From Sphingomonas sediminicola (lineage in GTDB: Bacteria > Pseudomonadota > Alphaproteobacteria > Sphingomonadales > Sphingomonadaceae), in NCBI RefSeq assembly GCF_014489515.1, contig NZ_CP060782.1, positions 2,647,001 through 2,711,000 of the forward strand: a DNA stretch of 64,000 nt. Reading direction: 5' to 3'. Shown one piece after another: positions 1-64,000 of the stretch. Both the position numbers and the translations under genes were made by a program. The notes beneath the pieces were generated by a model, which was given only the letters and a program-made list of their open reading frames with translations, searched no databases and was not told where the DNA came from. Within the stretch, counting starts at the first letter, position 1; every line of letters begins with the position of its first letter.

Positions 1-981
1 CGCTCTCTCGCAGTCGCCCTAGCCGCTCGCGATTACGGGCCTCGACCTGCTCCCGCCGGCGCTGCTCCTCCCACTGCCGCGACTGCTCCGCCCACTCCTC
101 GGCCTGCCTCAAGCCGCGTCGGAAGTTAGCCTCGCCGGCAACGACGATGCTCGCCACGATCGGCGCGATCATGGACTCGAGGTCCTTGCCCTTGTTGTCC
201 TCCCACCGAGCGACGGCTTTCCCGTCCAGGTTGGCGTTGATCACGAGTGTGAGCGGCGTGGACGCTGGCAGGTCCGGTGCAGGCCGGTCGCGTCCAAACT
301 CGCGCACTGTCCGATGCTTCACTGCGATACCGATGCTGAGCCCGACACGCGTGTCGCCTATGGTCGCCGACGCATGGATCTCGCCGTCGCGCTCGTGCGC
401 GCCGGCAGCATGTCCCTCCGCCCGAGCGCCATGAAAATCGCGTTCAGGATCCTCAAGCGCCGCTTGTCGACCGCTGACTCGAACTTCGGCGCATCCCACG
501 ACCAGCCGCTCGCAGCGAACTTCTCGCGTCGGCGCTCCTCCTGCTTGAAGAGTTGCGTCAGGCCGTGGTGGACTCGCTCGAGCTTTCTCGGGACAGCCAC
601 GCGGCCAATCGCCTCAAGCTCCTGTTCGTACAAGGCGTCGAGGTCTCCCGGTACGGCGGCCGAGGCAAACGGTCCCGAAGACGGGAGCGGCTCGACCGAG
701 TGCACGACCTCCGCAAACCGTGCATCGAGACGTACGCGCCCTGCCTCGCCGGGACGCCGCGACGCCACCTTGGGGCACTTCGGCACAGGCTTTCCGGCGT
801 GGAGCTTGTTCCAGTAGCCCTGCGGCGGGGTGATGATGCCGTGCGACTTCAAGAGCTTCTTCAGGCCCACGTCTGACACGCCGACCTTTGCCGCTAGGTC
901 ACGCATCGGCGCCGACCATGCGAAGTCCTGCAAGTCCTGGGGCAAGGCGACTAGGTCCTGGCGGCCGTGGTAGTAACTCAT
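1..981 (-). CDS. Conserved HTH-containing protein, 3' end cut by window edge, one frame change
   Basis: The N-terminal part holds a helix-turn-helix-like stretch (MRDLAAKVGVSDVGLKKLLK, residues about 26-45) followed by the PPQGYWNKLHAGKP segment that marks a common family of uncharacterised proteobacterial proteins. The ATG at 979-981 is preceded by a very strong Shine-Dalgarno, GGAAGGAGGAG. The frame breaks near 430; adding one G there joins it to a continuous frame running to position 1, which ends in an Arg/Glu-rich coiled-coil-like tail (EEWAEQSRQWEEQRRREQ), as expected for the family. Function is unknown; DNA binding is inferred from the HTH alone. It sits next to a restriction-modification module, so an accessory role in the island is possible but unproven. 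Confidence 0.6.
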
Positions 982-1077
982 GCTCCTCCTTCCCTCGGTT
1001 GCGGCGACGACGGCTACGCGCTTCCGAAACCTCGCTCAGTCGCCCTATACGGCGTCATGGTGAAAGGTGGAGCGGGC

Positions 1078-1467
1078 ATGCCGGCGGGGCACGAGGGACC
1101 GGACGTCGTCGAGCTAGATACGCCCGACGCGCTGCTCGTCGTGAGCATCAACCAGAGCTATCCGCGTCTCGGCGCGTACGATGCCGCGCGCTACGCCTGG
1201 CGAGTCTCGCCGTCGCGCGCGTCGCAGGTGCAGTACGTGCTCGCGACCAAGGACCGGACCGTGGTCGCTGTCTTCGAGCCGACCGAGTGGCGTCCCGCGA
1301 CGCGGGCGAACTTCCCCGGGTACGAGCGCGAGTTGCGAGGACGGCTGGGGTTCGTCGGGCACCCGGCGGGCGGAGACGCCGCGGCCCGCTACCTGGGGAA
1401 GCAATTACCGCCTGGCTTCCGGTTTTCCGGCAACGGCTACCGGTACGCGGGATCACTCGGCGACTAG
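1078..1467 (+). CDS. Small conserved protein of unknown function
   Basis: This 129-codon frame carries the conserved segments VVSINQSY, YDAARYAWRVSPSRA, QYVLATKD and RYLGKQLPPGFR. I recall this pattern from small uncharacterised proteins found near restriction genes, but I cannot name the family. The ATG at 1078 has an AAAGGTGGAG ribosome site seven bases upstream; an in-frame ATG at 1057 has none. It is divergent from the HTH protein on its left and converges on the glycosylase gene on its right, 19 bases from that gene's stop. No membrane segment or signal peptide is seen. Confidence 0.55.
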   Translation: MPAGHEGPDVVELDTPDALLVVSINQSYPRLGAYDAARYAWRVSPSRASQVQYVLATKDRTVVAVFEPTEWRPATRANFPGYERELRGRLGFVGHPAGGDAAARYLGKQLPPGFRFSGNGYRYAGSLGD

Positions 1468-1486
1468 CCGCAGGAGTCCTCCTCTC

Positions 1487-2253
1487 TCACCGTTTCCCAG
1501 GCGCTTCCTGCTCGGCCGTGCGGCGGAAGAAGGCGCAGTAGCGGTTCACGGGACACTCCTGGCACAGTGGCCTGCGCGCCTTGCACACGAGCGCCGCGAA
1601 ATCCAGGACCGCCCAGTTGGTCTCGCTAGGTCGCGGCCCCTCACGAACCACTTGGCCGCTGCCTGTAGCCAGGGATCGTACCTGATGTCCGCGAGCCGCC
1701 GCGGTCGAACGACCCGCTCGAGCACGCGGGCCATGTTAACATCGAGCAGCGGCGCCGCCTTCCCGTGCTGGAACATGAGCACCGCGTTCGAGACGTACTG
1801 CCCGACCGCGGGGATCCCCGCGTGCTCGGCCGGGTTCGACGGGAACTTTCCACCCGTGCCCGCGGCGTACCTTGCTATGCCGAGCAGGGAAGCCGCCCGC
1901 CTGCGCCACAGCCCGAGTGGCCTTAGGAACTCCTCGAGGTCTTCCGGCGTGGCGTCGGCGAGCTCGTGCCAGCCGGGGAACCGGTGTACGAAAGCCGGGT
2001 AAAACCGCGAGACGGCCGCCGCGGTGGTACGCTGCAACAAGACCTCGACGACGATCCTCTCGTAGGTGCCGGCCTCGTCCGCGCGCCACGGGTAGTCTCG
2101 GCCGCTCGTCGCCCACCACCGCGCGAGGTCTCCCGCGAGGCGGGTGAGCTTGGCTTTCTCTGATCGCGTCGGCGCGTCCACGTCCCTGGGCGCGCGGCGC
2201 TTCTTGCCGGACGTGGCCGCCCCGGGAGACGAAACGCTGTCCGCGAGGCTCAC
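1487..2253 (-). CDS. HhH-GPD DNA glycosylase, Mig.Mth-like (probable G:T mismatch repair)
   Basis: About 255 residues once one missing base near 1650 is restored. The YPWR segment and VVEVLLQRTTAAAV match the helix-hairpin-helix GPD glycosylases. IPAVGQYVSNAV is the hairpin with Tyr rather than the lyase Lys of endonuclease III, LLDVNMARVLERV carries the catalytic Asp, and VCKARRPLCQECPVNRYC is a C-x6-C-x2-C-x5-C iron-sulfur motif. The closest family I recognise is Mig.Mth, the thymine glycosylase encoded beside a 5-methylcytosine restriction system, rather than housekeeping MutY. GTG at 2253 overlaps the endonuclease stop (GTGA), so the two are translationally coupled. Inferred job: removing T from G:T pairs made by deamination of the methylated C, the role Vsr plays elsewhere. 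Confidence 0.8.
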
Positions 2254-3586
2254 GCGGCGAGTTCGAAGTCCAGCGGCGACTTGAACAAGAGTGGCAGGTC
2301 CGATTGCTTGATCTTGAACAGGTAGCCCTGGTCCTTCGCCGCGCCGGTCTTCGTCTCCTTGATCGTGTAGTCCAGGGTGATCACGCCGGCCTCGAGCAGC
2401 ATCGGCAACCTCGCCTCGCTGACCCCCGACGTGTACCGCGCCGTGACGTAGTGGAACTGCTCGGTCGCACCAGTTCCACGGGTATCCGCCTTCACCCAGA
2501 AGGTTTGCCCGTGCTTTTCCGCGAGGCGAGAGAAAAGCTTTTCGAACTTCCAAGTCGCGTCCCGGACGACCTGGGTCCCGTCCGTCCACGACTGGTGCAA
2601 GAAGTCGCTGCCTTGCACCTCGAGCACGAGCCCGTAGCTGTTACACGTAGAGGCGCACATCTCGTGGAAGAGCTGGTTGCGTCCCTTCTTCTCGTTAAAG
2701 CGGCCTCGCTCCCTCAGGATGGCGGTCGACCCCTTCAGCCGGCTGATGCTCCAGTCCGGGACCTGTGAAAGGATCGTTGTCCGGCCCTTCTCGTGCGATC
2801 CCTTGCGACCGGCCTTGATCTCGATGCCCTTGTAATCAGGTGCCTTGCTGCTGTTGCACTTGATGCCGAGCAGGCTCTCAAGCGTGTAGCCAACGCCTGT
2901 GTCGCCTGGCCTCATGGTGGGCACGAAACCGCGCGCAGCCACCGACTTGAGCATCGCCAACAACTCCAGTGCCTCTCGCGATAGTGGGCCTGCTGGCGCT
3001 GCACCCGCTGCACGGACATTCTTTATTGCCGCAAAGAAAGGCGACGGGGCCGCCCGGTTGGTCGACGAAGTGGAATCAAGAAGGAGCGCGGTTGCCTCGG
3101 CCGCGCTCAGCCTGGCCACCGCTTCCGGCGTGGGCCGCTCCGCGCTCCACGCGCGCCAGAACGGCGAGGCGCGGTCATCGAGTAGCAAGGGAAACTCGCT
3201 TTGCGACGTGTTGACGACGAGGAGCTTTTTGCCGGCAGCGCAGATGGCCAACAGGTCACCGGGGCCAGCAAACTTCGCCAGCGAAGCGAACCAGACGCGC
3301 GGGTCGCCCTGCTTCGTGTTGGGCCGGTACAACGACGTGCTCGTCTCGATCACCTCACCCCGCGAGAACAGGACGGTGCCGACCAGCACCTTCCCGTCCG
3401 GCCCCTGTTGCTGCCCGAGTAGTCGTGGATCCCTTGCTCGCGAAGCCAGGCGCGGACCCCGTCCGTCGCGTCCATGATGGACTTCTCAAGCCCGGTCGCG
3501 GTGGGAACGAGGAAGGCGCAGTCGATCCCGTGCCCGGCGAACACGCGCAGGGTCGCGGCGACGTCGCGGTTGGACAGGCTCAGCAC
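2250..3586 (-). CDS. Type II restriction endonuclease, MvaI/BcnI family
   Basis: About 445 residues after restoring one G near 3400. The C-terminal half has the MvaI/BcnI signature: GYTLESLLGIK, then PDYKGIEIKAGRKG, which places the catalytic D-(E)-x-K residues. The N-terminal part has GLEKSIMDAT, HDYSGQQQGPDGK and STSLYRPNTKQGDPRVWF, a region seen in long members of the family. MvaI and BcnI cut CCWGG and CCSGG as monomers; the specificity here cannot be read. The start is uncertain: GTG at 3586 fits where similarity seems to begin, with a GTG at 3598 as alternative, and neither has a strong ribosome site. It follows the methyltransferase by about 100 bases and overlaps the glycosylase by four. 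Confidence 0.8.
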
Positions 3587-3686
3587 GGAACCGTCCACGC
3601 AACGGCGGTCTCGGTGAGGGAAGCGGTGCACAACTGGCTCATTCCGCCCTGCTAGCGGGCGGACGAGCGAAGTGTCTACGGTGCCA

Positions 3687-5050
3687 TCACTTGCCGGCCG
3701 ATGATGCCTCGAGGATGCGCCTGAAGTGTTCCCCGACGCGCTCCGCCAGGCGAACCGGCACCGCGTTCCCGATCTGCGTGTATTTCGGGACCTCCCGGTC
3801 GAAGTTCCCTTCGCGGGGATTGCCTGCTCGGCGCAAGCCGCCGGTCGTCCGCTTTCCCTCGAAGCGATACCAGTCCGGGAACGTCTGCAACCGCGCCCAC
3901 TCGCGCACCGTGAGCGAGCGCGGCTGGGCGTAATGCACGTAGTCGTCGGGAAGCGACGTCGCGGTGATGCTCGGGCCTTCTTGCCCACCTCTTGGGCAGC
4001 ACGCGTTGTGCGAATTTCTTCGTGCGCGCGTGCTCGGGGATCTCGCCCTCGTTGTCGATCATGTGCCGGAATTTCTTGACGATGTTCGGGGCGTGCTTGG
4101 AGTACTCGTGGTCGGTGACCTCGCCCGAGCGCCGGTGCTCGTGTTTCGGCGCCGGGACCCTCATGGCCTCTTGCTCCGGCGTAGTTGCAGGACGCGGGTA
4201 TTCTGTCGTGACCAAGCGTCCCGGCGGGTAGACACCGGTCTCGAAGTACTTGTCCATCTTCGGATCGACCAAATCGTCGAGGAGGTCGATAAGGTCTGGA
4301 CAGTCGGAGGGCTCCGGCTTTGGCAGAAAGCCGCATTTCACCGCGTCTTCTTTCTTCGGGTCGCCCTTAAGGTCGATCATTGGATTGGCATTTGCGACAT
4401 CCTTGCGGATGCCGACGATAAGGACCCGTGGCCGGTTTTGTGGCACGCCGTAATCGCCGGCGCGGACTAGCGTCCAGCGGACGTGGTAACCCGGGATGCG
4501 CCGGAACTCCGCGAGGACGTCGTCCCAGATCCTGTGCTCGCCGTCCCTAGTCCACTTGGACGTCAATAGGCCCCGGACGTTCTCGAACAGGAAGATCCGT
4601 GGCCGCAGGCGCCGGATGATTTTCGCCATGCGCTGGTAGAGCTGGTTGGAAGGAAGGTCCTCTTGTCGACCGAGTAGGACCTACGGTGACCTATGCCGGA
4701 ATAGCCCTGGCATGGTGGTCCACCGGCAAGCAGGTCGAGAGTGCTGCCGCCCTTCCCGCTCTTCGCTTCCTTCTCTGCCGGAAATACGAGGCCGAGAGCC
4801 TCGAGGTCCGCGACCATCTTCTTCAGCCGCTCGCCCTGCAGATCGTGGGCGTCGTGACAGCGGAGGTGTGCTTGTTCGGCAAAGGGCTTGCCACCGACGA
4901 TGTGGTGCCTGTTCGCGAGGTACGTCGCCATCGCGTGCTCGTTGAGCTCGTTGACGAACACCGGCGTGAAACCGGCGTTTTCCATCCCAGCGAGAGCCCG
5001 CCGCAGCCGGCGAATAAGTCGACCATCGTCAATCCCGTAGCGTCACTCAT
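3687..5050 (-). CDS. DNA (cytosine-5)-methyltransferase
   Basis: About 455 residues after frame corrections near 4988, 4640 and 3970 (the last needs two bases). All landmark motifs are present: motif I DLFAGCGGLSLGW, motif IV GGPPCQGYSGIG with the catalytic Cys, motif VI FLFENVRG, motif VIII QNRPRVLIVGI and motif X GNAVPVRLAE. It methylates C5 of a cytosine, protecting the host from the endonuclease next door. ATG at 5050 is taken as start; ATG at 5092 is also in frame and neither has a good ribosome site. It is divergent from the DISARM-like operon, so it could also supply the self-mark that class 2 DISARM systems obtain from their own 5mC enzyme. That second role is inference from position only. 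Confidence 0.9.
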
Positions 5051-5328
5051 GATTGGCACTTGGTTCCTTGAGTCATCCGTTGAATTGACCATGGCCGGTA
5101 GTCGTGCCGAAGTCCAGGGGGTTTCCGGCCCATCGCGGATTTGGACGGGTTTGCCCGATCAGGCCACCCAATTGCACCCCGGCCGCGGCGCCGGAACGGA
5201 CCGCACCGCCTCATCAAGGCAAACGCTGATATAGAAGCGAGCGGACTTGCCGACCTTACGGTCGTTACCTAATGAAATCGGGCCGAGCTCGGGGCGTTTG
5301 ATTGATATGGCTTGGTGTGTTGGGGGCA

Positions 5329-6968
5329 ATGAGACTTATTCCGTCGCAGGTACTAAGCTGTGACTCCGCGGCGGAGCGGACGATCTTCGGCTACCTCGCT
5401 GAAATCGACTTCAGTGCGTACGATATCGGGCTCCATTCACTCAACATTGGCCACCACGAGTACAAGCGCTGGGGCGAGGCTGACTTCTTCCTAATCAGTC
5501 GCCGGGGAATACTCCTCCTCGAGGTGAAGGGCGGACGCGTCGCCTGCAAGGACGGGATCTGGGAGTTCACGAACCGCAAGGGCGAAACGAACCGGAAAAA
5601 GGAGGGGCCGGCTGAGCAGGCCAAGTCCGCCTATTTTTCTCTCGAGAAGAACTACCTGCACCCGAAATTCTACCGGGAATTAAAGGGCGTGCCTTGCGGA
5701 TGGGCCGTCGTGTTCACGGACATCCCTAGGTTCGCGAGCGACGGGTCGACGCTTTTGCCAGAGCACCCGACGAGATCACGGCCTACGAAGACGAGTGCAA
5801 GGGACACAACAGCTTCAAGAAGTTCCTTGCCGGGGCCTACGATCACTGGGCTTCGAAGCAACGCAGCCCCGTTGACCTCGCGCCCCAGACGGTAAGGGCA
5901 ATCGCCGGTTCATTGCGACCGAACTTCGAACAGGTCCCTTCTCTGAACAGTCAACTCCGCGACGTGGAGCAGCGGCTCTACCAGTTCACGGACGAGCAGT
6001 ACGAGAAACTCGACGCGATCTCCGACAACGACAGGATACTCGTGACGGGCGGGGCTGGCACCGGGAAGACCTTCGTCGCCGCCGCGTGCGCTCGCTACGA
6101 GGCAGCAGAAGGCCGCTCAGTGCTCCTCGTCACGAGAAGCCACTACCTTGCTACTTTCCTGGCGAACCAAGGTTTGCCCGAGAATGTCACCGTCGCGGCG
6201 ATCGAGGAGGTTTCGCAGTTCGTAGACGACGGGAAAAAGTGGGATGTGCTGATCGTCGACGAGGGGCAAGATCTTTGTTCCCTTGAATGTCTCGACTTGG
6301 TCGAGAGCGTTCTCGAGGGAGGCTGGGAAAAGGGTCGGTGGCGCTGGTTCGGTGATCCCAATTACCAGGTCTCGCCGAGTTTTCCTGTCGACCAGGATTG
6401 CCTTGGGTACTTGAGGATCCACGGGGTCGCTACAAGCCTCAAGAACAACATTCGGAACGCTGGGAAAATCGTCGAGGCTATCAAGCTTCTCGCAGGAGCC
6501 GACGTCGGCAAGCCGAGCAGCCGGCCCGACAGTGGCACAGTCGATCTACAATTGGTCGAAAACGAGAGCGAGATCTTGCCACAGGCCGCGTTGGCGGTCC
6601 GCAAGTGGCTGAGCAATGACGACCAGCTGCCGCGCAATTCGATCGCGCTCCTGGTCTGCAGTCCGGCGGACGCCGAAAACGCCGTCGAACTTCTGTCTGC
6701 GAAAAACGTGCGAGCGGAAGCGCTGAGCAAGAGGGCCCTGGGCGGCAAGCCACGGGATTGCGTCCTCGTCGCGACGATCGAGGACTTCAAGGGGCTCGAG
6801 CGACCGCTTGTCTGCGTCGCCGGTCTGGGAGGCCAAGATTTCGCTTCCAGCGCGTACAAGTCCATCTCGCGAGCGAACCACGCCTTGGTGCTCGTGGCCA
6901 CGCGAAGCTCGGTTACGGAACTCACCGAAAAAGCTGCTTCAGCTGGGTCGAGGCAGGGGGACAAGTGA
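5329..6968 (+). CDS. NERD-nuclease domain fused to SF1 helicase
   Basis: About 546 residues after restoring one base near 5755. Residues about 15-130 form a NERD domain: EADFFLISRRGILLLEVKGG contains the E/D...E-x-K residues of this restriction-like nuclease fold. Residues about 235-540 form a UvrD/DUF2075-like helicase with Walker A GGAGTGKT (6048-6071), Walker B VLIVDEGQD and late motifs KGLERPLVCVAGL and ISRANHALVLVAT. The ATG at 5329 begins MRLIPSQ; a run of G lies just upstream. It is the first gene of a tight operon, its TGA touching the ATG of the next gene. Inferred role: nuclease-helicase effector or processor in the DISARM-like system. NERD-helicase proteins also occur alone, so the operon place is the main argument for a shared function. 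Confidence 0.75.
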
Positions 6969-9900
6969 ATGCTGGGTAGGGACAAGATCCTCGAGGAAGT
7001 GCGAGCTAGGCTCATCGGCCCAGGCCTCGGAGAACCGGGGCCCAGCGGCACCCACGCAGACGAGATCATCGATGGTCGCATGAGCCTCGCATACATGATG
7101 GGCATGCTCTTCCCACGGGCCGAGAAAACCGCGCCTGATCTTGGCGGTGACGAGGCTGAAGATGCATCGGACGAAGACGCGGAAGATCCTCTCAGCATGT
7201 CGAATGCCATGCTCCCTTCTGCCATGGGCATGTCACTGTGCGTCGCCCGGGGCAGCAGGATCAGGATCAAGGTCGAAGCCGCGGTTTATTCGCCTTTAGA
7301 AGAGGGCGAGGAAGCCAGCAGGGAAAGCCGCGAGAACGTTCCCGTTGTAGAGCCAGGCTCCCGTGAAAATGCGCAGGCAGCCGATGTTGCCGTTGAGACC
7401 TTGCCGGAAGAAACTAGCGAGCGTTCCCAGGGCAGGCGTAACCAGCGGTGGCAACGTCGCAAACTGGAGCCTTCGGTCCACGAGGTAGGTGCAGCAGGGC
7501 TCGAGCCGGCCGCGATCCTCGAGCAACGAGCTATCCTCGAGGTCCTTTCCAGGACACTGCCGGATGACGACGTTCTACTTACGATAAGCGTCTCTAACTC
7601 TGGCGAGGCGAAGCACGCCAGGTCGAGCGAACAGACGCTCTACCAAGTCTCGATCCTGGCAGAGGCCGTCGAGGGCCAGGTCCTCAAGTACCCGGCAGCT
7701 AGGTACGTGCCTCCTACCGACGAAGAGCGTGAGCTTCGCGTTATCTATGGTGAGCAAAGACCCTACGCCGTCGGGCACGGCGTTGCGACCGACTGGAAGG
7801 TCGATGATGGCCGTTGCCCCTGGGTCAAGACCGAGGCCCTTCCCACCGCACACGTCTGGCGACCGGTATTCGACAACCTGTCGGTGTCCAAGGACGGGGT
7901 GCAGCACACTTTCCCGGACGAAGAATTGTTCAGGGTTGCGCCGTTGGCGAGCGGAGAGCTGAGCGGCGACGAGCTGACTACGCGGCTGACCGGGCTCGTC
8001 GACTTCTATGACGAGTGGATCGCCAGCCAAGCGGAGATCTCGATCGATGGTGAGCTGGCGAGCGATGCCGAGAGGATGCTGCGGCGATGCCGTCGTAGCG
8101 CCGAGCGGATGCGGCAGGGCATCGAGATTCTCCGTGGCGACCAGGATGCCGCTCGCTGCTTCATGCTAGCAAACCGCGCGATGCTCATGGCCATGTCACA
8201 CTCGGCGCGAGCGTCAGGGCGCGGCAGGAAGGACGGCTTGCAAGGGCCATTCGCCCTGGGAAAGGCGGATACCGACGCGATCGATTATTTTCAAAACACG
8301 GCCAAGTGGCGCCCATTCCAGTTGGCCTTTTTTCTACTCGTGCTCCCGTCCTCGCCGGAGAGGAACTACCCGACAGGGACCTCGTCGATGTCATCTGGTT
8401 TGCTACGGGCGGCGGTAAGACCGAGGCGTACCTCTTCGTCTCGGCCTTCGAGCTTTTCCGGCGGCGTATCGTCGAGGGAAAGGCAGGCGGGGGACCGGCG
8501 TAATCAATCGTTACACGTACCGGTTCCTGACCGCGGACCAGTTCCAGCGCACCGCCGGCATGATCTGCGCCATGGAAATGATCAGGCGGGAAGTAGCCAC
8601 GAATGGTGACAATTCCCTGGGTGACGACGAGTTCTCGATCGGGCTTTTCGTCGGTGGAGAAGTAAGCCCAACTCCTTCGCGGGCAGCGAGGACGGTGCCC
8701 TTGCGCCGACGCAAGAACTGCTCGACGCGGCTCGCCCTCGCGACGTCAATCCCTTTCCAATCGAGAGTTGCCCCTCGTGCGGGACACTGCTCGTGCCCGA
8801 GAGTAGGAAGGCGAAGCCGGATGGTAGCGCGGACGAGTCTTACTACGGCTTCCTCGCCACTGCGAATAGCTTCGTGACGCGGTGCCCGGAAGAAGACTGC
8901 GCGTTTCACGAGGCCTTGCCCGTCTACTTCATCGACGAGCAGTTGCTCCGCGCGCCACCCTCGTTCCTGCTCGGGACTATCGACAAGTTCGCGATGATTC
9001 CTTGGAAGGAAAACGGCGGTGCCTTGCTCGGTGTTGGCACCGACCGTTCTCCGCCGTCGCTCGTGATCCAGGACGAGCTTCACCTGATATCCGGCCCCTG
9101 GGCACCCTCGCCGGGATTTACGAGGCCGCGTTCGAGACGGTGATGGCCACCCATGGGAAGCCGCCGAAAGTCATCGCCTCGACGGCGACGATCAGGAATG
9201 CCTCGGTCCAGTGCCGCAGGATCTACGGCCGGCCTTCGGCCGTGTTCCCCTCGCCCGGCTTGCGTGCAGAAGACTCGTTTTTCTCGAAGCTCGACACCGG
9301 GAACAAGCAGCGTTCGCGTCTCTACGCCGGAGTCATGGCGCAGGGACTTCGCTCGACGGTCGCTGCCTCGTGGACAATGGCCACGCTGCTGCAGTCCTCC
9401 TACGAGCTCGCTGAGAAGGGAGGTCTTTCGATCGACGAGACGGATTCTTACTGGACGCTGGTTGCTTACCACAACAGCAAGCGAGAGCTCGGCCGGATCG
9501 TCAATGCGACGCGGGACGAGATCCCGACGAGGATGAAAGTCTATGCCTCGGACGAGCCGCTCGAGCGACCCTCCAACTTCGACATCTTGGAGCTGAAGGC
9601 GCACGCGGAGACGCCCGTTCCAAGGGCAAGGCAGCTACTGGCGCGCCGACATAGCCCGGAGCAGCCTGCGATCGATGTCGTGCCTTGTACGAACATCATA
9701 TCGGTTGGCGTGGATATCGATCGCCTTGGCCTGATGATGGTCAACGGGCAGCCGAAGCTCAGTGCAGAATACATCCAGGCGACGAGCCGCGTCGGACGAG
9801 GCGTAGTGCCCGGCCTCGTGGTGGCCTCCTATTCGCCGAGCAAGCCGAGGGATCGCTCGCACTACGAGGCGTTCCGCGATTACCACGAGCGCTTTTACAG

Positions 9901-10354
9901 CTTCGTGGAACCGACCAGCGTGACGCCCGGGGCGCTGCCGGCAATCGAGCGCGGACTCCATGCCGCGTTGGTGACAGTGGTTCGGCACGGAGCTGGACTA
10001 AAACGGAACTCTGCCGCCAACCAATTTGACCCGTCTCGCCCTTCGATAGCGGCTGCGATCAAACGTCTCGAGCAGCGACTCTTGGATGCCTATGACGGCG
10101 AGCAAGAAGCCGAAGAAAGGGAGCGCATCTCGAGCAAGTTGGCCGAGAAAGTCGCCGAATGGGCAGGCTGGGCCCGCTCGGTCGAGGGGCTGCAATACTG
10201 TTTCGCGAGCCAGCAAAGGCGCCCGCATCTCCTGGTTCGCTATGACAATAAGAAAATAGACGGAGCCGGCTGGTTCACGCTGCAATCGATGAGGCACGTC
10301 GACAAGGAAATCATACTGGAGGACGTCGGCATTGCCCAAGCCAAGCATTCGTAG
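6969..10354 (+). CDS. drmA: DrmA-like SF2 helicase of a DISARM-type defence system
   Basis: The gene needs four single-base corrections, near 8351, 8497, 8665 and 9103, each in a run of C or G, and then reads 1129 residues. The N-terminal region (RARLIGPGLGEPG, DGRMSLAYMMGMLFP) is that of DrmA-type proteins. Helicase motifs follow: WFATGGGKTEAY (motif I), FLTADQFQRTAGMI, LGTIDKFAMIPW, VIQDELHLISGP (motif II), IASTATIRN (motif III), and SVGVDIDRLGLM plus YIQATSRVGRG (motifs V and VI). CPSCG and CPEEDC suggest a zinc ribbon inside the helicase core. DrmA acts with DrmB in restricting unmethylated phage DNA. ATG at 6969 has AGGGGG nine bases upstream. The stop lies inside the start of drmB, so expression is coupled. 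Confidence 0.8.
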
Positions 10355-12188
10355 CGCCCAGTTGATCACTCCTTTTGGGGTCGGCTCGCTTTGCGAGATC
10401 GACGGCCAGTCGTTCTTCGTCCGCGGGACCGGCAGCTGGCCACGGGGCTACAACCTGGAGAAGATCGAGGTCGGCTCACTCACCGACCGGGTCCGGCCGC
10501 GTCAACTGAAGAAGCCGATCGAGTCCGTTGCGATTTTGCGCTTTCCGCATTGGCACTTCTGCCCGAGTGCCGGAAGATGACGAAGTGGACGCCCGACAAG
10601 GACAAGGAGTTGGCCAAGGAAGATGGCACGCTTCCGCGGCCTACCTGCGACGGGGGCAAGTGCAAGAACGCGCGCCTTGTCCCGATGCGCTTCATCGCCG
10701 CTTGCGACAACGGGCACATAGACGAGATTGATTGGTACTGGTGGGCGCACCGCGGTCACCAGCCTGCGCAGCAGGGGGCCTGCGCGCGCTCGACCTCGAG
10801 GTTGAGGTTCGAAGTTACGGGGAAGAGCGGCGGCGATTTCTCGAGCATGTTCATACGCTGCAGCTGTGGTGCATCTGGCAATCTCGAGGGTATCGCCGAT
10901 GGAGCGCTTCCGCAGAAATGCCGAGGTTACCAACCCGGAGAGGCGACGTCGTCGTGCATCGACGCTGGTAACAAGAAGAACCCCGTCGCTCCCGCGCCTC
11001 TCTACATGGAGCCACGGGGATCGAGTTCTCTTCACTATGCGTCGGTTGTTTCCGCGCTCGATATCGACGGCGACGCGGAAAAGGACTCGTGGGAAAAGCT
11101 GCGGTCTGACGAGATCTACCAGAACCTTGTCCAATCGGCATCGAACCTGGTCGAATTCAACAAGGGCGACACGACGCTCGCCATCCAGGCCTTTAGAGAT
11201 GGTGTTGAAGCTCGTGGTCGCGAGGTCGGAATGCCTAGCGACGATTCGATCGCGTGTTTCACCGCCGACATTTCCGCTGGCGAAAGCGATCCACCCGGAG
11301 GCTCGATCGAGGAGCTCAGCCAGCAGGGCATTCTCGACGACGAGTTTCCGGTCTTGGCGAACCCCGGAGGGCAGGACGGTCGGTGGCTAATTGCACGTCC
11401 AGCGAAACCAACCTCCCGCTTCAAGCTCGATGGCCTTTTCGAGCGCTTTGTCAGGGTAGAGCGCCTTCGCGAAGTGCGTGCGTTCCGTGGATTTCAGCGT
11501 CGAAACGTCTCCGAGAAACACGCGATGGTCTCGCCTTCGCTCGGGCGCCCGCAACCAGACTGGTTGCCCGCCATGATGGTGCTCGGCGAAGGCGTGTTCT
11601 TGCAGTTTTCCAACGCGGCAATCGACAAGTGGCGCACGGTGAACAAGGAAGCCATCGAGGAGTTCACTGCATCGCACCTCGTGACCGCCGAGAAGCTCGG
11701 GCTCCCGGGAAGGATGGGTTTCAATGCGAACCCCACCTTCGTCATGGTGCACACCTTCGCGCACTTGCTCTTGAACCAGTTGTCTTTCGACTGCGGGTAT
11801 TCGTCGACTTCGCTCAGAGAGCGCATCTACTGCGGCACCGATTCAGAGCCCTATGCCGGTCTACTGATCTATACGGCGGACTCGGACGCTGAGGGTTCGA
11901 TGGGAGGCCTAAGCGAGATGGGGCTCCAGACAGACTGGAAGACGTCATCTACCGGGCAGTATCTCGTAGCCAGTGGTGCTCGGGGACCCCGTTTGCCGTG
12001 AACTCGACGCGCAAGGCGTTGACGGGCTTAACCGCGCGGCTTGCCACGCCTGCTCGTTGGTTGCGGAGACGAGCTGCACCTTCTCGAATGTTCTTCTCGA
12101 TCGCGTCCTCGTTTCCGGCGATGGCCGGAAAAATGGTCGAGGCGTGAGCGAGCCAGTCGGCTTTTTCAGCCCCGTGCTGGAGGTATAG
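10332..12188 (+). CDS. drmB: DrmB-like DUF1998 protein of a DISARM-type defence system
   Basis: 619 residues after restoring single bases near 10567, 11930 and 11972. Family landmarks in order: SAQLITPFGVGSL at the N terminus, LRFPHWHFCPECRK, MRFIAACDNGHIDEIDWYWW, TFAHLLLNQLSFDCGYS, SLRERIYCG, LLIYTADSDAEGSMGGLSEMG, and a C-terminal block with CSGDPVCRE, AACHACSLVAETSC and NVLLDRVLV. Cysteine pairs in the N- and C-terminal blocks should bind zinc. The start is TTG at 10332, with GGAGG (10318-10322) nine bases upstream, inside the end of drmA. DrmA and DrmB are the two universal components of DISARM. The accessory genes around this pair differ from the described classes, as discussed in the findings. 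Confidence 0.85.
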
Positions 12189-12190
12189 GA

Positions 12191-13478
12191 ATGCGTTTCC
12201 CCTCCTTGAGTGACTTGGACCGCGAGCAGCGACGCATATACGGGGAGGCGCCCGGCGATGGCGCGATACTCGTGGTTGGGCCGCCGGGGACCGGCAAGAC
12301 CGTTATGGCATTTCACCGTGCCCAGAAGCTCCAGAAGTTGGGGCAGAAACCGCACGTGATCATGTTCAACAAGGTGTTGGCCAAGTACACCTCCACCCGC
12401 TCTAATGTCGCGCCAGATGTCGACGTCAGCACGATGCACTCGTGGGCCAATAGCTGGTGGTACGGTGCAACCCGCACCGGGATACCAACCGTCGTAGGAG
12501 ATAATTGGACCCACGATTGGAACGAGATCTGCGCGAGGGTCCTCAATGCCTGTCAGAACGGCGCGAGCGCCAAGTTCTCCTGGGGCCACCTCGTCGTAGA
12601 CGAAGGCCAAGACTTTCCACCACAGATGTACATGGCACTCGGAATGATCCTGAAGCAGCTGGAGGCAAGAGGGGTCCCGGCCCAGGTGACGATCTTCGCG
12701 GATGACAACCAGCGACTCCAGGCTGACCGGAATAGCCGGATAAAGGACATCCGGAACAATCTCTTCATTTCCGGCGTGGAAGATCGCAACTTCGTCTTGA
12801 AGAAGAACTTCCGAAATACTCGGCCAATCGCCGAGTTTGCCAGGCACTTCCAGGTCGGCAACGAGAGCGGGATCTCCGAGCTCCCTGACGCCGATGGAGA
12901 ACATCCGCAGGTCGTCTTTGCAGCGAACGACCGTGACATTGCTGACTTCATAGTCCGCAAGGCCAAGTTGAACCCGGGCAAGCAAGTAGGAGTCATCGTC
13001 TGCGGCGGAAAGCGCGGAGTGCAACGGGCCTACAACCAGGTGAAGTCCCGTCTCTCCGGAGTGGAGAAGCCCCGCGGCTTCAAATGTACCTAAGCCGCGA
13101 CAAGGATCACACTGACGACAAGCTCGATTTCGACAGCGGGAACACGATCACCTTCTTACATGCGCAGTCCGCCAAGGGGCTCGAGTTCGACATCGTGTTC
13201 TTCTTGGGGATGGAGGGCATGAACCTCGATACGTCAGGGTTCCTCAACGAGAGAATGACCCTGTACGTCATGAGCTCTCGTGCTCGCTCTGAACTCTACC
13301 TCGTGTTCAAGGACATCGATCCAGCGGCCGGGTTGCCTGCTTCGGCAAGGCTTCTTCCGCGACCCTCAACGAAGCTGTGTCGATACGTCGGGCTTGGCCC
13401 CTCGACCAGAGCATCGGCAAGTTCCAAACGATGATCGAGGCGAACGACAATTTCGAAGAAGTGGAGGCAGCCGAGTGA
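12191..13478 (+). CDS. SF1 (UvrD-like) helicase/ATPase
   Basis: 429 residues after two single-base corrections near 13080 and 13350. Walker A is GPPGTGKTVMAF (residue about 30), Walker B is HLVVDEGQDFPPQ, followed by TIFADDNQRL, KKNFRNTRPIAEFA and, late, LHAQSAKGLEFDIVFFLG and LYVMSSRARSELYLVF. These are SF1 helicase motifs Ia to VI in a short protein with no extra nuclease domain. ATG at 12191 has GGAGG (12179-12183) seven bases upstream, overlapping the end of drmB; the TGA overlaps the next gene's GTG by four bases. It is therefore an integral member of the DISARM-like operon. Its partner or substrate is unknown. It is distinct from the NERD-helicase at the front of the operon, so the operon encodes three helicases. 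Confidence 0.75.
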
Positions 13479-15099
13479 CGGACGATACGCGCTCCCTCGA
13501 GCTAGACCTGGAGCCGCGAGGCGATCGTAGGGATTCCGCTTGGGAGGCTCTCGTGCCGTTACACGCCGATAATTTCGCGCTTGCATTGGCATCCGGTTAC
13601 GTTGGCGGTTCCCTAAAGGAAGACGCGGCCAAGGACTTCCAGTCCCCGGCCGGTGAGGGCCTTCTTGGGTTCAACGATTCCGTGCCGACATGGGCTCTTT
13701 CGGAAGGTGAGCCCGGCGACAGGGTGATCGTGGCGATCCCCCGCGAAGGGCCCCGCCAGAGCATGGCCAGCCGGCAGTCTTCCCCGGTCCTGTAAGGGTG
13801 ACCAACATCAAGTGGGTTGGCTTCCGCGATGATGGGTCTCTCGCAAACTTCGTCGCCTCGTACGATGCGTTTCCCGACGTCGCGACAAGCCTCGTCGAGA
13901 AGGTCGTGAAATGGCCGGTAACCGACGAGCCTGAAAGGCCGGGCAAGTTCAACATCGAGTCGCCGTTGGCCAATCCGCGGCGAACCGACCTGGATTTCTT
14001 CGGCGGATTCGGGGCCGGCGTGGTTTCTCTCCTGGCCGGTAGCCAGTTCGACGATGCGCTTCGTCGGTTCCTGCAGGATCCCGGAAACGGCATAGCGGAA
14101 AACGCGCGGAGCTTGCTGCATGCCCTGGAGCCACGCTCGTCGAGTCTAGACTCGAGCATTTGGAGTGCGGCGGTGGAAGCACTGCGCAAGCGCTTCGGGA
14201 AAAAGGGCTTCGATCGCCGAGAGTTCCTGGCGGATATCGAGGCTAGCGTGATTAGCCTCGGCGCGGAGGCCGAGTCCTGGGTCCGGGGATGCCAGAAAGT
14301 CATAGACGCCGAGATCGACATTCCGAGCCTGGCCGATAACGAGAAGATCGGGCGGCGAGCTGCTCTGGCAATCATCCTCTCGCACGAGCCTTCAGGTCTG
14401 GACGATCTTGAAGAGAACCTCGAGGCGGGCTCGATGGTGTGCGCCCTTGTAACCGCGGCGGTGCATGCATTCGCTGGCCTTTCTCGCGCCGACGAGGCTC
14501 TAAAGACACCCGCCGCCCGAATGGACGCGGTCCTCGAGATTGGCGAGCGGCTGCTGGCCGGCAAGGCAGTCGAGGTCAAGGTCGAAACGAGCCGGATAGC
14601 AGGTGACCTTACCCGGCATCAGCTGGTCACGATCGCCGGGAACAAGGCGCTCGAGAAAGCGGTCGAACCACCTGCTTACATGGTCATGCTCAAGGCGAGG
14701 ATCCAAGAAGCCGGTTACAAGGTCGAGCTCGACGAGGCCTCCGGCCGCATCGGTATCCGTTCAGGCAAGGCCAAGGGCGAGTTCATAACTGTCGAGGACT
14801 GTCCGAGCTCAGCACCTGCAAACCCGGTAGTGAACCTAGTCACCCCGGTCATGGTGCTCGGTGCAAGGCCGAGCGTTGCGGTACTCAAGAAAATGATGTC
14901 GGGGGCTTGGGAGCACGCCACTACGGTCGCTCTGCGGGAGGTCGATGGAAAGGAAGAAGTGGTTGCCATGGCAAGCCTGCCTCTTGCAACGCTCGACCGC
15001 GATGAACTTAACTTCCACGTCGAACGCTTGCTGCAGGTTTCCGCCGATCTAGGCGGAAAGCCGAAGAAGAGCCGGCGCGTAAAGAAGCTAGGCGCTTAG
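13475..15099 (+). CDS. Unrecognised protein in the DISARM-like operon
   Basis: 541 residues after restoring one base near 13770. I recognise no family. The N-terminal 100 residues (DNFALALASGYVGGSLKED, GEPGDRVIVAIPREG, VFPGPVRVTNIKWVGF) look like mixed alpha/beta; the middle (residues about 180-300) is helical and acidic, with ALRKRFGKKGFDRREFLADI; the C terminus is Lys-rich (KPKKSRRVKK), which may suit nucleic acid contact. No signal peptide, transmembrane segment, Walker motif or nuclease motif is evident. The start GTG at 13475 overlaps the preceding stop as GTGA, so it is coupled to the second helicase. Its position in the same place as the class-specific subunits of known DISARM loci suggests it is a system-specific component. 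Confidence 0.6.
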
Positions 15100-15140
15100 T
15101 GCGGCCCGATCTGCGGAACGCACATCAACGGAGTAATCAC

Positions 15141-15467
15141 TTGAGTATCAATGACAGGGCAGGTGTGCTCATTCCCCTGACGGCCGGCAACATGAGGAAC
15201 AACCACATCTATGTCAGGGCTGCAAAGCACTTGGTGCCAGCCGGCTCGCTCGGGGGAAGTAACTCGGAGTCAGCCGGAGACAACCTCACCGTGTCGTTTC
15301 TACCGGGCGAGACCGTCGACACCGATATCGACGCTACCAAGATGATCTTTCGCAACCGAAGCGCGGTCGCTGATTTCTTCAAGCGTACTGGCGCCAGCGA
15401 GGGCGACCACGCGATCATTCATCGTGTCGGTCCTCATTCACTCGAAGTGTCGCTTCTCCGCAAGTGA
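15141..15467 (+). CDS. Small B3/EcoRII-N-like putative DNA-binding protein
   Basis: 108 residues. The start is TTG at 15141 with GGAGT seven bases upstream, 42 bases after the previous stop. Visible blocks are VLIPLTAGNMRNNHIYVR, VPAGSLGGSN, then VDTDIDATKMIFRNRS and ADFFKRTGASEGDHAIIHRV. I recall this N-N-H-I-Y ... G-G-S-N ... D-I-D pattern as a small module in restriction and methylation proteins. The late part, an FF helix followed by GD and a strand, resembles the B3 fold shared by plant B3 factors and the EcoRII effector domain. That fold call is by eye and unverified. If right, this could be the DNA-sensing subunit of the DISARM-like operon. Confidence 0.55.
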   Translation: MSINDRAGVLIPLTAGNMRNNHIYVRAAKHLVPAGSLGGSNSESAGDNLTVSFLPGETVDTDIDATKMIFRNRSAVADFFKRTGASEGDHAIIHRVGPHSLEVSLLRK

Positions 15468-15500
15468 CGCGGTGCCATTGGGCAAGACGGGGAGACGCGA

Positions 15501-15914
15501 ATGAACGGCGCGGTGGAGTCCTTGGCCTCCGACCTGCTTTACGATGCGGAAGACATCGCCGCCGACGCGGCCCAGAAATGGCTTATCGCGTGCCGACGGC
15601 GACATGACTGGCAAGACCTGTACCCGTTCGATGGGTCCGAGCTGCAAAAGGCTGCGTATGCCCGCGTCGAAACAGAGATCAGGGAGGAGCTCCTGTCACT
15701 CGAAGCAAAGCTCATCGAGTCCTTTTCCCGCCTACACCGCGCTCGCTCTGACATCGCGATCCCTCACTGCCCTGCATGCTGGGTCGAGGACAAAAAGCAG
15801 GTGAAAATGCGACACGAGCGTGATCACAGATACGATCGGACGGATAACGACTATTCTTGCCCCGAATGTGGTCATTGTTGGAGCTCGGTTGAAGGCGATC
15901 GACACGTCGGGTAG
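15501..15914 (+). CDS. Small zinc-ribbon protein, last gene of the DISARM-like operon
   Basis: 137 residues starting at ATG 15501, with GGGGAGA upstream. The first 90 residues look helical (LLSLEAKLIESFSRLHRA). The C-terminal third has CPACW and CPECGHCW, a four-cysteine zinc-ribbon pattern separated by a charged stretch (RHERDHRYDRTDNDY). No known family is recognised. It lies 33 bases after the B3-like gene on the same strand and its stop faces the nuclease gene that converges from the right. Role unknown; zinc ribbons of this kind often bind nucleic acid or another protein. Confidence 0.55.
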   Translation: MNGAVESLASDLLYDAEDIAADAAQKWLIACRRRHDWQDLYPFDGSELQKAAYARVETEIREELLSLEAKLIESFSRLHRARSDIAIPHCPACWVEDKKQVKMRHERDHRYDRTDNDYSCPECGHCWSSVEGDRHVG

Positions 15915-15970
15915 GTGACTGGCGATACCGGATCGACCGCCCGCGGGCACACGAGCTGCCAGTTCCGGAT

Positions 15971-16884
15971 CTAGTACGTGGGAAGCGCGCCCGTCTGCGA
16001 GAAAGCCTGCATATCGGTCGCGAACTGCTCGAGCGGTCGATAGAACCGGCTGCCAAAGGCGACTGCTGCGTTCGTCTTCATCGCCAGGGCATTCTGATCG
16101 ACTTTTTTGAGAGTGCTGTCTGGCATGTAGATTGCCGCAGCTTGGCTCTGTAGCAGCGTTTGTGTTCGGCCCGGCCCAAATTCAGCTGGATCCACGAAGT
16201 AGCCAGCGCCGACCTTTTCACCTGTAATGTCGTTAAGCCCGCGAAGGAGGCGCTCTCTCGCGTGGTGACTCTTCACCTCGACGTGCAGGTTCTTCTTCGC
16301 TCCAGCCTTCGAGTGAATTACGATATCTCCCTGCAGGTTCGTGCCTGTCTTTGTGAAGTTTGCGCCGTGGCTCAGGCCCTTTTCTTCTAGGCAAGCCACC
16401 AGGAGCTTTTCATTCATCCGGCCCGCTGTGGAGACAAGACCATTCCCGGCTCCTCGTGAAAACGAAGCGTAGTCATCGAGGAGAAAAGTAACCAGGTCAG
16501 CCATCGGCGAAGCGATTTTACCTCCCGAGACATACCGAGACAGGGACTCTCCAACGAAGGTCGCTACCACGGGCTCTGCCGCCGATCTTACAATGTCCGT
16601 GCACTCTTGATTGGCTTGGACAATGTTACTCTCGGCAATCTTGGCCCGAGCCGCTGTTCGATAGCTTCCAACAAGACGGCGTCAGCCGGTAGCACGCCCT
16701 CAACTGTCCCGACGTATTTCGGTTTGTCGCTGATGAAAGCTCTCAGGTGTTTTAGCTTCGTGGCCTTCGTGACCGTACCAAGGTCGGGCGATGCGAAGAG
16801 CTTGTCTACAGAGATTGTCTTTTTGCTGGCCAACAGCGGTTTGAGAAGACCCTCGAAGGCCAGGGGATAATTAGTCGCCAACAT
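15971..16884 (-). CDS. Putative PD-(D/E)XK restriction-like nuclease
   Basis: 304 residues after restoring one base near 16585, where the upstream frame (ending LSKPIKSARTL) and downstream frame (beginning after the codons for VVATFVG) join. The C-terminal half has GRMNEKLLVACLEEKG, then GANFTKTGTNLQGDIVIHSK and LHVEVKSHHARERL: a GD followed by E-V-K across a beta turn is the PD-(D/E)XK catalytic arrangement typical of type II endonucleases. No companion methyltransferase is adjacent, so it may be a solitary effector or part of the neighbouring operon. It converges on that operon with 56 bases between the stops. The start ATG at 16884 has no obvious ribosome site, so the N terminus is uncertain. 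Confidence 0.6.
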
Positions 16885-17150
16885 CTACTCCATGATGGTC
16901 GGGCCGCATCGCCGATATCCGTCAACGCATCATAAGGTGGGTACCGCCGTTGAATAGTGGCACGGGACTCTCTCGCCGCCTGCGCATGACTTGCGCCACT
17001 CAAGAATATTCCATTCGACTTCAGGTTCGAGCCGAGCATTGCTGTTCGTGTGAATCGCGGCCGCCGAGCGGCTGCATCGCCCTGACCGGCTGACCGGCAG
17101 GGCTCTCGGTGGTGGGACCGGCACTGGAGTGGGTCCCAAGGAGACCACCC

Positions 17151-17687
17151 ATGACGAACAACCCAAAGCTCAATGACCTTCAGCTGATCTTGCTCTCGAC
17201 CGCGACGCAGCGCGATGACGGCGGCCTGTTCCCCGTCGTCGACAGTATCGCCAAAGACGAGGATAGAGTGCGCAAAGCCGTGCAGTTCCTGCTCAAGCGC
17301 TCGCTCGTGGAGGAAGGGCCGGCCACCGATCGGCGCTTCGCCTGGCGCGAACAAGACGACCAGCCAATCGCCGTGTTTATTACCGCCGCAGGACGGTGCT
17401 TGATGGACCGGACGGCAGATGGCGCGGAGCCTCACGCCGGCGACGGAAGCACACCCAAGAACGAGAAGAACAGTGTCCAAGAGGTTCGCAAGGGCAGCAA
17501 GAAGGAGCTAGTTCTCGGGCTGCTACGGCGCCCCGACGGCGCGACCCTCCACGATCTAGTGACCGCCACCGGTTGGTTGCCGCACACGACCCGCGCCGCG
17601 CTGACAGGCCTGCGAAAGAAGGGCCACGTCGTCGAGAAGACGAAGCGTGACGATGCGACCTGCTACCGCATCGCCGAGGTCGCATGA
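17151..17687 (+). CDS. DUF3489 domain protein
   Basis: 178 residues. ATG at 17151 follows AAGGAG by seven bases. The N-terminal part (KLNDLQLILLSTATQRDDG, VRKAVQFLLKRSLVEE) is the winged-helix-like region usual for these proteins. The C-terminal domain (KKELVLGLLRRPDGATLHDL, TGWLPHTTRAALTGLRKKG) is DUF3489, probably an HTH unit. These proteins usually lie in front of a DUF2924 gene and a large serine recombinase, exactly as here. The stop overlaps the next ATG (ATGA). A regulatory or accessory role for the recombinase is likely but not established. Confidence 0.9.
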   Translation: MTNNPKLNDLQLILLSTATQRDDGGLFPVVDSIAKDEDRVRKAVQFLLKRSLVEEGPATDRRFAWREQDDQPIAVFITAAGRCLMDRTADGAEPHAGDGSTPKNEKNSVQEVRKGSKKELVLGLLRRPDGATLHDLVTATGWLPHTTRAALTGLRKKGHVVEKTKRDDATCYRIAEVA

Positions 17688-18103
17688 CGCGGCGGTCTGT
17701 GGAAGAAGAAGTGGAAGCGCTGGCGACAATGTCGCCGGCGCAAGTCCGCGCGCGGTGGAAACAGGTGACCGGCGCCGTGGTGCCTAAGGTCAGCCCGAGC
17801 TTGCTCCGGCTGGCACTCGCCTACGAGTTGCAAGCAAAGGCTTACGGCGGCCTCTCGAGAAAGACACAGCAACGGCTCGCCCAGCTCGCAGCAGCGAAGA
17901 CGCAGACCCGTGACATCAAGCCCGGCATGCGGCTCGTGCGCGAGTGGAACGGTGCCGTTCACGTGGTGGACGTGGACGACAGTAGCACAATTCACTGGAA
18001 TGGCCGCGCTTGGCGATCCCTGAGCGAGGTTGCGCGGGCGATCACCGGCACGCGCTGGTCGGGACCGGCCTTCTTCGGCCTCAAGCAGAAGGTCGCGGCA
18101 TGA
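17684..18103 (+). CDS. DUF2924 domain protein
   Basis: 139 residues with the DUF2924 pattern: PSLLRLALAYELQAKAYGGL, a basic linker, then IKPGMRLVREWNGAVHVVDV and HWNGRAWRSLSEVARAITG ending in GPAFFGLK. It overlaps the gene before it and the recombinase after it by ATGA junctions, so all three are one transcriptional and translational unit. DUF2924 proteins are found almost only with serine recombinases of proteobacterial mobile elements and prophage-like islands. Their molecular role is unknown; a DNA-binding accessory factor for site choice or directionality is an inference. Confidence 0.9.
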   Translation: MTRRSVEEEVEALATMSPAQVRARWKQVTGAVVPKVSPSLLRLALAYELQAKAYGGLSRKTQQRLAQLAAAKTQTRDIKPGMRLVREWNGAVHVVDVDDSSTIHWNGRAWRSLSEVARAITGTRWSGPAFFGLKQKVAA

Positions 18104-19746
18104 AGAAGACCCGCTGTGCCATCTACACGCGCAAGTCGAGCGAAGACGGTCTCGAGCAGGATTTCAATTCCCTCGATGCCCAGCGGGAAGCCTGCGCCGC
18201 CTACGTCCTGAGCCAAGCGAGCGAGGGGTGGTCGCTGCTCCCCGACCGGTACGACGATGGAGGACTCTCCGGCGGATCGCTCGAGCGGCCTGCCCTGCAA
18301 CGGATTCTCGCCGATGTAGCTGCAAACAAGATCGACATCATCGTCGTCTACAAGGTCGACCGGCTCACTCGCTCGCTTCTCGATTTCGCGAAGCTCGTGG
18401 AGGCATTCGACAAGGCAGGCACAAGCTTCGTTTCGGTCACGCAGTCGTTCAACACGACGACGAGCATGGGCCGGCTAACGCTCAACATGCTGCTGTCATT
18501 CGCCCAGTTTGAGCGCGAGGTCACCGCCGAGCGTATCCGCGACAAGATCGCCGCATCCAAGGCGAAGGGAATGTGGATGGGGGGCACACCACCGCTCGGC
18601 TATCAACCGAACGGGCGTACGCTCGCCATCGTCGATGACCATGCCGCGATCGTTCGCAACATCTACCTGCGTTACGCCGAGCTCGGGAACGTCCGCGTCG
18701 TTGCCGAGCAGCTGGTCCGCGATGGCATCAGGTCACCGGATCGAATATCTGGCGCCGGTCGCAGGTTCGGTGGCAGGCAGTTCACCCGCGGGCAGATCTA
18801 TCACATCCTAAAGAACCCCATTTACGTCGGTGACATCGAGCATCGCGGCGAAACTTACGATGGTCAGCACCCTGCCATCATTGATCGAGCGCTTTGGAAC
18901 GAGGTCCACAAGCGGCTGAAGTCCAACCTTCGGGGCATGCGATGCGCCCGCGCCGCCAATCCGAGTCCATTGTCCGGCAAACTGTTTGACCACGACGGAG
19001 AGCCGTTAATCCCGGTGCACGCCTGCAAGGGCAAGGTGCGCTATAGATACTACGTTAGTCGAAGCCTGCAGCATCACGGCGCCATTGCAGGAACGATCGG
19101 CATGCGCGTGCCGGCGCGGGAAATCGAAGCGCAAGTCACGGAGCTCCTTGCGGGCCTGTTCAATGATGCAGCGACGCTCGCGGGAAAACTGCGTGTTAGT
19201 GCCGCAGACTATCCCGCACTGGTGGCTCGGTGCGATACCATTGCTCAGGACCTTCGGCAGCAGAAGACAGCGTTGCCTGAGTTTGCCGACCAGGTGCGCC
19301 TCCTGCCCGACAGAATCGATGTGGAGATTTCAACGGCTCGTCTTGCAGCGGAGCTGAATATTCGAGGTTCAGAATGCACGCCCACCATCACACTGTCGGC
19401 GGATGTGCGGCCCAAGCGGAGTGGCGGCATCGTCAGGTTGGTCCACTCGGACGGCCGATCACCCGAGGCCTCGCGACCCTCCTCGTCCCTCATCAACCTC
19501 GTGGCGAAGGCGCATCGCTGGTGGAAGCAGCTCACCCAAGGGGAATGTGACATCACTGAGCTCGCACGAATCGAAGGAGTGACAGCCTCGTACGTCACTC
19601 GCGTGGTACGTCTGGCCTTTCTCTCACCGGCTACTGTGGGAGCCATTCTGCAGGGACGCCAGCGCACGGGCGTGACTACCACCGGACTGACGATTGGCCG
19701 CGATATTCCGATGCTATGGTCGGCCCAAGCGAACCAGCTCGTCTAA
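18100..19746 (+). CDS. Large serine recombinase
   Basis: 548 residues. The N-terminal catalytic domain begins with CAIYTRKSSEDGLEQ, where the conserved Ser of the YxRxS motif is the nucleophile; DIIVVYKVDRLTRS and MLLSFAQFEREVTAERIRDK are the other resolvase-family motifs. A Recombinase domain follows (residues about 165-290, including GGRQFTRGQIYHILKNPIYV), then a shorter zinc-ribbon-like segment and a C-terminal HTH-like region. It catalyses site-specific cut and rejoin through a Ser-DNA link and is the only recombinase gene I see in the island. Its attachment sites were not located. It could move the DUF3489-DUF2924-recombinase unit alone or a larger block; tRNA integration is more typical of tyrosine integrases, which I do not find in this window. 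Confidence 0.92.
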   Translation: MKKTRCAIYTRKSSEDGLEQDFNSLDAQREACAAYVLSQASEGWSLLPDRYDDGGLSGGSLERPALQRILADVAANKIDIIVVYKVDRLTRSLLDFAKLVEAFDKAGTSFVSVTQSFNTTTSMGRLTLNMLLSFAQFEREVTAERIRDKIAASKAKGMWMGGTPPLGYQPNGRTLAIVDDHAAIVRNIYLRYAELGNVRVVAEQLVRDGIRSPDRISGAGRRFGGRQFTRGQIYHILKNPIYVGDIEHRGETYDGQHPAIIDRALWNEVHKRLKSNLRGMRCARAANPSPLSGKLFDHDGEPLIPVHACKGKVRYRYYVSRSLQHHGAIAGTIGMRVPAREIEAQVTELLAGLFNDAATLAGKLRVSAADYPALVARCDTIAQDLRQQKTALPEFADQVRLLPDRIDVEISTARLAAELNIRGSECTPTITLSADVRPKRSGGIVRLVHSDGRSPEASRPSSSLINLVAKAHRWWKQLTQGECDITELARIEGVTASYVTRVVRLAFLSPATVGAILQGRQRTGVTTTGLTIGRDIPMLWSAQANQLV

Positions 19747-19793
19747 TCAACAGCCAGATTGCCTTCCGCCGGTGCCCTCCGCGTGGGCACTCC

Positions 19794-20771
19794 TCAGGCG
19801 ACTTGGACAATCGAGCTGGCCGGGCCGGAATAGATCCCGAGAGTCAGAGTTTGATAGTGATAGCAGAAGCTCTCAAACTCGAAGCGATGGTCATTTCCAT
19901 TGTCATCAGTAAGTAGAATCTCGGCGGCGCCAAGGCTGCCGCCGCGTTGACGGCCGCAATATTCGACGATCCGATCGAACACATCGCTCTCGCTGATTTT
20001 TGAAAACATCGCGGCGAAGGGAGGCGACTGAACGAAATGCTTGCATGGCTCGTCCGGGTCGAAGTCGGCCTTTCTCATCGACGGATGGGGATGGCCGGTG
20101 ATCAGCCCGACCATAGGCACTTCCTCGCCCCAGTATTCGATGCACCGCCAGAAAGTTGAAGTTTTGGTGTTGCCGTAGCGCTCCGCGAGGATCTCCAGAT
20201 TTTTGAAGCAAGGTTCGAGGGAGCGCGCTTCTAGCCGGAACCGATCGCGGAGGAAAAGCAGCTTTGCCGCGGCAAAGTTAGCTTCCGCCTCGAGCTCCGC
20301 ATGACAGGCGGGGATGAGACAATGATCGTCGTCACCGAGCATTGCGCCCTGATGCCACGGGAGAAGGCTATGTCCGACCTCGTGGGCCTCGTTCCACCGA
20401 TGCTTGAGCACCGGCTGGTCCTTGTCGAGCAGGATTCGGCGCTGATCCGGAAGGTAGAGGGCGCGAAGGTCGAGCTTGCGGACCGCCCTCACCAGCAACA
20501 TGGGATTGAGGAGCACCTGCTTGCCGGCGACACGCAGCTTCGCGACCGTTTCCTGAAGCAAGCCTTCGTCGGTGGCGGAATAGTATCCAAAGTCGAGTTT
20601 CAGCGACGAGCGGACAATCTTAAGATTGAGGGGCGGCTCGGGGTTGCCGAGCCGGTCAAGGACTAGGCCGATCCGTTCATCGATGTCGGCAGCGGTTCTC
20701 GCCTTGAGAAAGATACCCTTGGCCACCCTGCGACGCCTGTCATTTGCCTTTGCGTTCGCTGAGGACGGCAA
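19794..20771 (-). CDS. ImmA/IrrE-family metallopeptidase
   Basis: 325 residues. NEAHEVGHSLLPWH supplies HExxH with a second set of His/Glu downstream (ELEAEANFAAAKLLF), the zinc site of the ImmA/IrrE (COG2856) peptidases. The first 60 residues are basic and carry no signal peptide, so the protein is cytoplasmic. Members of this family cleave or sequester a partner repressor, usually an XRE protein encoded next to it; the XRE gene here overlaps its start by 32 bases. The likely function is to control that repressor in response to damage or phage infection. The stop at 19794 lies 47 bases from the serine recombinase stop, which reads towards it. Confidence 0.85.
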   Translation of the reverse strand: MPSSANAKANDRRRRVAKGIFLKARTAADIDERIGLVLDRLGNPEPPLNLKIVRSSLKLDFGYYSATDEGLLQETVAKLRVAGKQVLLNPMLLVRAVRKLDLRALYLPDQRRILLDKDQPVLKHRWNEAHEVGHSLLPWHQGAMLGDDDHCLIPACHAELEAEANFAAAKLLFLRDRFRLEARSLEPCFKNLEILAERYGNTKTSTFWRCIEYWGEEVPMVGLITGHPHPSMRKADFDPDEPCKHFVQSPPFAAMFSKISESDVFDRIVEYCGRQRGGSLGAAEILLTDDNGNDHRFEFESFCYHYQTLTLGIYSGPASSIVQVA

Positions 20772-21216
20772 TCAGCCCGTCAAGAGCCGCTTGCTCTTCC
20801 TTTGTGAGGCGCGCGACCGATTCAGAAAGCGCCGCATAGCGGATCGCCTCATCAACATATTTAAGGTCTTTGGGCCTGGTGAGGCCGGAAAGCCCCATCA
20901 GCTTGTGCTGCGAAACGCCGAATATCTGGGCGAGCTGGTAAAGGGTGCGGGTGTCTGGCAGATGGTGCGCATCACGCTCGATGCTGAGGAGCTCGCCAAC
21001 ATCGACCTCGGTCAGCTCGGCGAGCGTATCGATCGACATGCCCCGGCCACGCCTGGCGAGGCTCACAAAGCGGCCAAGCGCAAGTCTGGACTCATCCGAC
21101 CCTTCCGTGTCTTCGTCAGGAACCGGGTCGATGGCGGTGAGGCCGGCACCGACTTCGTGACCGATCTCGAGGTGCGCCATTGCGAGGCACCACTCAGGTG
21201 TGATCCTATCGGCCAC
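20740..21216 (-). CDS. XRE-family transcriptional regulator
   Basis: 158 residues. A central helix-turn-helix (residues about 45-105) reads LGRFVSLARRGRGMSIDTLA, VDVGELLSIERDAHHLPD and LYQLAQIFGVSQHKLMGLSG, the XRE/Cro pattern. A helical C-terminal part (EAIRYAALSESVARLTKEEQ) follows. It overlaps both neighbours on the same strand, so it is the third gene of a four-gene operon with an RHH gene, a GNAT gene and an ImmA/IrrE peptidase. Expected role: DNA-binding repressor whose activity the peptidase modulates. Confidence 0.85.
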   Translation of the reverse strand: MADRITPEWCLAMAHLEIGHEVGAGLTAIDPVPDEDTEGSDESRLALGRFVSLARRGRGMSIDTLAELTEVDVGELLSIERDAHHLPDTRTLYQLAQIFGVSQHKLMGLSGLTRPKDLKYVDEAIRYAALSESVARLTKEEQAALDGLIAVLSERKGK

Positions 21217-21859
21217 TTCGCTCGCCCCTCATCAAGAATCTCTCCGCCATGTCGGGAGTCATCTCGAAGTATCTCAGCTTGTTGTAATTAGCATCCGAAC
21301 CCAAGTCACGCATGCCGCACTGGTTGGCGTAATAGTCGTTCGACTGGGGCAACGAGTGGAGGCCGATCCGGCCCTTGAACCCGAGCTCTAAGCTGCGTTG
21401 GATCGCTTTGCCGATCATGAGCGTGCCGATGCCTACGTACCGCGGCGCTCCACCGGTCAGGGTTCTTCGGTTCCAGGGCGCGACCTCGAGGAAGTCAATA
21501 TAGACCATGTGCTGGCGGGCTTGCTCTTCGATGCGGGCCCTGAAATCGAGATCGACGATCATCATCCCCTGAGTCACGCCGGCGGCCATGACTGCGGCCG
21601 ATTCATTGCTGAGCGAGGAGCCAAGGGCGTTATGCTTCTTGCGCCAATTCCACTCGCGGCTCTGCGGCCAGAGATGGCGCTCGACGCCCGCGTCGCTCAA
21701 CAGAACCAACTGCTCCTGGATGGCGGGTCTCCAATGCGCTTCCCAGTCCGCGAGGTTCTTGTCGGTGATTGGCTGCCAAAATTCCGCCGGCACGCCGGCA
21801 CCGGAGACGGCGTCCATCAACGCAACCTGGGAGATGCTCTTGGGACCCGGGGGCGTCAT
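21206..21859 (-). CDS. GNAT-like acetyltransferase, possible toxin
   Basis: 217 residues. The C-terminal two thirds look like a GNAT fold: YIDFLEVAPWNRR (strand beta4), PRYVGIGTLMIGKAIQRSLE (the acetyl-CoA pyrophosphate loop, close to Q/RxxGxG/A) and IGLHSLPQSNDYYANQCGM (the late helix with Tyr). The N-terminal 60 residues are not conserved in families I know. It overlaps the upstream 69-residue RHH gene by four bases. RHH-GNAT pairs are a well-known type II toxin-antitoxin arrangement in which the enzyme acetylates aminoacyl-tRNA. This protein is longer than TacT or AtaT (about 160-175 residues), so a toxin role is only a possibility. Confidence 0.65.
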   Translation of the reverse strand: MTPPGPKSISQVALMDAVSGAGVPAEFWQPITDKNLADWEAHWRPAIQEQLVLLSDAGVERHLWPQSREWNWRKKHNALGSSLSNESAAVMAAGVTQGMMIVDLDFRARIEEQARQHMVYIDFLEVAPWNRRTLTGGAPRYVGIGTLMIGKAIQRSLELGFKGRIGLHSLPQSNDYYANQCGMRDLGSDANYNKLRYFEMTPDMAERFLMRGERSGR

Positions 21860-22065
21860 AGCATCATGATCTCCGCCTTTTGCTTCTTCGCCTCGTCCTC
21901 GAAGAACAGGGTTTCGCCACGCTCGAGGCGCTCCTCGACACGTTGATAAAGGCGGAGCGCCTGGCGCAGGAGAAGGGTCTTGCTGAGGTCCTTCTTGAGG
22001 CTGAGCGCTTCCAGGACATCCATCTCCTCTGGCGACAAATTGAGGGTCATCGTTCTCTTCGACAT
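21856..22065 (-). CDS. Small ribbon-helix-helix-like regulator
   Basis: 69 residues: MTLNLSPEEMDVLEALSLKK followed by DLSKTLLLRQALRLYQRVEE is the strand-helix-helix pattern of RHH DNA-binding proteins, with a charged C terminus (FFEDEAKKQKAEIMML). Similar short proteins are common on alphaproteobacterial plasmids and islands. The ATG at 22065 is preceded by AGAAGGAGAAAACCG, a strong ribosome site. It is first in a four-gene operon and divergent from the ubiquitin-like cassette, with the 135-base gap holding 11-base-spaced TAGCT repeats that such a protein could bind. Confidence 0.75.
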   Translation of the reverse strand: MSKRTMTLNLSPEEMDVLEALSLKKDLSKTLLLRQALRLYQRVEERLERGETLFFEDEAKKQKAEIMML

Positions 22066-22135
22066 CGGTTTTCTCCTTCTGCCGACGTAGTCTGACTGAT
22101 CATAAAATCAAGGTGAAATAAATTCAATATGGCTC

Positions 22136-22164
22136 TTGAATAGCTAAAAAATAGCTACTATATA
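22136..22164 (+). promoter_or_regulatory. Predicted promoter of the ubiquitin-like cassette
   Basis: TTGAAT (22136-22141) and TATATA (22159-22164) are separated by 17 bases and match four of six consensus positions each. Transcription would start near 22171, about 30 bases before the Ubl start codon. The surrounding stretch is strikingly A+T-rich for this genome. The TAGCT repeats described separately overlap both elements, so a bound repressor would block it. Confidence 0.5.
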
Positions 22165-22167
22165 GCT
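22141..22167. repeat. Three TAGCT direct repeats at 11-base spacing, likely operator
   Basis: TAGCT occurs at 22141-22145, 22152-22156 and 22163-22167, so each copy begins exactly 11 bases after the last, about one turn of the helix. The array covers the spacer and -10 region of the predicted promoter of the ubiquitin-like cassette and lies between it and the divergent RHH-GNAT-XRE-ImmA operon. Tandem short repeats phased this way are typical of sites for RHH dimers; TAGCT itself is nearly self-complementary (TAGCTA). The binder is most simply the 69-residue RHH protein encoded next to it, or the XRE protein. Confidence 0.55.
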
Positions 22168-22200
22168 CCAGACGGCAATCGCGCCGAGGAGAAATGCCCG

Positions 22201-22488
22201 ATGTCACCCGCGATCAATCCCGCAGGTCCGCTCGAAGAGCCCGGACGCAAACCGGACGAGACCGAGATCATTGTGAACGGCCGTACGCGCACCGTTCCAG
22301 GGGAAGAGGTGACGTTCGAGCAGATCGTCCAAATCGCCTTTCCCAACGATACGACCGCGAACGCCGTCTTCTCGATGACGTTCCGGCACGCCCAGTCGAA
22401 GCCTCATTCGGGCGACCTTGCGGCAGGGGGTGTCGTCGAAGTGAAGAAGGGAACCGTGTTCAATGTCACGCGAACTGTTCAGTCGTAA
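22201..22488 (+). CDS. Ubiquitin-like protein (multiubiquitin family, single domain)
   Basis: 95 residues. After a 20-residue Pro-rich lead, EIIVNGRTRTVPGEEVTFEQ begins a beta-grasp fold, continuing with IVQIAFP, FSMTFRHAQSKPHSGDLAAG and GGVVEVKKGTVFNVTRT. This matches the bacterial multiubiquitin (Multi_ubiq) domain, though only one copy is present where many relatives have several. The C terminus is ...RTVQS, with no di-glycine. ATG at 22201 has GAGGAG (22186-22191) nine bases upstream; an ATG at 22194 is out of frame. The E1-like gene overlaps its last 26 bases. Inferred role: a modifier activated by the adjacent E1, possibly for conjugation to a target during defence. Confidence 0.8.
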   Translation: MSPAINPAGPLEEPGRKPDETEIIVNGRTRTVPGEEVTFEQIVQIAFPNDTTANAVFSMTFRHAQSKPHSGDLAAGGVVEVKKGTVFNVTRTVQS

Positions 22489-23631
22489 CGCCGACCTGAA
22501 GAGACTTCGGGATGAAGGCTATTATGTCGAGGTTGTTGGGGACTGCTGCTCATGCGGCACGTTCCCTATCTCGACGCCAGCGGCACTGTTCGCCGGGGTA
22601 CGATCATCTCATCATTGACGCTCGCTGGTGACCTTACTCAGCGGCCTGACACGCATGTCGTGCATTTCGCGGGTGCATATCCATGTCAGGCGAACTGCTC
22701 GCCTATCGAGCAGATCCGGCACCAGTCCGGATCTTACGATCTTGGATGTGGTGTGGTCGCGCAGCACTCCTTCTCGAGCAAGCCGGTCGAAGGGTATCGC
22801 GATTATCATCACAAGATGACGACCTACGCAGCCATCTTGTCGGGGCCCGCCGCCCTCGTTGAGGACGGGGTTTCCGCGCGCGTGTTTCGCGAGCCGGAGG
22901 AGGAAGAGGATAGCGTCTTTCACTATACGGAGACAGCATCGAACCGGGTCGGGATCGGCGCCCTTGCCGAAAGGCTATCGGCCGAGCGCGTAGCGATTAT
23001 CGGGCTCGGCGGAACAGGCTCCTATGTACTCGATCTCGTCGCCAAGACCCCCGTCAGGGAAATCCATCTTTTTGACGGTGACGTACTTCTTCAGCACAAC
23101 GCTTTCCGAGCGCCCGGTGCGGTGACCTTGGACACTTTGCGTGAGGCGCCGAAAAAGGTCGCATATTTCGCATCAATATATGGCGCCATGCGCAAGGGCA
23201 TCGTGGCGCACGACCATTTTCTCGATGAAGGTAACGCCGATACCCTCGAGAACATCACGTTTGCGTTCGTCTGCATGGACGCAGGCGCCGCCAAAAGAGC
23301 AGTCGTCGAACGGCTTGAGAGTATTGGAGCAAGTTTCCTTGACGTTGGCATGGGCCTGGAGCTCGACGAGGGAACGCTTGGCGGGATTCTCAGAGTTACC
23401 GCGAGTACGCCTGAACGGCGGGACCATTTCAGGGCGAACGTCTCACTGGACGAGTCCGATGGCGGAGACGTTTACGCCTCCAATATCCAGGTCGCAGACC
23501 TTAATGCCCTGAACGCGGTGCTCGCGGTCGTGAAATGGAAGAAGCTGAGAGGTTTCTACCGAGACCTCGAAGGCGAACACCACATGACCTACACCACTGA
23601 TGGCAACCTGCTCCTCAGCAGCGCTGCCTGA
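22463..23631 (+). CDS. E1-like ThiF-family activating enzyme with DUF6791 N-terminal domain
   Basis: 389 residues once a missing G in the run at 22533-22536 is restored; this joins SRELFSRNADLKRLRDEGYY to GLLLMRHVPYLDASG in one frame and moves the start to the ATG at 22463, inside the Ubl gene. The N-terminal half is DUF6791-like, with THVVHFAGAYPCQANCSP. The C-terminal half is a ThiF/E1 domain: VAIIGLGGTGSYVLDLVAKT is the ATP-binding loop and IHLFDGDVLLQHNAFRAPG the adenylation site Asp. E1 enzymes adenylate a ubiquitin-like C terminus. The HFAGxYPC segment resembles the region around the E2 active Cys, so the N-domain may be an E2; that is inference. The stop overlaps the next ATG by one base. 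Confidence 0.8.
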
Positions 23632-24098
23632 TGGAACGTGTCGAACGTTTGCAGCCCTCCTTTGTGGAGGAGGTTCCGGAGAAGTTACAGCCGGGCGTTC
23701 TGTACGTAAGCATTCCGTATGCAACGGCGGTCCATTGTTGCTGTTGCGGCTGCGGGGAAGAAATCGTGACCCCTTTGACGCCGACGGATTGGCGAATGAC
23801 CTACGACGGTGAAAGCGTATCACTGTCCCCGTCTGTCGGGAGCTGGTCTCTCCCGTGCAAGTCGCATTACGTCATTGACCGTGGCAAGGTGCGCTGGGCG
23901 GCCGCGTGGACGAAGGCTCAGATCGAGCGACAGTGGGCCAGGGATCGTGCCGCGAAGGCGGCATATTATGGCCGGCCGCTCGAAGCGGCCGCTGAGATCG
24001 TGTCGCCGCCAGTCGGAGAGACTACTCCCCCGCGACCACATCCCAAAAGGTCGCTCTTCAAAGTAGTCGTGAACTGGCTGTTCGGACCACCAGATTGA
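23631..24098 (+). CDS. DUF6527 protein of the ubiquitin-like cassette
   Basis: 155 residues. AVHCCCCGCGEEIVTPLTP, then SLSPSVGSWSLPCKSHYVI and GKVRWA are the DUF6527 signature, with a Cys-rich knuckle (CCCCGC here, usually CPCGC) and a later PC-S-H pair that together should bind zinc. The C terminus is a basic Pro-rich tail (TTPPRPHPKRSLFKVVV) ending in WLFGPPD. DUF6527 genes almost always follow an E1 gene with the DUF6791 domain and a multiubiquitin gene, as here. Its TGATG junction with the E1 shows translational coupling. The treble-clef-like zinc site makes an E3 or substrate-adaptor role attractive, but no activity is established. Confidence 0.8.
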   Translation: MERVERLQPSFVEEVPEKLQPGVLYVSIPYATAVHCCCCGCGEEIVTPLTPTDWRMTYDGESVSLSPSVGSWSLPCKSHYVIDRGKVRWAAAWTKAQIERQWARDRAAKAAYYGRPLEAAAEIVSPPVGETTPPRPHPKRSLFKVVVNWLFGPPD

Positions 24099-24336
24099 GA
24101 TCCAAATTGAAGTGGCTTCAAATGAAGCATGCACTGGACTGATCGGCCTAAGTGCTTGCCGCTGAGAGCTTGGCTTCGGGGTGGCCGTCTCGCCGGCCCT
24201 CCGGGGCTTTAACGGCACCTACACAGTCAAGTCATTAACACCGAGCTACTTCTCAGACATACAAGCGATGCTGAACGTGCGCCCCAAGCATCGAGCGGGC
24301 ATCACGATCTCGCTAGATGGCACTCAAGGGGATGGG

Positions 24337-27300
24337 ATGGAATTTCCGGAGGCGTTGAATCTATGGGCGCATCAAGCCGCCGCCGTCGGAACGATTGACG
24401 CATATCTCAACCGCCGGCGAACCGCCGCTGCCCTTGGACGGGCGGCGCTGATCAATGTTCCTACTGGAGGTGGAAAGACCGCCATTATCGGGGTTTCGGC
24501 GCATTGGCATCCCCGCGCAGAGCGGGTTCTGGTTCTAGCGCCGCGGACCGCAATTCGCGATCAGCTTGCGCGAGAATTGGGCGGGCAGCGGGGTTTTTTT
24601 CCGCGCCACGGATTCGATGCAGCTGTCCTGCCCAAGGCTGTAAAGTGCGTTTCGACCGCAGCTGATCTGGCAGAACTTCCTGACCGCGGAATCCTGGTTT
24701 CGACGATTCAATTGATCGACGATCTGACGCGCTCACAGGAGAAGCGCGTCACCTACGATCGGTTGGCCGACTGGTGCGATGCCATATTCGTCGATGAGGG
24801 GCATTACGAGCCGGCACGATCGTGGAGTCAAACCATTCGCGGCCTGAAGACGCAGACAGTGCTGGTGACCGCCACGCCGTATCGCAACGATTTAAAGTTG
24901 TTCGAGCTCGATTCCGAGGCGTTGCATGTGACACGCTATGAGGAGTTGGTGGCGGCGAATATTCTGCGTCGCGTCGCTGTAGTCGAGGGAGATCCCGCTG
25001 CGCTCGCAACTCAGGAAGGGTTCGTCCAAAGTGTCTACGATATTTTCGTTGAACAATTTGGCGAACCGCCTTCAACGCAGCGGAAACTGATCATTCGTTG
25101 TGACGGTGAGGACACCGTTCGCCAGATCGGAAACGTCGTTCGTCATCACGCGCTCGGTGCCGCAGGGATCGTCTGCCTGCACGAGCGCTTCTCCCCGGCA
25201 TTTAGCGAGCCTTGGGAGGTGCGGCAGCCACCCGATCCAGAGGCAGACAACGCTCCGGCCGTGTGGGTGCATCAGCATAAGTTACTCGAAGGCGTTGACG
25301 GCCCGAGTTTTCAAGCAGTGGCCTTTTTCGATGTGCGTGGTTCCGCACGTGCCCTTGTGCAGCAAATTGGGCGCGTAATCCGCAACCCCGCGCGAGTACC
25401 TGAAGCGACCGCGCTGCTCATTGATCATAGCAACGATTTCTTGGCGTCAAGTTGGCGGCGATATCTCCGGTACGACTCTACGCTGACCAAAGCAGGCATC
25501 TTGCGCGGCCTCGACGAGATCGCCGGGCAACTGGACCGCACACTGCCTGACATCCTCTACGTTGATCGCCAATTTCGTGAACGTTTCGTCCATGGTCCCG
25601 GGAGCGAGGCCGAACTACTGGCTTCTCTTCGACTTCCTCAGCGTTGTCAGCTTTGGCGCGCCTCGGCCGGCTTCAGCATGGCTGCGTTGCGGGCCGCCAG
25701 CGAAAGGCGCTTTGTTGACGCGAGCTATCCCTACACACTGCTCGAGGAAAGTGAGGACGCTCTCACGATCTTATTCACGAGTGTCGACTCTTCCCCGCTG
25801 TTACAGGACCACTATTTCCTTGAGCGAACGCTGCATGTGCTCGTTTGCCAACGAGTGGGCGACACTATCGTCTTTCTCGATACCTCGCGTCCCAATCCGG
25901 ATCCGGATGCTCGCGCGCACATGCATGGCGCGGTTCCGCGCTCGAGGATGGTCGGCTTGCTCACCCAAGGGGTCGATAGCAACATAATTGAAGTAGGCGC
26001 TCGGAATTCGGCACTCGGACCGTCCGCCGTCCGCCGGCGATTAACCACCGCGGCTGCCCTCCAGGCGACTCCACCCCTACTCGACGAATTTCAATACGTG
26101 GCATCAACTGTAACGGCGGCACGTGCTTCGGCTGGGCCGCCGGTCGTTGCAGGCGGATTCGTCCGGCGAGCAATTGGATTCAGCCGCGGCGGCGTGGCGG
26201 ACGCTGGTCCGCGGCTCTCGCTAACTGAATGGTCAGGCTGGACTCGTGCCTTATTGGCCGTAATCGCCGGTCAACAGGCAGGCCCGACCTATCTTGACCG
26301 GTTCGCCGCGCCATTGGATGCACCACCGGCGGATCCGCGACCGCGAAGCCTGCTCTTCGATCTGGACGATATCGGAGCGCATTATGAGAGCGCACAAGGG
26401 CAGGGAATTCCGCATTCGCAGCCAGTGGAGATCGCCGACCTTTGCCTTGAGTGTCACGCCGACCAAGCTGAGGCTGCAGGAGATCTTGAAGCCAGGCGCC
26501 TAGTTCAGATCGACGCAAACAACGTGGCTTGCCCCGGAACAGTCCGCTACGTCGCTTCAAGTGGAACTTACGAGCTCGAATCGCCCAGATTAGCTCAGCT
26601 CTACAGACGCACCGATGCAACTCGCAGCGGCAGTATCGTCGACGTTCTTAACGCTCGACAGGCCTTCACGGTAATCACAGAATCGCCGAACACGGTTTAT
26701 GCTGACAGCAACTTCTATGATCCGCGCCTCCCCTTGGGTCCTGGATTTGATTTCGCCGCAATAGGTCTGGGCAACGTATTCCTTCACGAGCCTGCGCTTC
26801 GAGCACGGACCAGCGAGAAAGGCGGACAAAACAGCGCTTTGCCGGCAGGCTGGGCACCGAATTCTGTCTTTGAATGGATCGATACGAACGTAGGAGCAAT
26901 CGCCGACGCTCCGGAGCTCGTCGTATGTGATGATGGCACGCGGGAGTTTTGCGATTTCATCATCGTGGGCACGCGAAGTGGCCGGCCGCTGGTCCAGATG
27001 GTTCATGCGAAGGCTGCCGACGGCGCATGGGTGTCGGCCTCCAAGCTTCACGATGTCTGCGGCCAAGCGTCGAAGCAAGTAGGGATGCTCAGCTTATTCG
27101 CGCCAGCGCGGCCGCGGCAGGTAGACCTCTGGTCGGAAGCCTGGGTGGGCCCGGGTGGCGAAGGCACTGTCAACGCACGGACTCGCCACGCGAATGGCGC
27201 ATGGGCTGGTCTCGCGGGTCCGGAAATCTGGACTCGGCTCGACCGGTTGCTCCGACAGCAGGATACGGAACGGGAAGTTGTTTTAGTGTTGGGCGCATGT

Positions 27301-27438
27301 CTCAACCGCGATCATCTTCTCAACGGTGCGAGCGCCGTTCCCGCCACGGTCAACGCAACCCACGCACTTCAGCTGTTACGAAGCACGATGGCGGCTGTTG
27401 CCGGCGTCGGTGCGCGTCTAAGGGTCATCTGCGGCTGA
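24337..27438 (+). CDS. Large SF2 DEAD/DEAH-type helicase with probable C-terminal nuclease domain
   Basis: The frame is open from 24181 (GTG) to 27438, 1085 codons; I prefer ATG 24337 (1033 residues) because AAGGGG lies five bases upstream and the helicase starts there (WAHQAAAV). Motifs: INVPTGGGKTAIIG (I), VLVLAPRTAIRDQL (Ia), IFVDEGHYEPA (II), VLVTATPYRND (III), LLEGVDGPSFQAVAFFD and QQIGRVIRNP (V, VI). Residues about 400-900 are unassigned. Near 26950-27080, CDFIIVGTRSGRPLVQMVHA followed by Lys, then VCGQASKQ, looks like a PD-(D/E)XK nuclease strand pair, so this may be a helicase-nuclease. No frame change is needed. It lies 80-240 bases after the ubiquitin-like cassette and may belong to it or be a separate defence gene. 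Confidence 0.75.
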   Translation: MEFPEALNLWAHQAAAVGTIDAYLNRRRTAAALGRAALINVPTGGGKTAIIGVSAHWHPRAERVLVLAPRTAIRDQLARELGGQRGFFPRHGFDAAVLPKAVKCVSTAADLAELPDRGILVSTIQLIDDLTRSQEKRVTYDRLADWCDAIFVDEGHYEPARSWSQTIRGLKTQTVLVTATPYRNDLKLFELDSEALHVTRYEELVAANILRRVAVVEGDPAALATQEGFVQSVYDIFVEQFGEPPSTQRKLIIRCDGEDTVRQIGNVVRHHALGAAGIVCLHERFSPAFSEPWEVRQPPDPEADNAPAVWVHQHKLLEGVDGPSFQAVAFFDVRGSARALVQQIGRVIRNPARVPEATALLIDHSNDFLASSWRRYLRYDSTLTKAGILRGLDEIAGQLDRTLPDILYVDRQFRERFVHGPGSEAELLASLRLPQRCQLWRASAGFSMAALRAASERRFVDASYPYTLLEESEDALTILFTSVDSSPLLQDHYFLERTLHVLVCQRVGDTIVFLDTSRPNPDPDARAHMHGAVPRSRMVGLLTQGVDSNIIEVGARNSALGPSAVRRRLTTAAALQATPPLLDEFQYVASTVTAARASAGPPVVAGGFVRRAIGFSRGGVADAGPRLSLTEWSGWTRALLAVIAGQQAGPTYLDRFAAPLDAPPADPRPRSLLFDLDDIGAHYESAQGQGIPHSQPVEIADLCLECHADQAEAAGDLEARRLVQIDANNVACPGTVRYVASSGTYELESPRLAQLYRRTDATRSGSIVDVLNARQAFTVITESPNTVYADSNFYDPRLPLGPGFDFAAIGLGNVFLHEPALRARTSEKGGQNSALPAGWAPNSVFEWIDTNVGAIADAPELVVCDDGTREFCDFIIVGTRSGRPLVQMVHAKAADGAWVSASKLHDVCGQASKQVGMLSLFAPARPRQVDLWSEAWVGPGGEGTVNARTRHANGAWAGLAGPEIWTRLDRLLRQQDTEREVVLVLGACLNRDHLLNGASAVPATVNATHALQLLRSTMAAVAGVGARLRVICG

Positions 27439-27564
27439 TTACCGCTCGCAGCGAACGCGCAACCTTTCAATTCCGTACTGCCGCTGAAGCCTGCAGAGAA
27501 AGCGGATACGAACGTCCGCTGATTCGCGACCCGGTTGAACTCTCTCAGTACCGTAGGGAGGCAG

Positions 27565-27590
27565 AAAAGGCGCAGTTCGGCGCCATTTTT
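27565..27590 (-). terminator. Intrinsic terminator between the helicase and tRNA-Ser
   Basis: GGCGC (27569-27573) pairs with GCGCC (27580-27584) around a six-base loop. On the minus strand the stem is followed by TTTTC, giving a terminator for the tRNA; on the plus strand it is followed by ATTTTT, so it can also end the helicase transcript. It lies 42 bases beyond the tRNA CCA. Confidence 0.65.
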
Positions 27591-27631
27591 GAGCAAACCC
27601 ACTTCCTTGTTCCACGGAGACGTGGACTGGA

Positions 27632-27722
27632 TGGCGGAGCGGGAGGGATTCGAACCCTCGATACGCTTTTGGCGTATACTCACTTTCCAGGCGAGCGCCT
27701 TCGACCACTCGGCCACCGCTCC
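27632..27722 (-). tRNA. tRNA-Ser (anticodon GGA)
   Basis: Reading the minus strand, the acceptor GGAGCGG (5' end at 27722) pairs with CCGCTCC, followed by the discriminator G and an encoded CCA at 27634-27632. The anticodon GGA is at 27688-27686 in a loop closed by the CTCGC/GTGAG stem, and a long variable arm (ATACGC with GCGTAT) marks it as class II serine tRNA; GGTTCGAATCC is the T loop. Its 3' end faces the accessory island, the usual orientation for a tRNA integration site, and core sphingomonad genes begin about 80 bases beyond its 5' end. Confidence 0.95.
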
Positions 27723-27799
27723 GCAAATCGCTGGAAGGGCGCCCATGTAGGCAAGGAAGCGCTTGTCGGCAACCTTGCGGGGTCAACACTCAAGCCACT

Positions 27800-28210
27800 A
27801 TGCGACAAGCGATGCGGCGCTTCGAAATTCCGCCCTCGGCCGACGAGATAGAGGCGATCGCGCGCCGCGCCTTGCGGTCGCTGCCGGAGCCGTTCGCGGG
27901 CCATTTGCGCGACGTCGTCCTGTTGATCGAGGAGTTCGCCGACGACGAGACGCTGGACGCGATGGGTATCGAAGACCCGTTCGACCTAACCGGGATCTAC
28001 GAAGGCATACCGCTGACCGAGCGGAGCGTCGATCTGTCTGGGACATTGCCGGACAAGATACGACTGTTCCGGCGACCGATCCTCGACGAATGGGCAGGCG
28101 GCGAAGACACGCTCGAGCATCTCGTCGCGCATGTGCTAGTGCACGAGGTGGGTCATCATTTCGGCCTGTCGGACGCAGACATGCACGCGCTTGAGGAAGC
28201 GGTTCGATGA
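27800..28210 (+). CDS. Zincin-like metallopeptidase (DUF1025 family)
   Basis: 136 residues. [17 protein letters not shown] contains HExxHxxG, the zinc site of the minimal zincin family found across alphaproteobacteria; the third ligand is Asp after the Gly. [20 protein letters not shown] and IRLFRRPIL are also typical of it. No signal peptide, so a cytoplasmic enzyme; substrates are unknown. It is the first clearly chromosomal gene after the tRNA and overlaps ccmA by an ATGA junction. Confidence 0.88.
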
Positions 28211-28757
28211 AGCCGCTGCTCGGATTTGACGGTGTGACATGCCGGCGCGGAGGTCGCCTTCTGTTCGAAGACCTGGATCTCAAGATCGGCCCGGGCGAAG
28301 CGCTGCACCTGGTCGGACCCAATGGATGCGGAAAGTCGAGCCTGATCCGCCTTGCGGCGGGACTGCTGCGAGCAGAGCAGGGATGGATCGAGCGCAGCGA
28401 ACTGGCGCTTGCGGACGAGGGGCTCGCGTTGGATCGTGAGCTTCCCCTCAAACGCGCACTCCAATTCTGGGCGGACGTATCGACGAAGCGATGAATGCGC
28501 TGGGCCTGACTCGCCTTGCGCATGTGCCAGTCCGGCTCTTGTCGACGGGACAAGCCAAGCGGGCGACGCTCGCTCGCGTGGTGGCGTCGGGCGCACCGCT
28601 GTGGCTGTTGGATGAGCCGCTCAACGGCCTCGACAGCGATGGCGTTGGGCGTCTCGAGAAACTCGTCGCCGCACATCTCGAACGGGGTGGAGCTGTGCTG
28701 GCCGCGTCTCACGGGCCGATCGGCGGGACCTGGACTCATCTGGAGTTGGGGGCATGA
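28207..28757 (+). CDS. ccmA: Heme exporter ATP-binding protein CcmA
   Basis: 183 residues after restoring one base near 28482. Walker A is [15 protein letters not shown], the ABC signature is [14 protein letters not shown] (Thr in place of the usual second Gly) and Walker B is [13 protein letters not shown]. Short single-domain ABC proteins followed directly by a CcmB permease are the CcmAB pair of system I cytochrome c maturation, which releases heme from CcmC/CcmE with ATP hydrolysis at the cytoplasmic face. The stop overlaps ccmB by ATGA. Confidence 0.88.
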
Positions 28758-29392
28758 TCGCCTCCCTCATCGCCCGCGATGTTCGGCGCTCGATCGGCGG
28801 CGCCGCATGGCTTCCGGTCGGCTTCTTCCTGGTCGTCGCGACGCTTGTTCCATTTGCGGTAGGGCCCGATCCAAGATTGCTTGAGCGCATTGCTTCGGGC
28901 GGCCTCTGGATCGCTGCGCTGACCGCAGCCCTTCTCCCGATCGAGCGGCTGGTCGATCCGGATCGCAGCAGCCGGTTCCTCGACCAGCTGACCATCCATG
29001 GTGTGTCAGAAGAGGCCGTCGGAGCGTCAAAGGTCACGGCTCACTGGCTAACCTTCGGGCCACTCCTCCTGATCGCCGCGCTGCCGAGTTCGTTCATTCT
29101 CGGAATCGCGCCGGCCGCGCTGGGGCGGACAATGATTGCTTTGGCGGTCGGGACACCCGGGCTCGCAGCGCTGGCCGTGATGGTGGCGGCGCTTACGGCG
29201 GGCCTTCCGCGCGCCGGTGCGCTGGCCGGCGTGCTGCTGCTCCCGCTGGCCGTTCCGCTGTTGATCTTCGGCGCAGGAGCCACAGGCGATGAGGCATCGG
29301 GCGCATTGTTGCTGGAGGCTGCGGTATCGTTGCTGCTGGTTGCCGCGTCGCCGTTCGTAATCGGCGCTGCGATCCGCGCGTCGCGAACCTAG
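28754..29392 (+). CDS. ccmB: Heme exporter permease CcmB
   Basis: 212 residues with six hydrophobic segments (for example WLPVGFFLVVATLVPFAV, WIAALTAALLP, LLIAALPSSFILGI and AGVLLLPLAVPLLIFGAG). RSSRFLDQLTIHGVSEEAV lies in the first cytoplasmic loop, where CcmB contacts CcmA. It forms the inner-membrane half of the CcmAB complex in cytochrome c biogenesis, which this aa3-oxidase organism needs. No ccmC follows in this window; the next gene is convergent, overlapping its end by three bases. Confidence 0.9.
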   Translation: MIASLIARDVRRSIGGAAWLPVGFFLVVATLVPFAVGPDPRLLERIASGGLWIAALTAALLPIERLVDPDRSSRFLDQLTIHGVSEEAVGASKVTAHWLTFGPLLLIAALPSSFILGIAPAALGRTMIALAVGTPGLAALAVMVAALTAGLPRAGALAGVLLLPLAVPLLIFGAGATGDEASGALLLEAAVSLLLVAASPFVIGAAIRASRT

Positions 29393-30242
29393 CGCGACCA
29401 GCGCGCGAAGATGGCTGTCGGCAAGAGCAAGCCCGAGCTTCCTCGCGCACCGACATTTCGCCCATCTCCACCGTGCCGCCGAGATCGCCCAGAGTCTGCT
29501 TCACAAGCTCGCCGATCGCGAGTGCCGACATGCGCACGGCGTAAACGGTCAGCACCAGGAAGCGGCTGTTCTCATCGAGCAGCTTCCGGCAGTCGGCGAG
29601 CAACGGCGCAAGATTCTCCTCGAGCCGCCAGACCTCGCCCGTAGGTCCGCGACCGAACTTGGGCGGATCGAGCAAGATGCCATCATAGCGCCGTTCACGC
29701 CGAACCTCGCGGGCGGTAAACTTCCCCGCATCGTCGACCATCCAGCGGATCGGCCGGTTGGCGAGTCCGGACAGGGCGGCATTGGCCTTACCCCCCTCGA
29801 CCGACTTCTTCGACGCGTCGACATGGACAAGCCTCGCGCCTGCTTCGCTCAGTATCAATGACCCGACGCCCGTGTATCCGAACAGGTTGAGCACATCGGC
29901 ATCGGCCGAGCGCTCGCGCATCCAGTCCCATTGCGGCGCCATGTCGGGAAAGAAGCCGAGGTGACGGAAGGGCGTCAGCGACGCGTTGAAACGGACGGGC
30001 CCACGCGAGAGCTCCCAATCACGGGGAACCGGGCGATGTTGCACCCAGCGCCCGCCGCCCTCCTCATCCGATCCCGGAACGAACGTCGCATCCGGATCCC
30101 AGTCGGGCCGCGCGGGTGACCACATTGCCTGCGGCTCGGGGCGCGCAACCTTGACGGACCCGTAGCGCTCGAGCTTCCGGCCGTCGCCGCTATCGATCAG
30201 GCCCCAGTCCGGCCAGGGATCCGCAACGAGAGTCTCAAGCAT
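29389..30242 (-). CDS. Class I SAM-dependent methyltransferase, RlmI-like
   Basis: 284 residues after restoring one base near 29435, which converts the end to REEARGLLLPTAIFARWSR. LNLFGYTGVGSLILSEAGA is SAM motif I, LVHVDASKKSVEGGKANAAL motif II and YDGILLDPPKFGRGP motif IV, with the LDPP(K/S)F box of the RlmI/RlmL family of 23S rRNA (cytosine-5) methyltransferases. It lacks the N-terminal PUA domain of RlmI; instead a beta-rich region (LIDSGDGRKLERYGSVKVAR) precedes. Substrate is unknown but RNA is likely. The start ATG shares a base with the stop of the upstream M16 peptidase gene (TGATG). Confidence 0.82.
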
Positions 30243-31459
30243 CAGGCGACTGCCGCGAGCCGCGCTCCAACGGATGCGATCGCGGTGCGGCCGTCGAGCA
30301 GTGCGGCTCCGGCGGCCTTGGCGCTAGCCGGATCGACGGCCCGAAGATCGCCGAGCATCTCGTCGAGCGACAGGATGCGCCCGAATACCTCGATCGAACG
30401 TGCCATCTGGTCAGCGCGGCCCTGCGCGGTTTCGAGCGACATCAGCACACCTGCTTCCATCTGCGCCTTTGCTCGGCGGACCTCGGCGTCGGTCAGGCTC
30501 TCGATCGTGTCGGCGAGAACCTCCCGGGCAAGGTTCATCGATTCGACCGCCCTGTTCCGGTCCGCCGCGCAACCGATCGCGACCAATCCCGTGTCGGCGA
30601 AGGCCTGGTTCCAGGAGCCGATCGAATAGGCCAGGCCGCGCTCCTCACGCAGCTCTTGGAACAGGCGTGACGAGGTTCCTCCGCCTAGCGCCTGAACGAA
30701 AACCGCGAGTGACGGCATGCGCGGGTCGGAAGCAGCCAAGCCGGGCAGTCCCAGGCACCAATGCGCCTGTTCGAACTCGCGCCGGTCGTTGCGCAGGCCG
30801 CCGGTGAATTCGGCGCTGCCGATCGGCGTCCCCGGCGCGTCCTCCATGTCTCCGAAAAGCCGCTCTGCAATTTTCAGGACTTCGCCGGGATCGACCTTGC
30901 CGCTCGCAGAAAGGATCAGGCGTGACGGCACCAGCTCTCCGTTCATCCAGCCGAGGCAATCCTCGCGGGTAATGTTACGGAGGCTTTCCTCGCGGCCGAG
31001 GATGGAGCGGCCGAGCGGCTGGCTCATGAACGCCGCTTCGAACAGGTGGTCGTTGACGAGATCGTCGGGCGAATCGACGGTTTCGCCGATTTCCGAAAGG
31101 ATCACCGTCTTCTCGCGATCGAGGTGCGCGTCATCCATGTGCGGCGCGCGGACCAGGTCGGCGATCAACTCCGCCAGTAGCGCCGTATCGCGGGCGAGGA
31201 CGCGGCCATGGAAGGTCGTCTGGTCGCGCGAGGTCCATGCATTCATGTAGCCGCCGACGTCCTCGATCGCTTCGGCAAGCTCGCGGGTTCCGCGCTTTCC
31301 GGCGCCCTTGAACACCATATGCTCGACCAGGTGGGCGAGGCCCGAGCAGGACTCAGGCTCCGAGCGCGAGCCGACCATCGCGTAGAGGCCCATCGCGACG
31401 CTCTCCGCGCCGGGAAGGGGATCGACGGCAACCGTCAGGTCATTGGCAAGGCGATGCAT
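30242..31459 (-). CDS. M16-family zinc peptidase
   Basis: 405 residues. GLAHLVEHMVFKGAGKR contains the inverted zinc motif HxxEH of pitrilysin/processing-peptidase enzymes, with the distal Glu in the ILSEIGE segment about 75 residues on. The inactive second half contains ALGGGTSSRLFQELREERGL, the R/Y motif that holds substrate. No signal peptide, so cytoplasmic or membrane-associated. ATG at 31459 is preferred; a TTG at 31471 is also in frame and nine bases nearer the SURF1 stop. In many sphingomonads thrC precedes this gene; it is absent here. Confidence 0.9.
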   Translation of the reverse strand: MHRLANDLTVAVDPLPGAESVAMGLYAMVGSRSEPESCSGLAHLVEHMVFKGAGKRGTRELAEAIEDVGGYMNAWTSRDQTTFHGRVLARDTALLAELIADLVRAPHMDDAHLDREKTVILSEIGETVDSPDDLVNDHLFEAAFMSQPLGRSILGREESLRNITREDCLGWMNGELVPSRLILSASGKVDPGEVLKIAERLFGDMEDAPGTPIGSAEFTGGLRNDRREFEQAHWCLGLPGLAASDPRMPSLAVFVQALGGGTSSRLFQELREERGLAYSIGSWNQAFADTGLVAIGCAADRNRAVESMNLAREVLADTIESLTDAEVRRAKAQMEAGVLMSLETAQGRADQMARSIEVFGRILSLDEMLGDLRAVDPASAKAAGAALLDGRTAIASVGARLAAVA

Positions 31460-31467
31460 CGTCGCAC

Positions 31468-32064
31468 TCAAGCCTTCTGTTCCTTCTTCCAGCGCAACCT
31501 CAGCGCGAGACCATAAATGAGCGCAGCTATTCCCGCGAACGCGAACCATTGGAAGGCGTAGGAGCGGTGATTGTTCGAGATCGAAGCGAGCGTCGGCGGC
31601 GCGACGGTTTCTAGGCCCGGCGGTGCGCTTGCTGCGACGAGGCGGATCCGGGTCTTGTTGTCCGGCGCGATGATCCCGCTGACCGGCCCGCCCGACCAGC
31701 TCACTTTCGCATTGGGGTCCTTCGACCAGCCGACTGCGACGCTCATGCCCGGGCCTTCTGCGCCCGTCGAGCAGTCGATGATGTGGACGAAGCCGGGCTC
31801 GCCCGACACGCCTTCGCCCGGAACGGTGCGGCGGCCGACAGGCTTCAGGCAGATGCCGGTCGCATGTCGGAACAGCGGGAGCTGAGCGTCTCTCATGGGA
31901 AGTGTCGGATAGGCGATAGGGACCAGCTTCTCCGCTGCCGCATATTGCGCGAGGAGGCCTTCCTTCCACTTGGCACGCTGAAGCTGCCAGACGCCGAGGC
32001 CGATCATGATCGCGACCGCGCCGGCCACGACGATCGTCGGGATGATAGGAAGCTTGCGGGTCAT
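31468..32064 (-). CDS. SURF1 family cytochrome oxidase assembly protein
   Basis: 198 residues with a transmembrane helix at each end (IPTIVVAGAVAIMIGLGVWQ and FQWFAFAGIAALIYGLAL) and a periplasmic domain between, the SURF1 layout. GVWQLQRAKWK after the first helix and NNHRSYAFQWF before the second are family hallmarks. SURF1 helps insert heme a into subunit I of the oxidase. It overlaps the DUF983 gene start by four bases and follows ctaE. Confidence 0.9.
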   Translation of the reverse strand: MTRKLPIIPTIVVAGAVAIMIGLGVWQLQRAKWKEGLLAQYAAAEKLVPIAYPTLPMRDAQLPLFRHATGICLKPVGRRTVPGEGVSGEPGFVHIIDCSTGAEGPGMSVAVGWSKDPNAKVSWSGGPVSGIIAPDNKTRIRLVAASAPPGLETVAPPTLASISNNHRSYAFQWFAFAGIAALIYGLALRLRWKKEQKA

Positions 32065-32462
32065 GGCGCGATCTTGCCTTCACGGGCGCGGTGGACGAAC
32101 TCCTGCGCGATGAGCCAGGCCTTCGCGGTGCGCAGGCCTCCGACGGTCAAAGCCAATCCGACCGGAATCCAGACGAGATGGACCCACCAGGGCGGTGACC
32201 ATGTCAGGTCGACGAAGATTGCCATGACGGTCAGGATCGCGCCAACGATCAGGATGAGGAAAGCCGCCGGTCCGTCGCCGACATTGAAGCTGTCAAAATC
32301 GAGGCTGCACGCGCGGCACCTGGGCTCAAAGCGCACCCAGCTTTGAAAGAGATGACCCTGCCCGCACCGCGGGCAGGATCCCTTGAGCGCCTTCGCGAGT
32401 GGCGAGGTTTCCGCCACTTCGGCCCTAGCCGTGCGTCGGCGCGCCCCAGCCGCCCCAGACAT
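32061..32462 (-). CDS. DUF983 membrane protein
   Basis: 133 residues. SCPRCGQGHLFQSWVRFEPR and CRACSLDF form a zinc-ribbon-like cytoplasmic head, followed by two transmembrane helices (AAFLILIVGAILTVMAIFV and WVHLVWIPVGLALTVGG). DUF983 genes lie between ctaE and SURF1 in alphaproteobacterial oxidase loci, as here, so a role in oxidase assembly is likely though undefined. The start overlaps the end of ctaE by 38 bases. Confidence 0.9.
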   Translation of the reverse strand: MSGAAGARRRTARAEVAETSPLAKALKGSCPRCGQGHLFQSWVRFEPRCRACSLDFDSFNVGDGPAAFLILIVGAILTVMAIFVDLTWSPPWWVHLVWIPVGLALTVGGLRTAKAWLIAQEFVHRAREGKIAP

Positions 32463-33255
32463 AGATGGACACGAACAGGAACAGCCACACGACGTCGACG
32501 AAGTGCCAGTACCAGGCAGCTGCCTCGAAGCCGAAGTGCTGCTTGGGCGTGAAGTCGCCCTTCCATGCGCGGATCAGGCAGACCGTCAGGAAGATGGTTC
32601 CGACGATCACGTGGAAGCCGTGAAAGCCGGTCGCCATGAAGAACGTCGAACCGTAGATGTTGCCTCCGCTCGACTGCTTGAACGCGAACGGAGCGTGGAT
32701 GTACTCATAGGCCTGGATGCTGGTGAACAGCAGACCGAGCAGCACCGTCAGCAGAAGGCCGAGCTTCAGCCCTTCGCGGTCGCCGTGGATGACCGAGTGG
32801 TGCGCCCAGGTCACCGTCGTGCCCGAGCACAGCAGGATCAGCGTGTTGAGAAGCGGGAAGCCCCACGGGTTGAGGACCTCGAGGCCCTTCGGAGGCCATT
32901 GGCCGCCGACCGCTTCGCCGATCGATGGGAACAGCGAGGCATCGAAATAGGCCCAGAACCAGGCGAGGAAGAACATCACCTCGGAGGCGATGAACAGGAT
33001 CATGCCGTAGCGAAGGTGAAGCTGCACGACCGGCGTGTGATAGCCCGCATGAGCTTCGCGGATCGTGTTCGCCCACCAATTGGCCATGGTGACGAGCACG
33101 GCGATCAGGCCGGCGATGCACACGAACGGTCCGTACGGGTTGTCGTGCATCCACATGACCAGTCCGCCAAACAGGAAGAGCGCGGAGATCGATCCGATCA
33201 ACGGCCATGGATCGGGGTCGACCAAATGGTAATCGTGGTTCTTCGTAGCGGCCAT
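32425..33255 (-). CDS. ctaE: Cytochrome c oxidase subunit III
   Basis: 276 residues with seven hydrophobic segments. Family signatures include HDYHLVDPDPWPLIGSI at the start, EVMFFLAWFWAYFDASLFP, WGFPLLNTLILLCSGTTVTW and GSTFFMATGFHGFHVIVGT, ending with AAWYWHFVDVVWLFLFVSIY. Subunit III carries lipids and stabilises proton uptake in the aa3 oxidase. ATG at 33255 has AGGAAAG upstream. It is separated from ctaG by 35 bases. Confidence 0.97.
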   Translation of the reverse strand: MAATKNHDYHLVDPDPWPLIGSISALFLFGGLVMWMHDNPYGPFVCIAGLIAVLVTMANWWANTIREAHAGYHTPVVQLHLRYGMILFIASEVMFFLAWFWAYFDASLFPSIGEAVGGQWPPKGLEVLNPWGFPLLNTLILLCSGTTVTWAHHSVIHGDREGLKLGLLLTVLLGLLFTSIQAYEYIHAPFAFKQSSGGNIYGSTFFMATGFHGFHVIVGTIFLTVCLIRAWKGDFTPKQHFGFEAAAWYWHFVDVVWLFLFVSIYVWGGWGAPTHG

Positions 33256-33290
33256 TCGCGAAGCTTTCCTCGTCTCGTTTGCTTGCGGCT

Positions 33291-33836
33291 CTAGCGGGCC
33301 GCTTCAGGCTTTTCCACCGGGTAAAATGTATAGCTGAGCGTGATCTCGTCGATGTTCCTCGTGTTCTCGTCGTCGCGGATCTTGGGATCGACGAAGAAGA
33401 CCACCGGCATGTCGACCGACTGCCCGGGCTTGAGCGTCTGCTCGGTGAAGCAGAAGCACTCGATCTTCGAGAAATATGGTCCGGCGATTTCGGGCGATAC
33501 GTTGAACACCGCCTGGCCGGTCGTCGTGCGTGCCGTCAAGTTTGTCGCGCGATACAGGATCTGCGTTCGCGCGCCCGGTGCGATGCGGACGGTCTCCTGA
33601 ACCGGCTCGAACTTCCACGGCAAATCGGCATTGATGTTCGCGTCGAAGCGGACGCCGATCTGTCCGGCTATGGCGCCCGGCGCCCTCTCGGCGCGCAGCG
33701 GCGTGCCGTCGAAGCCCGTCAGCTGGCAAAACGCGCGGTAAAGCGGGACCGACGCGAAAGCGAGGCCGAGCATAGCTAGCGCGAGAAGCGCCATTAGCCG
33801 CCCCGTTTTGGCATTCTTGCGGGCGACTGCGGTCAT
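33291..33836 (-). CDS. ctaG: Cytochrome c oxidase assembly protein CtaG/Cox11
   Basis: 181 residues. A single N-terminal transmembrane helix (LMALLALAMLGLAFASVPLY) anchors a periplasmic domain; IECFCFTEQTLKPGQ contains the CFCF copper-binding pair, and VFFVDPKIRDD plus ITLSYTFYPV are conserved. Cox11 delivers copper to the CuB site of subunit I. Its ATG at 33836 overlaps the stop of the upstream 43-residue gene as ATGA. Confidence 0.97.
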   Translation of the reverse strand: MTAVARKNAKTGRLMALLALAMLGLAFASVPLYRAFCQLTGFDGTPLRAERAPGAIAGQIGVRFDANINADLPWKFEPVQETVRIAPGARTQILYRATNLTARTTTGQAVFNVSPEIAGPYFSKIECFCFTEQTLKPGQSVDMPVVFFVDPKIRDDENTRNIDEITLSYTFYPVEKPEAAR

Positions 33837-33964
33837 TTGTTCAGCCCGATTTTCGCGACCGTGATGAGGAAGAGAAGAACCACGAACGCGCCGAGCAGCC
33901 AGGCCATCAGGCGCGCGCGTTCGCGCTGGCGGCGGAGCACTTCATCTTCGGGATGCGGGTTCAT
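33833..33964 (-). CDS. 43-residue single-pass membrane protein in the oxidase operon
   Basis: [20 protein letters not shown] is followed by one hydrophobic helix ([20 protein letters not shown]) and LNK. It overlaps the ctaB stop and the ctaG start by four bases each, so it is translated as part of the operon. Short membrane proteins in this place between ctaB and ctaG are common in sphingomonads; function unknown, perhaps an oxidase assembly or minor subunit. Confidence 0.8.
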
Positions 33965-34866
33965 GCAATCACCCAGTGGTCGATCACTACGGCAGAGAAC
34001 AAGGCGAAAAGGTAAAGAATGGAAAAGGCGAACAGCCTGCGCTCCGGCTTCATTCCGCTCACCTCTTCGGCGCGGTTCGCGAAGACGGCAACGGCGAGAA
34101 ACAGGAATATGGCGTTGAGGGCAACGGCCGACACACCGTAGATCAGTCCGGTAAGGCCGAGGGCGTAAGGCGCTATCCCCGCGATCGCGACTGTTATGCT
34201 GTAGAGAAGGATCTGCAGCCGGGTGTTCTGGATGCCGGCAACGACGGGCAGCATTGGCACGTTGGCGTTCGCATAATCGGAGCGGACGAACAGCGAGAGC
34301 GCCCAGAAGTGCGGCGGGGTCCACAGGAAGATGATCGCGAACAGCAGCGCCGGCATAAGGTCGACCTGCCCGGTTGCGGCGACCCAGCCGATCAGCGGCG
34401 GAAAGGCGCCCGCGGCGCCACCGATGACGATGTTCTGGGCGGTGCGGCGCTTCAGCCAGACGGTGTAGATCAGAACATAGAACAGGATCGAGACCGCCAG
34501 CAGCAGCGCCGCCAGATGGTTGGTGGCCAAGTCCATCAGAACGACCGAGAAGGCGCCCAGGCCGACGCCGAAATGAAGCGCCGTCTGCCGGTCCATCCGC
34601 CGCGCCGGAAGCGGGCGGTTCGCCGTCCGGCGCATCTTCGCGTCGAGGTCGGCCTCGTACCACTGATTGAGCGCACCGGCCGCGCCGGCACCGAGCGCGA
34701 TGCAGAGGATCGCTGTAAATGCGAGGACGGGCGGAAGCGCGACGGGCGCCGCGAGCAGTCCGCACAAGCCGGTGAAGACCACCAGGCTCATGACGCGGGG
34801 CTTGGTCAGCGCGACGAGGTCGCGCCAATCGGCGGGCAGGGCAGGTTGCGCAATCGAGGGAGTCAT
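33961..34866 (-). CDS. ctaB: Protoheme IX farnesyltransferase (heme O synthase)
   Basis: 301 residues with about nine transmembrane segments. [19 protein letters not shown] opens the UbiA-type fold, [20 protein letters not shown] is the first Asp-rich NDxxD-like prenyl-diphosphate motif, and [20 protein letters not shown] with [17 protein letters not shown] are heme O synthase signatures. It adds farnesyl to heme B on the way to heme A for the aa3 oxidase. It is the first gene of the block ctaB-small ORF-ctaG-ctaE-DUF983-SURF1-M16-methyltransferase. ctaC and ctaD, usually just upstream, are 5.7 kb away. Confidence 0.96.
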
Positions 34867-34935
34867 GACTCGCGGCGGCTATAGAGGGCGAACGCGCGGG
34901 CTGGAAGCCTTCGCTGCCCCCGCTACTTTAGGGCC

Positions 34936-35523
34936 ATGCTTATCCGATTCGCCTTTGCGCTCAGCCTCTTGTCCGCGACGCCCGCCCTGACCCAGGCCAC
35001 GGTCGCTCCCGCCCCTGCAGAAGACGTCGTGAAAGTCGCGCTCGACACCAGCGCCGGGCGCATCGTCCTCGCGCTCGACCGGAGCCACGCGCCTGTTACA
35101 ACCGCCAATTTCCTCAAGTACGTCGATGCGGGCCGCTTCAACGGCGAAAGTTTCTACCGGGCGATGAGGTTCGGAGAAAATGGCGGGCTGATCCAGGCCG
35201 GGATCACCAGCGACGCCCGCAAGCTCTATCCGGCGATCGAGCATGAGCCGGTGAGCAAGACGGGGATCAAGCATGTCGCGGGCACGGTCTCCATGGCTGC
35301 CTTCTCGCCGGGTACCGCCAAGGCGGACTTCTTTATCCTGACCAGCGATGCGCCCTCATTCGACGCCAGCTTCGCTGCGTTCGGCCATGTCGTTGAAGGC
35401 ATGGACGTCGTGAAGGCGATCCAGGCAGCGCCAGCCTCGCCAACCAAGGGAGAGGGCGTGATGAAAGGCCAGATGCTCGACCCGGTCGTGAAGATCACGA
35501 AGGCGTCGCGAATTTCCGAGTAG
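34936..35523 (+). CDS. Periplasmic cyclophilin-type peptidyl-prolyl isomerase
   Basis: 195 residues with a Sec signal peptide (FAFALSLLSATPALTQA). The cyclophilin fold follows: VALDTSAGRIVLALDRSHAP, ANFLKYVDAGRFNGESFYRA (RFxxxxFhR is reduced to a partial match), TVSMAAFSPGTAKADFFILT and FAAFGHVVEGMDVVKAI. Expected to help fold proteins in the periplasm. It is divergent from ctaB with 69 bases between the starts and its stop abuts the next gene. Confidence 0.88.
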   Translation: MLIRFAFALSLLSATPALTQATVAPAPAEDVVKVALDTSAGRIVLALDRSHAPVTTANFLKYVDAGRFNGESFYRAMRFGENGGLIQAGITSDARKLYPAIEHEPVSKTGIKHVAGTVSMAAFSPGTAKADFFILTSDAPSFDASFAAFGHVVEGMDVVKAIQAAPASPTKGEGVMKGQMLDPVVKITKASRISE

Positions 35524-37044
35524 TTGCGGGTCCGATTCTTTCGTGAGACATCCGTCGGGGTGGGGGACGGGACTGCGAACAATCGGAACCATGGCGGCCG
35601 CGCCTCGTGGCCAAGCGAGGGCCTGATCTTCGCTGTCACGCTCCTGCTCATGCTTTGGCCGCTCGCCGTCAATCGGGCTCCATTCTATTCCGCCGACAGC
35701 GCGAGCTATCTCCGGGGTGGTGAATTCGGTTTCAACACGGGCCTCCTGATCCTCGATCATTGGTGGAATACGCTGTTTGCCACGCCGGCGGGCACGGCCG
35801 CTGCTAGCGATCCGAAAGCCATTGTCGCTGGCGCAATCGCCCAATCCGGCGGCGCCCGGTCGCTGCTCTACAGCGTGGCGACCTACATCTTGCGGGGGCC
35901 CGGGGTCAGCCTGATCGCGCTTGCCGTCGCTCAGGCCGCATCGGTCGTGCTGGTCGTGACCTTTCTCCGGCGGCTGATGATTCCGAAACTTGCGGTTGGA
36001 CGGGGTCTGGCTGTCGGCGCCGGGCTCGCACTCCTGACCTCGGCAGGATGGTACGCAGCTTATGCGACGCCGGACGTCCTTGCCGGCGTCACGATCGCCG
36101 GCTCTCTGGTCCTGACCGTCTTCTACGATCGCATGACCCTTTCCGCGCGGATCGCTCTCGTCCTGCTTGTGGCAGCCTGTATCACTACTCACGGAAGCAA
36201 CCTGCCGATCGCCGTCGGGACGCTCGTGACGGGATCGGCTGCGAACTTCTGGCTTCAGCGCGGTTCGCTCGTCGATTGGATTCGAAAGGCTGTTTGGTTC
36301 GCGAGCCCGATGGTTCTGGCGGTGGCCGTGCTGCTCGGCGCGTCCTTCGCGGCGTTCGGAGAGGCGAGCCTCGCCCCAAAACGCTATCCGATCCAGCTCG
36401 CCCGATCGGTCGCGGATGGCCCAGGCGCCTGGTACCTGCGCGATCATTGCGCCACCGAGCATTACGCGATCTGTGAGGTGTTCGGCCCGAACCCTCCGCG
36501 TAAGGTCGGCGAATTTCTGTGGGGGCCCAATGGTGTTCGTTACCGTGCGACGCCCGAGCAGATGGAGCGGATTCGCGCCGAGGAAAGCACGATCGTCCGT
36601 CGAGCGTCGATGGAATATCCGCTCGTCCAAATCGGCCAGTCGATCAGGAATACGGCCCGCCAGCTGCTCACATTCAGCCCGGACGATCTAGTCTTCGGCG
36701 AGGAAATGGCCGGCGGGAAGGATCCGTCGATCGTGCAAGTGCGGTCGGACAATCCGGCCCTCAAGACCTTTGGGACGGTGGCCGTCTATCTGACCTTCTT
36801 TGCAAGCATCGCCTTCCTGATTGTGAATCGCCGGCGTCTTGATCGCATGGAAGTTGCGGCGGTTGGTGTCGCCGTTATCGGCCTCCTCGCCAACGCCGCC
36901 GTGTGCGGAATTCTGTCGGGCGTGACCGACCGGTATCAGGGCCGCGTTGCCTGGATCCTTCCGGCGCTGGCGTTCATCATCTTCGCCCGTTTCTGGGACG
37001 AGGGCCGGTTGTCTCAGGCTGCCACCGGCGAGCTAGGTCCATAG
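35524..37044 (+). CDS. Polytopic membrane protein, possibly GT-C-like
   Basis: The frame opens with TTG at 35524, right after the isomerase stop, and runs 506 codons; the true start may be later since no ribosome site is clear. About ten hydrophobic segments are visible (for example LIFAVTLLLMLWPLAVNRA, LALLTSAGWYAAYATPDVL, IALVLLVAACITTHGSNLPI and VAAVGVAVIGLLANAAVCGI). The first loop has RAPFYSADSASYL, reminiscent of the Asp-bearing first periplasmic loop of GT-C glycosyltransferases, and a large extracytoplasmic domain lies at residues about 285-400. I do not recognise a family. It heads a group with an aldo/keto reductase, a flippase-like protein and a phosphodiesterase. Confidence 0.7.
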   Translation: MRVRFFRETSVGVGDGTANNRNHGGRASWPSEGLIFAVTLLLMLWPLAVNRAPFYSADSASYLRGGEFGFNTGLLILDHWWNTLFATPAGTAAASDPKAIVAGAIAQSGGARSLLYSVATYILRGPGVSLIALAVAQAASVVLVVTFLRRLMIPKLAVGRGLAVGAGLALLTSAGWYAAYATPDVLAGVTIAGSLVLTVFYDRMTLSARIALVLLVAACITTHGSNLPIAVGTLVTGSAANFWLQRGSLVDWIRKAVWFASPMVLAVAVLLGASFAAFGEASLAPKRYPIQLARSVADGPGAWYLRDHCATEHYAICEVFGPNPPRKVGEFLWGPNGVRYRATPEQMERIRAEESTIVRRASMEYPLVQIGQSIRNTARQLLTFSPDDLVFGEEMAGGKDPSIVQVRSDNPALKTFGTVAVYLTFFASIAFLIVNRRRLDRMEVAAVGVAVIGLLANAAVCGILSGVTDRYQGRVAWILPALAFIIFARFWDEGRLSQAATGELGP

Positions 37045-37049
37045 CTTCG

Positions 37050-37963
37050 ATGGATTATGTCCCACTCGGAAAGTCCGGGCTCACTTCCAGCGTCATCGGA
37101 CTAGGGGCGGGAGCAGTGGCCGCTTCGGGCTGACCAAGGGCGGCACGAAATCGGATGCGATCCGCTTGATCCGGCATGCCCTCGATCTCGGCATTACCTT
37201 TTTTGACGGAGCCGGCGTCACGGGCGGCGTCGACCAGCTGTTGTCCGAAGGTCTGGGCGACCGAAGGAACGCGATTCTCCTGTCGACGAAGATCCATCTT
37301 GGCCCCGATCCGGCTCCATTCTCCGATATGCTGTTGGCCAATAAGGCTTCGTCCTGGGTAGCCCGGCGCTTCGGGCTGGTTTGCAGCGCTGCCACGGTGC
37401 GCCGCCGCGTCGAGCAAACGCTCAAGGCGATTCGTACGGATCGCGTCGATCTGCTTCACTTACATGCAGTATCGCCCAGGCAATATCCGAAGGCTGCAGC
37501 GACGATCCTGCCCGAACTTCGCCGGATGAAAGACGAGGGCAAGATCCGCGCGATCGGGATAACGGAGGGGTTCCTGACGGATCCCGGTCACGAGACGTTG
37601 CGGGCAGCGGTTCGGGACGCGGGCATCGACGCCATCATGGTCGGCTTCAATGTTGAGAATCACAGTGCCGCGGACCTCGTCCTGCCGCGGGCCGAACAGG
37701 CGGGAATCGCTGCGATCGGGATGTTCGCACTGCGCGGTCTTCTAAACTCAGGAATTGCCGAGGACCTAAAGCGGATCGCAATGGAGGCGAGGATCAGCAG
37801 TCTGTCAGAGCTCGCCTATCGTTTTTCCCGGCACCAGGCCGGCATGGACGTTATCCTGACCGGCACCGGAGATCCCGAGCATCTCGAGAAGAATATCGCG
37901 GCCGTTCTGGCTCCGCCGTTGCCGGCCGAAGTGTTGGACCGGCTTCGCGCGCTGACGGCCTAG
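37050..37963 (+). CDS. Aldo/keto reductase family protein lacking the usual catalytic Tyr
   Basis: 304 residues after restoring one base near 37120. MDYVPLGKSGLTSSVIGLGA is the family N terminus; LDLGITFFDGAGVTGGVDQL, LLSTKIHLG, DRVDLLHLHAVS and GKIRAIGIT are the expected barrel strands. The usual FDTAxxYG block reads FDGAGVTGG, so the catalytic Tyr is replaced while the Asp, Lys and His are kept. This may reduce classic NADPH reductase activity or reflect a different reaction. It lies six bases after the membrane protein and overlaps the convergent flippase-like gene by four. Confidence 0.8.
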
Positions 37964-38969
37964 GCCGAGGGCGCATCCACGTGGAAATGACCGTCGTTTG
38001 CCACGACCCAGGCAAGTCCACCGATTACGCCCATGAGGACGCGCAGTAGGCCAAATGCAATCGACAGGGACAAGGCGGCTTCGGCACTGACTCCGGCTGC
38101 TCCCAGCAGATAGACGAACGCAATCTCACGAATGCCCCAACCGCCGAAGGAGATCGGTACCATCGCCATCAGCAGCGCCGCGGTGGCGAACGCGAAGAGC
38201 GTCGCAAGCGGGATGTCCAGGCCGAGGCCTGTCGCCAGAGCGGCCAGCACGCCGACACGTAGAAGATGCTGCGCCAGGGCTGCAGCCCAAGCCGACGCAA
38301 TACCGTGGCTTGGAGTGAGCAATAGCCGGAAGTCGCCAGCGACGGTCAGAAGCTTTTGGAAGAAGGCCCATCGTTCGAGCCTGGGAACGCGGAGCCGGAT
38401 GTGCGCCAGTACGAACAATGCCGCAATGACACCAATGCCGCTCGCTAGCAGAGTAATCATCAGCAGCTCGTCGCGCGGCTCCTTGAGCAGTTCGAGTGCA
38501 ATCGGGAGGCCTGCGGCGATGACACCCACGAGCGTGATGAAGGAAAGCACGCGGACGGCGAGGATAATCCTGACCGCAGTTCCGACGGGCATCCCGACGC
38601 GCGATAGCTGCACCCCCGAAAGATGTCGCCGCCGACGGTCGACGGCGCGACGTTACTGAAGAACCAGCCTACCACGCTGTAGAGCATCGCCGTGCCGAAC
38701 GGCATTCTTCGGGAGAAGAGCCGTATCACGCTCGAGAGCAGGGTCGCATCGAACAGGATGATGAGACCCGTCAGCAGCAAGGCGACCAAGGCCCACCACG
38801 GGTTCAGGCTCGAAAGGAGCGAGGCGACCGCGGCGATATCGACGGTCCGGAACGCCACCCACAGCAACAGGGCGGTCACTAAACATTTGATTGCGATCTT
38901 CAACCGCACACGGACCCCATCCCAATTTCGGACATGCACAACTCGACCGAGAGCGTCTTTGCGCGCCAA
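37960..38969 (-). CDS. Flippase-like membrane protein (LPG synthase TM / UPF0104 family)
   Basis: 336 residues after restoring one base near 38612. VRLKIAIKCLVTALLLWVAF is the first helix; AMLYSVVGWFFSNVAPSTVG with GGDIFRG is the hallmark of this family, and VPISFGGWGIREIAFVYLL is the second conserved G-G-x-G-x-R-E block. Eight hydrophobic segments are visible. Related proteins include the membrane domain of lysylphosphatidylglycerol synthase and AglD, implicated in lipid or lipid-linked sugar movement. No aminoacyl-transferase domain is attached. It is divergent from the phosphodiesterase gene to the right. Confidence 0.82.
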
Positions 38970-39025
38970 CCTGTATGGCAGTAGATGAGATTGCTTGCGA
39001 GGCGCGGGAGGCAGGGCAAAAGCAC

Positions 39026-43414
<4,389 letters not shown>

Positions 43415-43584
43415 TCTCACCCCGGTGACTTGGGTTGGGACAAGAGCACCACGACCGGGCCCCCTTGAATCAGGCGGCCTTATAGGCACGGCTTTTCGCT
43501 CTCTCAAGCGCCTCATCCACAGGTGTTGAAGGCGCGTCTCGCGCGGCCTATTCAACCGCTCGTTTCCTTTTGGCCGGAGCGCCG

Positions 43585-44169
43585 ATGACCGAAGACGAAG
43601 TCCTCGCCGAATTCAGGGCGGCAGATGCGCTGCTGGAAGGGCATTTCATCTTGTCGTCGGGCTTGCGAAGCCCTCGCTACCTGCAATGCGCCCGGCTTCT
43701 GATGGACCCCGCGCGCGCCGAGAGAATCGCGCGCGCTCTTGCCGCACGGCTTCCTGAAGAGACCCGTAATGCCATCGACATCGTCATATCGCCGGCCATG
43801 GGCGGCGTGATCATCGGGCATGAGATGGGGCGAGCACTCGGACGACCCGCGGTCTTCGTGGAACGTCCCGAAGGCCAGTTCGAGCTTCGTCGCGGCTTCC
43901 GTATCGATCCCGGCGCGAGGGTTTTGATGGTCGAGGACGTCGTCACCACCGGCCTTTCTTCACGTGAGGCGATCAAGGCGATCGAGGAAGCAGGCGGCAA
44001 GGTGATCGCGGCCGCGTCGATCGTCGACCGCTCCGGCGGCAGCGCTAACCTCGGCGTGCCCTACACCTCGCTCATCCGCATCGACGTCCCGACCTATGAA
44101 GCCGATGCGCTTCCACCCGAGCTCGCCGCGATCCCGGCGATCAAGCCCGGGAGCCGTGCGGCCGCGTGA
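43585..44169 (+). CDS. pyrE: Orotate phosphoribosyltransferase
   Basis: 194 residues. [20 protein letters not shown] is the N-terminal orotate region, [19 protein letters not shown] follows, and [19 protein letters not shown] is the PRPP-binding motif. It makes orotidine 5'-phosphate from orotate and PRPP in UMP synthesis. ATG at 43585 has GGAG six bases upstream. It is divergent from ctaC and overlaps pdxJ by a GTGA junction, starting the run pyrE-pdxJ-acpS-lepB. Confidence 0.96.
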
Positions 44170-44894
44170 GCAGCCCGCTCCGTCTCGGCGTCAATATCGA
44201 CCACGTGGCGACCATCCGGAACGCGCGAGGTGGTGACCATCCCGACCCCGTGCGTGCGGCGAAGCTGGCGGCCGAGGCCGGTGCCGAGGGGATCACGGCG
44301 CACCTCCGCGAGGACCGGAGGCACATCACCGACGAGGATATCGACCGGCTGATGGTCGAGATCGATCTCCCGCTGAACCTGGAAATGGCGGCGACCGAGG
44401 AGATGCTTGCGATTGCGCTCCGGCATAAGCCGCACGCCGCCTGCATCGTTCCGGAGAAAAGGGAGGAGCGCACGACCGAGGGCGGGCTAGACGCGGCAGG
44501 GCAGTTCGAAACACTGCGCCCGTACGTGGACTGGCTCAGCCGGGCGAACGTTCGTGTCAGCCTGTTCATCGAGCCGTCGGAAGCGCAGGTCGAGGCTGCC
44601 GTCCGCCTTGGCGCCCCCGTCGTCGAATTCCACACCGGTCGCTACGCCCATGTCGACGGCGAGGAGCGAGCGGTCGAGCTCAAGCGGATTTCCGATTGCG
44701 CGGCGCTTGCCGTCAAGAACGGTATAGAGCCTCACGCCGGCCACGGCCTAACGTTCGACAATGTGATGCCGGTGGCAGCCATCCCCCAGATCGCGGAACT
44801 GAATATCGGCCATTTCCTGATCGGCGAGGCGATCTTCACCGGCCTCGATGCCAGCGTCCGCCGGATGCGCGAACTGATGGACGCGGCGCGGTGA
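44166..44894 (+). CDS. pdxJ: Pyridoxine 5'-phosphate synthase
   Basis: 242 residues. [19 protein letters not shown] carries the active-site His, [19 protein letters not shown] and [11 protein letters not shown] follow, then [17 protein letters not shown] and [16 protein letters not shown]; all are strong PdxJ signatures. It joins deoxyxylulose 5-phosphate and aminoacetone phosphate to give PNP, the vitamin B6 precursor. GTG start at 44166 overlapping pyrE; stop overlaps acpS by GTGA. Confidence 0.97.
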
Positions 44895-45298
44895 TCGTCG
44901 GCATCGGCTCCGACCTCTGCAATATCGAGCGGATCGAGAAATCGCTCGAGCGGTTCGGCGAGCGTTTCCTCGATCGTGTCTTCACCGACGTCGAAAAAGC
45001 GAAGGCCGCGTCCCGCCCACACACCACCGCCGGGACGCTCGCCAAGCGCTTCGCCGCCAAGGAGGCCTTCTCCAAGGCGGTCGGCACCGGTTTCAAGCGT
45101 GGAGTTTTCATGAAGGACATTGGAGTGGTCAACGCGCCCTCGGGCGCACCCACGCTCCAATTGACCGGCGGCGCGCGGGCGCGGCTTGACGCCCTTGCGC
45201 CGGACGGCCACGCCATCGACATACATCTGACGATGACCGACGATTACCCCTGGGCACAGGCTTTCGTGATCCTGCACGCCCGCAAGCTGGAGCCCTGA
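44891..45298 (+). CDS. acpS: Holo-[acyl-carrier-protein] synthase
   Basis: 135 residues. [20 protein letters not shown] opens with the Mg-binding Asp, [14 protein letters not shown] and [20 protein letters not shown] carry the catalytic Glu/Lys region of AcpS. It moves 4'-phosphopantetheine from CoA to ACP for fatty acid synthesis. GTG at 44891 overlaps the pdxJ stop; no separate ribosome site is needed for coupled translation. Confidence 0.95.
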
Positions 45299-46176
45299 TT
45301 GAACGACACCATTCCCGAGGCGAGTGCCGATCCAGCAACGGTTTCGGCTGCCCCGAAAAGGAATCGAAGGGCTCCGCCATCTGGCGGGAGATCAAGGGCC
45401 TGCTCTGGGTCCTGGTCGCAGTGCTGCTGTTCCACACCTTCGTCGCCAAGCCCTTCTACATTCCGTCCGAATCCATGATGCCGACGCTCCTCAAGGGCGA
45501 CCGGCTGGTGGTCAGCAAATATCCGTACGGCTGGTCGTGGGTCTCGCCGAGCTTCCATGTCTTCCCGCATTGGCAGGGCCGGCTGTTCGGCAAGACGCCC
45601 GAGCGCGGTGATATCGTCATCGTTACTCCGCCCGGCCAGAGCGACGACTACATCAAGCGCGTGATCGGGCTTCCCGGCGATACGATCGAAGTGCGTGGCG
45701 GCCGCCTGGTCATCAACGGCAAGCCGGTGAAGTCGGAGCGCCGTCCGCCGGTGATGGTGCCGGTTGATATCAACGTTCCCTGCGGGATCGAATTCTCCGG
45801 CTTCCAGGTCCGCGCAGCCGACGGCAACGCATATTGCCGCTTGCCGATCGTCCGCGAGACCCTTCCTAACGGAGTTAGCTACGACACGATCGATCTCGGC
45901 CAGAGCGCGGGCGACGACTACGGGCCGGTGAAGGTACCGGCAGATCATCTCTTCCTGATGGGTGACAATCGCGACCGCAGCGCCGACAGCCGCTTCGATC
46001 TCGGTCCGCCCGAGAACGGCCTCGGCGGTCCGGTCCCCTGGGAGAACATCGGCGGCCGCGCCGAGTTCATCACCTTCTCGCTCGATGGTACTTCCGAGCT
46101 CCTGAATCCGTTCAGCTGGTTCGAGGCGTTGCGTTCCGGGCGGGCCGGGACTTCGCTGAGGGCGCACAAGGACTAG
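45299..46176 (+). CDS. lepB: Signal peptidase I
   Basis: 292 residues after restoring one C near 45355. After a polar 25-residue lead, WVLVAVLLFHTFVAKPFYIP is the membrane anchor; IPSESMMPTLLKGDRLVVSK holds the catalytic Ser, DDYIKRVIGLPGDTIEVRGG the catalytic Lys, and HLFLMGDNRDRSADSRF the GDN box. It removes Sec signal peptides at the outer face of the inner membrane. The start is TTG at 45299, with GGAG (45289-45292) six bases upstream and the acpS stop adjacent. Only one transmembrane helix is seen. Confidence 0.95.
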
Positions 46177-46179
46177 GCG

Positions 46180-47283
46180 ATGGGATCAGGGCCGCCGACT
46201 ATCGAACCGCACGTCGAGCGACCCGGCCCAGCAGAATTCCGCGATCCCATGGTCGTCCGCGAGCTGAAGCGCGCCGCGGTCTGGTTCGGGCTCGCGCTGC
46301 TCATCATCGGGGTCATCGTCCTCGCCCAACCGCTGCTGCTGATAGTCGGGGGAATGATTTTCGCCGTCTTCCTCGATGGCGGCGCGCGGCTGATCGGCCG
46401 TTTCCTTCCCATCGGGCGCGGCTTCCGCCTGCTTCTGGCCCTGATCATCGGCTTCGGCTTTATCGGCTGGGTCTTCTGGTACGCGGGCACGACCATAGCG
46501 GCGCAGTTCGAGGCGCTGCGGATCGTCGTTACCGCTCAATTCGACCGCCTTATGGAATTCGCGGCCTCGCTGGGACTGGTGCCGAAGGGCCCGCCGACGA
46601 ACCTCGGCTCGCAATTGCTCGGGTCGGTCGGCAGGCTGACCAGCGCCGTCGGAAGCGCTCTCGGCGCGATCACAAGCGTCATCCTGATGATCGTGATCGG
46701 GATCTTCCTGGCGATCGAGCCGCGCATCTACGATCGCGGAATCGCCTGGATGCTGCCGATCCGGTACCGCGAGCAATTCTACCGGATCGCGGAGCACGTC
46801 GGGTTCACGCTGCGCAGGCTGTTGTTCGGGCGGCTGCTGGGGATGATCTTCGAAGGTTTCTTCACCGGCATATTGCTCTGGCTTGCCGGGGTGCCCATGG
46901 CCGCCCTGCTCGGCCTGATCACGGGCCTGCTGGCCTTCATTCCCAATATTGGAGCGATCACTTCAGGCGTGCTGATGGTCGCGGTCGGCTTCAGCGCCGG
47001 CCCGCATCAGGGCTTCGCGGCGATCATCATCTATTTCTTCGTACAGAACGTTGATGGCTATCTGGTCATCCCATACATCGCACGCCGCACGGTCGACCTC
47101 GCTCCGGCAGTCGTCCTGGCGATGCAGCTGCTGATGGGTGCCTTGTTCGGGATACTCGGGGTCCTGTTCGCGGACCCGATCCTTGCGGCGTTGAAGGTGG
47201 CCTTGATGGACATCAGCCGCGATCATGCCGCGGAAGAAGGCGAGGGGCCGAAGGCCGTCGGCGGGAAACCGCCACCCGCTTAG
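46180..47283 (+). CDS. AI-2E family transporter (PerM-like)
   Basis: 367 residues with seven or eight hydrophobic segments, among them AAVWFGLALLIIGVIVLAQP, LLIVGGMIFAVFLDGGARLI, RLLLALIIGFGFIGWVFWY and LLWLAGVPMAALLGLITGLL. LAFIPNIGAITSGVLMVAVG and VDGYLVIPYIARRTVDLAPA are the conserved blocks of this family, and LFADPILAALKVALMDI is the usual end. Members include TqsA and a Na+/H+ antiporter; the substrate cannot be read. It starts three bases after lepB, so probably shares its transcript, and its last bases overlap the convergent FKBP gene. Confidence 0.88.
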   Translation: MGSGPPTIEPHVERPGPAEFRDPMVVRELKRAAVWFGLALLIIGVIVLAQPLLLIVGGMIFAVFLDGGARLIGRFLPIGRGFRLLLALIIGFGFIGWVFWYAGTTIAAQFEALRIVVTAQFDRLMEFAASLGLVPKGPPTNLGSQLLGSVGRLTSAVGSALGAITSVILMIVIGIFLAIEPRIYDRGIAWMLPIRYREQFYRIAEHVGFTLRRLLFGRLLGMIFEGFFTGILLWLAGVPMAALLGLITGLLAFIPNIGAITSGVLMVAVGFSAGPHQGFAAIIIYFFVQNVDGYLVIPYIARRTVDLAPAVVLAMQLLMGALFGILGVLFADPILAALKVALMDISRDHAAEEGEGPKAVGGKPPPA

Positions 47284-47824
47284 GGAGTAGGGGTCGCCTC
47301 GGGCTGCGGGGCCTGTTGCGCCTGACCGGGATTTCGCCGCCTTGGTTCATCAGCGCGGCATTCGGCACGATCTGGACGATGTGCACGTCGAAATCGAGAT
47401 CGGCGTTGGGACCGAAGGGGCTGCCCGGGGGCGGTGACTCGCCGTAAGCGAGCTTGCCTGGGATGTGGATCTTGTACTTCCCGCCCTTCTGCATCTTCAT
47501 CAGGGCTTCCGAGAAACCGGGGATGACCTGTCCGGCGATCATCGGCTGCGCTCCGCCATGTCGAGCGCTGTCGTCGAATACCGTCCCGTCGGTGAGCCTG
47601 CCCTCATATTCGACGAGAACTCCGTCCATCGCCTGGACGAAGGGGCCTTCGCCCTTTTCGACGGTGCGGATTCGAAGGCCGCTCTCGGTTGTCTCGCCGC
47701 GCAGCGGGCTTGCGCCGAGCCAGGCGAGACCGACGCCGGCGCCGATCAGCAGGAGGAACGCAAGCGACAGTCCAAGGCTGCGCCCGCGGCTTTCGGGGCG
47801 CTTGGCAGTTTCGCTGACCGACAT
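47280..47824 (-). CDS. FKBP-type peptidyl-prolyl isomerase, membrane-anchored
   Basis: 181 residues after restoring one G near 47327, which gives the end GGEIPGQAQQAPQPEATPTP. One N-terminal hydrophobic helix (LGLSLAFLLLIGAGVGLAW) acts as signal anchor. The FKBP domain follows: VLVEYEGRLTDGTVFDDSA, MIAGQVIPGFSEALMKMQKG, YKIHIPGKLAYGE and LDFDVHIVQIV. The active-site pattern Y, F-D, V-I-P-G-W/F is present with Phe in the last place. It catalyses prolyl isomerisation in the periplasm. rpsU lies upstream on the same strand, 33 bases away. Confidence 0.92.
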
Positions 47825-47857
47825 TGTATCGCCCCGTATTCTAGGAGGGTTGGAAGC

Positions 47858-48064
47858 TTAGCGCGAACCTTCGCGCTCGGCGCGCTTGCGCTCGAGCTTG
47901 CGGGCGCGGCGGATGGCGGCAGCACGTTCGCGGGCGCGCTTCTCCGACGGCTTCTCGTAGTGACGGCGCAGCTTCATCTCGCGGTAGACGCCTTCGCGCT
48001 GCAGCTTCTTCTTGAGCGCGCGGAGCGCTTGGTCGACGTTATTGTCGCGAACGATGATCTGCAT
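47858..48064 (-). CDS. rpsU: 30S ribosomal protein S21
   Basis: 68 residues: [40 protein letters not shown] and a basic Arg/Lys tail are a full match to S21, which helps the 30S subunit base-pair with Shine-Dalgarno sites. It is followed on the same strand by the FKBP gene. The 250 bases upstream to the divergent L,D-transpeptidase-like gene hold no gene that I can support. Confidence 0.97.
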
Positions 48065-48314
48065 AAATGCCTGTCTATACTCCAGAATGTCGCTGTGGCC
48101 CGTAGCTGCGCCAATACCATACGCCCGGCCGCAGTATGCTGCGTCGGGGCGCCGCCATTAGCAGTGACTGAAAACGCATGCAAGGCGCTCGAAATTGCCC
48201 GTCCTGCGATGAAACGAGTTGTCAGCACGATGGGCTAAGCAACTGGCTAAACGCGGTTATCGGAGATTAACCTTCGGATGTGTACAACCGCTGCTTCATC
48301 TGAGTGGGGTGGTA

Positions 48315-48995
48315 ATGGGGTTGAATCGAAGGGAAGTACTGCGTTGGGGCGCGGTTGGCGCGGCTGGAGCCATGCTCTCGTCCGCCGCAAGCTCCGTGGG
48401 TCTTCCATCCATCGTTTACGCGCCGCCGCCGGTTCCGCGTGATCCGCTGGCGCCGCTCGCACCGGTGCAGCCTGCGCCAGTCGGCCTGAACCCGGTGCTC
48501 TTCCAGAAGGCCAAGGCGGCGCTCGATTCGCACCGTTATCAGGCGCGTGCGCGCGACCTTATGGGCATTGTCGACTTTTCGAAGGCTTCCAGCGAGGCCC
48601 GCTTCCATCTGGTCGACTTGATGAACGGCACCGTCGAAAGCCACCTGGTCGCTCACGGCCGCGGGTCCGATCCGGATCATAGCGGCTTCGTGGAGCGCTT
48701 CTCGAACGACTTCGGGTCCTACGCCACCTCTAACGGCGCCTACACCACCGGCGACTATTACGAGGGTAAGTACGGCCTTTCGATGAAGGTCCAGGGCCTC
48801 GACTGGTCGAACAGCAATGCCGAAGCCCGCGCGATCGTCATCCACAATGCGTGGTACGCGGAGCCGGAAATGATTGCCCAGCACGGCAAGCTCGGCCGCT
48901 CCGAAGGGTGCTTCGCCTTCAGCCGCGCCAGCCAGTGGGACGTGATGCGACGCCTCGCCGGCGGCCGCATGATCTACGCCGACAAAATCGCCTGA
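48315..48995 (+). CDS. Murein L,D-transpeptidase-related protein (YkuD_2 family)
   Basis: 226 residues. NRREVLRWGAVGAAGAMLSS is a Tat-type signal peptide, followed by a Pro-rich linker. The catalytic domain is of the YkuD_2 type: VESHLVAHGRGSDPDHSGFV, YYEGKYGLSMKVQGLD, ARAIVIHNAWYA and GRSEGCFAFSRASQWDV, where Cys in SEGCFAF is the expected nucleophile. Probably acts on peptidoglycan cross-links in the periplasm. ATG at 48315 follows GGGGTGG. Confidence 0.85.
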   Translation: MGLNRREVLRWGAVGAAGAMLSSAASSVGLPSIVYAPPPVPRDPLAPLAPVQPAPVGLNPVLFQKAKAALDSHRYQARARDLMGIVDFSKASSEARFHLVDLMNGTVESHLVAHGRGSDPDHSGFVERFSNDFGSYATSNGAYTTGDYYEGKYGLSMKVQGLDWSNSNAEARAIVIHNAWYAEPEMIAQHGKLGRSEGCFAFSRASQWDVMRRLAGGRMIYADKIA

Positions 48996-49025
48996 TTTTT
49001 CATCAGGACGGGGAGAGTGAGGCCT

Positions 49026-49050
49026 CGGACCTGGTCCCGGGGTCTTTTTC
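49026..49050 (+). terminator. Possible weak intrinsic terminator
   Basis: GGACCTGGTCC forms a short stem next to CGGGGTCTTTTTC, a T run suited to a terminator, about 30 bases after the stop of the L,D-transpeptidase-like gene. The stem is short and alternative foldings exist (GACC with GGTC), so this is tentative. Confidence 0.4.
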
Positions 49051-49100
49051 GTTGTGGTGAAAGCGGACTTCAGGGCGCCGGTCGGCTAGAAATCGCCGGG

Positions 49101-49763
49101 ATGGAGCCCAAAGCAATCAGCATCCCTGTCGGTGACGAATCGGTTTCGGGCCTATTCCTGCGGCCGCCCGACGCAAAAGCGCTTTACCTATTCGCCCACG
49201 GAGCCGGCGCCGGAATGACGCACAAGGCGATGTCCGGGAATGCAGAGGGGCTAGCCAAGCGAGGAATCGCGACGTTGCGCTACAATTTCCCCTATATGGA
49301 GAAAGGCTCGAAGCGGCCCGACTCCCCGAAAGTGGCCCATGCGGCAGTGCGAGCGGCGGCATCCAAAGCCGTGGAGCTTGCGCCGGAACTAGCCCTGTTC
49401 GCCGGCGGCCGCTCGTTCGGCGGACGGATGACATCGCAGGCACAGGCCGGCGATCCGTTGCCCGGCGTTCGCGGCCTGATCTTCCTCGGCTTTCCGCTGC
49501 ACCCAGCGGGGAAGCCCGGGATTGAGCGCGCGGACCATCTGGCGAATGTGCGCGTCCCGATGCTGTTCGTTTCCGGCACCCGCGATGCGCTTGCGGAGCT
49601 GGACTTGCTGCGGCCGGTAGTCGCCAGTCTCGGCAGCTATGCCAAGATCCACCTCGTCGATCAGGCCGACCATTCCTTCAAGGTTGTTGCCAAAAGCGGC
49701 CGCACCAATGCTGATGCCGAGGCCGAGGTTCTGGACGCGGTCGCTCGCTGGATCAGCGGCTAG
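49101..49763 (+). CDS. Alpha/beta hydrolase (KANL3/Tex30-like)
   Basis: 220 residues. LYLFAHGAGAGMTHKAMSGN is the oxyanion region, FAGGRSFGGRMTSQ the GxSxG nucleophile elbow, MLFVSGTRDALAELDLL the Asp strand and IHLVDQADHSFKV the catalytic His. Such small hydrolases are widespread in proteobacteria; the substrate is unknown. ATG at 49101 in GGGATGGAGCCC; upstream in-frame sequence does not look coding. Confidence 0.88.
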   Translation: MEPKAISIPVGDESVSGLFLRPPDAKALYLFAHGAGAGMTHKAMSGNAEGLAKRGIATLRYNFPYMEKGSKRPDSPKVAHAAVRAAASKAVELAPELALFAGGRSFGGRMTSQAQAGDPLPGVRGLIFLGFPLHPAGKPGIERADHLANVRVPMLFVSGTRDALAELDLLRPVVASLGSYAKIHLVDQADHSFKVVAKSGRTNADAEAEVLDAVARWISG

Positions 49764-49778
49764 GCAGCGGCTTCGTCT

Positions 49779-51163
49779 CTAGCGCGAAGCAACCTTGTCC
49801 TCGGGCTTGGCTGACGGCGCCGGCGTGGCGACATTGTTCAGCGCCGCAATGACCTTGCCGTCCTTCTTGTAGATGTCGGCATAGTCCTTGATCGACCCGT
49901 CTTGGAGCGCGGCGGACGACATGTAGACGATGTAGACCGGAAGCGGCTTGGGGAAGTTGGCCTGGACCGTCTTCTTGCTGGCGACGGTTTCCTTGACCCG
50001 CTCGGGAGTCCACGCGGCCGGCACGGTGCCATCGGCTGCGGGCGGGTAGGTGCCCTCGCCCAACAGCCTTTCAGCCAGGAGCAGGACGTGCTCGGTCCGA
50101 ATGCAGCCATGGCTGTAGGCCCGCGCCTTGGCATCGAACAACGTCTTGGCGGTCGTGTCGTGCAGGTAGATGTTGTGGGGATTGTACATCACGAACTTGA
50201 TCTGTCCCAGCGCGTTGCGCGGCCCGGAGGCTGACGCCAGCGTTGGATCTTCCCGTCGGCGCCCTTGAGCGCGACGTAGCCCGGCTTGCCGGCGACCTCC
50301 TTGCTGATGCTCGGCGGCACTTCCCACCAAGGGTTGAGAATAACGCCCGTGGCGATCGCCATCAGCTGCGGCGTCTGAGTCTTGATTGCTCCTGCGACTG
50401 CCCGATGCCGAGAAACGGTGACGCCGTCCTCGACCAGCGCAGCCGTGTAGGCCGGCACGTTCACGATGATGTAGCGTTCGCCGAGGTCGCGGGGCAGCCA
50501 GCGCCAGCGGTCCATGTTCAACCGGATCCGGTCGACCTTCATCGTTTCCGTCTTCGGAGTGATCTCGAGCGCCTTCTTCAGCGCCGCATATTGCGGGTGC
50601 GACGGAAGCAGTCCTGCGAGCGCCTCGCCAACGCGATGTTGCGCAAGTGCTGCACGAAGCAGAGAATCCTGCTTCGCGGCATCCAGATCGGGATCCGGGA
50701 TGTGCCAGTTCTGCCGGTCGGCGCCACGCACGTGACCGAGAGCCATGTCAGACGAAAGCTTGTTGAACCGTTCCGTCGAAGCGGCCGAGATCAGGTTCAG
50801 ATCATTACTCCGCATCGCGGAGATGAGACCGGCGGAATCATAGTCCCGGGGGTCGAGGCCTTCCTTCGCAGACGTGAGGATTGACAGCAGGAGCTGATTG
50901 GCGTCCGCCATCGTCCAGACCGGCGGAGGCGGCGGTGGCGGCAAAGCGGGCGCCGCTTCCGGGGTCGCCGTCTGCGGGACCGGCTGCGGCATCGCCTGTT
51001 GTGACGTGCCCTGCTGCGGCGAGGCGGGTTGAGCGGCAACGGGTTTCGGCTGAGCGGTGGCCGCGGCGGGCTTCACCGCCGGCGCACCGGCCTGGGCTAG
51101 CGCCATTCCGGCCGGAGCCGTCAGTGCCGTGAAAATCAGCAAGCCTTTGAACTGCACGCTCAT
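49779..51163 (-). CDS. L,D-transpeptidase, YcbB/LdtD-like
   Basis: 461 residues after restoring one base near 50230. A signal peptide (GLLIFTALTAPAGMALAQ) leads into a Pro/Ala/Gln-rich linker and a poly-Pro run. An alpha-helical scaffold domain (residues about 80-200) precedes RIRLNMDRWRWLPRDLGERY, the YcbB landmark, then IIVNVPAYTAALVEDG. The YkuD catalytic domain has NPWWEVPPSI, LGQIKFVMYNPHNIYLHDT and AYSHGCIRTEHVLLLA with the Cys nucleophile. It forms 3-3 cross-links in peptidoglycan. No gene lies in the 198 bases upstream to the first PilZ gene. Confidence 0.92.
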
Positions 51164-51361
51164 CCCCTGAAAATCCCGTGTTCCGAGGCAGCTAGCCTCG
51201 CCATCGACACCCAATGATGTGCAATTGCATCCATACACAGGCTGAACGGCGCTCGCCAGTGACGTGCGCGCCACACTGCCGTTCGAATCATCAATCCGAA
51301 ACAAACCAATCCTTAAGTCCCGGCACCTTAGCTTGGGTCTCGCCGATGGGTGGGGTTAGGA

Positions 51362-51652
51362 ATGCTTAATGGCTCGATGATACCGCGCAGCGTGCGCCGA
51401 ATGTTCGACGAGCGCTCGGAACCGCGCGATGAAATGGTCTCGCAGACCGCGGTCCTGGAGCTTCGCGGACGCAAGCACGTAGTGCGCCTACTCAACCTAT
51501 CTCCTTCAGGTGCTATGGTAATTTTTCGGGCGATGCCGCATATCGGCGAGGAGGTTGCGCTGCACCTTTCCGACCGGGGCCGAGTGTGCGGGCATATTTG
51601 CTGGGTGCGCGACAGCCGGGTTGGAGTGACTTTTACGGCGGCTTTGGAGTAG
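51362..51652 (+). CDS. PilZ domain protein
   Basis: 96 residues. RSEPRDEMVSQTAVLELRGR with RKHVVRLLNLSPSGAMVIFR resembles the PilZ domain; the usual RxxxR and (D/N)xSxxG c-di-GMP motifs are only partly kept (ERSEPR; NLSPSG). It lies just before a second PilZ gene. A diguanylate cyclase is encoded further along at 61.2-61.8 kb. Likely binds c-di-GMP or is a diverged regulator. ATG at 51362. Confidence 0.8.
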   Translation: MLNGSMIPRSVRRMFDERSEPRDEMVSQTAVLELRGRKHVVRLLNLSPSGAMVIFRAMPHIGEEVALHLSDRGRVCGHICWVRDSRVGVTFTAALE

Positions 51653-51658
51653 CCGCGC

Positions 51659-51991
51659 GTGGAGATGAGTTTTTCGATGATCAGGGCGCGCATTGGCGAG
51701 ACGCCGGACTCGAAGGAGCGGCGGCGCATGTCGCGCTTCCCGGTCGAAATCGATGCGCGCGTGCGTGAGCTAGGCGCCAACGGCATCGAGGCTCGGATCC
51801 TCAACATCTCCGAGAGCGGCTTCATGGCCGAATCCCACGCGACTTTCGAGGTCGGGTCGAGGATCTGGCTGATGCTCCCCGGTCGCGACCGTGCCAACGC
51901 CGTCGTCAAGTGGGTGGCCGGCGACAAGATTGGCGCCGAATTCGCCACGCCGCAATCGCTCGAAGGTTTGCGGACGGGTCAGGATTTCTAG
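51659..51991 (+). CDS. PilZ domain protein with intact c-di-GMP motifs
   Basis: 110 residues. ERRRMSRFPVEIDARVREL contains the RxxxR motif and RILNISESGFMAESHATF the N-x-S-x-x-G motif, both needed for c-di-GMP binding, followed by IWLMLPGRDRANAVVKWVAG. A GTG at 51659 with GGAG nine bases upstream is the likely start; ATG at 51665 is an alternative. It lies directly after the other PilZ gene, probably in one transcript. Confidence 0.88.
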   Translation: MEMSFSMIRARIGETPDSKERRRMSRFPVEIDARVRELGANGIEARILNISESGFMAESHATFEVGSRIWLMLPGRDRANAVVKWVAGDKIGAEFATPQSLEGLRTGQDF

Positions 51992-52129
51992 GCGCGGCCC
52001 ACCGCTTCCTGCGCACTTTTTGGCGTTAAGCGCTCTCTGGATACCCCTTGGACTGTCTCAAATTGGTTGCCGCCGATGAAACCGGTGCGGCGCTCGCGTC
52101 GTTGAGCGCTGTCGAAAGGAAGATCGACG

Positions 52130-52375
52130 ATGCCGACCACCGAAACGGTCAGACAGCTGACAGGCAGAGGCTACCACGCGGTTTATCGCGAGCATGAAGT
52201 CAACCATTGCCCAGGCTGTGGCCGCACGCACTGGCTGATCGGCAGGATGTCTGCCGAATGCGCTTTTTGCACGACCGCACTTCCGCTGGCCGAAGCCAGC
52301 ATGCGCTCGCACACCGGCCCAGCGATCATCCAGCACAAGAACCGCTACAACCACGACGCCGCCTGGGCGGCCTGA
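52130..52375 (+). CDS. Small zinc-ribbon protein
   Basis: 81 residues. NHCPGCGRTHWLIGRMSAEC and AFCTTALPL give a C-x2-C ... C-x2-C zinc ribbon; the rest is polar. ATG at 52130 has AAGGAAG seven bases upstream. Short proteins like this are conserved in sphingomonads but unassigned. The stop is adjacent to the convergent isomerase gene. Confidence 0.75.
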   Translation: MPTTETVRQLTGRGYHAVYREHEVNHCPGCGRTHWLIGRMSAECAFCTTALPLAEASMRSHTGPAIIQHKNRYNHDAAWAA

Positions 52376-53260
52376 TCAGGCGGATTTTTTCCGGACCGGC
52401 ACGGCTGCGTTGCACAGATCGACGCCGCCGGCCGGACGGATGAAGAAGTCGTCCTTCCGGTTCGCGCGCGCCTTCACATAGGCTCCGAAGGTTGCGCTTC
52501 CCGTATCCATGAATTGATAAGCCGGGCGCTCGGTGGCCGGAATCTCGCTTGCCAGCCGCACGGCCGAAATTGGCACTTGCATGCTCTCGTCCTTGTAGAA
52601 GCCGAGCGCTTCTGTTCCGCGCGGCAGCGAGCTCAGCCGGTCGATTCCCTCAATGACCCGGCCGACGACGGCAATGTTGCGGTCGAGGTGGCGCGGCGCG
52701 TGCCCGATCACCGCGTAAAGCTCGCCGCCGGTCCCCGTGTCGGGTGAAAGATCGCGACCTACGCCGACATAACCGTAACAGTGGGTAAGGTTCGCCGTGC
52801 CCGTCTTGGGATCGTAGCCGATCGGCCAGCCACCCGCGAAGCCGGCGCTCGGCGCATAATCGTCCGCATAACCAAGCGGCCGGACGGAGAGCCCCTTCAG
52901 CGAGCGATGATATTCAGCCGGCGGCTTCGCGATCACGCCTGGGGGCAGCGGCCTGGTGCTTTCGTTATTGCCCCACTGGACGACATAATTGTCCTGCACG
53001 CGGTAGATCGCGGCGCCGCTCCACCAGTTGCCTTTCGCGAGGGCACGGATGTTGGCGACATGGACCGGAGCGAACTCCGGCGCGAGCTGGATTACGACCC
53101 GAGCGCCATTCCTTAGATCCATCACCACGAGGTTGTCGGGGTTGATGTCGCGCCACGCGCTTGCCGGGGCCTCGGCCACGATTTCGGAGGGTGCCTTGAG
53201 TTTCGCCGGGGGTGCAGCCGCAACCAGAAGAGCTGCCGAAACCAGAAGCAGTGAACGCAT
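52376..53260 (-). CDS. Periplasmic cyclophilin-like peptidyl-prolyl isomerase
   Basis: 294 residues with a signal peptide (SLLLVSAALLVAAAPPA). The fold is recognisable from VVMDLRNGARVVIQLAPEFA, HVANIRALAKGNWWSGAAIY, VQDNYVVQWGNNES and TGGELYAVIGHAPRHLDRN; large insertions between strands set it apart from short cyclophilins. The active-site Arg/Phe pair is replaced (AIYRVQDNYV), so catalysis may be weak. It is divergent from purT. Confidence 0.85.
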   Translation of the reverse strand: MRSLLLVSAALLVAAAPPAKLKAPSEIVAEAPASAWRDINPDNLVVMDLRNGARVVIQLAPEFAPVHVANIRALAKGNWWSGAAIYRVQDNYVVQWGNNESTRPLPPGVIAKPPAEYHRSLKGLSVRPLGYADDYAPSAGFAGGWPIGYDPKTGTANLTHCYGYVGVGRDLSPDTGTGGELYAVIGHAPRHLDRNIAVVGRVIEGIDRLSSLPRGTEALGFYKDESMQVPISAVRLASEIPATERPAYQFMDTGSATFGAYVKARANRKDDFFIRPAGGVDLCNAAVPVRKKSA

Positions 53261-53326
53261 CCTAACCCCACCTAAGCGAACCGCCGTGGTCTAGCCGACG
53301 AATGCGGGCGCCGCTATCGCCCGCAG

Positions 53327-54499
53327 ATGCACACCGCCACTTTGATGCTTCTGGGATCGGGCGAGCTCGGCCGCGAGTTCGCGATCGCTGCGAAACGGCT
53401 CGGCTGCCGGGTCATTGCCTGCGACCGCTACGAGAATGCTCCGGCCATGCAGGTCGCCGACGCGTTCGAGGTTTTCCCGATGCTCGACGGCAAGGCCCTT
53501 CGAGCCGCGGTGGAGACCCACAAGCCCGATGTGATTGTCCCGGAGATCGAGGCAATCGACACGGAGACCTTGGCCCAGCTCGAGAGTGAAGGCTGGCGCG
53601 TTGCTCCGTCCGCCAAGGCGGTCCAGCTGACGATGAACCGCGACGGTATCCGCGAGTTCGCTGCGCGCGAGCTGGCTCTCATTACCTCACGCTACAAATT
53701 CGCCGAATCGCGCGACGAAGCGATCGCCGCGGTCGCGGAAGTCGGTCTGCCCTGCGTGGTGAAGCCGGTGATGTCGAGCTCCGGCAAGGGGCAGACCACC
53801 GTAAAGTCGGCGGAAGAGGTCGGCGCCGCCTACGACTATGCGGTCGCCAACATGCGCGGCGATCGTCCACGCGTGATCGTCGAGGAATTCATTGAGTTCG
53901 ACAGCGAGATCACCTTGCTGACCGTCGCTACCGAGGCCGGCATCCTGTTCTGCTCGCCGATCGGGCATCGCCAGGAGGCCGGCGACTATCGTGAGAGCTG
54001 GCAGCCGGCCGGTATTTCGGATGGCGCCTTACTCTCCGCCCGGAGGCAGGCACGGAAGGTCGTCGAGGCGCTCGGCGGCTATGGCATCTTCGGCGTCGAA
54101 TTCTTCGTCAAAGGCGACCAGGCGATCTTTTCGGAGCTGTCGCCCCGACCGCACGATACGGGCATGGTCACCTTGATCACCCAGTTTCCGAATGAGTTCG
54201 AGCTTCACCTGCGAGCGGTGCTCAAGCTCCCGATCCCCGCGATCGAGCTGACGCGCCCTGGCGGATCGGCGGTCATTCTCGCGGATCGCGAGAGTGACGA
54301 GTTTGGTTTCGAAGGCATTGCCGAGGCGCTGCAGCGCGGACGTCCCGGCGCTCCGGTCGATCTTCGTATCTTCAGCAAGCCGAGCACATTGAAGAATCGG
54401 CGCATGGGTGTCGCGCTGGCCGGCGGAAAGGATGCCGCAGAGGCCATCGAGACCGCCAAGGCGGCGGCAGCTTCGGTAAAGATTCGCTATTCCCGGTAG
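53327..54499 (+). CDS. purT: Formate-dependent GAR transformylase
   Basis: 390 residues, ATP-grasp family. TLMLLGSGELGREFAIAAKR is the N-terminal fold, VVKPVMSSSGKGQTTVKSA the ATP-binding loop, VEEFIEFDSEITLLTVATE and FFVKGDQAIFSELSPRPHDT the metal and substrate region. It makes formyl-GAR from formate, GAR and ATP, an alternative to PurN. The later purE and purK near 62 kb continue the pathway. Confidence 0.96.
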   Translation: MHTATLMLLGSGELGREFAIAAKRLGCRVIACDRYENAPAMQVADAFEVFPMLDGKALRAAVETHKPDVIVPEIEAIDTETLAQLESEGWRVAPSAKAVQLTMNRDGIREFAARELALITSRYKFAESRDEAIAAVAEVGLPCVVKPVMSSSGKGQTTVKSAEEVGAAYDYAVANMRGDRPRVIVEEFIEFDSEITLLTVATEAGILFCSPIGHRQEAGDYRESWQPAGISDGALLSARRQARKVVEALGGYGIFGVEFFVKGDQAIFSELSPRPHDTGMVTLITQFPNEFELHLRAVLKLPIPAIELTRPGGSAVILADRESDEFGFEGIAEALQRGRPGAPVDLRIFSKPSTLKNRRMGVALAGGKDAAEAIETAKAAAASVKIRYSR

Positions 54500-54551
54500 A
54501 ACCGAACCGCGGGATCGTAGTTTTCAGTCCGCCAAGCGAAAGGGACAGGCC

Positions 54552-54941
54552 ATGCGCGCACAGCTCCTGACAGTGATGGTTCTCGCAGTGATCGTCGCGG
54601 GTTGCGGAAAGCCGCAGCCCGAACAGCCGACGAAGTCGATTTCGGTCCGTAGCGAACAGCAGAATGCCCTGCACAAGCTGAGCGAGCCGACCCTGAAGGT
54701 CGCGCTCAGGCGAGCGATCTATGACAGCGGCAAGAAGTGCAACACGATCACCAAGGCCGGCTACGTCCAGGAATATGGGAACCTGTCGATGTGGACAGCA
54801 AGCTGCGCCGGCGACCGCAGCTTCGCGATCTTCGTGGGTCCTGACGGATCAGTCCAGGTCAGGGATTGCAAGGAAACGGAGCAGTTGAAGCTTCCGGCCT
54901 GCACGATCCGCGAGCCGGAAAAGAAGCCCGCCGCGGGCTAA
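54552..54941 (+). CDS. Small putative lipoprotein
   Basis: 129 residues. The N terminus RAQLLTVMVLAVIVAGCGKP has a lipobox (VAGC), so a lipid-anchored outer or inner membrane protein is expected. The mature part has conserved-looking cysteines (KKCNTITKAGYV, WTASCAGDRSFAIF, VQVRDCKE, KLPACTIRE) that could form disulfides. Unknown family. AAGGGA lies upstream of the ATG at 54552. Confidence 0.75.
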   Translation: MRAQLLTVMVLAVIVAGCGKPQPEQPTKSISVRSEQQNALHKLSEPTLKVALRRAIYDSGKKCNTITKAGYVQEYGNLSMWTASCAGDRSFAIFVGPDGSVQVRDCKETEQLKLPACTIREPEKKPAAG

Positions 54942-55222
54942 TCGCAGCGGCGGGATTCCTTATATTCGCCGGCGGCGGTCTTTTCCTTGACCGTCACGCA
55001 CGAGCCCTGACGCGTCTCCTCGCGCCAGCTGCCGTCCGCATTGGTCACGCGGTTGCCGCTCTTCGGGACGCGCTTGCCGTCCTTGATTTCGTAGTTCCAG
55101 CCCTTCGGCGTGGCCTGGGAGGCGCCACTTGCGGTCTGCTGCGCCAGGGCTGCCCCGGCGAAGCCAAGGCCCGCCGTAACGGCGACCGCAATCAGCAACG
55201 CACCCTTCGAAACCCGTTTCAT
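54938..55222 (-). CDS. Small secreted protein
   Basis: 94 residues with a clear signal peptide (GALLIAVAVTAGLGFAGAALAQ). The mature part, GWNYEIKDGKRVPKSGNRVT with NADGSWREETRQGSCVTVK, is a short beta-rich domain common in sphingomonads and unassigned. The final Cys (SRRCD) may pair with the one in QGSC. The stop overlaps the lipoprotein gene end by four bases on the opposite strand. Confidence 0.75.
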   Translation of the reverse strand: MKRVSKGALLIAVAVTAGLGFAGAALAQQTASGASQATPKGWNYEIKDGKRVPKSGNRVTNADGSWREETRQGSCVTVKEKTAAGEYKESRRCD

Positions 55223-55353
55223 CACACGACTCCTTGGCCCGCTTTCTATATTCACCCATGTGAACGATGGGTGAAAGATGAGCGCGGGAAATCCGCGCCG
55301 AGTTGACGCAGATGGGTACGAAATCCGTGAATTTGAGGGTTTGACCCCGGGAC

Positions 55354-55479
55354 TTAGCCCTGGCGAGCCTTGAAGCGCCGGTTCGTCTTGTTGATGACGT
55401 AGGTGCGCCCGCGACGGCGGATCACGCGGCAATCGCGGTGGCGCGACTTGAGCGACTTCAAGCTGTTGCGAATCTTCAT
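55354..55479 (-). CDS. rpmJ: 50S ribosomal protein L36 (zinc-free type)
   Basis: 41 codons: [20 protein letters not shown] then [20 protein letters not shown] and G. The length and the loss of the usual four zinc ligands match the YkgO-type L36 common in alphaproteobacteria. It is a monocistronic-looking gene 106 bases after the M28 peptidase stop, with a terminator between. Confidence 0.96.
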
Positions 55480-55510
55480 GGCGCGCGCCTGTCTCTTCGT
55501 CTCGTTCTGT

Positions 55511-55542
55511 AAAAATAAGGAAGGCCGCCCGACGGGGCAGCC
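55511..55542 (-). terminator. Intrinsic terminator after the M28 peptidase gene
   Basis: GGCTGCCC pairs with GGGCGGCC on the minus strand (55542-55523, one G-T wobble) around a four-base loop, followed by TTCCTTATTTTT (55522-55511). It separates the peptidase transcript from rpmJ. Confidence 0.7.
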
Positions 55543-55584
55543 GCTCGGGGGCGCTTAGGCGAAAATCCCTTTCCCCGTCAAGGT

Positions 55585-57206
55585 TCAGCGTACCGGCTTC
55601 CTTTGAGCCTTGGGCTGCGAAGGCGCGTAGGTCTCCCCGAAATAGTCGCCCGCATACCAGAGCGGCCGCTGATCGGCGTCCGCCATGTTGCGCGCAATCC
55701 GATAGTTGAGCTCCGCGAATTTGGCCCCGCCTGCCAGCGAATCGGCTGCGCCAGGTCGTCCTTCACCGTGTGATAGGTCTCGGCCAGGAATTTCTGCCAC
55801 GCTTGCGCGCCGCCGTTCGCCTGCCCGGTCATCAGGAATACCGCCGGCACTCCCGCCTGCACGAACGGATAATGGTCCGAGCGGACGAACAAGGTCTCCT
55901 GCGGCATTGGGTCCGGAGAGAGCCCGATGTGCATGCTCGAGCCGGCCGCCGCGACCGCACGGCCGGTCGTCGAATGATCGGCTCCGAACGCCACGACGTC
56001 CGTGAAGTCGTAGAGCAGAAGCGGCATATCGAGATCGACCAGCCCGACGATTTGCTGGGCCGGGATGGTCGGATGCGAAGCGAAATATCCGGCGCCGAGC
56101 AGGCCGTATTCCTCGCCCGTATTGGCGATGAACAGGACAGAGCGCCGAGGGGGCTTCCCCGAAGCGACGAAATCGCGGGCCGCCTCGATCATCGTCGCGA
56201 CCCCGGCGGCATTGTCGAGCGCGCCATTGTAGATGGCGTCCTGTCCGGGCTTCGCATCCGGATATAGCCCAAGATGGTCGAGGTGGCCCATCAGCACGAC
56301 ATGTTCTCGCGCCAGCTGTGGGTCTGATCCCGGAAGCACGGCCAGCACTTCCGGACTCGTGAAGTCCTGCCAGTTGCTCGTCGCTGCGATCGACAAAGTC
56401 GCGGGCAGCTGGAAGCCGCGCACCTTTTTGCCGGCCGCGACGTCGGCGCGGATCGCCTTCAATTGTCGCGGCGCGCGCTCGAACAGTCGTTCCGTCCATT
56501 CCGACGATAGCGCCACGAGCGCCTGCGCCGCCCCGCCGCGACTGGTCCGGCCGCCGGCGTCGATCCAGTCGACCACCGGCCTCGACCCGAAGCGCTGGAC
56601 CTGGCTGATGGCAGTAACCGCGTCGTTGATCTCGATGAGGCCGATCGCGCCCTGCGCGCCGGCGGTCTCGACCTGCATCGACCGCAGGTGCGCGGAGATT
56701 TCAGAGGGAACGCCAGGCACCGAATCCGCCAGCGCAACGACGATCTTCCCCCGCACGTCGAGGCCCGAATAATCGTCGATGCCGAGCCGCGCGTCGCGGA
56801 CGCCGTGTCCGACGAAAACCAGCGGAACGTTGAGCGCTATCTCGCGACGCGTCACGTTCGGCCGGACCGCCGCATCCTTGCCCACGACCAGCTTCGTCGT
56901 GCGCCCGTTGATGGTCATCGATATCGCGGGCGGGTTAGCCAGGGTCGCGCGCCGGAAAGGCACGTCCAGAAAATAGCTTCCGTTGGCGCCGCCGGGTTTG
57001 AGGCCAAGCTTGCGGAATTCCGAAGCCACGTAATTGGCGGCGATCAGATGTCCGTGCGAACCCGTATCGCGTCCTTCGAGGATGTCGCTGGCAAGGAATT
57101 CGACATGGCCGCGGATGCGGTCCGCGGCGAGAAGATCTTCGGAGGGCCTTGCCGGCGCCGCCCCGATCAGCAGCGCCGCAAGGAACGCGAGCGAAATGCG
57201 CTTCAA
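55585..57206 (-). CDS. M28-family metallopeptidase
   Basis: 540 residues after restoring one base near 55740. A signal peptide (ISLAFLAALLIGAAPARP) precedes a PA-type insert (LVFVGHGVRDARLGIDDYSG). The di-zinc site is complete: VVLMGHLDHLGLYPD, NGALDNAAGVATMIEA, IANTGEEYGLLGAG, VDLDMPLLLYDF and VRSDHYPFVQAG. Probably a periplasmic aminopeptidase or carboxypeptidase. The start is a TTG at 57206 (or 57212) overlapping the galE stop; no ATG fits before the signal peptide. Confidence 0.9.
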
Positions 57207-57208
57207 TC

Positions 57209-58210
57209 TCAAGCCCAGTTCCGCGATTGCAGCTTGCGCTCCCAATCGAGTGCGTGGGTCAGGATCGTCTCGATGTCCGCGTAGCGAGCATTCCAATCGA
57301 GCGTTTCCAGCAGCGCCTTGTTCGAGGAGATGAGCAGCGGCGGATCGCCCGCGCGCCGGCCCTTCATTTCGCGGCGAATCGGCTGGCCGAGCACCTTGTC
57401 CAACGCGTCCAGCACCTCGAGCACCGACAGACCTCGCCCATAGCCCAGGTTGAGCACGAGGTTCTCTTCCGGCCGCTCGATCAGCCGTTCGAGCGCCTTC
57501 AAATGCGCATCCACGAGGTCGGAGACGTGAATGTAGTCGCGCACGCAGCTTCCGTCGGGCGTCTGATAGTCGGTCCCGAACACGTCGACATGGTCGCGCT
57601 TCCCGACCGCGGCCTCGACCGCGACCTTGATGAGATGGGTCGAGCCCTTGCCGACCTGGCCGGAACGGCCTGCCGGGTCAGCGCCCGAGACATTGAAATA
57701 TCGCAGCGCCGCAAAGTTGAGCGGGTAGGCGGCCGCCGAATCCTCGAGCATCCGCTCGGTCATCAGCTTCGACGCGCCGTACGGATTGATCGGCAGTTTC
57801 GCGACGGCCTCGTCGACGGGCACGCGCTCCGGCTCGCCGTATACCGCGGCGGTCGACGAGAAGACGACATGGCAGATGCCCGCATCCACCGCTGTCGAGA
57901 TCAGCGAATGGCTCGCGACCGTATTGTTGCGATAATAGTCGAGCGGTTTCTCCACGCTTTCGGGGACGACGATCGATCCCGCGAAATGCATGATCGCGCC
58001 GATGTCTTGCTCGGCGAAGATGCGTTCGACCAGCGCGCGGTCGGCGACATTGCCCTCGTAGAACGGGACGTCGTCCGGGAGCAGATAGCGGCTGCCCGTT
58101 GAAAGATCGTCGATGACGGAGACTGGCCAGCCCGCGTCGCGAAGGGCGAGGACTGCGTGGCTGCCGATATAGCCGGCCCCGCCGGTTACGAGCACTGGGA
58201 TACTGGACAT
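57209..58210 (-). CDS. galE: UDP-glucose 4-epimerase
   Basis: 333 residues. VLVTGGAGYIGSHAVLALRD is the NAD-binding Rossmann loop, VVFSSTAAVYGEPERVPVDE and INPYGASKLMTERMLED hold the Ser and the YxxxK catalytic pair, and FNVSGADPAGRSGQVG and PDGSCVRDYIHVSDLVDAHL are GalE-specific. It interconverts UDP-glucose and UDP-galactose for exopolysaccharide or LPS. The M28 peptidase gene follows with overlapping stop and start. Confidence 0.95.
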   Translation of the reverse strand: MSSIPVLVTGGAGYIGSHAVLALRDAGWPVSVIDDLSTGSRYLLPDDVPFYEGNVADRALVERIFAEQDIGAIMHFAGSIVVPESVEKPLDYYRNNTVASHSLISTAVDAGICHVVFSSTAAVYGEPERVPVDEAVAKLPINPYGASKLMTERMLEDSAAAYPLNFAALRYFNVSGADPAGRSGQVGKGSTHLIKVAVEAAVGKRDHVDVFGTDYQTPDGSCVRDYIHVSDLVDAHLKALERLIERPEENLVLNLGYGRGLSVLEVLDALDKVLGQPIRREMKGRRAGDPPLLISSNKALLETLDWNARYADIETILTHALDWERKLQSRNWA

Positions 58211-58335
58211 GCGAGTGATGGCTAGCGGAGGCGGCTCTGTCGCGCCAGAGCCGTCTATCGTCTGGTCAAGTACAAGACGGATGCTCTTGTTTCAGTTATG
58301 ATTTCGGAGTCGATGCCGCCGATTGCAGGGGCGCT

Positions 58336-59228
58336 ATGTTGATTGCCTTGCTCGTTCCACTGGCTTTGGCGAGCCTCGTCTTCACGATCGTCTTGCTTCG
58401 ATCGGCGATTACAGACCGAACCGTGCCAAGTCTTGAAGCGACGGCTCTCGGCGCGATCACCAATTTCTTTGACACACTCGGCATTGGCTCATTCGCGCCC
58501 ACGATGGCCTGGTTCAAATTCCGCAATTTGGTTCCTGACCGGATAATTCCCTCTACGATGCTGGTCGGCCATTCGCTGCCCTCGATCTTGCAGGCCTTTA
58601 TATTCCTGATCCTTCTTGGCTTGCTCGTCGATCCGGTCCTCATCGTCGGTTGCGGCGTTGCCCTTATGCTGGGCGGCTTGATCGGGGCGCCGTTGGTGGC
58701 TCGGGCAAAGGTGTGGCTGATACAAGTGATCGTCGCGGTTGCTTTGGTGATCGCGGCAGCGCTCTATACCATGAGCAACCTTAACCTGATGCCGGCCGGC
58801 GGCACGGCAAGCAGTCTCCCAGTCAATCTGACCGTCGTTGCGATCTTTGCGAATTTCGGCCTCGGAATCTTGCTTAACTTCGGGATTGGTCACTACGCCC
58901 CAGCCTGGTCATGCTTAGCCTAATGGGCCTCGATCCAAGGCTCGCTTTCCCGGTTATGGCGACGGGAGGGGCCTTAACGATAGCGGGCGCAGGCACGCGT
59001 CACGTGCTGCGTGGCTATGTCGATCTACGGATCGCGCTGGGCATCGTTATTGGAGGCATCCCGGCCGTCTTCATCGCTGCATTCATCGTGAAGAGCATGC
59101 CGCTCGAGGTGCTCCGATGGATGGTCATCTTCGTTGTTCTTTATGCCGCGCTGATGATGTTCCGCGCCGCGATGGCCGGTCGCCGCAAGCCGCTGACACT
59201 AGAAGCCGATCGAGCTGCGGCGCTTTGA
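58336..59228 (+). CDS. TSUP-family (TauE/SafE) membrane transporter
   Basis: 297 residues after restoring one C near 58903. Eight or so hydrophobic segments; [20 protein letters not shown] and [20 protein letters not shown] plus [20 protein letters not shown] are the repeated halves, with internal N-F-(x)-G motifs of this family of sulfite/organosulfonate exporters. Substrate unknown. Convergent with nothing; the next gene follows 109 bases downstream. Confidence 0.85.
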
Positions 59229-59337
59229 ACCTGTCACCGTAGTCTTTCGACAGGGGCGACCAACGCGGACCGTTTGCCTGATCCGCGCCCCCGCACTATC
59301 AGCGGCGCAATTCCAGAAAACTGCCAAAGAAGGTCCT

Positions 59338-60503
59338 ATGGCACTGACGATTTCGAGCGCGTTCGACGCAGGCAACATCCGCGTCGTGAAGCAGGACGGT
59401 TTTTCCGCCGACCTGGAGATCGTCAAGGACCATCTGTCCGACTTTTACCAGTGGTTCTATTTCCGCGTCGCGGGCGCAGGGGGCCGTGAAGTCACGTTGA
59501 ACATCGTCAATTGCGCCGGCTCGGCCTATCCCAACGGCTGGCCTGACTACAAAGCCGTGGCGTCGAGCGATCGTGAGGAATGGCTGCGTATCGACGGGAC
59601 GAGCTACGCCGACGGCGTCCTCACCATCCGTTTCACGCCGGAAACCGACTGTGTCTGGCTCGCTTATTTCGCGCCTTATTCGATGGAGCGTCACCACGAC
59701 CTCGTCGCGACCTACGCATCGCTTCCGTTCGTGGGATATGAATCGCTCGGCAAGTCGCTCGACGGCCAGGACATCGATTGCCTGACAATCGGCGACGGCG
59801 ACCTCAACGTCTGGCTCTATGCCCGCCAACATCCGGGCGAGAGCATGGCCGAGTGGTGGATGGAGGGCGCACTCGAAAAGCTGACTGACGGCGATGATCC
59901 AGTCGCCCGCGTGCTCCTGCGCGACTGCACTTTCCACATTGTTCCGAACATGAACCCGGACGGATCGCGCCGCGGCCACCTGCGCACCAACGCCGCCGGC
60001 ATCAACCTTAATCGCGAGTGGCACGCGCCTTCGGCCGAGAAGAGTCCCGAGGTTCTTTATGTCCGTAATGCGATGGACGAGACGGGCGTTGACTTCGCGA
60101 TGGACGTTCACGGCGATGAGGCGATCCCCGCCAACTTCCTTGCGGGATTCGAGGGCATTCCGTCGATCACCGATCGGCAGACCCGCCTGTTCAAGCTCTT
60201 TTCCGAAAATCTCGAGCGCATCTCGCCCGACTTCCAGACTAGCCAGGGCTATGAGCTTGCGGCTCCCGGCCAGGCCAACATGTCCATGTCCACGACCCAG
60301 CTCGCCGAGCGCTACGGCTGCGTGTCCATGACCCTGGAAATGCCGTTCAAGGACAATTTTGACCTGCCGGACCCGTTGTACGGCTGGAGCCCGAGCGATC
60401 GAAATTCCTCGCCTTCGCCTGCCTCGACGCTCTGCACGCGATCTTACCGGAACTGACGAAAGCCAAAGCCCAGAATGCGGCTAAGGCCAAGGTCGACGCC
60501 TGA
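59338..60503 (+). CDS. M14-family zinc carboxypeptidase
   Basis: 388 residues after restoring one C near 60394, which gives the end [20 protein letters not shown]. The N-terminal beta-sandwich ([20 protein letters not shown]) is the domain found before the catalytic part in cytosolic carboxypeptidases. [18 protein letters not shown] supplies Hxx[21 protein letters not shown] and [11 protein letters not shown] the substrate Arg and Asn-Arg pair, and [15 protein letters not shown] the third zinc His. [11 protein letters not shown] holds the catalytic Glu. The stop shares a base with the gpmA start. Confidence 0.9.
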
Positions 60504-61195
60504 TGCCGACGCTCGTCCTGCTCCGCCACGGCCAGTCGCAGTGGAACCTGGAGAACCGGTTCACCGGCTGGTGGGACGTCGATTTGAGCGAGCAGGGCGT
60601 CGCCGAGGCGCGCGGGGCAGGAGCTTTGCTCCGTGAGCGCGGGTATGCGTTCGACCGCTGCTTCACCAGCGTCCTGACGCGCGCGATCCGCACGCTTCAT
60701 CTCGTCCTGCACGAGCTCGACAGCCTGTGGCTTCCGGTAGCCAAGGACTGGCACCTCAATGAGCGCCACTATGGCGGGCTTACGGGCCTCAACAAGCAGG
60801 AGATGATCGACAAGGTCGGGGCTGAGCAGGTCAAGATCTGGCGCCGATCCTACGACATCCCGCCGCCGCCGCTTCCCGAAGACAGCGAGTACGACGTCAG
60901 CCACGACCGGCGCTACGCCGGCATTCCGGTTCCAAATACGGAAAGTCTCAAGGATACGATCGCGCGGGCGCTTCCTTATTACGAGGCGGAGATCGCTCCG
61001 GCCCTGAAGCACGGCGAACGAATCCTCGTCGCTGCGCATGGCAACTCGATCCGCGGCATCATCAAGCATTTGTCGAGCATCGGTGATGACGAGATCGTCG
61101 GCGTCGAGATCCCGACCGGGCAGCCGCTCGTCTACGAGCTGAACGACGACCTCAGCGTCCGCGACTCATTCTATTTGAGTGAACGCGCGGCTTAG
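60503..61195 (+). CDS. gpmA: 2,3-bisphosphoglycerate-dependent phosphoglycerate mutase
   Basis: 230 residues. [20 protein letters not shown] is the phosphohistidine RHG motif, [56 protein letters not shown] and [19 protein letters not shown] are all dPGM signatures. It interconverts 3- and 2-phosphoglycerate in glycolysis. TGATG junction with the carboxypeptidase gene. Converges on the GGDEF gene with a four-base overlap. Confidence 0.97.
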
Positions 61196-61770
61196 GCCGC
61201 GGCCTTGTCCCGATACATCGCCAGATCGGCGCGGGCCATGACGGCGTCCGGCTGGTCGTGCGGCTCGATCACTGAAATGCCGATCGCTACGCTCAGCGGT
61301 AGGCAGGTTCCCTGGAAGCAGAACTCGCGGCCGGCGATCATCGACGCGAGCCGGCCGGCCGTATCGATGGCGCTGTGTTCGTCTGCCCGTTCGAGAAGGA
61401 TCCCGAATTCGTCCCCGCCGAGCCGCGCGACGCAATCGCTCTTGCGAACGCCTTGCGAAAGCATGTCGGCGACCTGGATCAGGGCATGGTCGCCGGCCTG
61501 GTGACCGAAGGTATCGTTGATCATCTTCAGCCCGTCGATGTCGACGAACAGCATCGCGGCGCTGTCATCATAGCGGCTGACGCGGTCGATCGCTGCTTCG
61601 AGCTGACGCATGAATCCGCGGCGATTCGGAAGGTCGATCAGGACGTCCTGATGGGCGAGGCGGTCGAGCAGTTCCACGCGCTCATGAAGCTGAGAAATCT
61701 CAGCCTTGAGGCGCCTGACTTCGGCCAGCAACGTGTCAGGATCGGTCATGTCGATGACCACGTCGTCCAT
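61192..61770 (-). CDS. Diguanylate cyclase (GGDEF protein)
   Basis: 192 residues. A short coiled coil ([20 protein letters not shown]) leads to the GGDEF domain: [40 protein letters not shown] and [19 protein letters not shown], with an intact GGDEF active site and an RxxD inhibitory site (RKSD) five residues before. It makes c-di-GMP from two GTP. No sensor domain is attached, so activity may depend on dimer formation or a partner. Candidates for c-di-GMP targets are the PilZ proteins near 51.5 kb. Confidence 0.95.
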
Positions 61771-61903
61771 GGCAATCTGAGATTCCCCTTCGCTGACCGA
61801 TACATAACTTGAATCTGTGACGGGGAAAATACTTAAGCCACGCCAAGACGTTGCGCGTGCCCTGCCTTGTTCCTAAACGGCACAACTCCTTGGGCTGGAT
61901 TAA

Positions 61904-62395
61904 ATGGGTACGATGGCGCAGCCGCTGGTCGGGATCATCATGGGGAGCAGCTCCGACTGGGAGACGATGCGCCACGCCGCCGAGACGCTCGACAAGCTCG
62001 GGGTCGCGCACGAAACCAAGGTCGTCTCCGCCCATCGCACGCCCAAGCGGCTCTACGACTATGCCTCGTCGGCGAAGGAGCGGGGCCTCAAGATCATCAT
62101 CGCCGGTGCCGGTGGCGCCGCGCATCTTCCGGGTATGGCGGCCTCGATGACCAGCCTCCCGGTCCTCGGTGTGCCGGTCGAAAGCCAGGCGCTGAAGGGC
62201 ATGGATAGCCTGCTGTCGATCGTCCAGATGCCGGCCGGAGTTCCCGTCGGCACCCTTGCTATAGGCCGGGCAGGCGCGGTCAATGCAGGCCTTCTCGCAG
62301 CGTCGATCCTCGCGATCACTGACGACCAGCTCTCTGCTCGCGTCGAGCGCTATCGCGAAGAGCAAACCCAATCGGTGGCTGAAACGCCGGAATGA
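61904..62395 (+). CDS. purE: N5-carboxyaminoimidazole ribonucleotide mutase
   Basis: 163 residues. [35 protein letters not shown]-type segment ([20 protein letters not shown]) and [20 protein letters not shown] are the class I PurE signatures, with [20 protein letters not shown] and [20 protein letters not shown]. It moves the carboxyl group of N5-CAIR to give CAIR in purine synthesis. ATG at 61904; the stop overlaps purK by ATGA. Confidence 0.97.
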
Positions 62396-63452
62396 TTCCG
62401 CCCGGGTCGACCATCGGTATCGTCGGCGGCGGCCAGCTCGGCCGGATGCTCGCGATGGCCTCGGCCCAGCTAGGCTACAGGTGCCACATCCTCGACCCGC
62501 ACGACCGGCCGTGCGCTGCGGATGTCGCCGCGGAGTTTACGCGCGCTGCGTACGATGATCGCTCGGCGTTGGAAGCTTTCGGAGCAAGGGTCGACGTCGC
62601 GACGTACGAATTCGAAAACCTTCCGGTCGGTCCGCTGGGCGTTCTCGCGGACAAGCTTCATCCCGGCGTAAAGTCGCTCGCGGTCGCTCAGGACCGCGCC
62701 GAAGAAAAGTCGTTCATCGAAGGCACCGGAGCCCGCGTCGCCCCGTGGCGCTCCGTTACCAGCCTCGACGACGTGGCGCGCGCAGTTGCGGAGCTGGGCG
62801 TCCCCATCGTCCTGAAGACCCGCCGCTACGGCTATGATGGCAAGGGCCAAGCCTGGATTCGCTCTTCGGGCGACGCGGAGGGGCATGGGAGGCAATCCGC
62901 GGGGAGCCCGCGGTCGCCGAGGCCGGTGTCAACTTCGCCGCCGAATTTTCGGTCATCGTCGCGCGATGGGCGGACGGCCGCACAACCTTCTGGGACAGCC
63001 CGGACAACGTCCACCGCGAAGGCATCCTCCGCACGTCGACCGTTCCCGCTCCCGCCGTGATCGCGGATCAGGTCGAGGAAGCCCGCGCTGCGGCCGCCGG
63101 GATCGCCGAGGCGCTCGACCATGTCGGAGTCCTCACCGTCGAATTCTTTGCCAGCGCCGACGGCCCCGTCGTCAACGAGATCGCGCCGCGCGTTCACAAC
63201 AGCGGCCACTGGACGATCGAGGGCGCCTTCACTTCGCAGTTCGAGCAGCACATCCGCGCCATCTGCGATCTTCCGCCCGGATCGACCGCGCTCGCGGCCT
63301 CGTCGGTGGTCATGGCCAACCTCATTGGCGACGAGATCGACGGCTGGCAGGCTCTTCTGTCCGACCCGCGCGCCCACGTGCACATTTATGGTAAGGGCGC
63401 CGCTCGCCCCGGCCGGAAGATGGGCCACGTCACCAGGTTGACGCTGAAATGA
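62392..63452 (+). CDS. purK: N5-carboxyaminoimidazole ribonucleotide synthase
   Basis: 353 residues after restoring one G in the run at 62880-62883. [20 protein letters not shown] is the N-terminal motif, [20 protein letters not shown] the ATP-grasp loop, and downstream of the correction [20 protein letters not shown] and [20 protein letters not shown] complete the active site. It makes N5-CAIR from AIR, bicarbonate and ATP, feeding PurE. Overlaps both neighbours by ATGA. Confidence 0.95.
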
Positions 63453-64000
63453 AGATCATCGGAAGCTTCGTCAGCCCCTACGTCCGCAAGGTGCTTGCCT
63501 GCATGCACCTCAAGGGTCTCGACTATGAGATCGATCCGATCACGCCCTTCTTCGGCAATGACGAGTTCCGCCGCCTGAGCCCGCTGTGTCGCATCCCGGT
63601 CCTGATCGACGGCGACTTCAGCGCAAGCGATTCCTCGGTGATCTGCGCCTATCTCGACGAAGCGTGTCCCGGCTATCCACTGCTTCCCGCAGACCCGAAG
63701 GACCGCGCCCGCGCGCGCTGGCTTGAGGAATATTCCGACACGCGCCTCGGCGACGTCTTCATCTGGGGCCTGTTCTACCAGAAGATCGTCCACCCGATGG
63801 TCTGGAGCGAGCCGGGCGACCAGCAGCGCATCGCCAAGGTGCTGGCCGAGGACGCTCCCGCGACGCTCGACTATCTCGAAGGCGAGCTACCGGAGCGCGG
63901 CTGGCTGTTCGGCGACTTCAGTCTGGCGGACATCGCCATCGCCAGCTTCTTCCGCAACGCCGCCTACGCGGACTTCAGGCCGGACGCCGCCCGCTGGCCG
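63449..64000 (+). CDS. Glutathione S-transferase family protein, 3' end beyond window
   Basis: 184 residues are visible. [20 protein letters not shown] is the thioredoxin-fold N terminus, with FVSPYVRK in the place of the catalytic Ser/Cys; LCRIPVLIDGDFSASDSSVI is the glutathione-binding cis-Pro and Asp-Ser region. The all-helical C domain follows (WLFGDFSLADIAIASFFRNA). ATG overlaps the purK stop. Function unknown beyond the family. Confidence 0.9.
   Translation, partial: MKIIGSFVSPYVRKVLACMHLKGLDYEIDPITPFFGNDEFRRLSPLCRIPVLIDGDFSASDSSVICAYLDEACPGYPLLPADPKDRARARWLEEYSDTRLGDVFIWGLFYQKIVHPMVWSEPGDQQRIAKVLAEDAPATLDYLEGELPERGWLFGDFSLADIAIASFFRNAAYADFRPDAARWP

Follow-up and report, generated by a model that had tools for sequence, protein, structure and literature searches.

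The cassette analysed here comprises three plus-strand genes of Sphingomonas sediminicola, coding for a ubiquitin-like protein (Ubl) with one Multi_ubiq domain, an E1 enzyme in which a DUF6791 domain precedes the ThiF domain, and a DUF6527 protein. The E1 is kin to BubD, and sequence comparison places this type of cassette as a sister branch of the Bub operons. The likeliest mechanism, to which we give somewhat less than an even chance, is that of a JAB-less branch of Bub, or of the 6e operons of Iyer and co-workers, in which DUF6791 would act as an E2 fused to the E1 and the Ubl would be relayed as an oxyester from a tyrosine to a serine, with no deubiquitinase. The genes lie in the window, that is, the whole stretch of 64,000 nt that was analysed (assembly GCF_014489515.1, contig NZ_CP060782.1, positions 2,647,001-2,711,000 of the forward strand); the genome is a single contig of 2.76 Mb with a completeness of 90.6%.

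Gene content, reading frames and genomic setting

Genes of all three families named in the first-pass annotation are present, with Pfam scores far above chance (Table 1): the Ubl is indeed a single-domain protein of the multiubiquitin family (PF14452), the E1 does join a DUF6791 N-domain (PF20590) to a ThiF/E1 domain (PF00899), and the third gene is a DUF6527 gene (PF20137). NF004802, the NCBIfam family matched by the E1, bears the label 'hypothetical protein'. The genes had also been described as overlapping, and the overlaps stand (26 nt by direct reading, from the E1 ATG at 22463 to the end of the Ubl stop at 22488, and one base shared by the E1 and DUF6527 genes), but the E1 is not a single open frame. 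The Ubl gene is the sole PF14452 match in the genome; its product has a PDB relative in 9cd2 (E 0.017), and against its one domain there are three in the relatives L013, L016, L018 and L040.

Table 1. Features of the cassette and of the divergent module (window positions)
Feature	Position	Strand	Evidence
M78/ImmA-type metallopeptidase, CapP-like	19794..20771	-	PADLOC capP E 8.4e-12; PF06114 19.2 bits, under the cut-off of 22
HTH regulator, CapH-like position	20740..21216	-	HTH_19 40.4 bits; 40% identity to the L170 HTH gene
GNAT-like protein	21206..21859	-	41% identity to an annotated GNAT in L170; no Pfam/NCBIfam match of its own
Ribbon-helix-helix (RHH) protein, first gene of the divergent module	21856..22065	-	67% identity to the RHH protein preceding the Bub operon L170 of A. 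fabrum
Ubl, one Multi_ubiq (beta-grasp) domain, end ...FNVTRTVQS	22201..22488	+	PF14452 62.9 bits
Ubl C-terminal Ser codon	22483..22485	+	Ser in 88/90 loci, Ala in 2, Gly in none
E1 start, out of frame; residues 10-28 = DUF6791 positions 1-19	22463..22618	+	PF20590 15.6 bits; NF004802 positions 1-27
E1 remainder: DUF6791 positions 22-149, then ThiF/E1 domain	22552..23631	+	PF20590 159.6 bits; PF00899 35.6 bits; NF004802 606 bits
Cys of the YPC motif (position 75)	22684..22686	+	C in 81/93, otherwise H/S/Y/F
Candidate DUF6791 nucleophile, first Ser of FSSKP (= Ser105 of L013)	22774..22776	+	S 91, C 2 of 93
Candidate E1 Tyr in VYASNIQ (Y338), profile-aligned with BubD Tyr370	23473..23475	+	Y in 93/93
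DUF6527 protein, conserved H-x-C-x-C-G-C and C-x2-H	23631..24098	+	PF20137 88 bits

The start of the E1 gene and its remainder are read in different frames, the switch falling between about 22540 and 22552. In all 91 relatives both parts stand in one frame at that place, and a programmed frameshift was rejected on that ground; a single frame extends from query residue 12 or earlier to residue 320 or later in 89 of them, the exceptions being L002, with a break at a later point, and L073, which stops early. The break is most likely an assembly error, since the relatives lack it and two other genes of the same window are also broken by indels: coxA (cytochrome c oxidase subunit I), both halves of which match CtaD, shows two or more frame changes inside segments that share 73-100% identity with relatives, and ccmA is likewise frame-split. 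When the proteins of two good-quality genomes from the genus were matched to the window, 6 of 31 matches (G306) and 5 of 24 (G301) were split over frames, compared with 3 of 38 and 4 of 42 matches between G306 and G301 themselves, although some splits in every set are wrong-frame ORFs, so that the excess in the window is modest. That the cassette is instead a dead copy in this genome, a reading compatible with the others considered below, appears unlikely. In favour of real decay are the frame change and a unique substitution, a Cys in the window E1 at the position of Gly79, kept in 93 of 93 relatives; yet coxA and ccmA share the defect, both cassette genes flanking the E1 are intact, and the completeness of this genome compares with 96-100% in eight of the ten other genomes drawn from the genus (77 and 86 in the other two).

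Relatives of the E1, of which the best 80 of 214 stretches were kept in addition to 115 plasmid records, are spread over many phyla, from Proteobacteria to Bacteroidota, and include one Nitrosopumilus bin among these best 80. Among the genomes sampled within the family, 12 of 298 carry DUF6791, and in the sample from the phylum 8 of 388 do, the own genome being counted in both; a BubCD query against viral contigs found no relative. At an E of 0.01 the Ubl is found in 90 of 92 loci, window included (L007 and L010 lack a match), and DUF6527 in 89 (the exceptions being L005, L008 and L073). The overlap of the Ubl and E1 genes measures exactly 26 nt in 88 of 90 loci, 87 of them by script and the window by direct reading, and is absent from L009 and L011.

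No separate E2 or JAB gene had been noticed near the cassette, and profile searches of the whole genome agree: Prok-JAB (PF14464), Prok-E2_A, Prok-E2_B and Prok-E2_E (PF14462) gave no match in the 2.76 Mb, where, at the completeness stated, an E2 or JAB gene could lie in a gap. Of 14 control genomes, 8 match the Prok-JAB model; Prok-E2_B and Prok-E2_A are present in 3 and 2 of 246 genomes, respectively. Models of the Bub-type E2 (27 sequences) and of JAB (9 sequences) found nothing in the 92 DUF6791 loci within the stretches searched, which amount to about 3.4 kb for L001-L012; of L013-L092, 38 were covered over less than 7 kb on one of the two sides.

Divergently from the cassette run four genes, for RHH, GNAT-like, HTH and M78 proteins, which recur in the same order upstream of a JAB-type Bub operon of Agrobacterium fabrum (L170); the first three were matched there by identity and the fourth by its ImmA/IrrE annotation. 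The same four genes precede two of 80 other DUF6791 loci (L049 and L064), and a relative of the M78 protein lies near five of the 80, those two included. According to a published account, CapH, an HTH repressor, and CapP, a peptidase activated by ssDNA, control several kinds of immune operon; CapW or CapH together with CapP is found in 219 of 544 Bub operons, and anti-phage protection by Bub has had no demonstration so far (PMC13373217). From this likeness we infer a link of the divergent module to DNA damage. Collinearity with two relatives, in the 100-kb stretches compared, starts at 27631, at the 3′ end of a tRNA-Ser (27632-27722), and the cassette appears to lie within an island at a tRNA.

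Kinship with Bub and the end of the Ubl

The kind of operon has been known since 2006: among the types that Iyer, Burroughs and Aravind described, the cassette fits the fifth (6e), in the form in which an unknown N-terminal domain of the E1 replaces JAB (PMC1779556). Operons of type 6e are sporadic and mobile; they code for a Ubl protein whose domains, one to three in number, measure about 70-75 residues each, and for a small metal-binding protein with the pattern C-x3-C-x(35-38)-H-x2-C; the unknown domain has conserved charged residues, and a JAB-like role was guessed for it (PMC1779556). The match is one of description and comprises the Ubl domains, the E1 with a non-JAB N-domain and the small Cys/His protein; the Ser/Cys position of DUF6791, the E1 tyrosine and the Ser-ended Ubl are features pointed out here. 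In the literature searched there was no mention of DUF6791 or DUF6527 and, among the matches listed, no description of a Ser-ended Ubl or of the DUF6791 Ser/Cys position, the full texts of Ye et al. and Gong et al. lying outside the search.

The Bub operon of Citrobacter, located on a plasmid (L128), codes for multiubiquitin, ThiF and DUF6527 proteins. There the E1 has a JAMM domain (PF14464) at its N terminus, and the Ubl protein carries a fused PF14462 E2; the PDB chains named 'Citrobacter BubA' and 'BubB' match two parts of this one protein. The window has in common with Bub the Multi_ubiq Ubl (also that of Citrobacter P0001), an E1 of matching type that includes a loop tyrosine, the DUF6527 protein and, for several Bub operons, an HTH gene and an ImmA-type peptidase gene upstream. 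It differs in the E1, which in Bub carries the JAMM domain (BubC) and here DUF6791 without any JAB, and in the E2: 16 of 19 JAB-type loci found via the E1 have a PF14462 E2 (BubB) above the cut-off, whereas none separate was found in the stretches searched of the DUF6791 branch. In the JAB-type loci this E2 is not universal, the match in L137 falling under the cut-off and L133 and L136 having no match.

Two further systems bear comparison. In type II CBASS, Cap2 carries an E2-like domain N-terminal to the E1 in one chain, as would the window E1 if DUF6791 were an E2; Cap2 works via cysteines and has a JAB partner. Pfam's E2 families matched none of 29 DUF6791 members, and these families include E2_A and E2_B, which we take to cover Cap2-like fused E2-E1 enzymes. 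Bil (bacterial ISG15-like) also combines a Ubl with an E1, and has a separate E2 and a JAB deubiquitinase, neither of which was found in this genome. The difference from Bil drawn in the first-pass annotation is thereby upheld, and Bub and 6e are the closer comparison because the Ubl family, DUF6527 and the type of E1 are common to them.

The fold search, run on the E1 model as a whole, gave Citrobacter BubCD as the best structural match of the E1 half (VIA Z 24.1 over 223 residues, rmsd 2.6), with MccB and PaaA among the closer E1 folds behind it. HMM-HMM comparison of the same half with BubD (9 sequences) gave a prob of 99.3 and an E of 8.8e-21, in an alignment that pairs Y338 with BubD Y370. 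The former lies in the loop that leads to the last long helix and is Tyr in 93 of 93 rows, and the latter is Tyr in 20 of 20 JAB-type E1s; by its title, PDB entry 9eav holds Y370 mutated to Phe, in a complex. In a mixed MAFFT alignment the two tyrosines occupy different columns, the loop being five residues shorter in DUF6791 E1s. Residues of the ATP site are conserved. The ThiF half offers no obvious E1 cysteine, none of its Cys columns being filled in more than 52 of 89 rows; in the whole E1 the sole Cys column above 60% is C75. The tree comprised 61 E1 domains (34 of the 35 DUF6791 E1s chosen from the 93, 18 of 20 JAB-type E1s, with L135 and L137 dropped in trimming, and 9 of 16 outgroup loci, those of Prok-E2_A/_B having been filtered out), and in it a branch (100/100) separates the DUF6791 E1s from all others, and another (90/85) does so for the JAB-type E1s.

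The Ubls of the DUF6791 branch never end in Gly: of the last residues at 90 loci, 88 are Ser and two Ala, and there is no tail to trim. Bub Ubls differ in this respect, since Gly stands at the matching end in 24 of 27 JAB-type loci inspected by eye, where the fused E2 or a short tail comes next or the chain stops; of the other three, L137 is ambiguous and L133 and L136 are Ser-ended. The Citrobacter PDB chains stop at Gly229, the sole case in which the mature end of the Ubl is established. As judged from these termini, the Ubl of the DUF6791 branch is made with a ready non-Gly end, without JAB. The 26-nt overlap, through which the last codons of the Ubl are read twice, once as part of the E1 start, may partly account for the conservation of the terminal Ser. 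Against this, in what are few cases, L009 and L011 have no overlap and are still Ser-ended, and so are L133 and L136, where the gene next to the Ubl is not that of the E1. L133 and L136 stand apart in two ways among the JAB-type loci: they are the two with a Ser-ended Ubl and the two without a recognised E2. A rule tying Ser-ended Ubls to a dead JAMM domain was tried and fails on the alignment: the JAMM ligands H, H, S and D are kept in all 20 aligned JAB-type E1s.

Affinities of DUF6791 and DUF6527

In the model of the L013 E1 (pLDDT 92.7) DUF6791 consists of a helix (10-17), strands at 21-25, 28-37, 43-51 and 66-70, a hairpin (86-105) and a helix (115-133). The first five of these elements fit the order and spacing of the E2 fold as generally known. 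Conservation was read from an alignment of 93 E1 rows made of 89 rows and four of seven new loci, the other three not having been recovered. Position 105 is Ser in 91 rows and Cys in two (L005 and L008), and both Cys105 cases have His at position 75 and hence lack Cys75. Accepting only Ser or Cys, position 105 looks like a nucleophile, as would suit an E2 or a peptidase, and of the clues to the function of the domain it is the strongest. The earlier proposal had instead put the E2 active site at the cysteine of the YPC motif, position 75. This residue is Cys in 81 rows, and the Gly four residues on, Gly79, is kept throughout; in the other 12 it is His (4), Ser (4), Tyr (3) or Phe (1), so that eight rows have His, Tyr or Phe, most of the losses falling in the more distant rows of an alignment that holds several near copies. 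On this conservation the YPC cysteine was rejected as active site, and an E2 working through it is highly improbable.

Three pairs of motifs can be set against each other by eye, DUF6791 with Bub E2: gG.Llv..VPYv with WLii..f.lP, PC..DG..I with PPL..vnG..IP, and FS.KP..GY.DY..KMTtY with QRWSRH..W.P..D...T. HMM-HMM comparison with mixed sets of Bub E2s gave scores of 19.4-19.5 for 19 sequences, reached by none of 200 column shuffles (none of 60 in an earlier run), and of 17.7 for 27 sequences, reached by two of 200, at an E of 0.014-0.049 and a prob of 1-3. These sets held L133 and L136, with no PF14462 match, and L137, under the cut-off; with the three removed, 16 Pfam-confirmed E2s scored 16.9 (8 of 200 shuffles as high) and 24 E2s 16.6 (10 of 200), neither of which is significant. 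Ser105 was paired with the WS of the E2s in one low-threshold alignment, and the pairing was lost in the cleaned ones. The DUF6791 profile found no PDB chain at an E of 10. An E2 identity of DUF6791, and with it the fused E1-E2 already put forward at first pass, is plausible: the gene complement, the order of elements and the Ser/Cys position speak for it, but the profile comparison ranges from weak to chance level.

The DUF6527 protein has five invariant residues, H35, C37, C41, C76 and H79, in 54 aligned rows. A treble clef had been suggested for it, as it had by Iyer et al. in 2006 for the Cys/His protein (PMC1779556). The model (pLDDT 87.9) does not bear this out, having only strands across residues 8-89, with the second ligand pair on a strand and not on a helix, and no PDB fold stood out in the search (best Foldseek E 0.72, VIA Z 3.2), an outcome with which a treble clef would still be compatible. 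The ligands are spaced C37-x3-C41 and C76-x2-H79, versus H-x2-C for the second pair of the Iyer pattern; in the Synechocystis pSYSX operon the DUF6527 protein has HCQCH at that pair, which contains H-x2-C. In the wider family metal binding is not universal, since the DUF6527 protein of the JAB-type locus L193 has lost most of its Cys.

A possible relay and its rivals

Ubl modifiers are generally taken to need a terminal Gly, cysteines in E1 and E2 and, usually, a deubiquitinase. Bub is said, in the work of Ye et al. (NSMB), to operate through oxyesters. From the observed gene content, the conservation and the kinship of the E1 with BubD, we infer chemical steps, an E2 role for DUF6791, a role for DUF6527 and a mode of regulation as follows. 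The ThiF half would adenylate the C-terminal Ser of the Ubl, which would need no trimming, and the Ubl would pass to the invariant E1 tyrosine as an oxyester. It would then move in cis to the N-terminal DUF6791, a fused E2-like domain with Ser105 (rarely Cys) as nucleophile, and from there to a target protein, which DUF6527 probably selects or positions. With no deubiquitinase at hand the mark may be permanent. The divergent repressor-protease module of CapH/CapP type probably turns the operon on after DNA damage.

The main rival makes DUF6791 a processing or deconjugating enzyme in the stead of JAB, with His65 and either Ser105 or Cys75 as catalytic pair; we regard it as rather unlikely. DUF6791 does occupy the JAB position at the E1 N terminus, His65 is His in 92 of 93 rows, the restriction of position 105 to Ser or Cys in all 93 would suit a peptidase equally, and the cleaned profile test gave the domain no significant E2 homology. 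Iyer et al. guessed such a role for the unknown domain (PMC1779556). Such an enzyme, however, would find no tail to trim on a Ubl that stops at its last residue, and the system would be left without the E2 that 16 of 19 JAB-type loci possess. A direct relationship of DUF6791 to JAB was rejected, the HMM comparison being at noise (score 11.3, E 0.44), though other peptidases need not resemble JAB.

Conjugation might also be missing altogether, the Ser-ended Ubl being activated for another product or serving as a scaffold or filament. Multiubiquitin proteins reportedly form filaments (Gong et al., Structure), which we count in favour of this possibility, as we do the presence of MccB and PaaA among the closer E1 folds. 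Nevertheless, the closest fold is BubCD and not MccB, and every row keeps the tyrosine that corresponds to BubD Y370, so we hold a pathway without conjugation to be improbable. As to the fused E2-E1 relay itself, the probability given to it, and that given to a one-way mark, has been lowered because 8 and 10 of 200 shuffles scored as high as the cleaned E2 sets. On the whole, what the first-pass annotation observed is partly confirmed and its interpretation partly supported.

The broader reading, that of a widespread pathway free of deubiquitinase in which a fused E2-E1 would carry a Ser-ended modifier via Tyr and then Ser as oxyester, with Ser or Cys as alternative nucleophiles and a one-way mark as outcome, is offered tentatively, more as a possibility than as an expectation. 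A compact branch seemingly without terminal Gly, catalytic cysteines and deubiquitinase would indicate how far Ubl chemistry can move. Being a small two-protein system, it would lay each step open to point mutation, and the exchange of Ser and Cys at position 105 would be a direct prediction.

Genomic surroundings of the operons

The tRNA-Ser(GGA) seems to mark the end of an island. No relative of the window's ResIII/DEAD helicase was detected in the stretches around 80 other loci. On plasmids of Mesorhizobium and Acinetobacter, UvrD-type helicase genes repeatedly adjoin DUF6791 operons.

Features and their coordinates in the window or in relatives' loci (L129, Mesorhizobium sp. NZP2077; L160)
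Feature	Location	Strand	Remark
Serine recombinase gene	window 18010-19746		
Ubl/E1 overlap	window 22463-22488		
Cys codon of E1	window 22696-22698		
ResIII/DEAD helicase	window 24181-27438		match to PADLOC candidate PDC-S71 in the C-terminal part, E 1.8e-29
tRNA-Ser(GGA)	window 27632-27722		edge where collinearity with two relatives begins
ccmA	window 28207-28757	+	reading divided among several frames
Cytochrome c oxidase subunit I gene	window 40633-42504	-	reading divided among several frames
UvrD-type helicase genes	L129 3707-7108 and 12395-15787; L160 830-4222		adjoin DUF6791 operons

JAB-type relatives

Two related loci, L133 and L136, are JAB-type operons whose Ubls terminate in Ser and whose JAMM motif has the HNHG form; no E2 was recognised by Pfam in their middle gene.

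E1 substitution and Ubl/E1 overlap

The window E1 carries a Cys codon at the site matching Gly79, which is Gly in all 93 aligned relatives. Single-base errors seem to affect this assembly readily, judging from the frame-split genes ccmA and cytochrome c oxidase subunit I. In 88 of 90 loci from several phyla, the overlap between the Ubl and E1 genes is exactly 26 nt long, and consequently the same bases encode the final Ubl residues and the initial residues of the E1.
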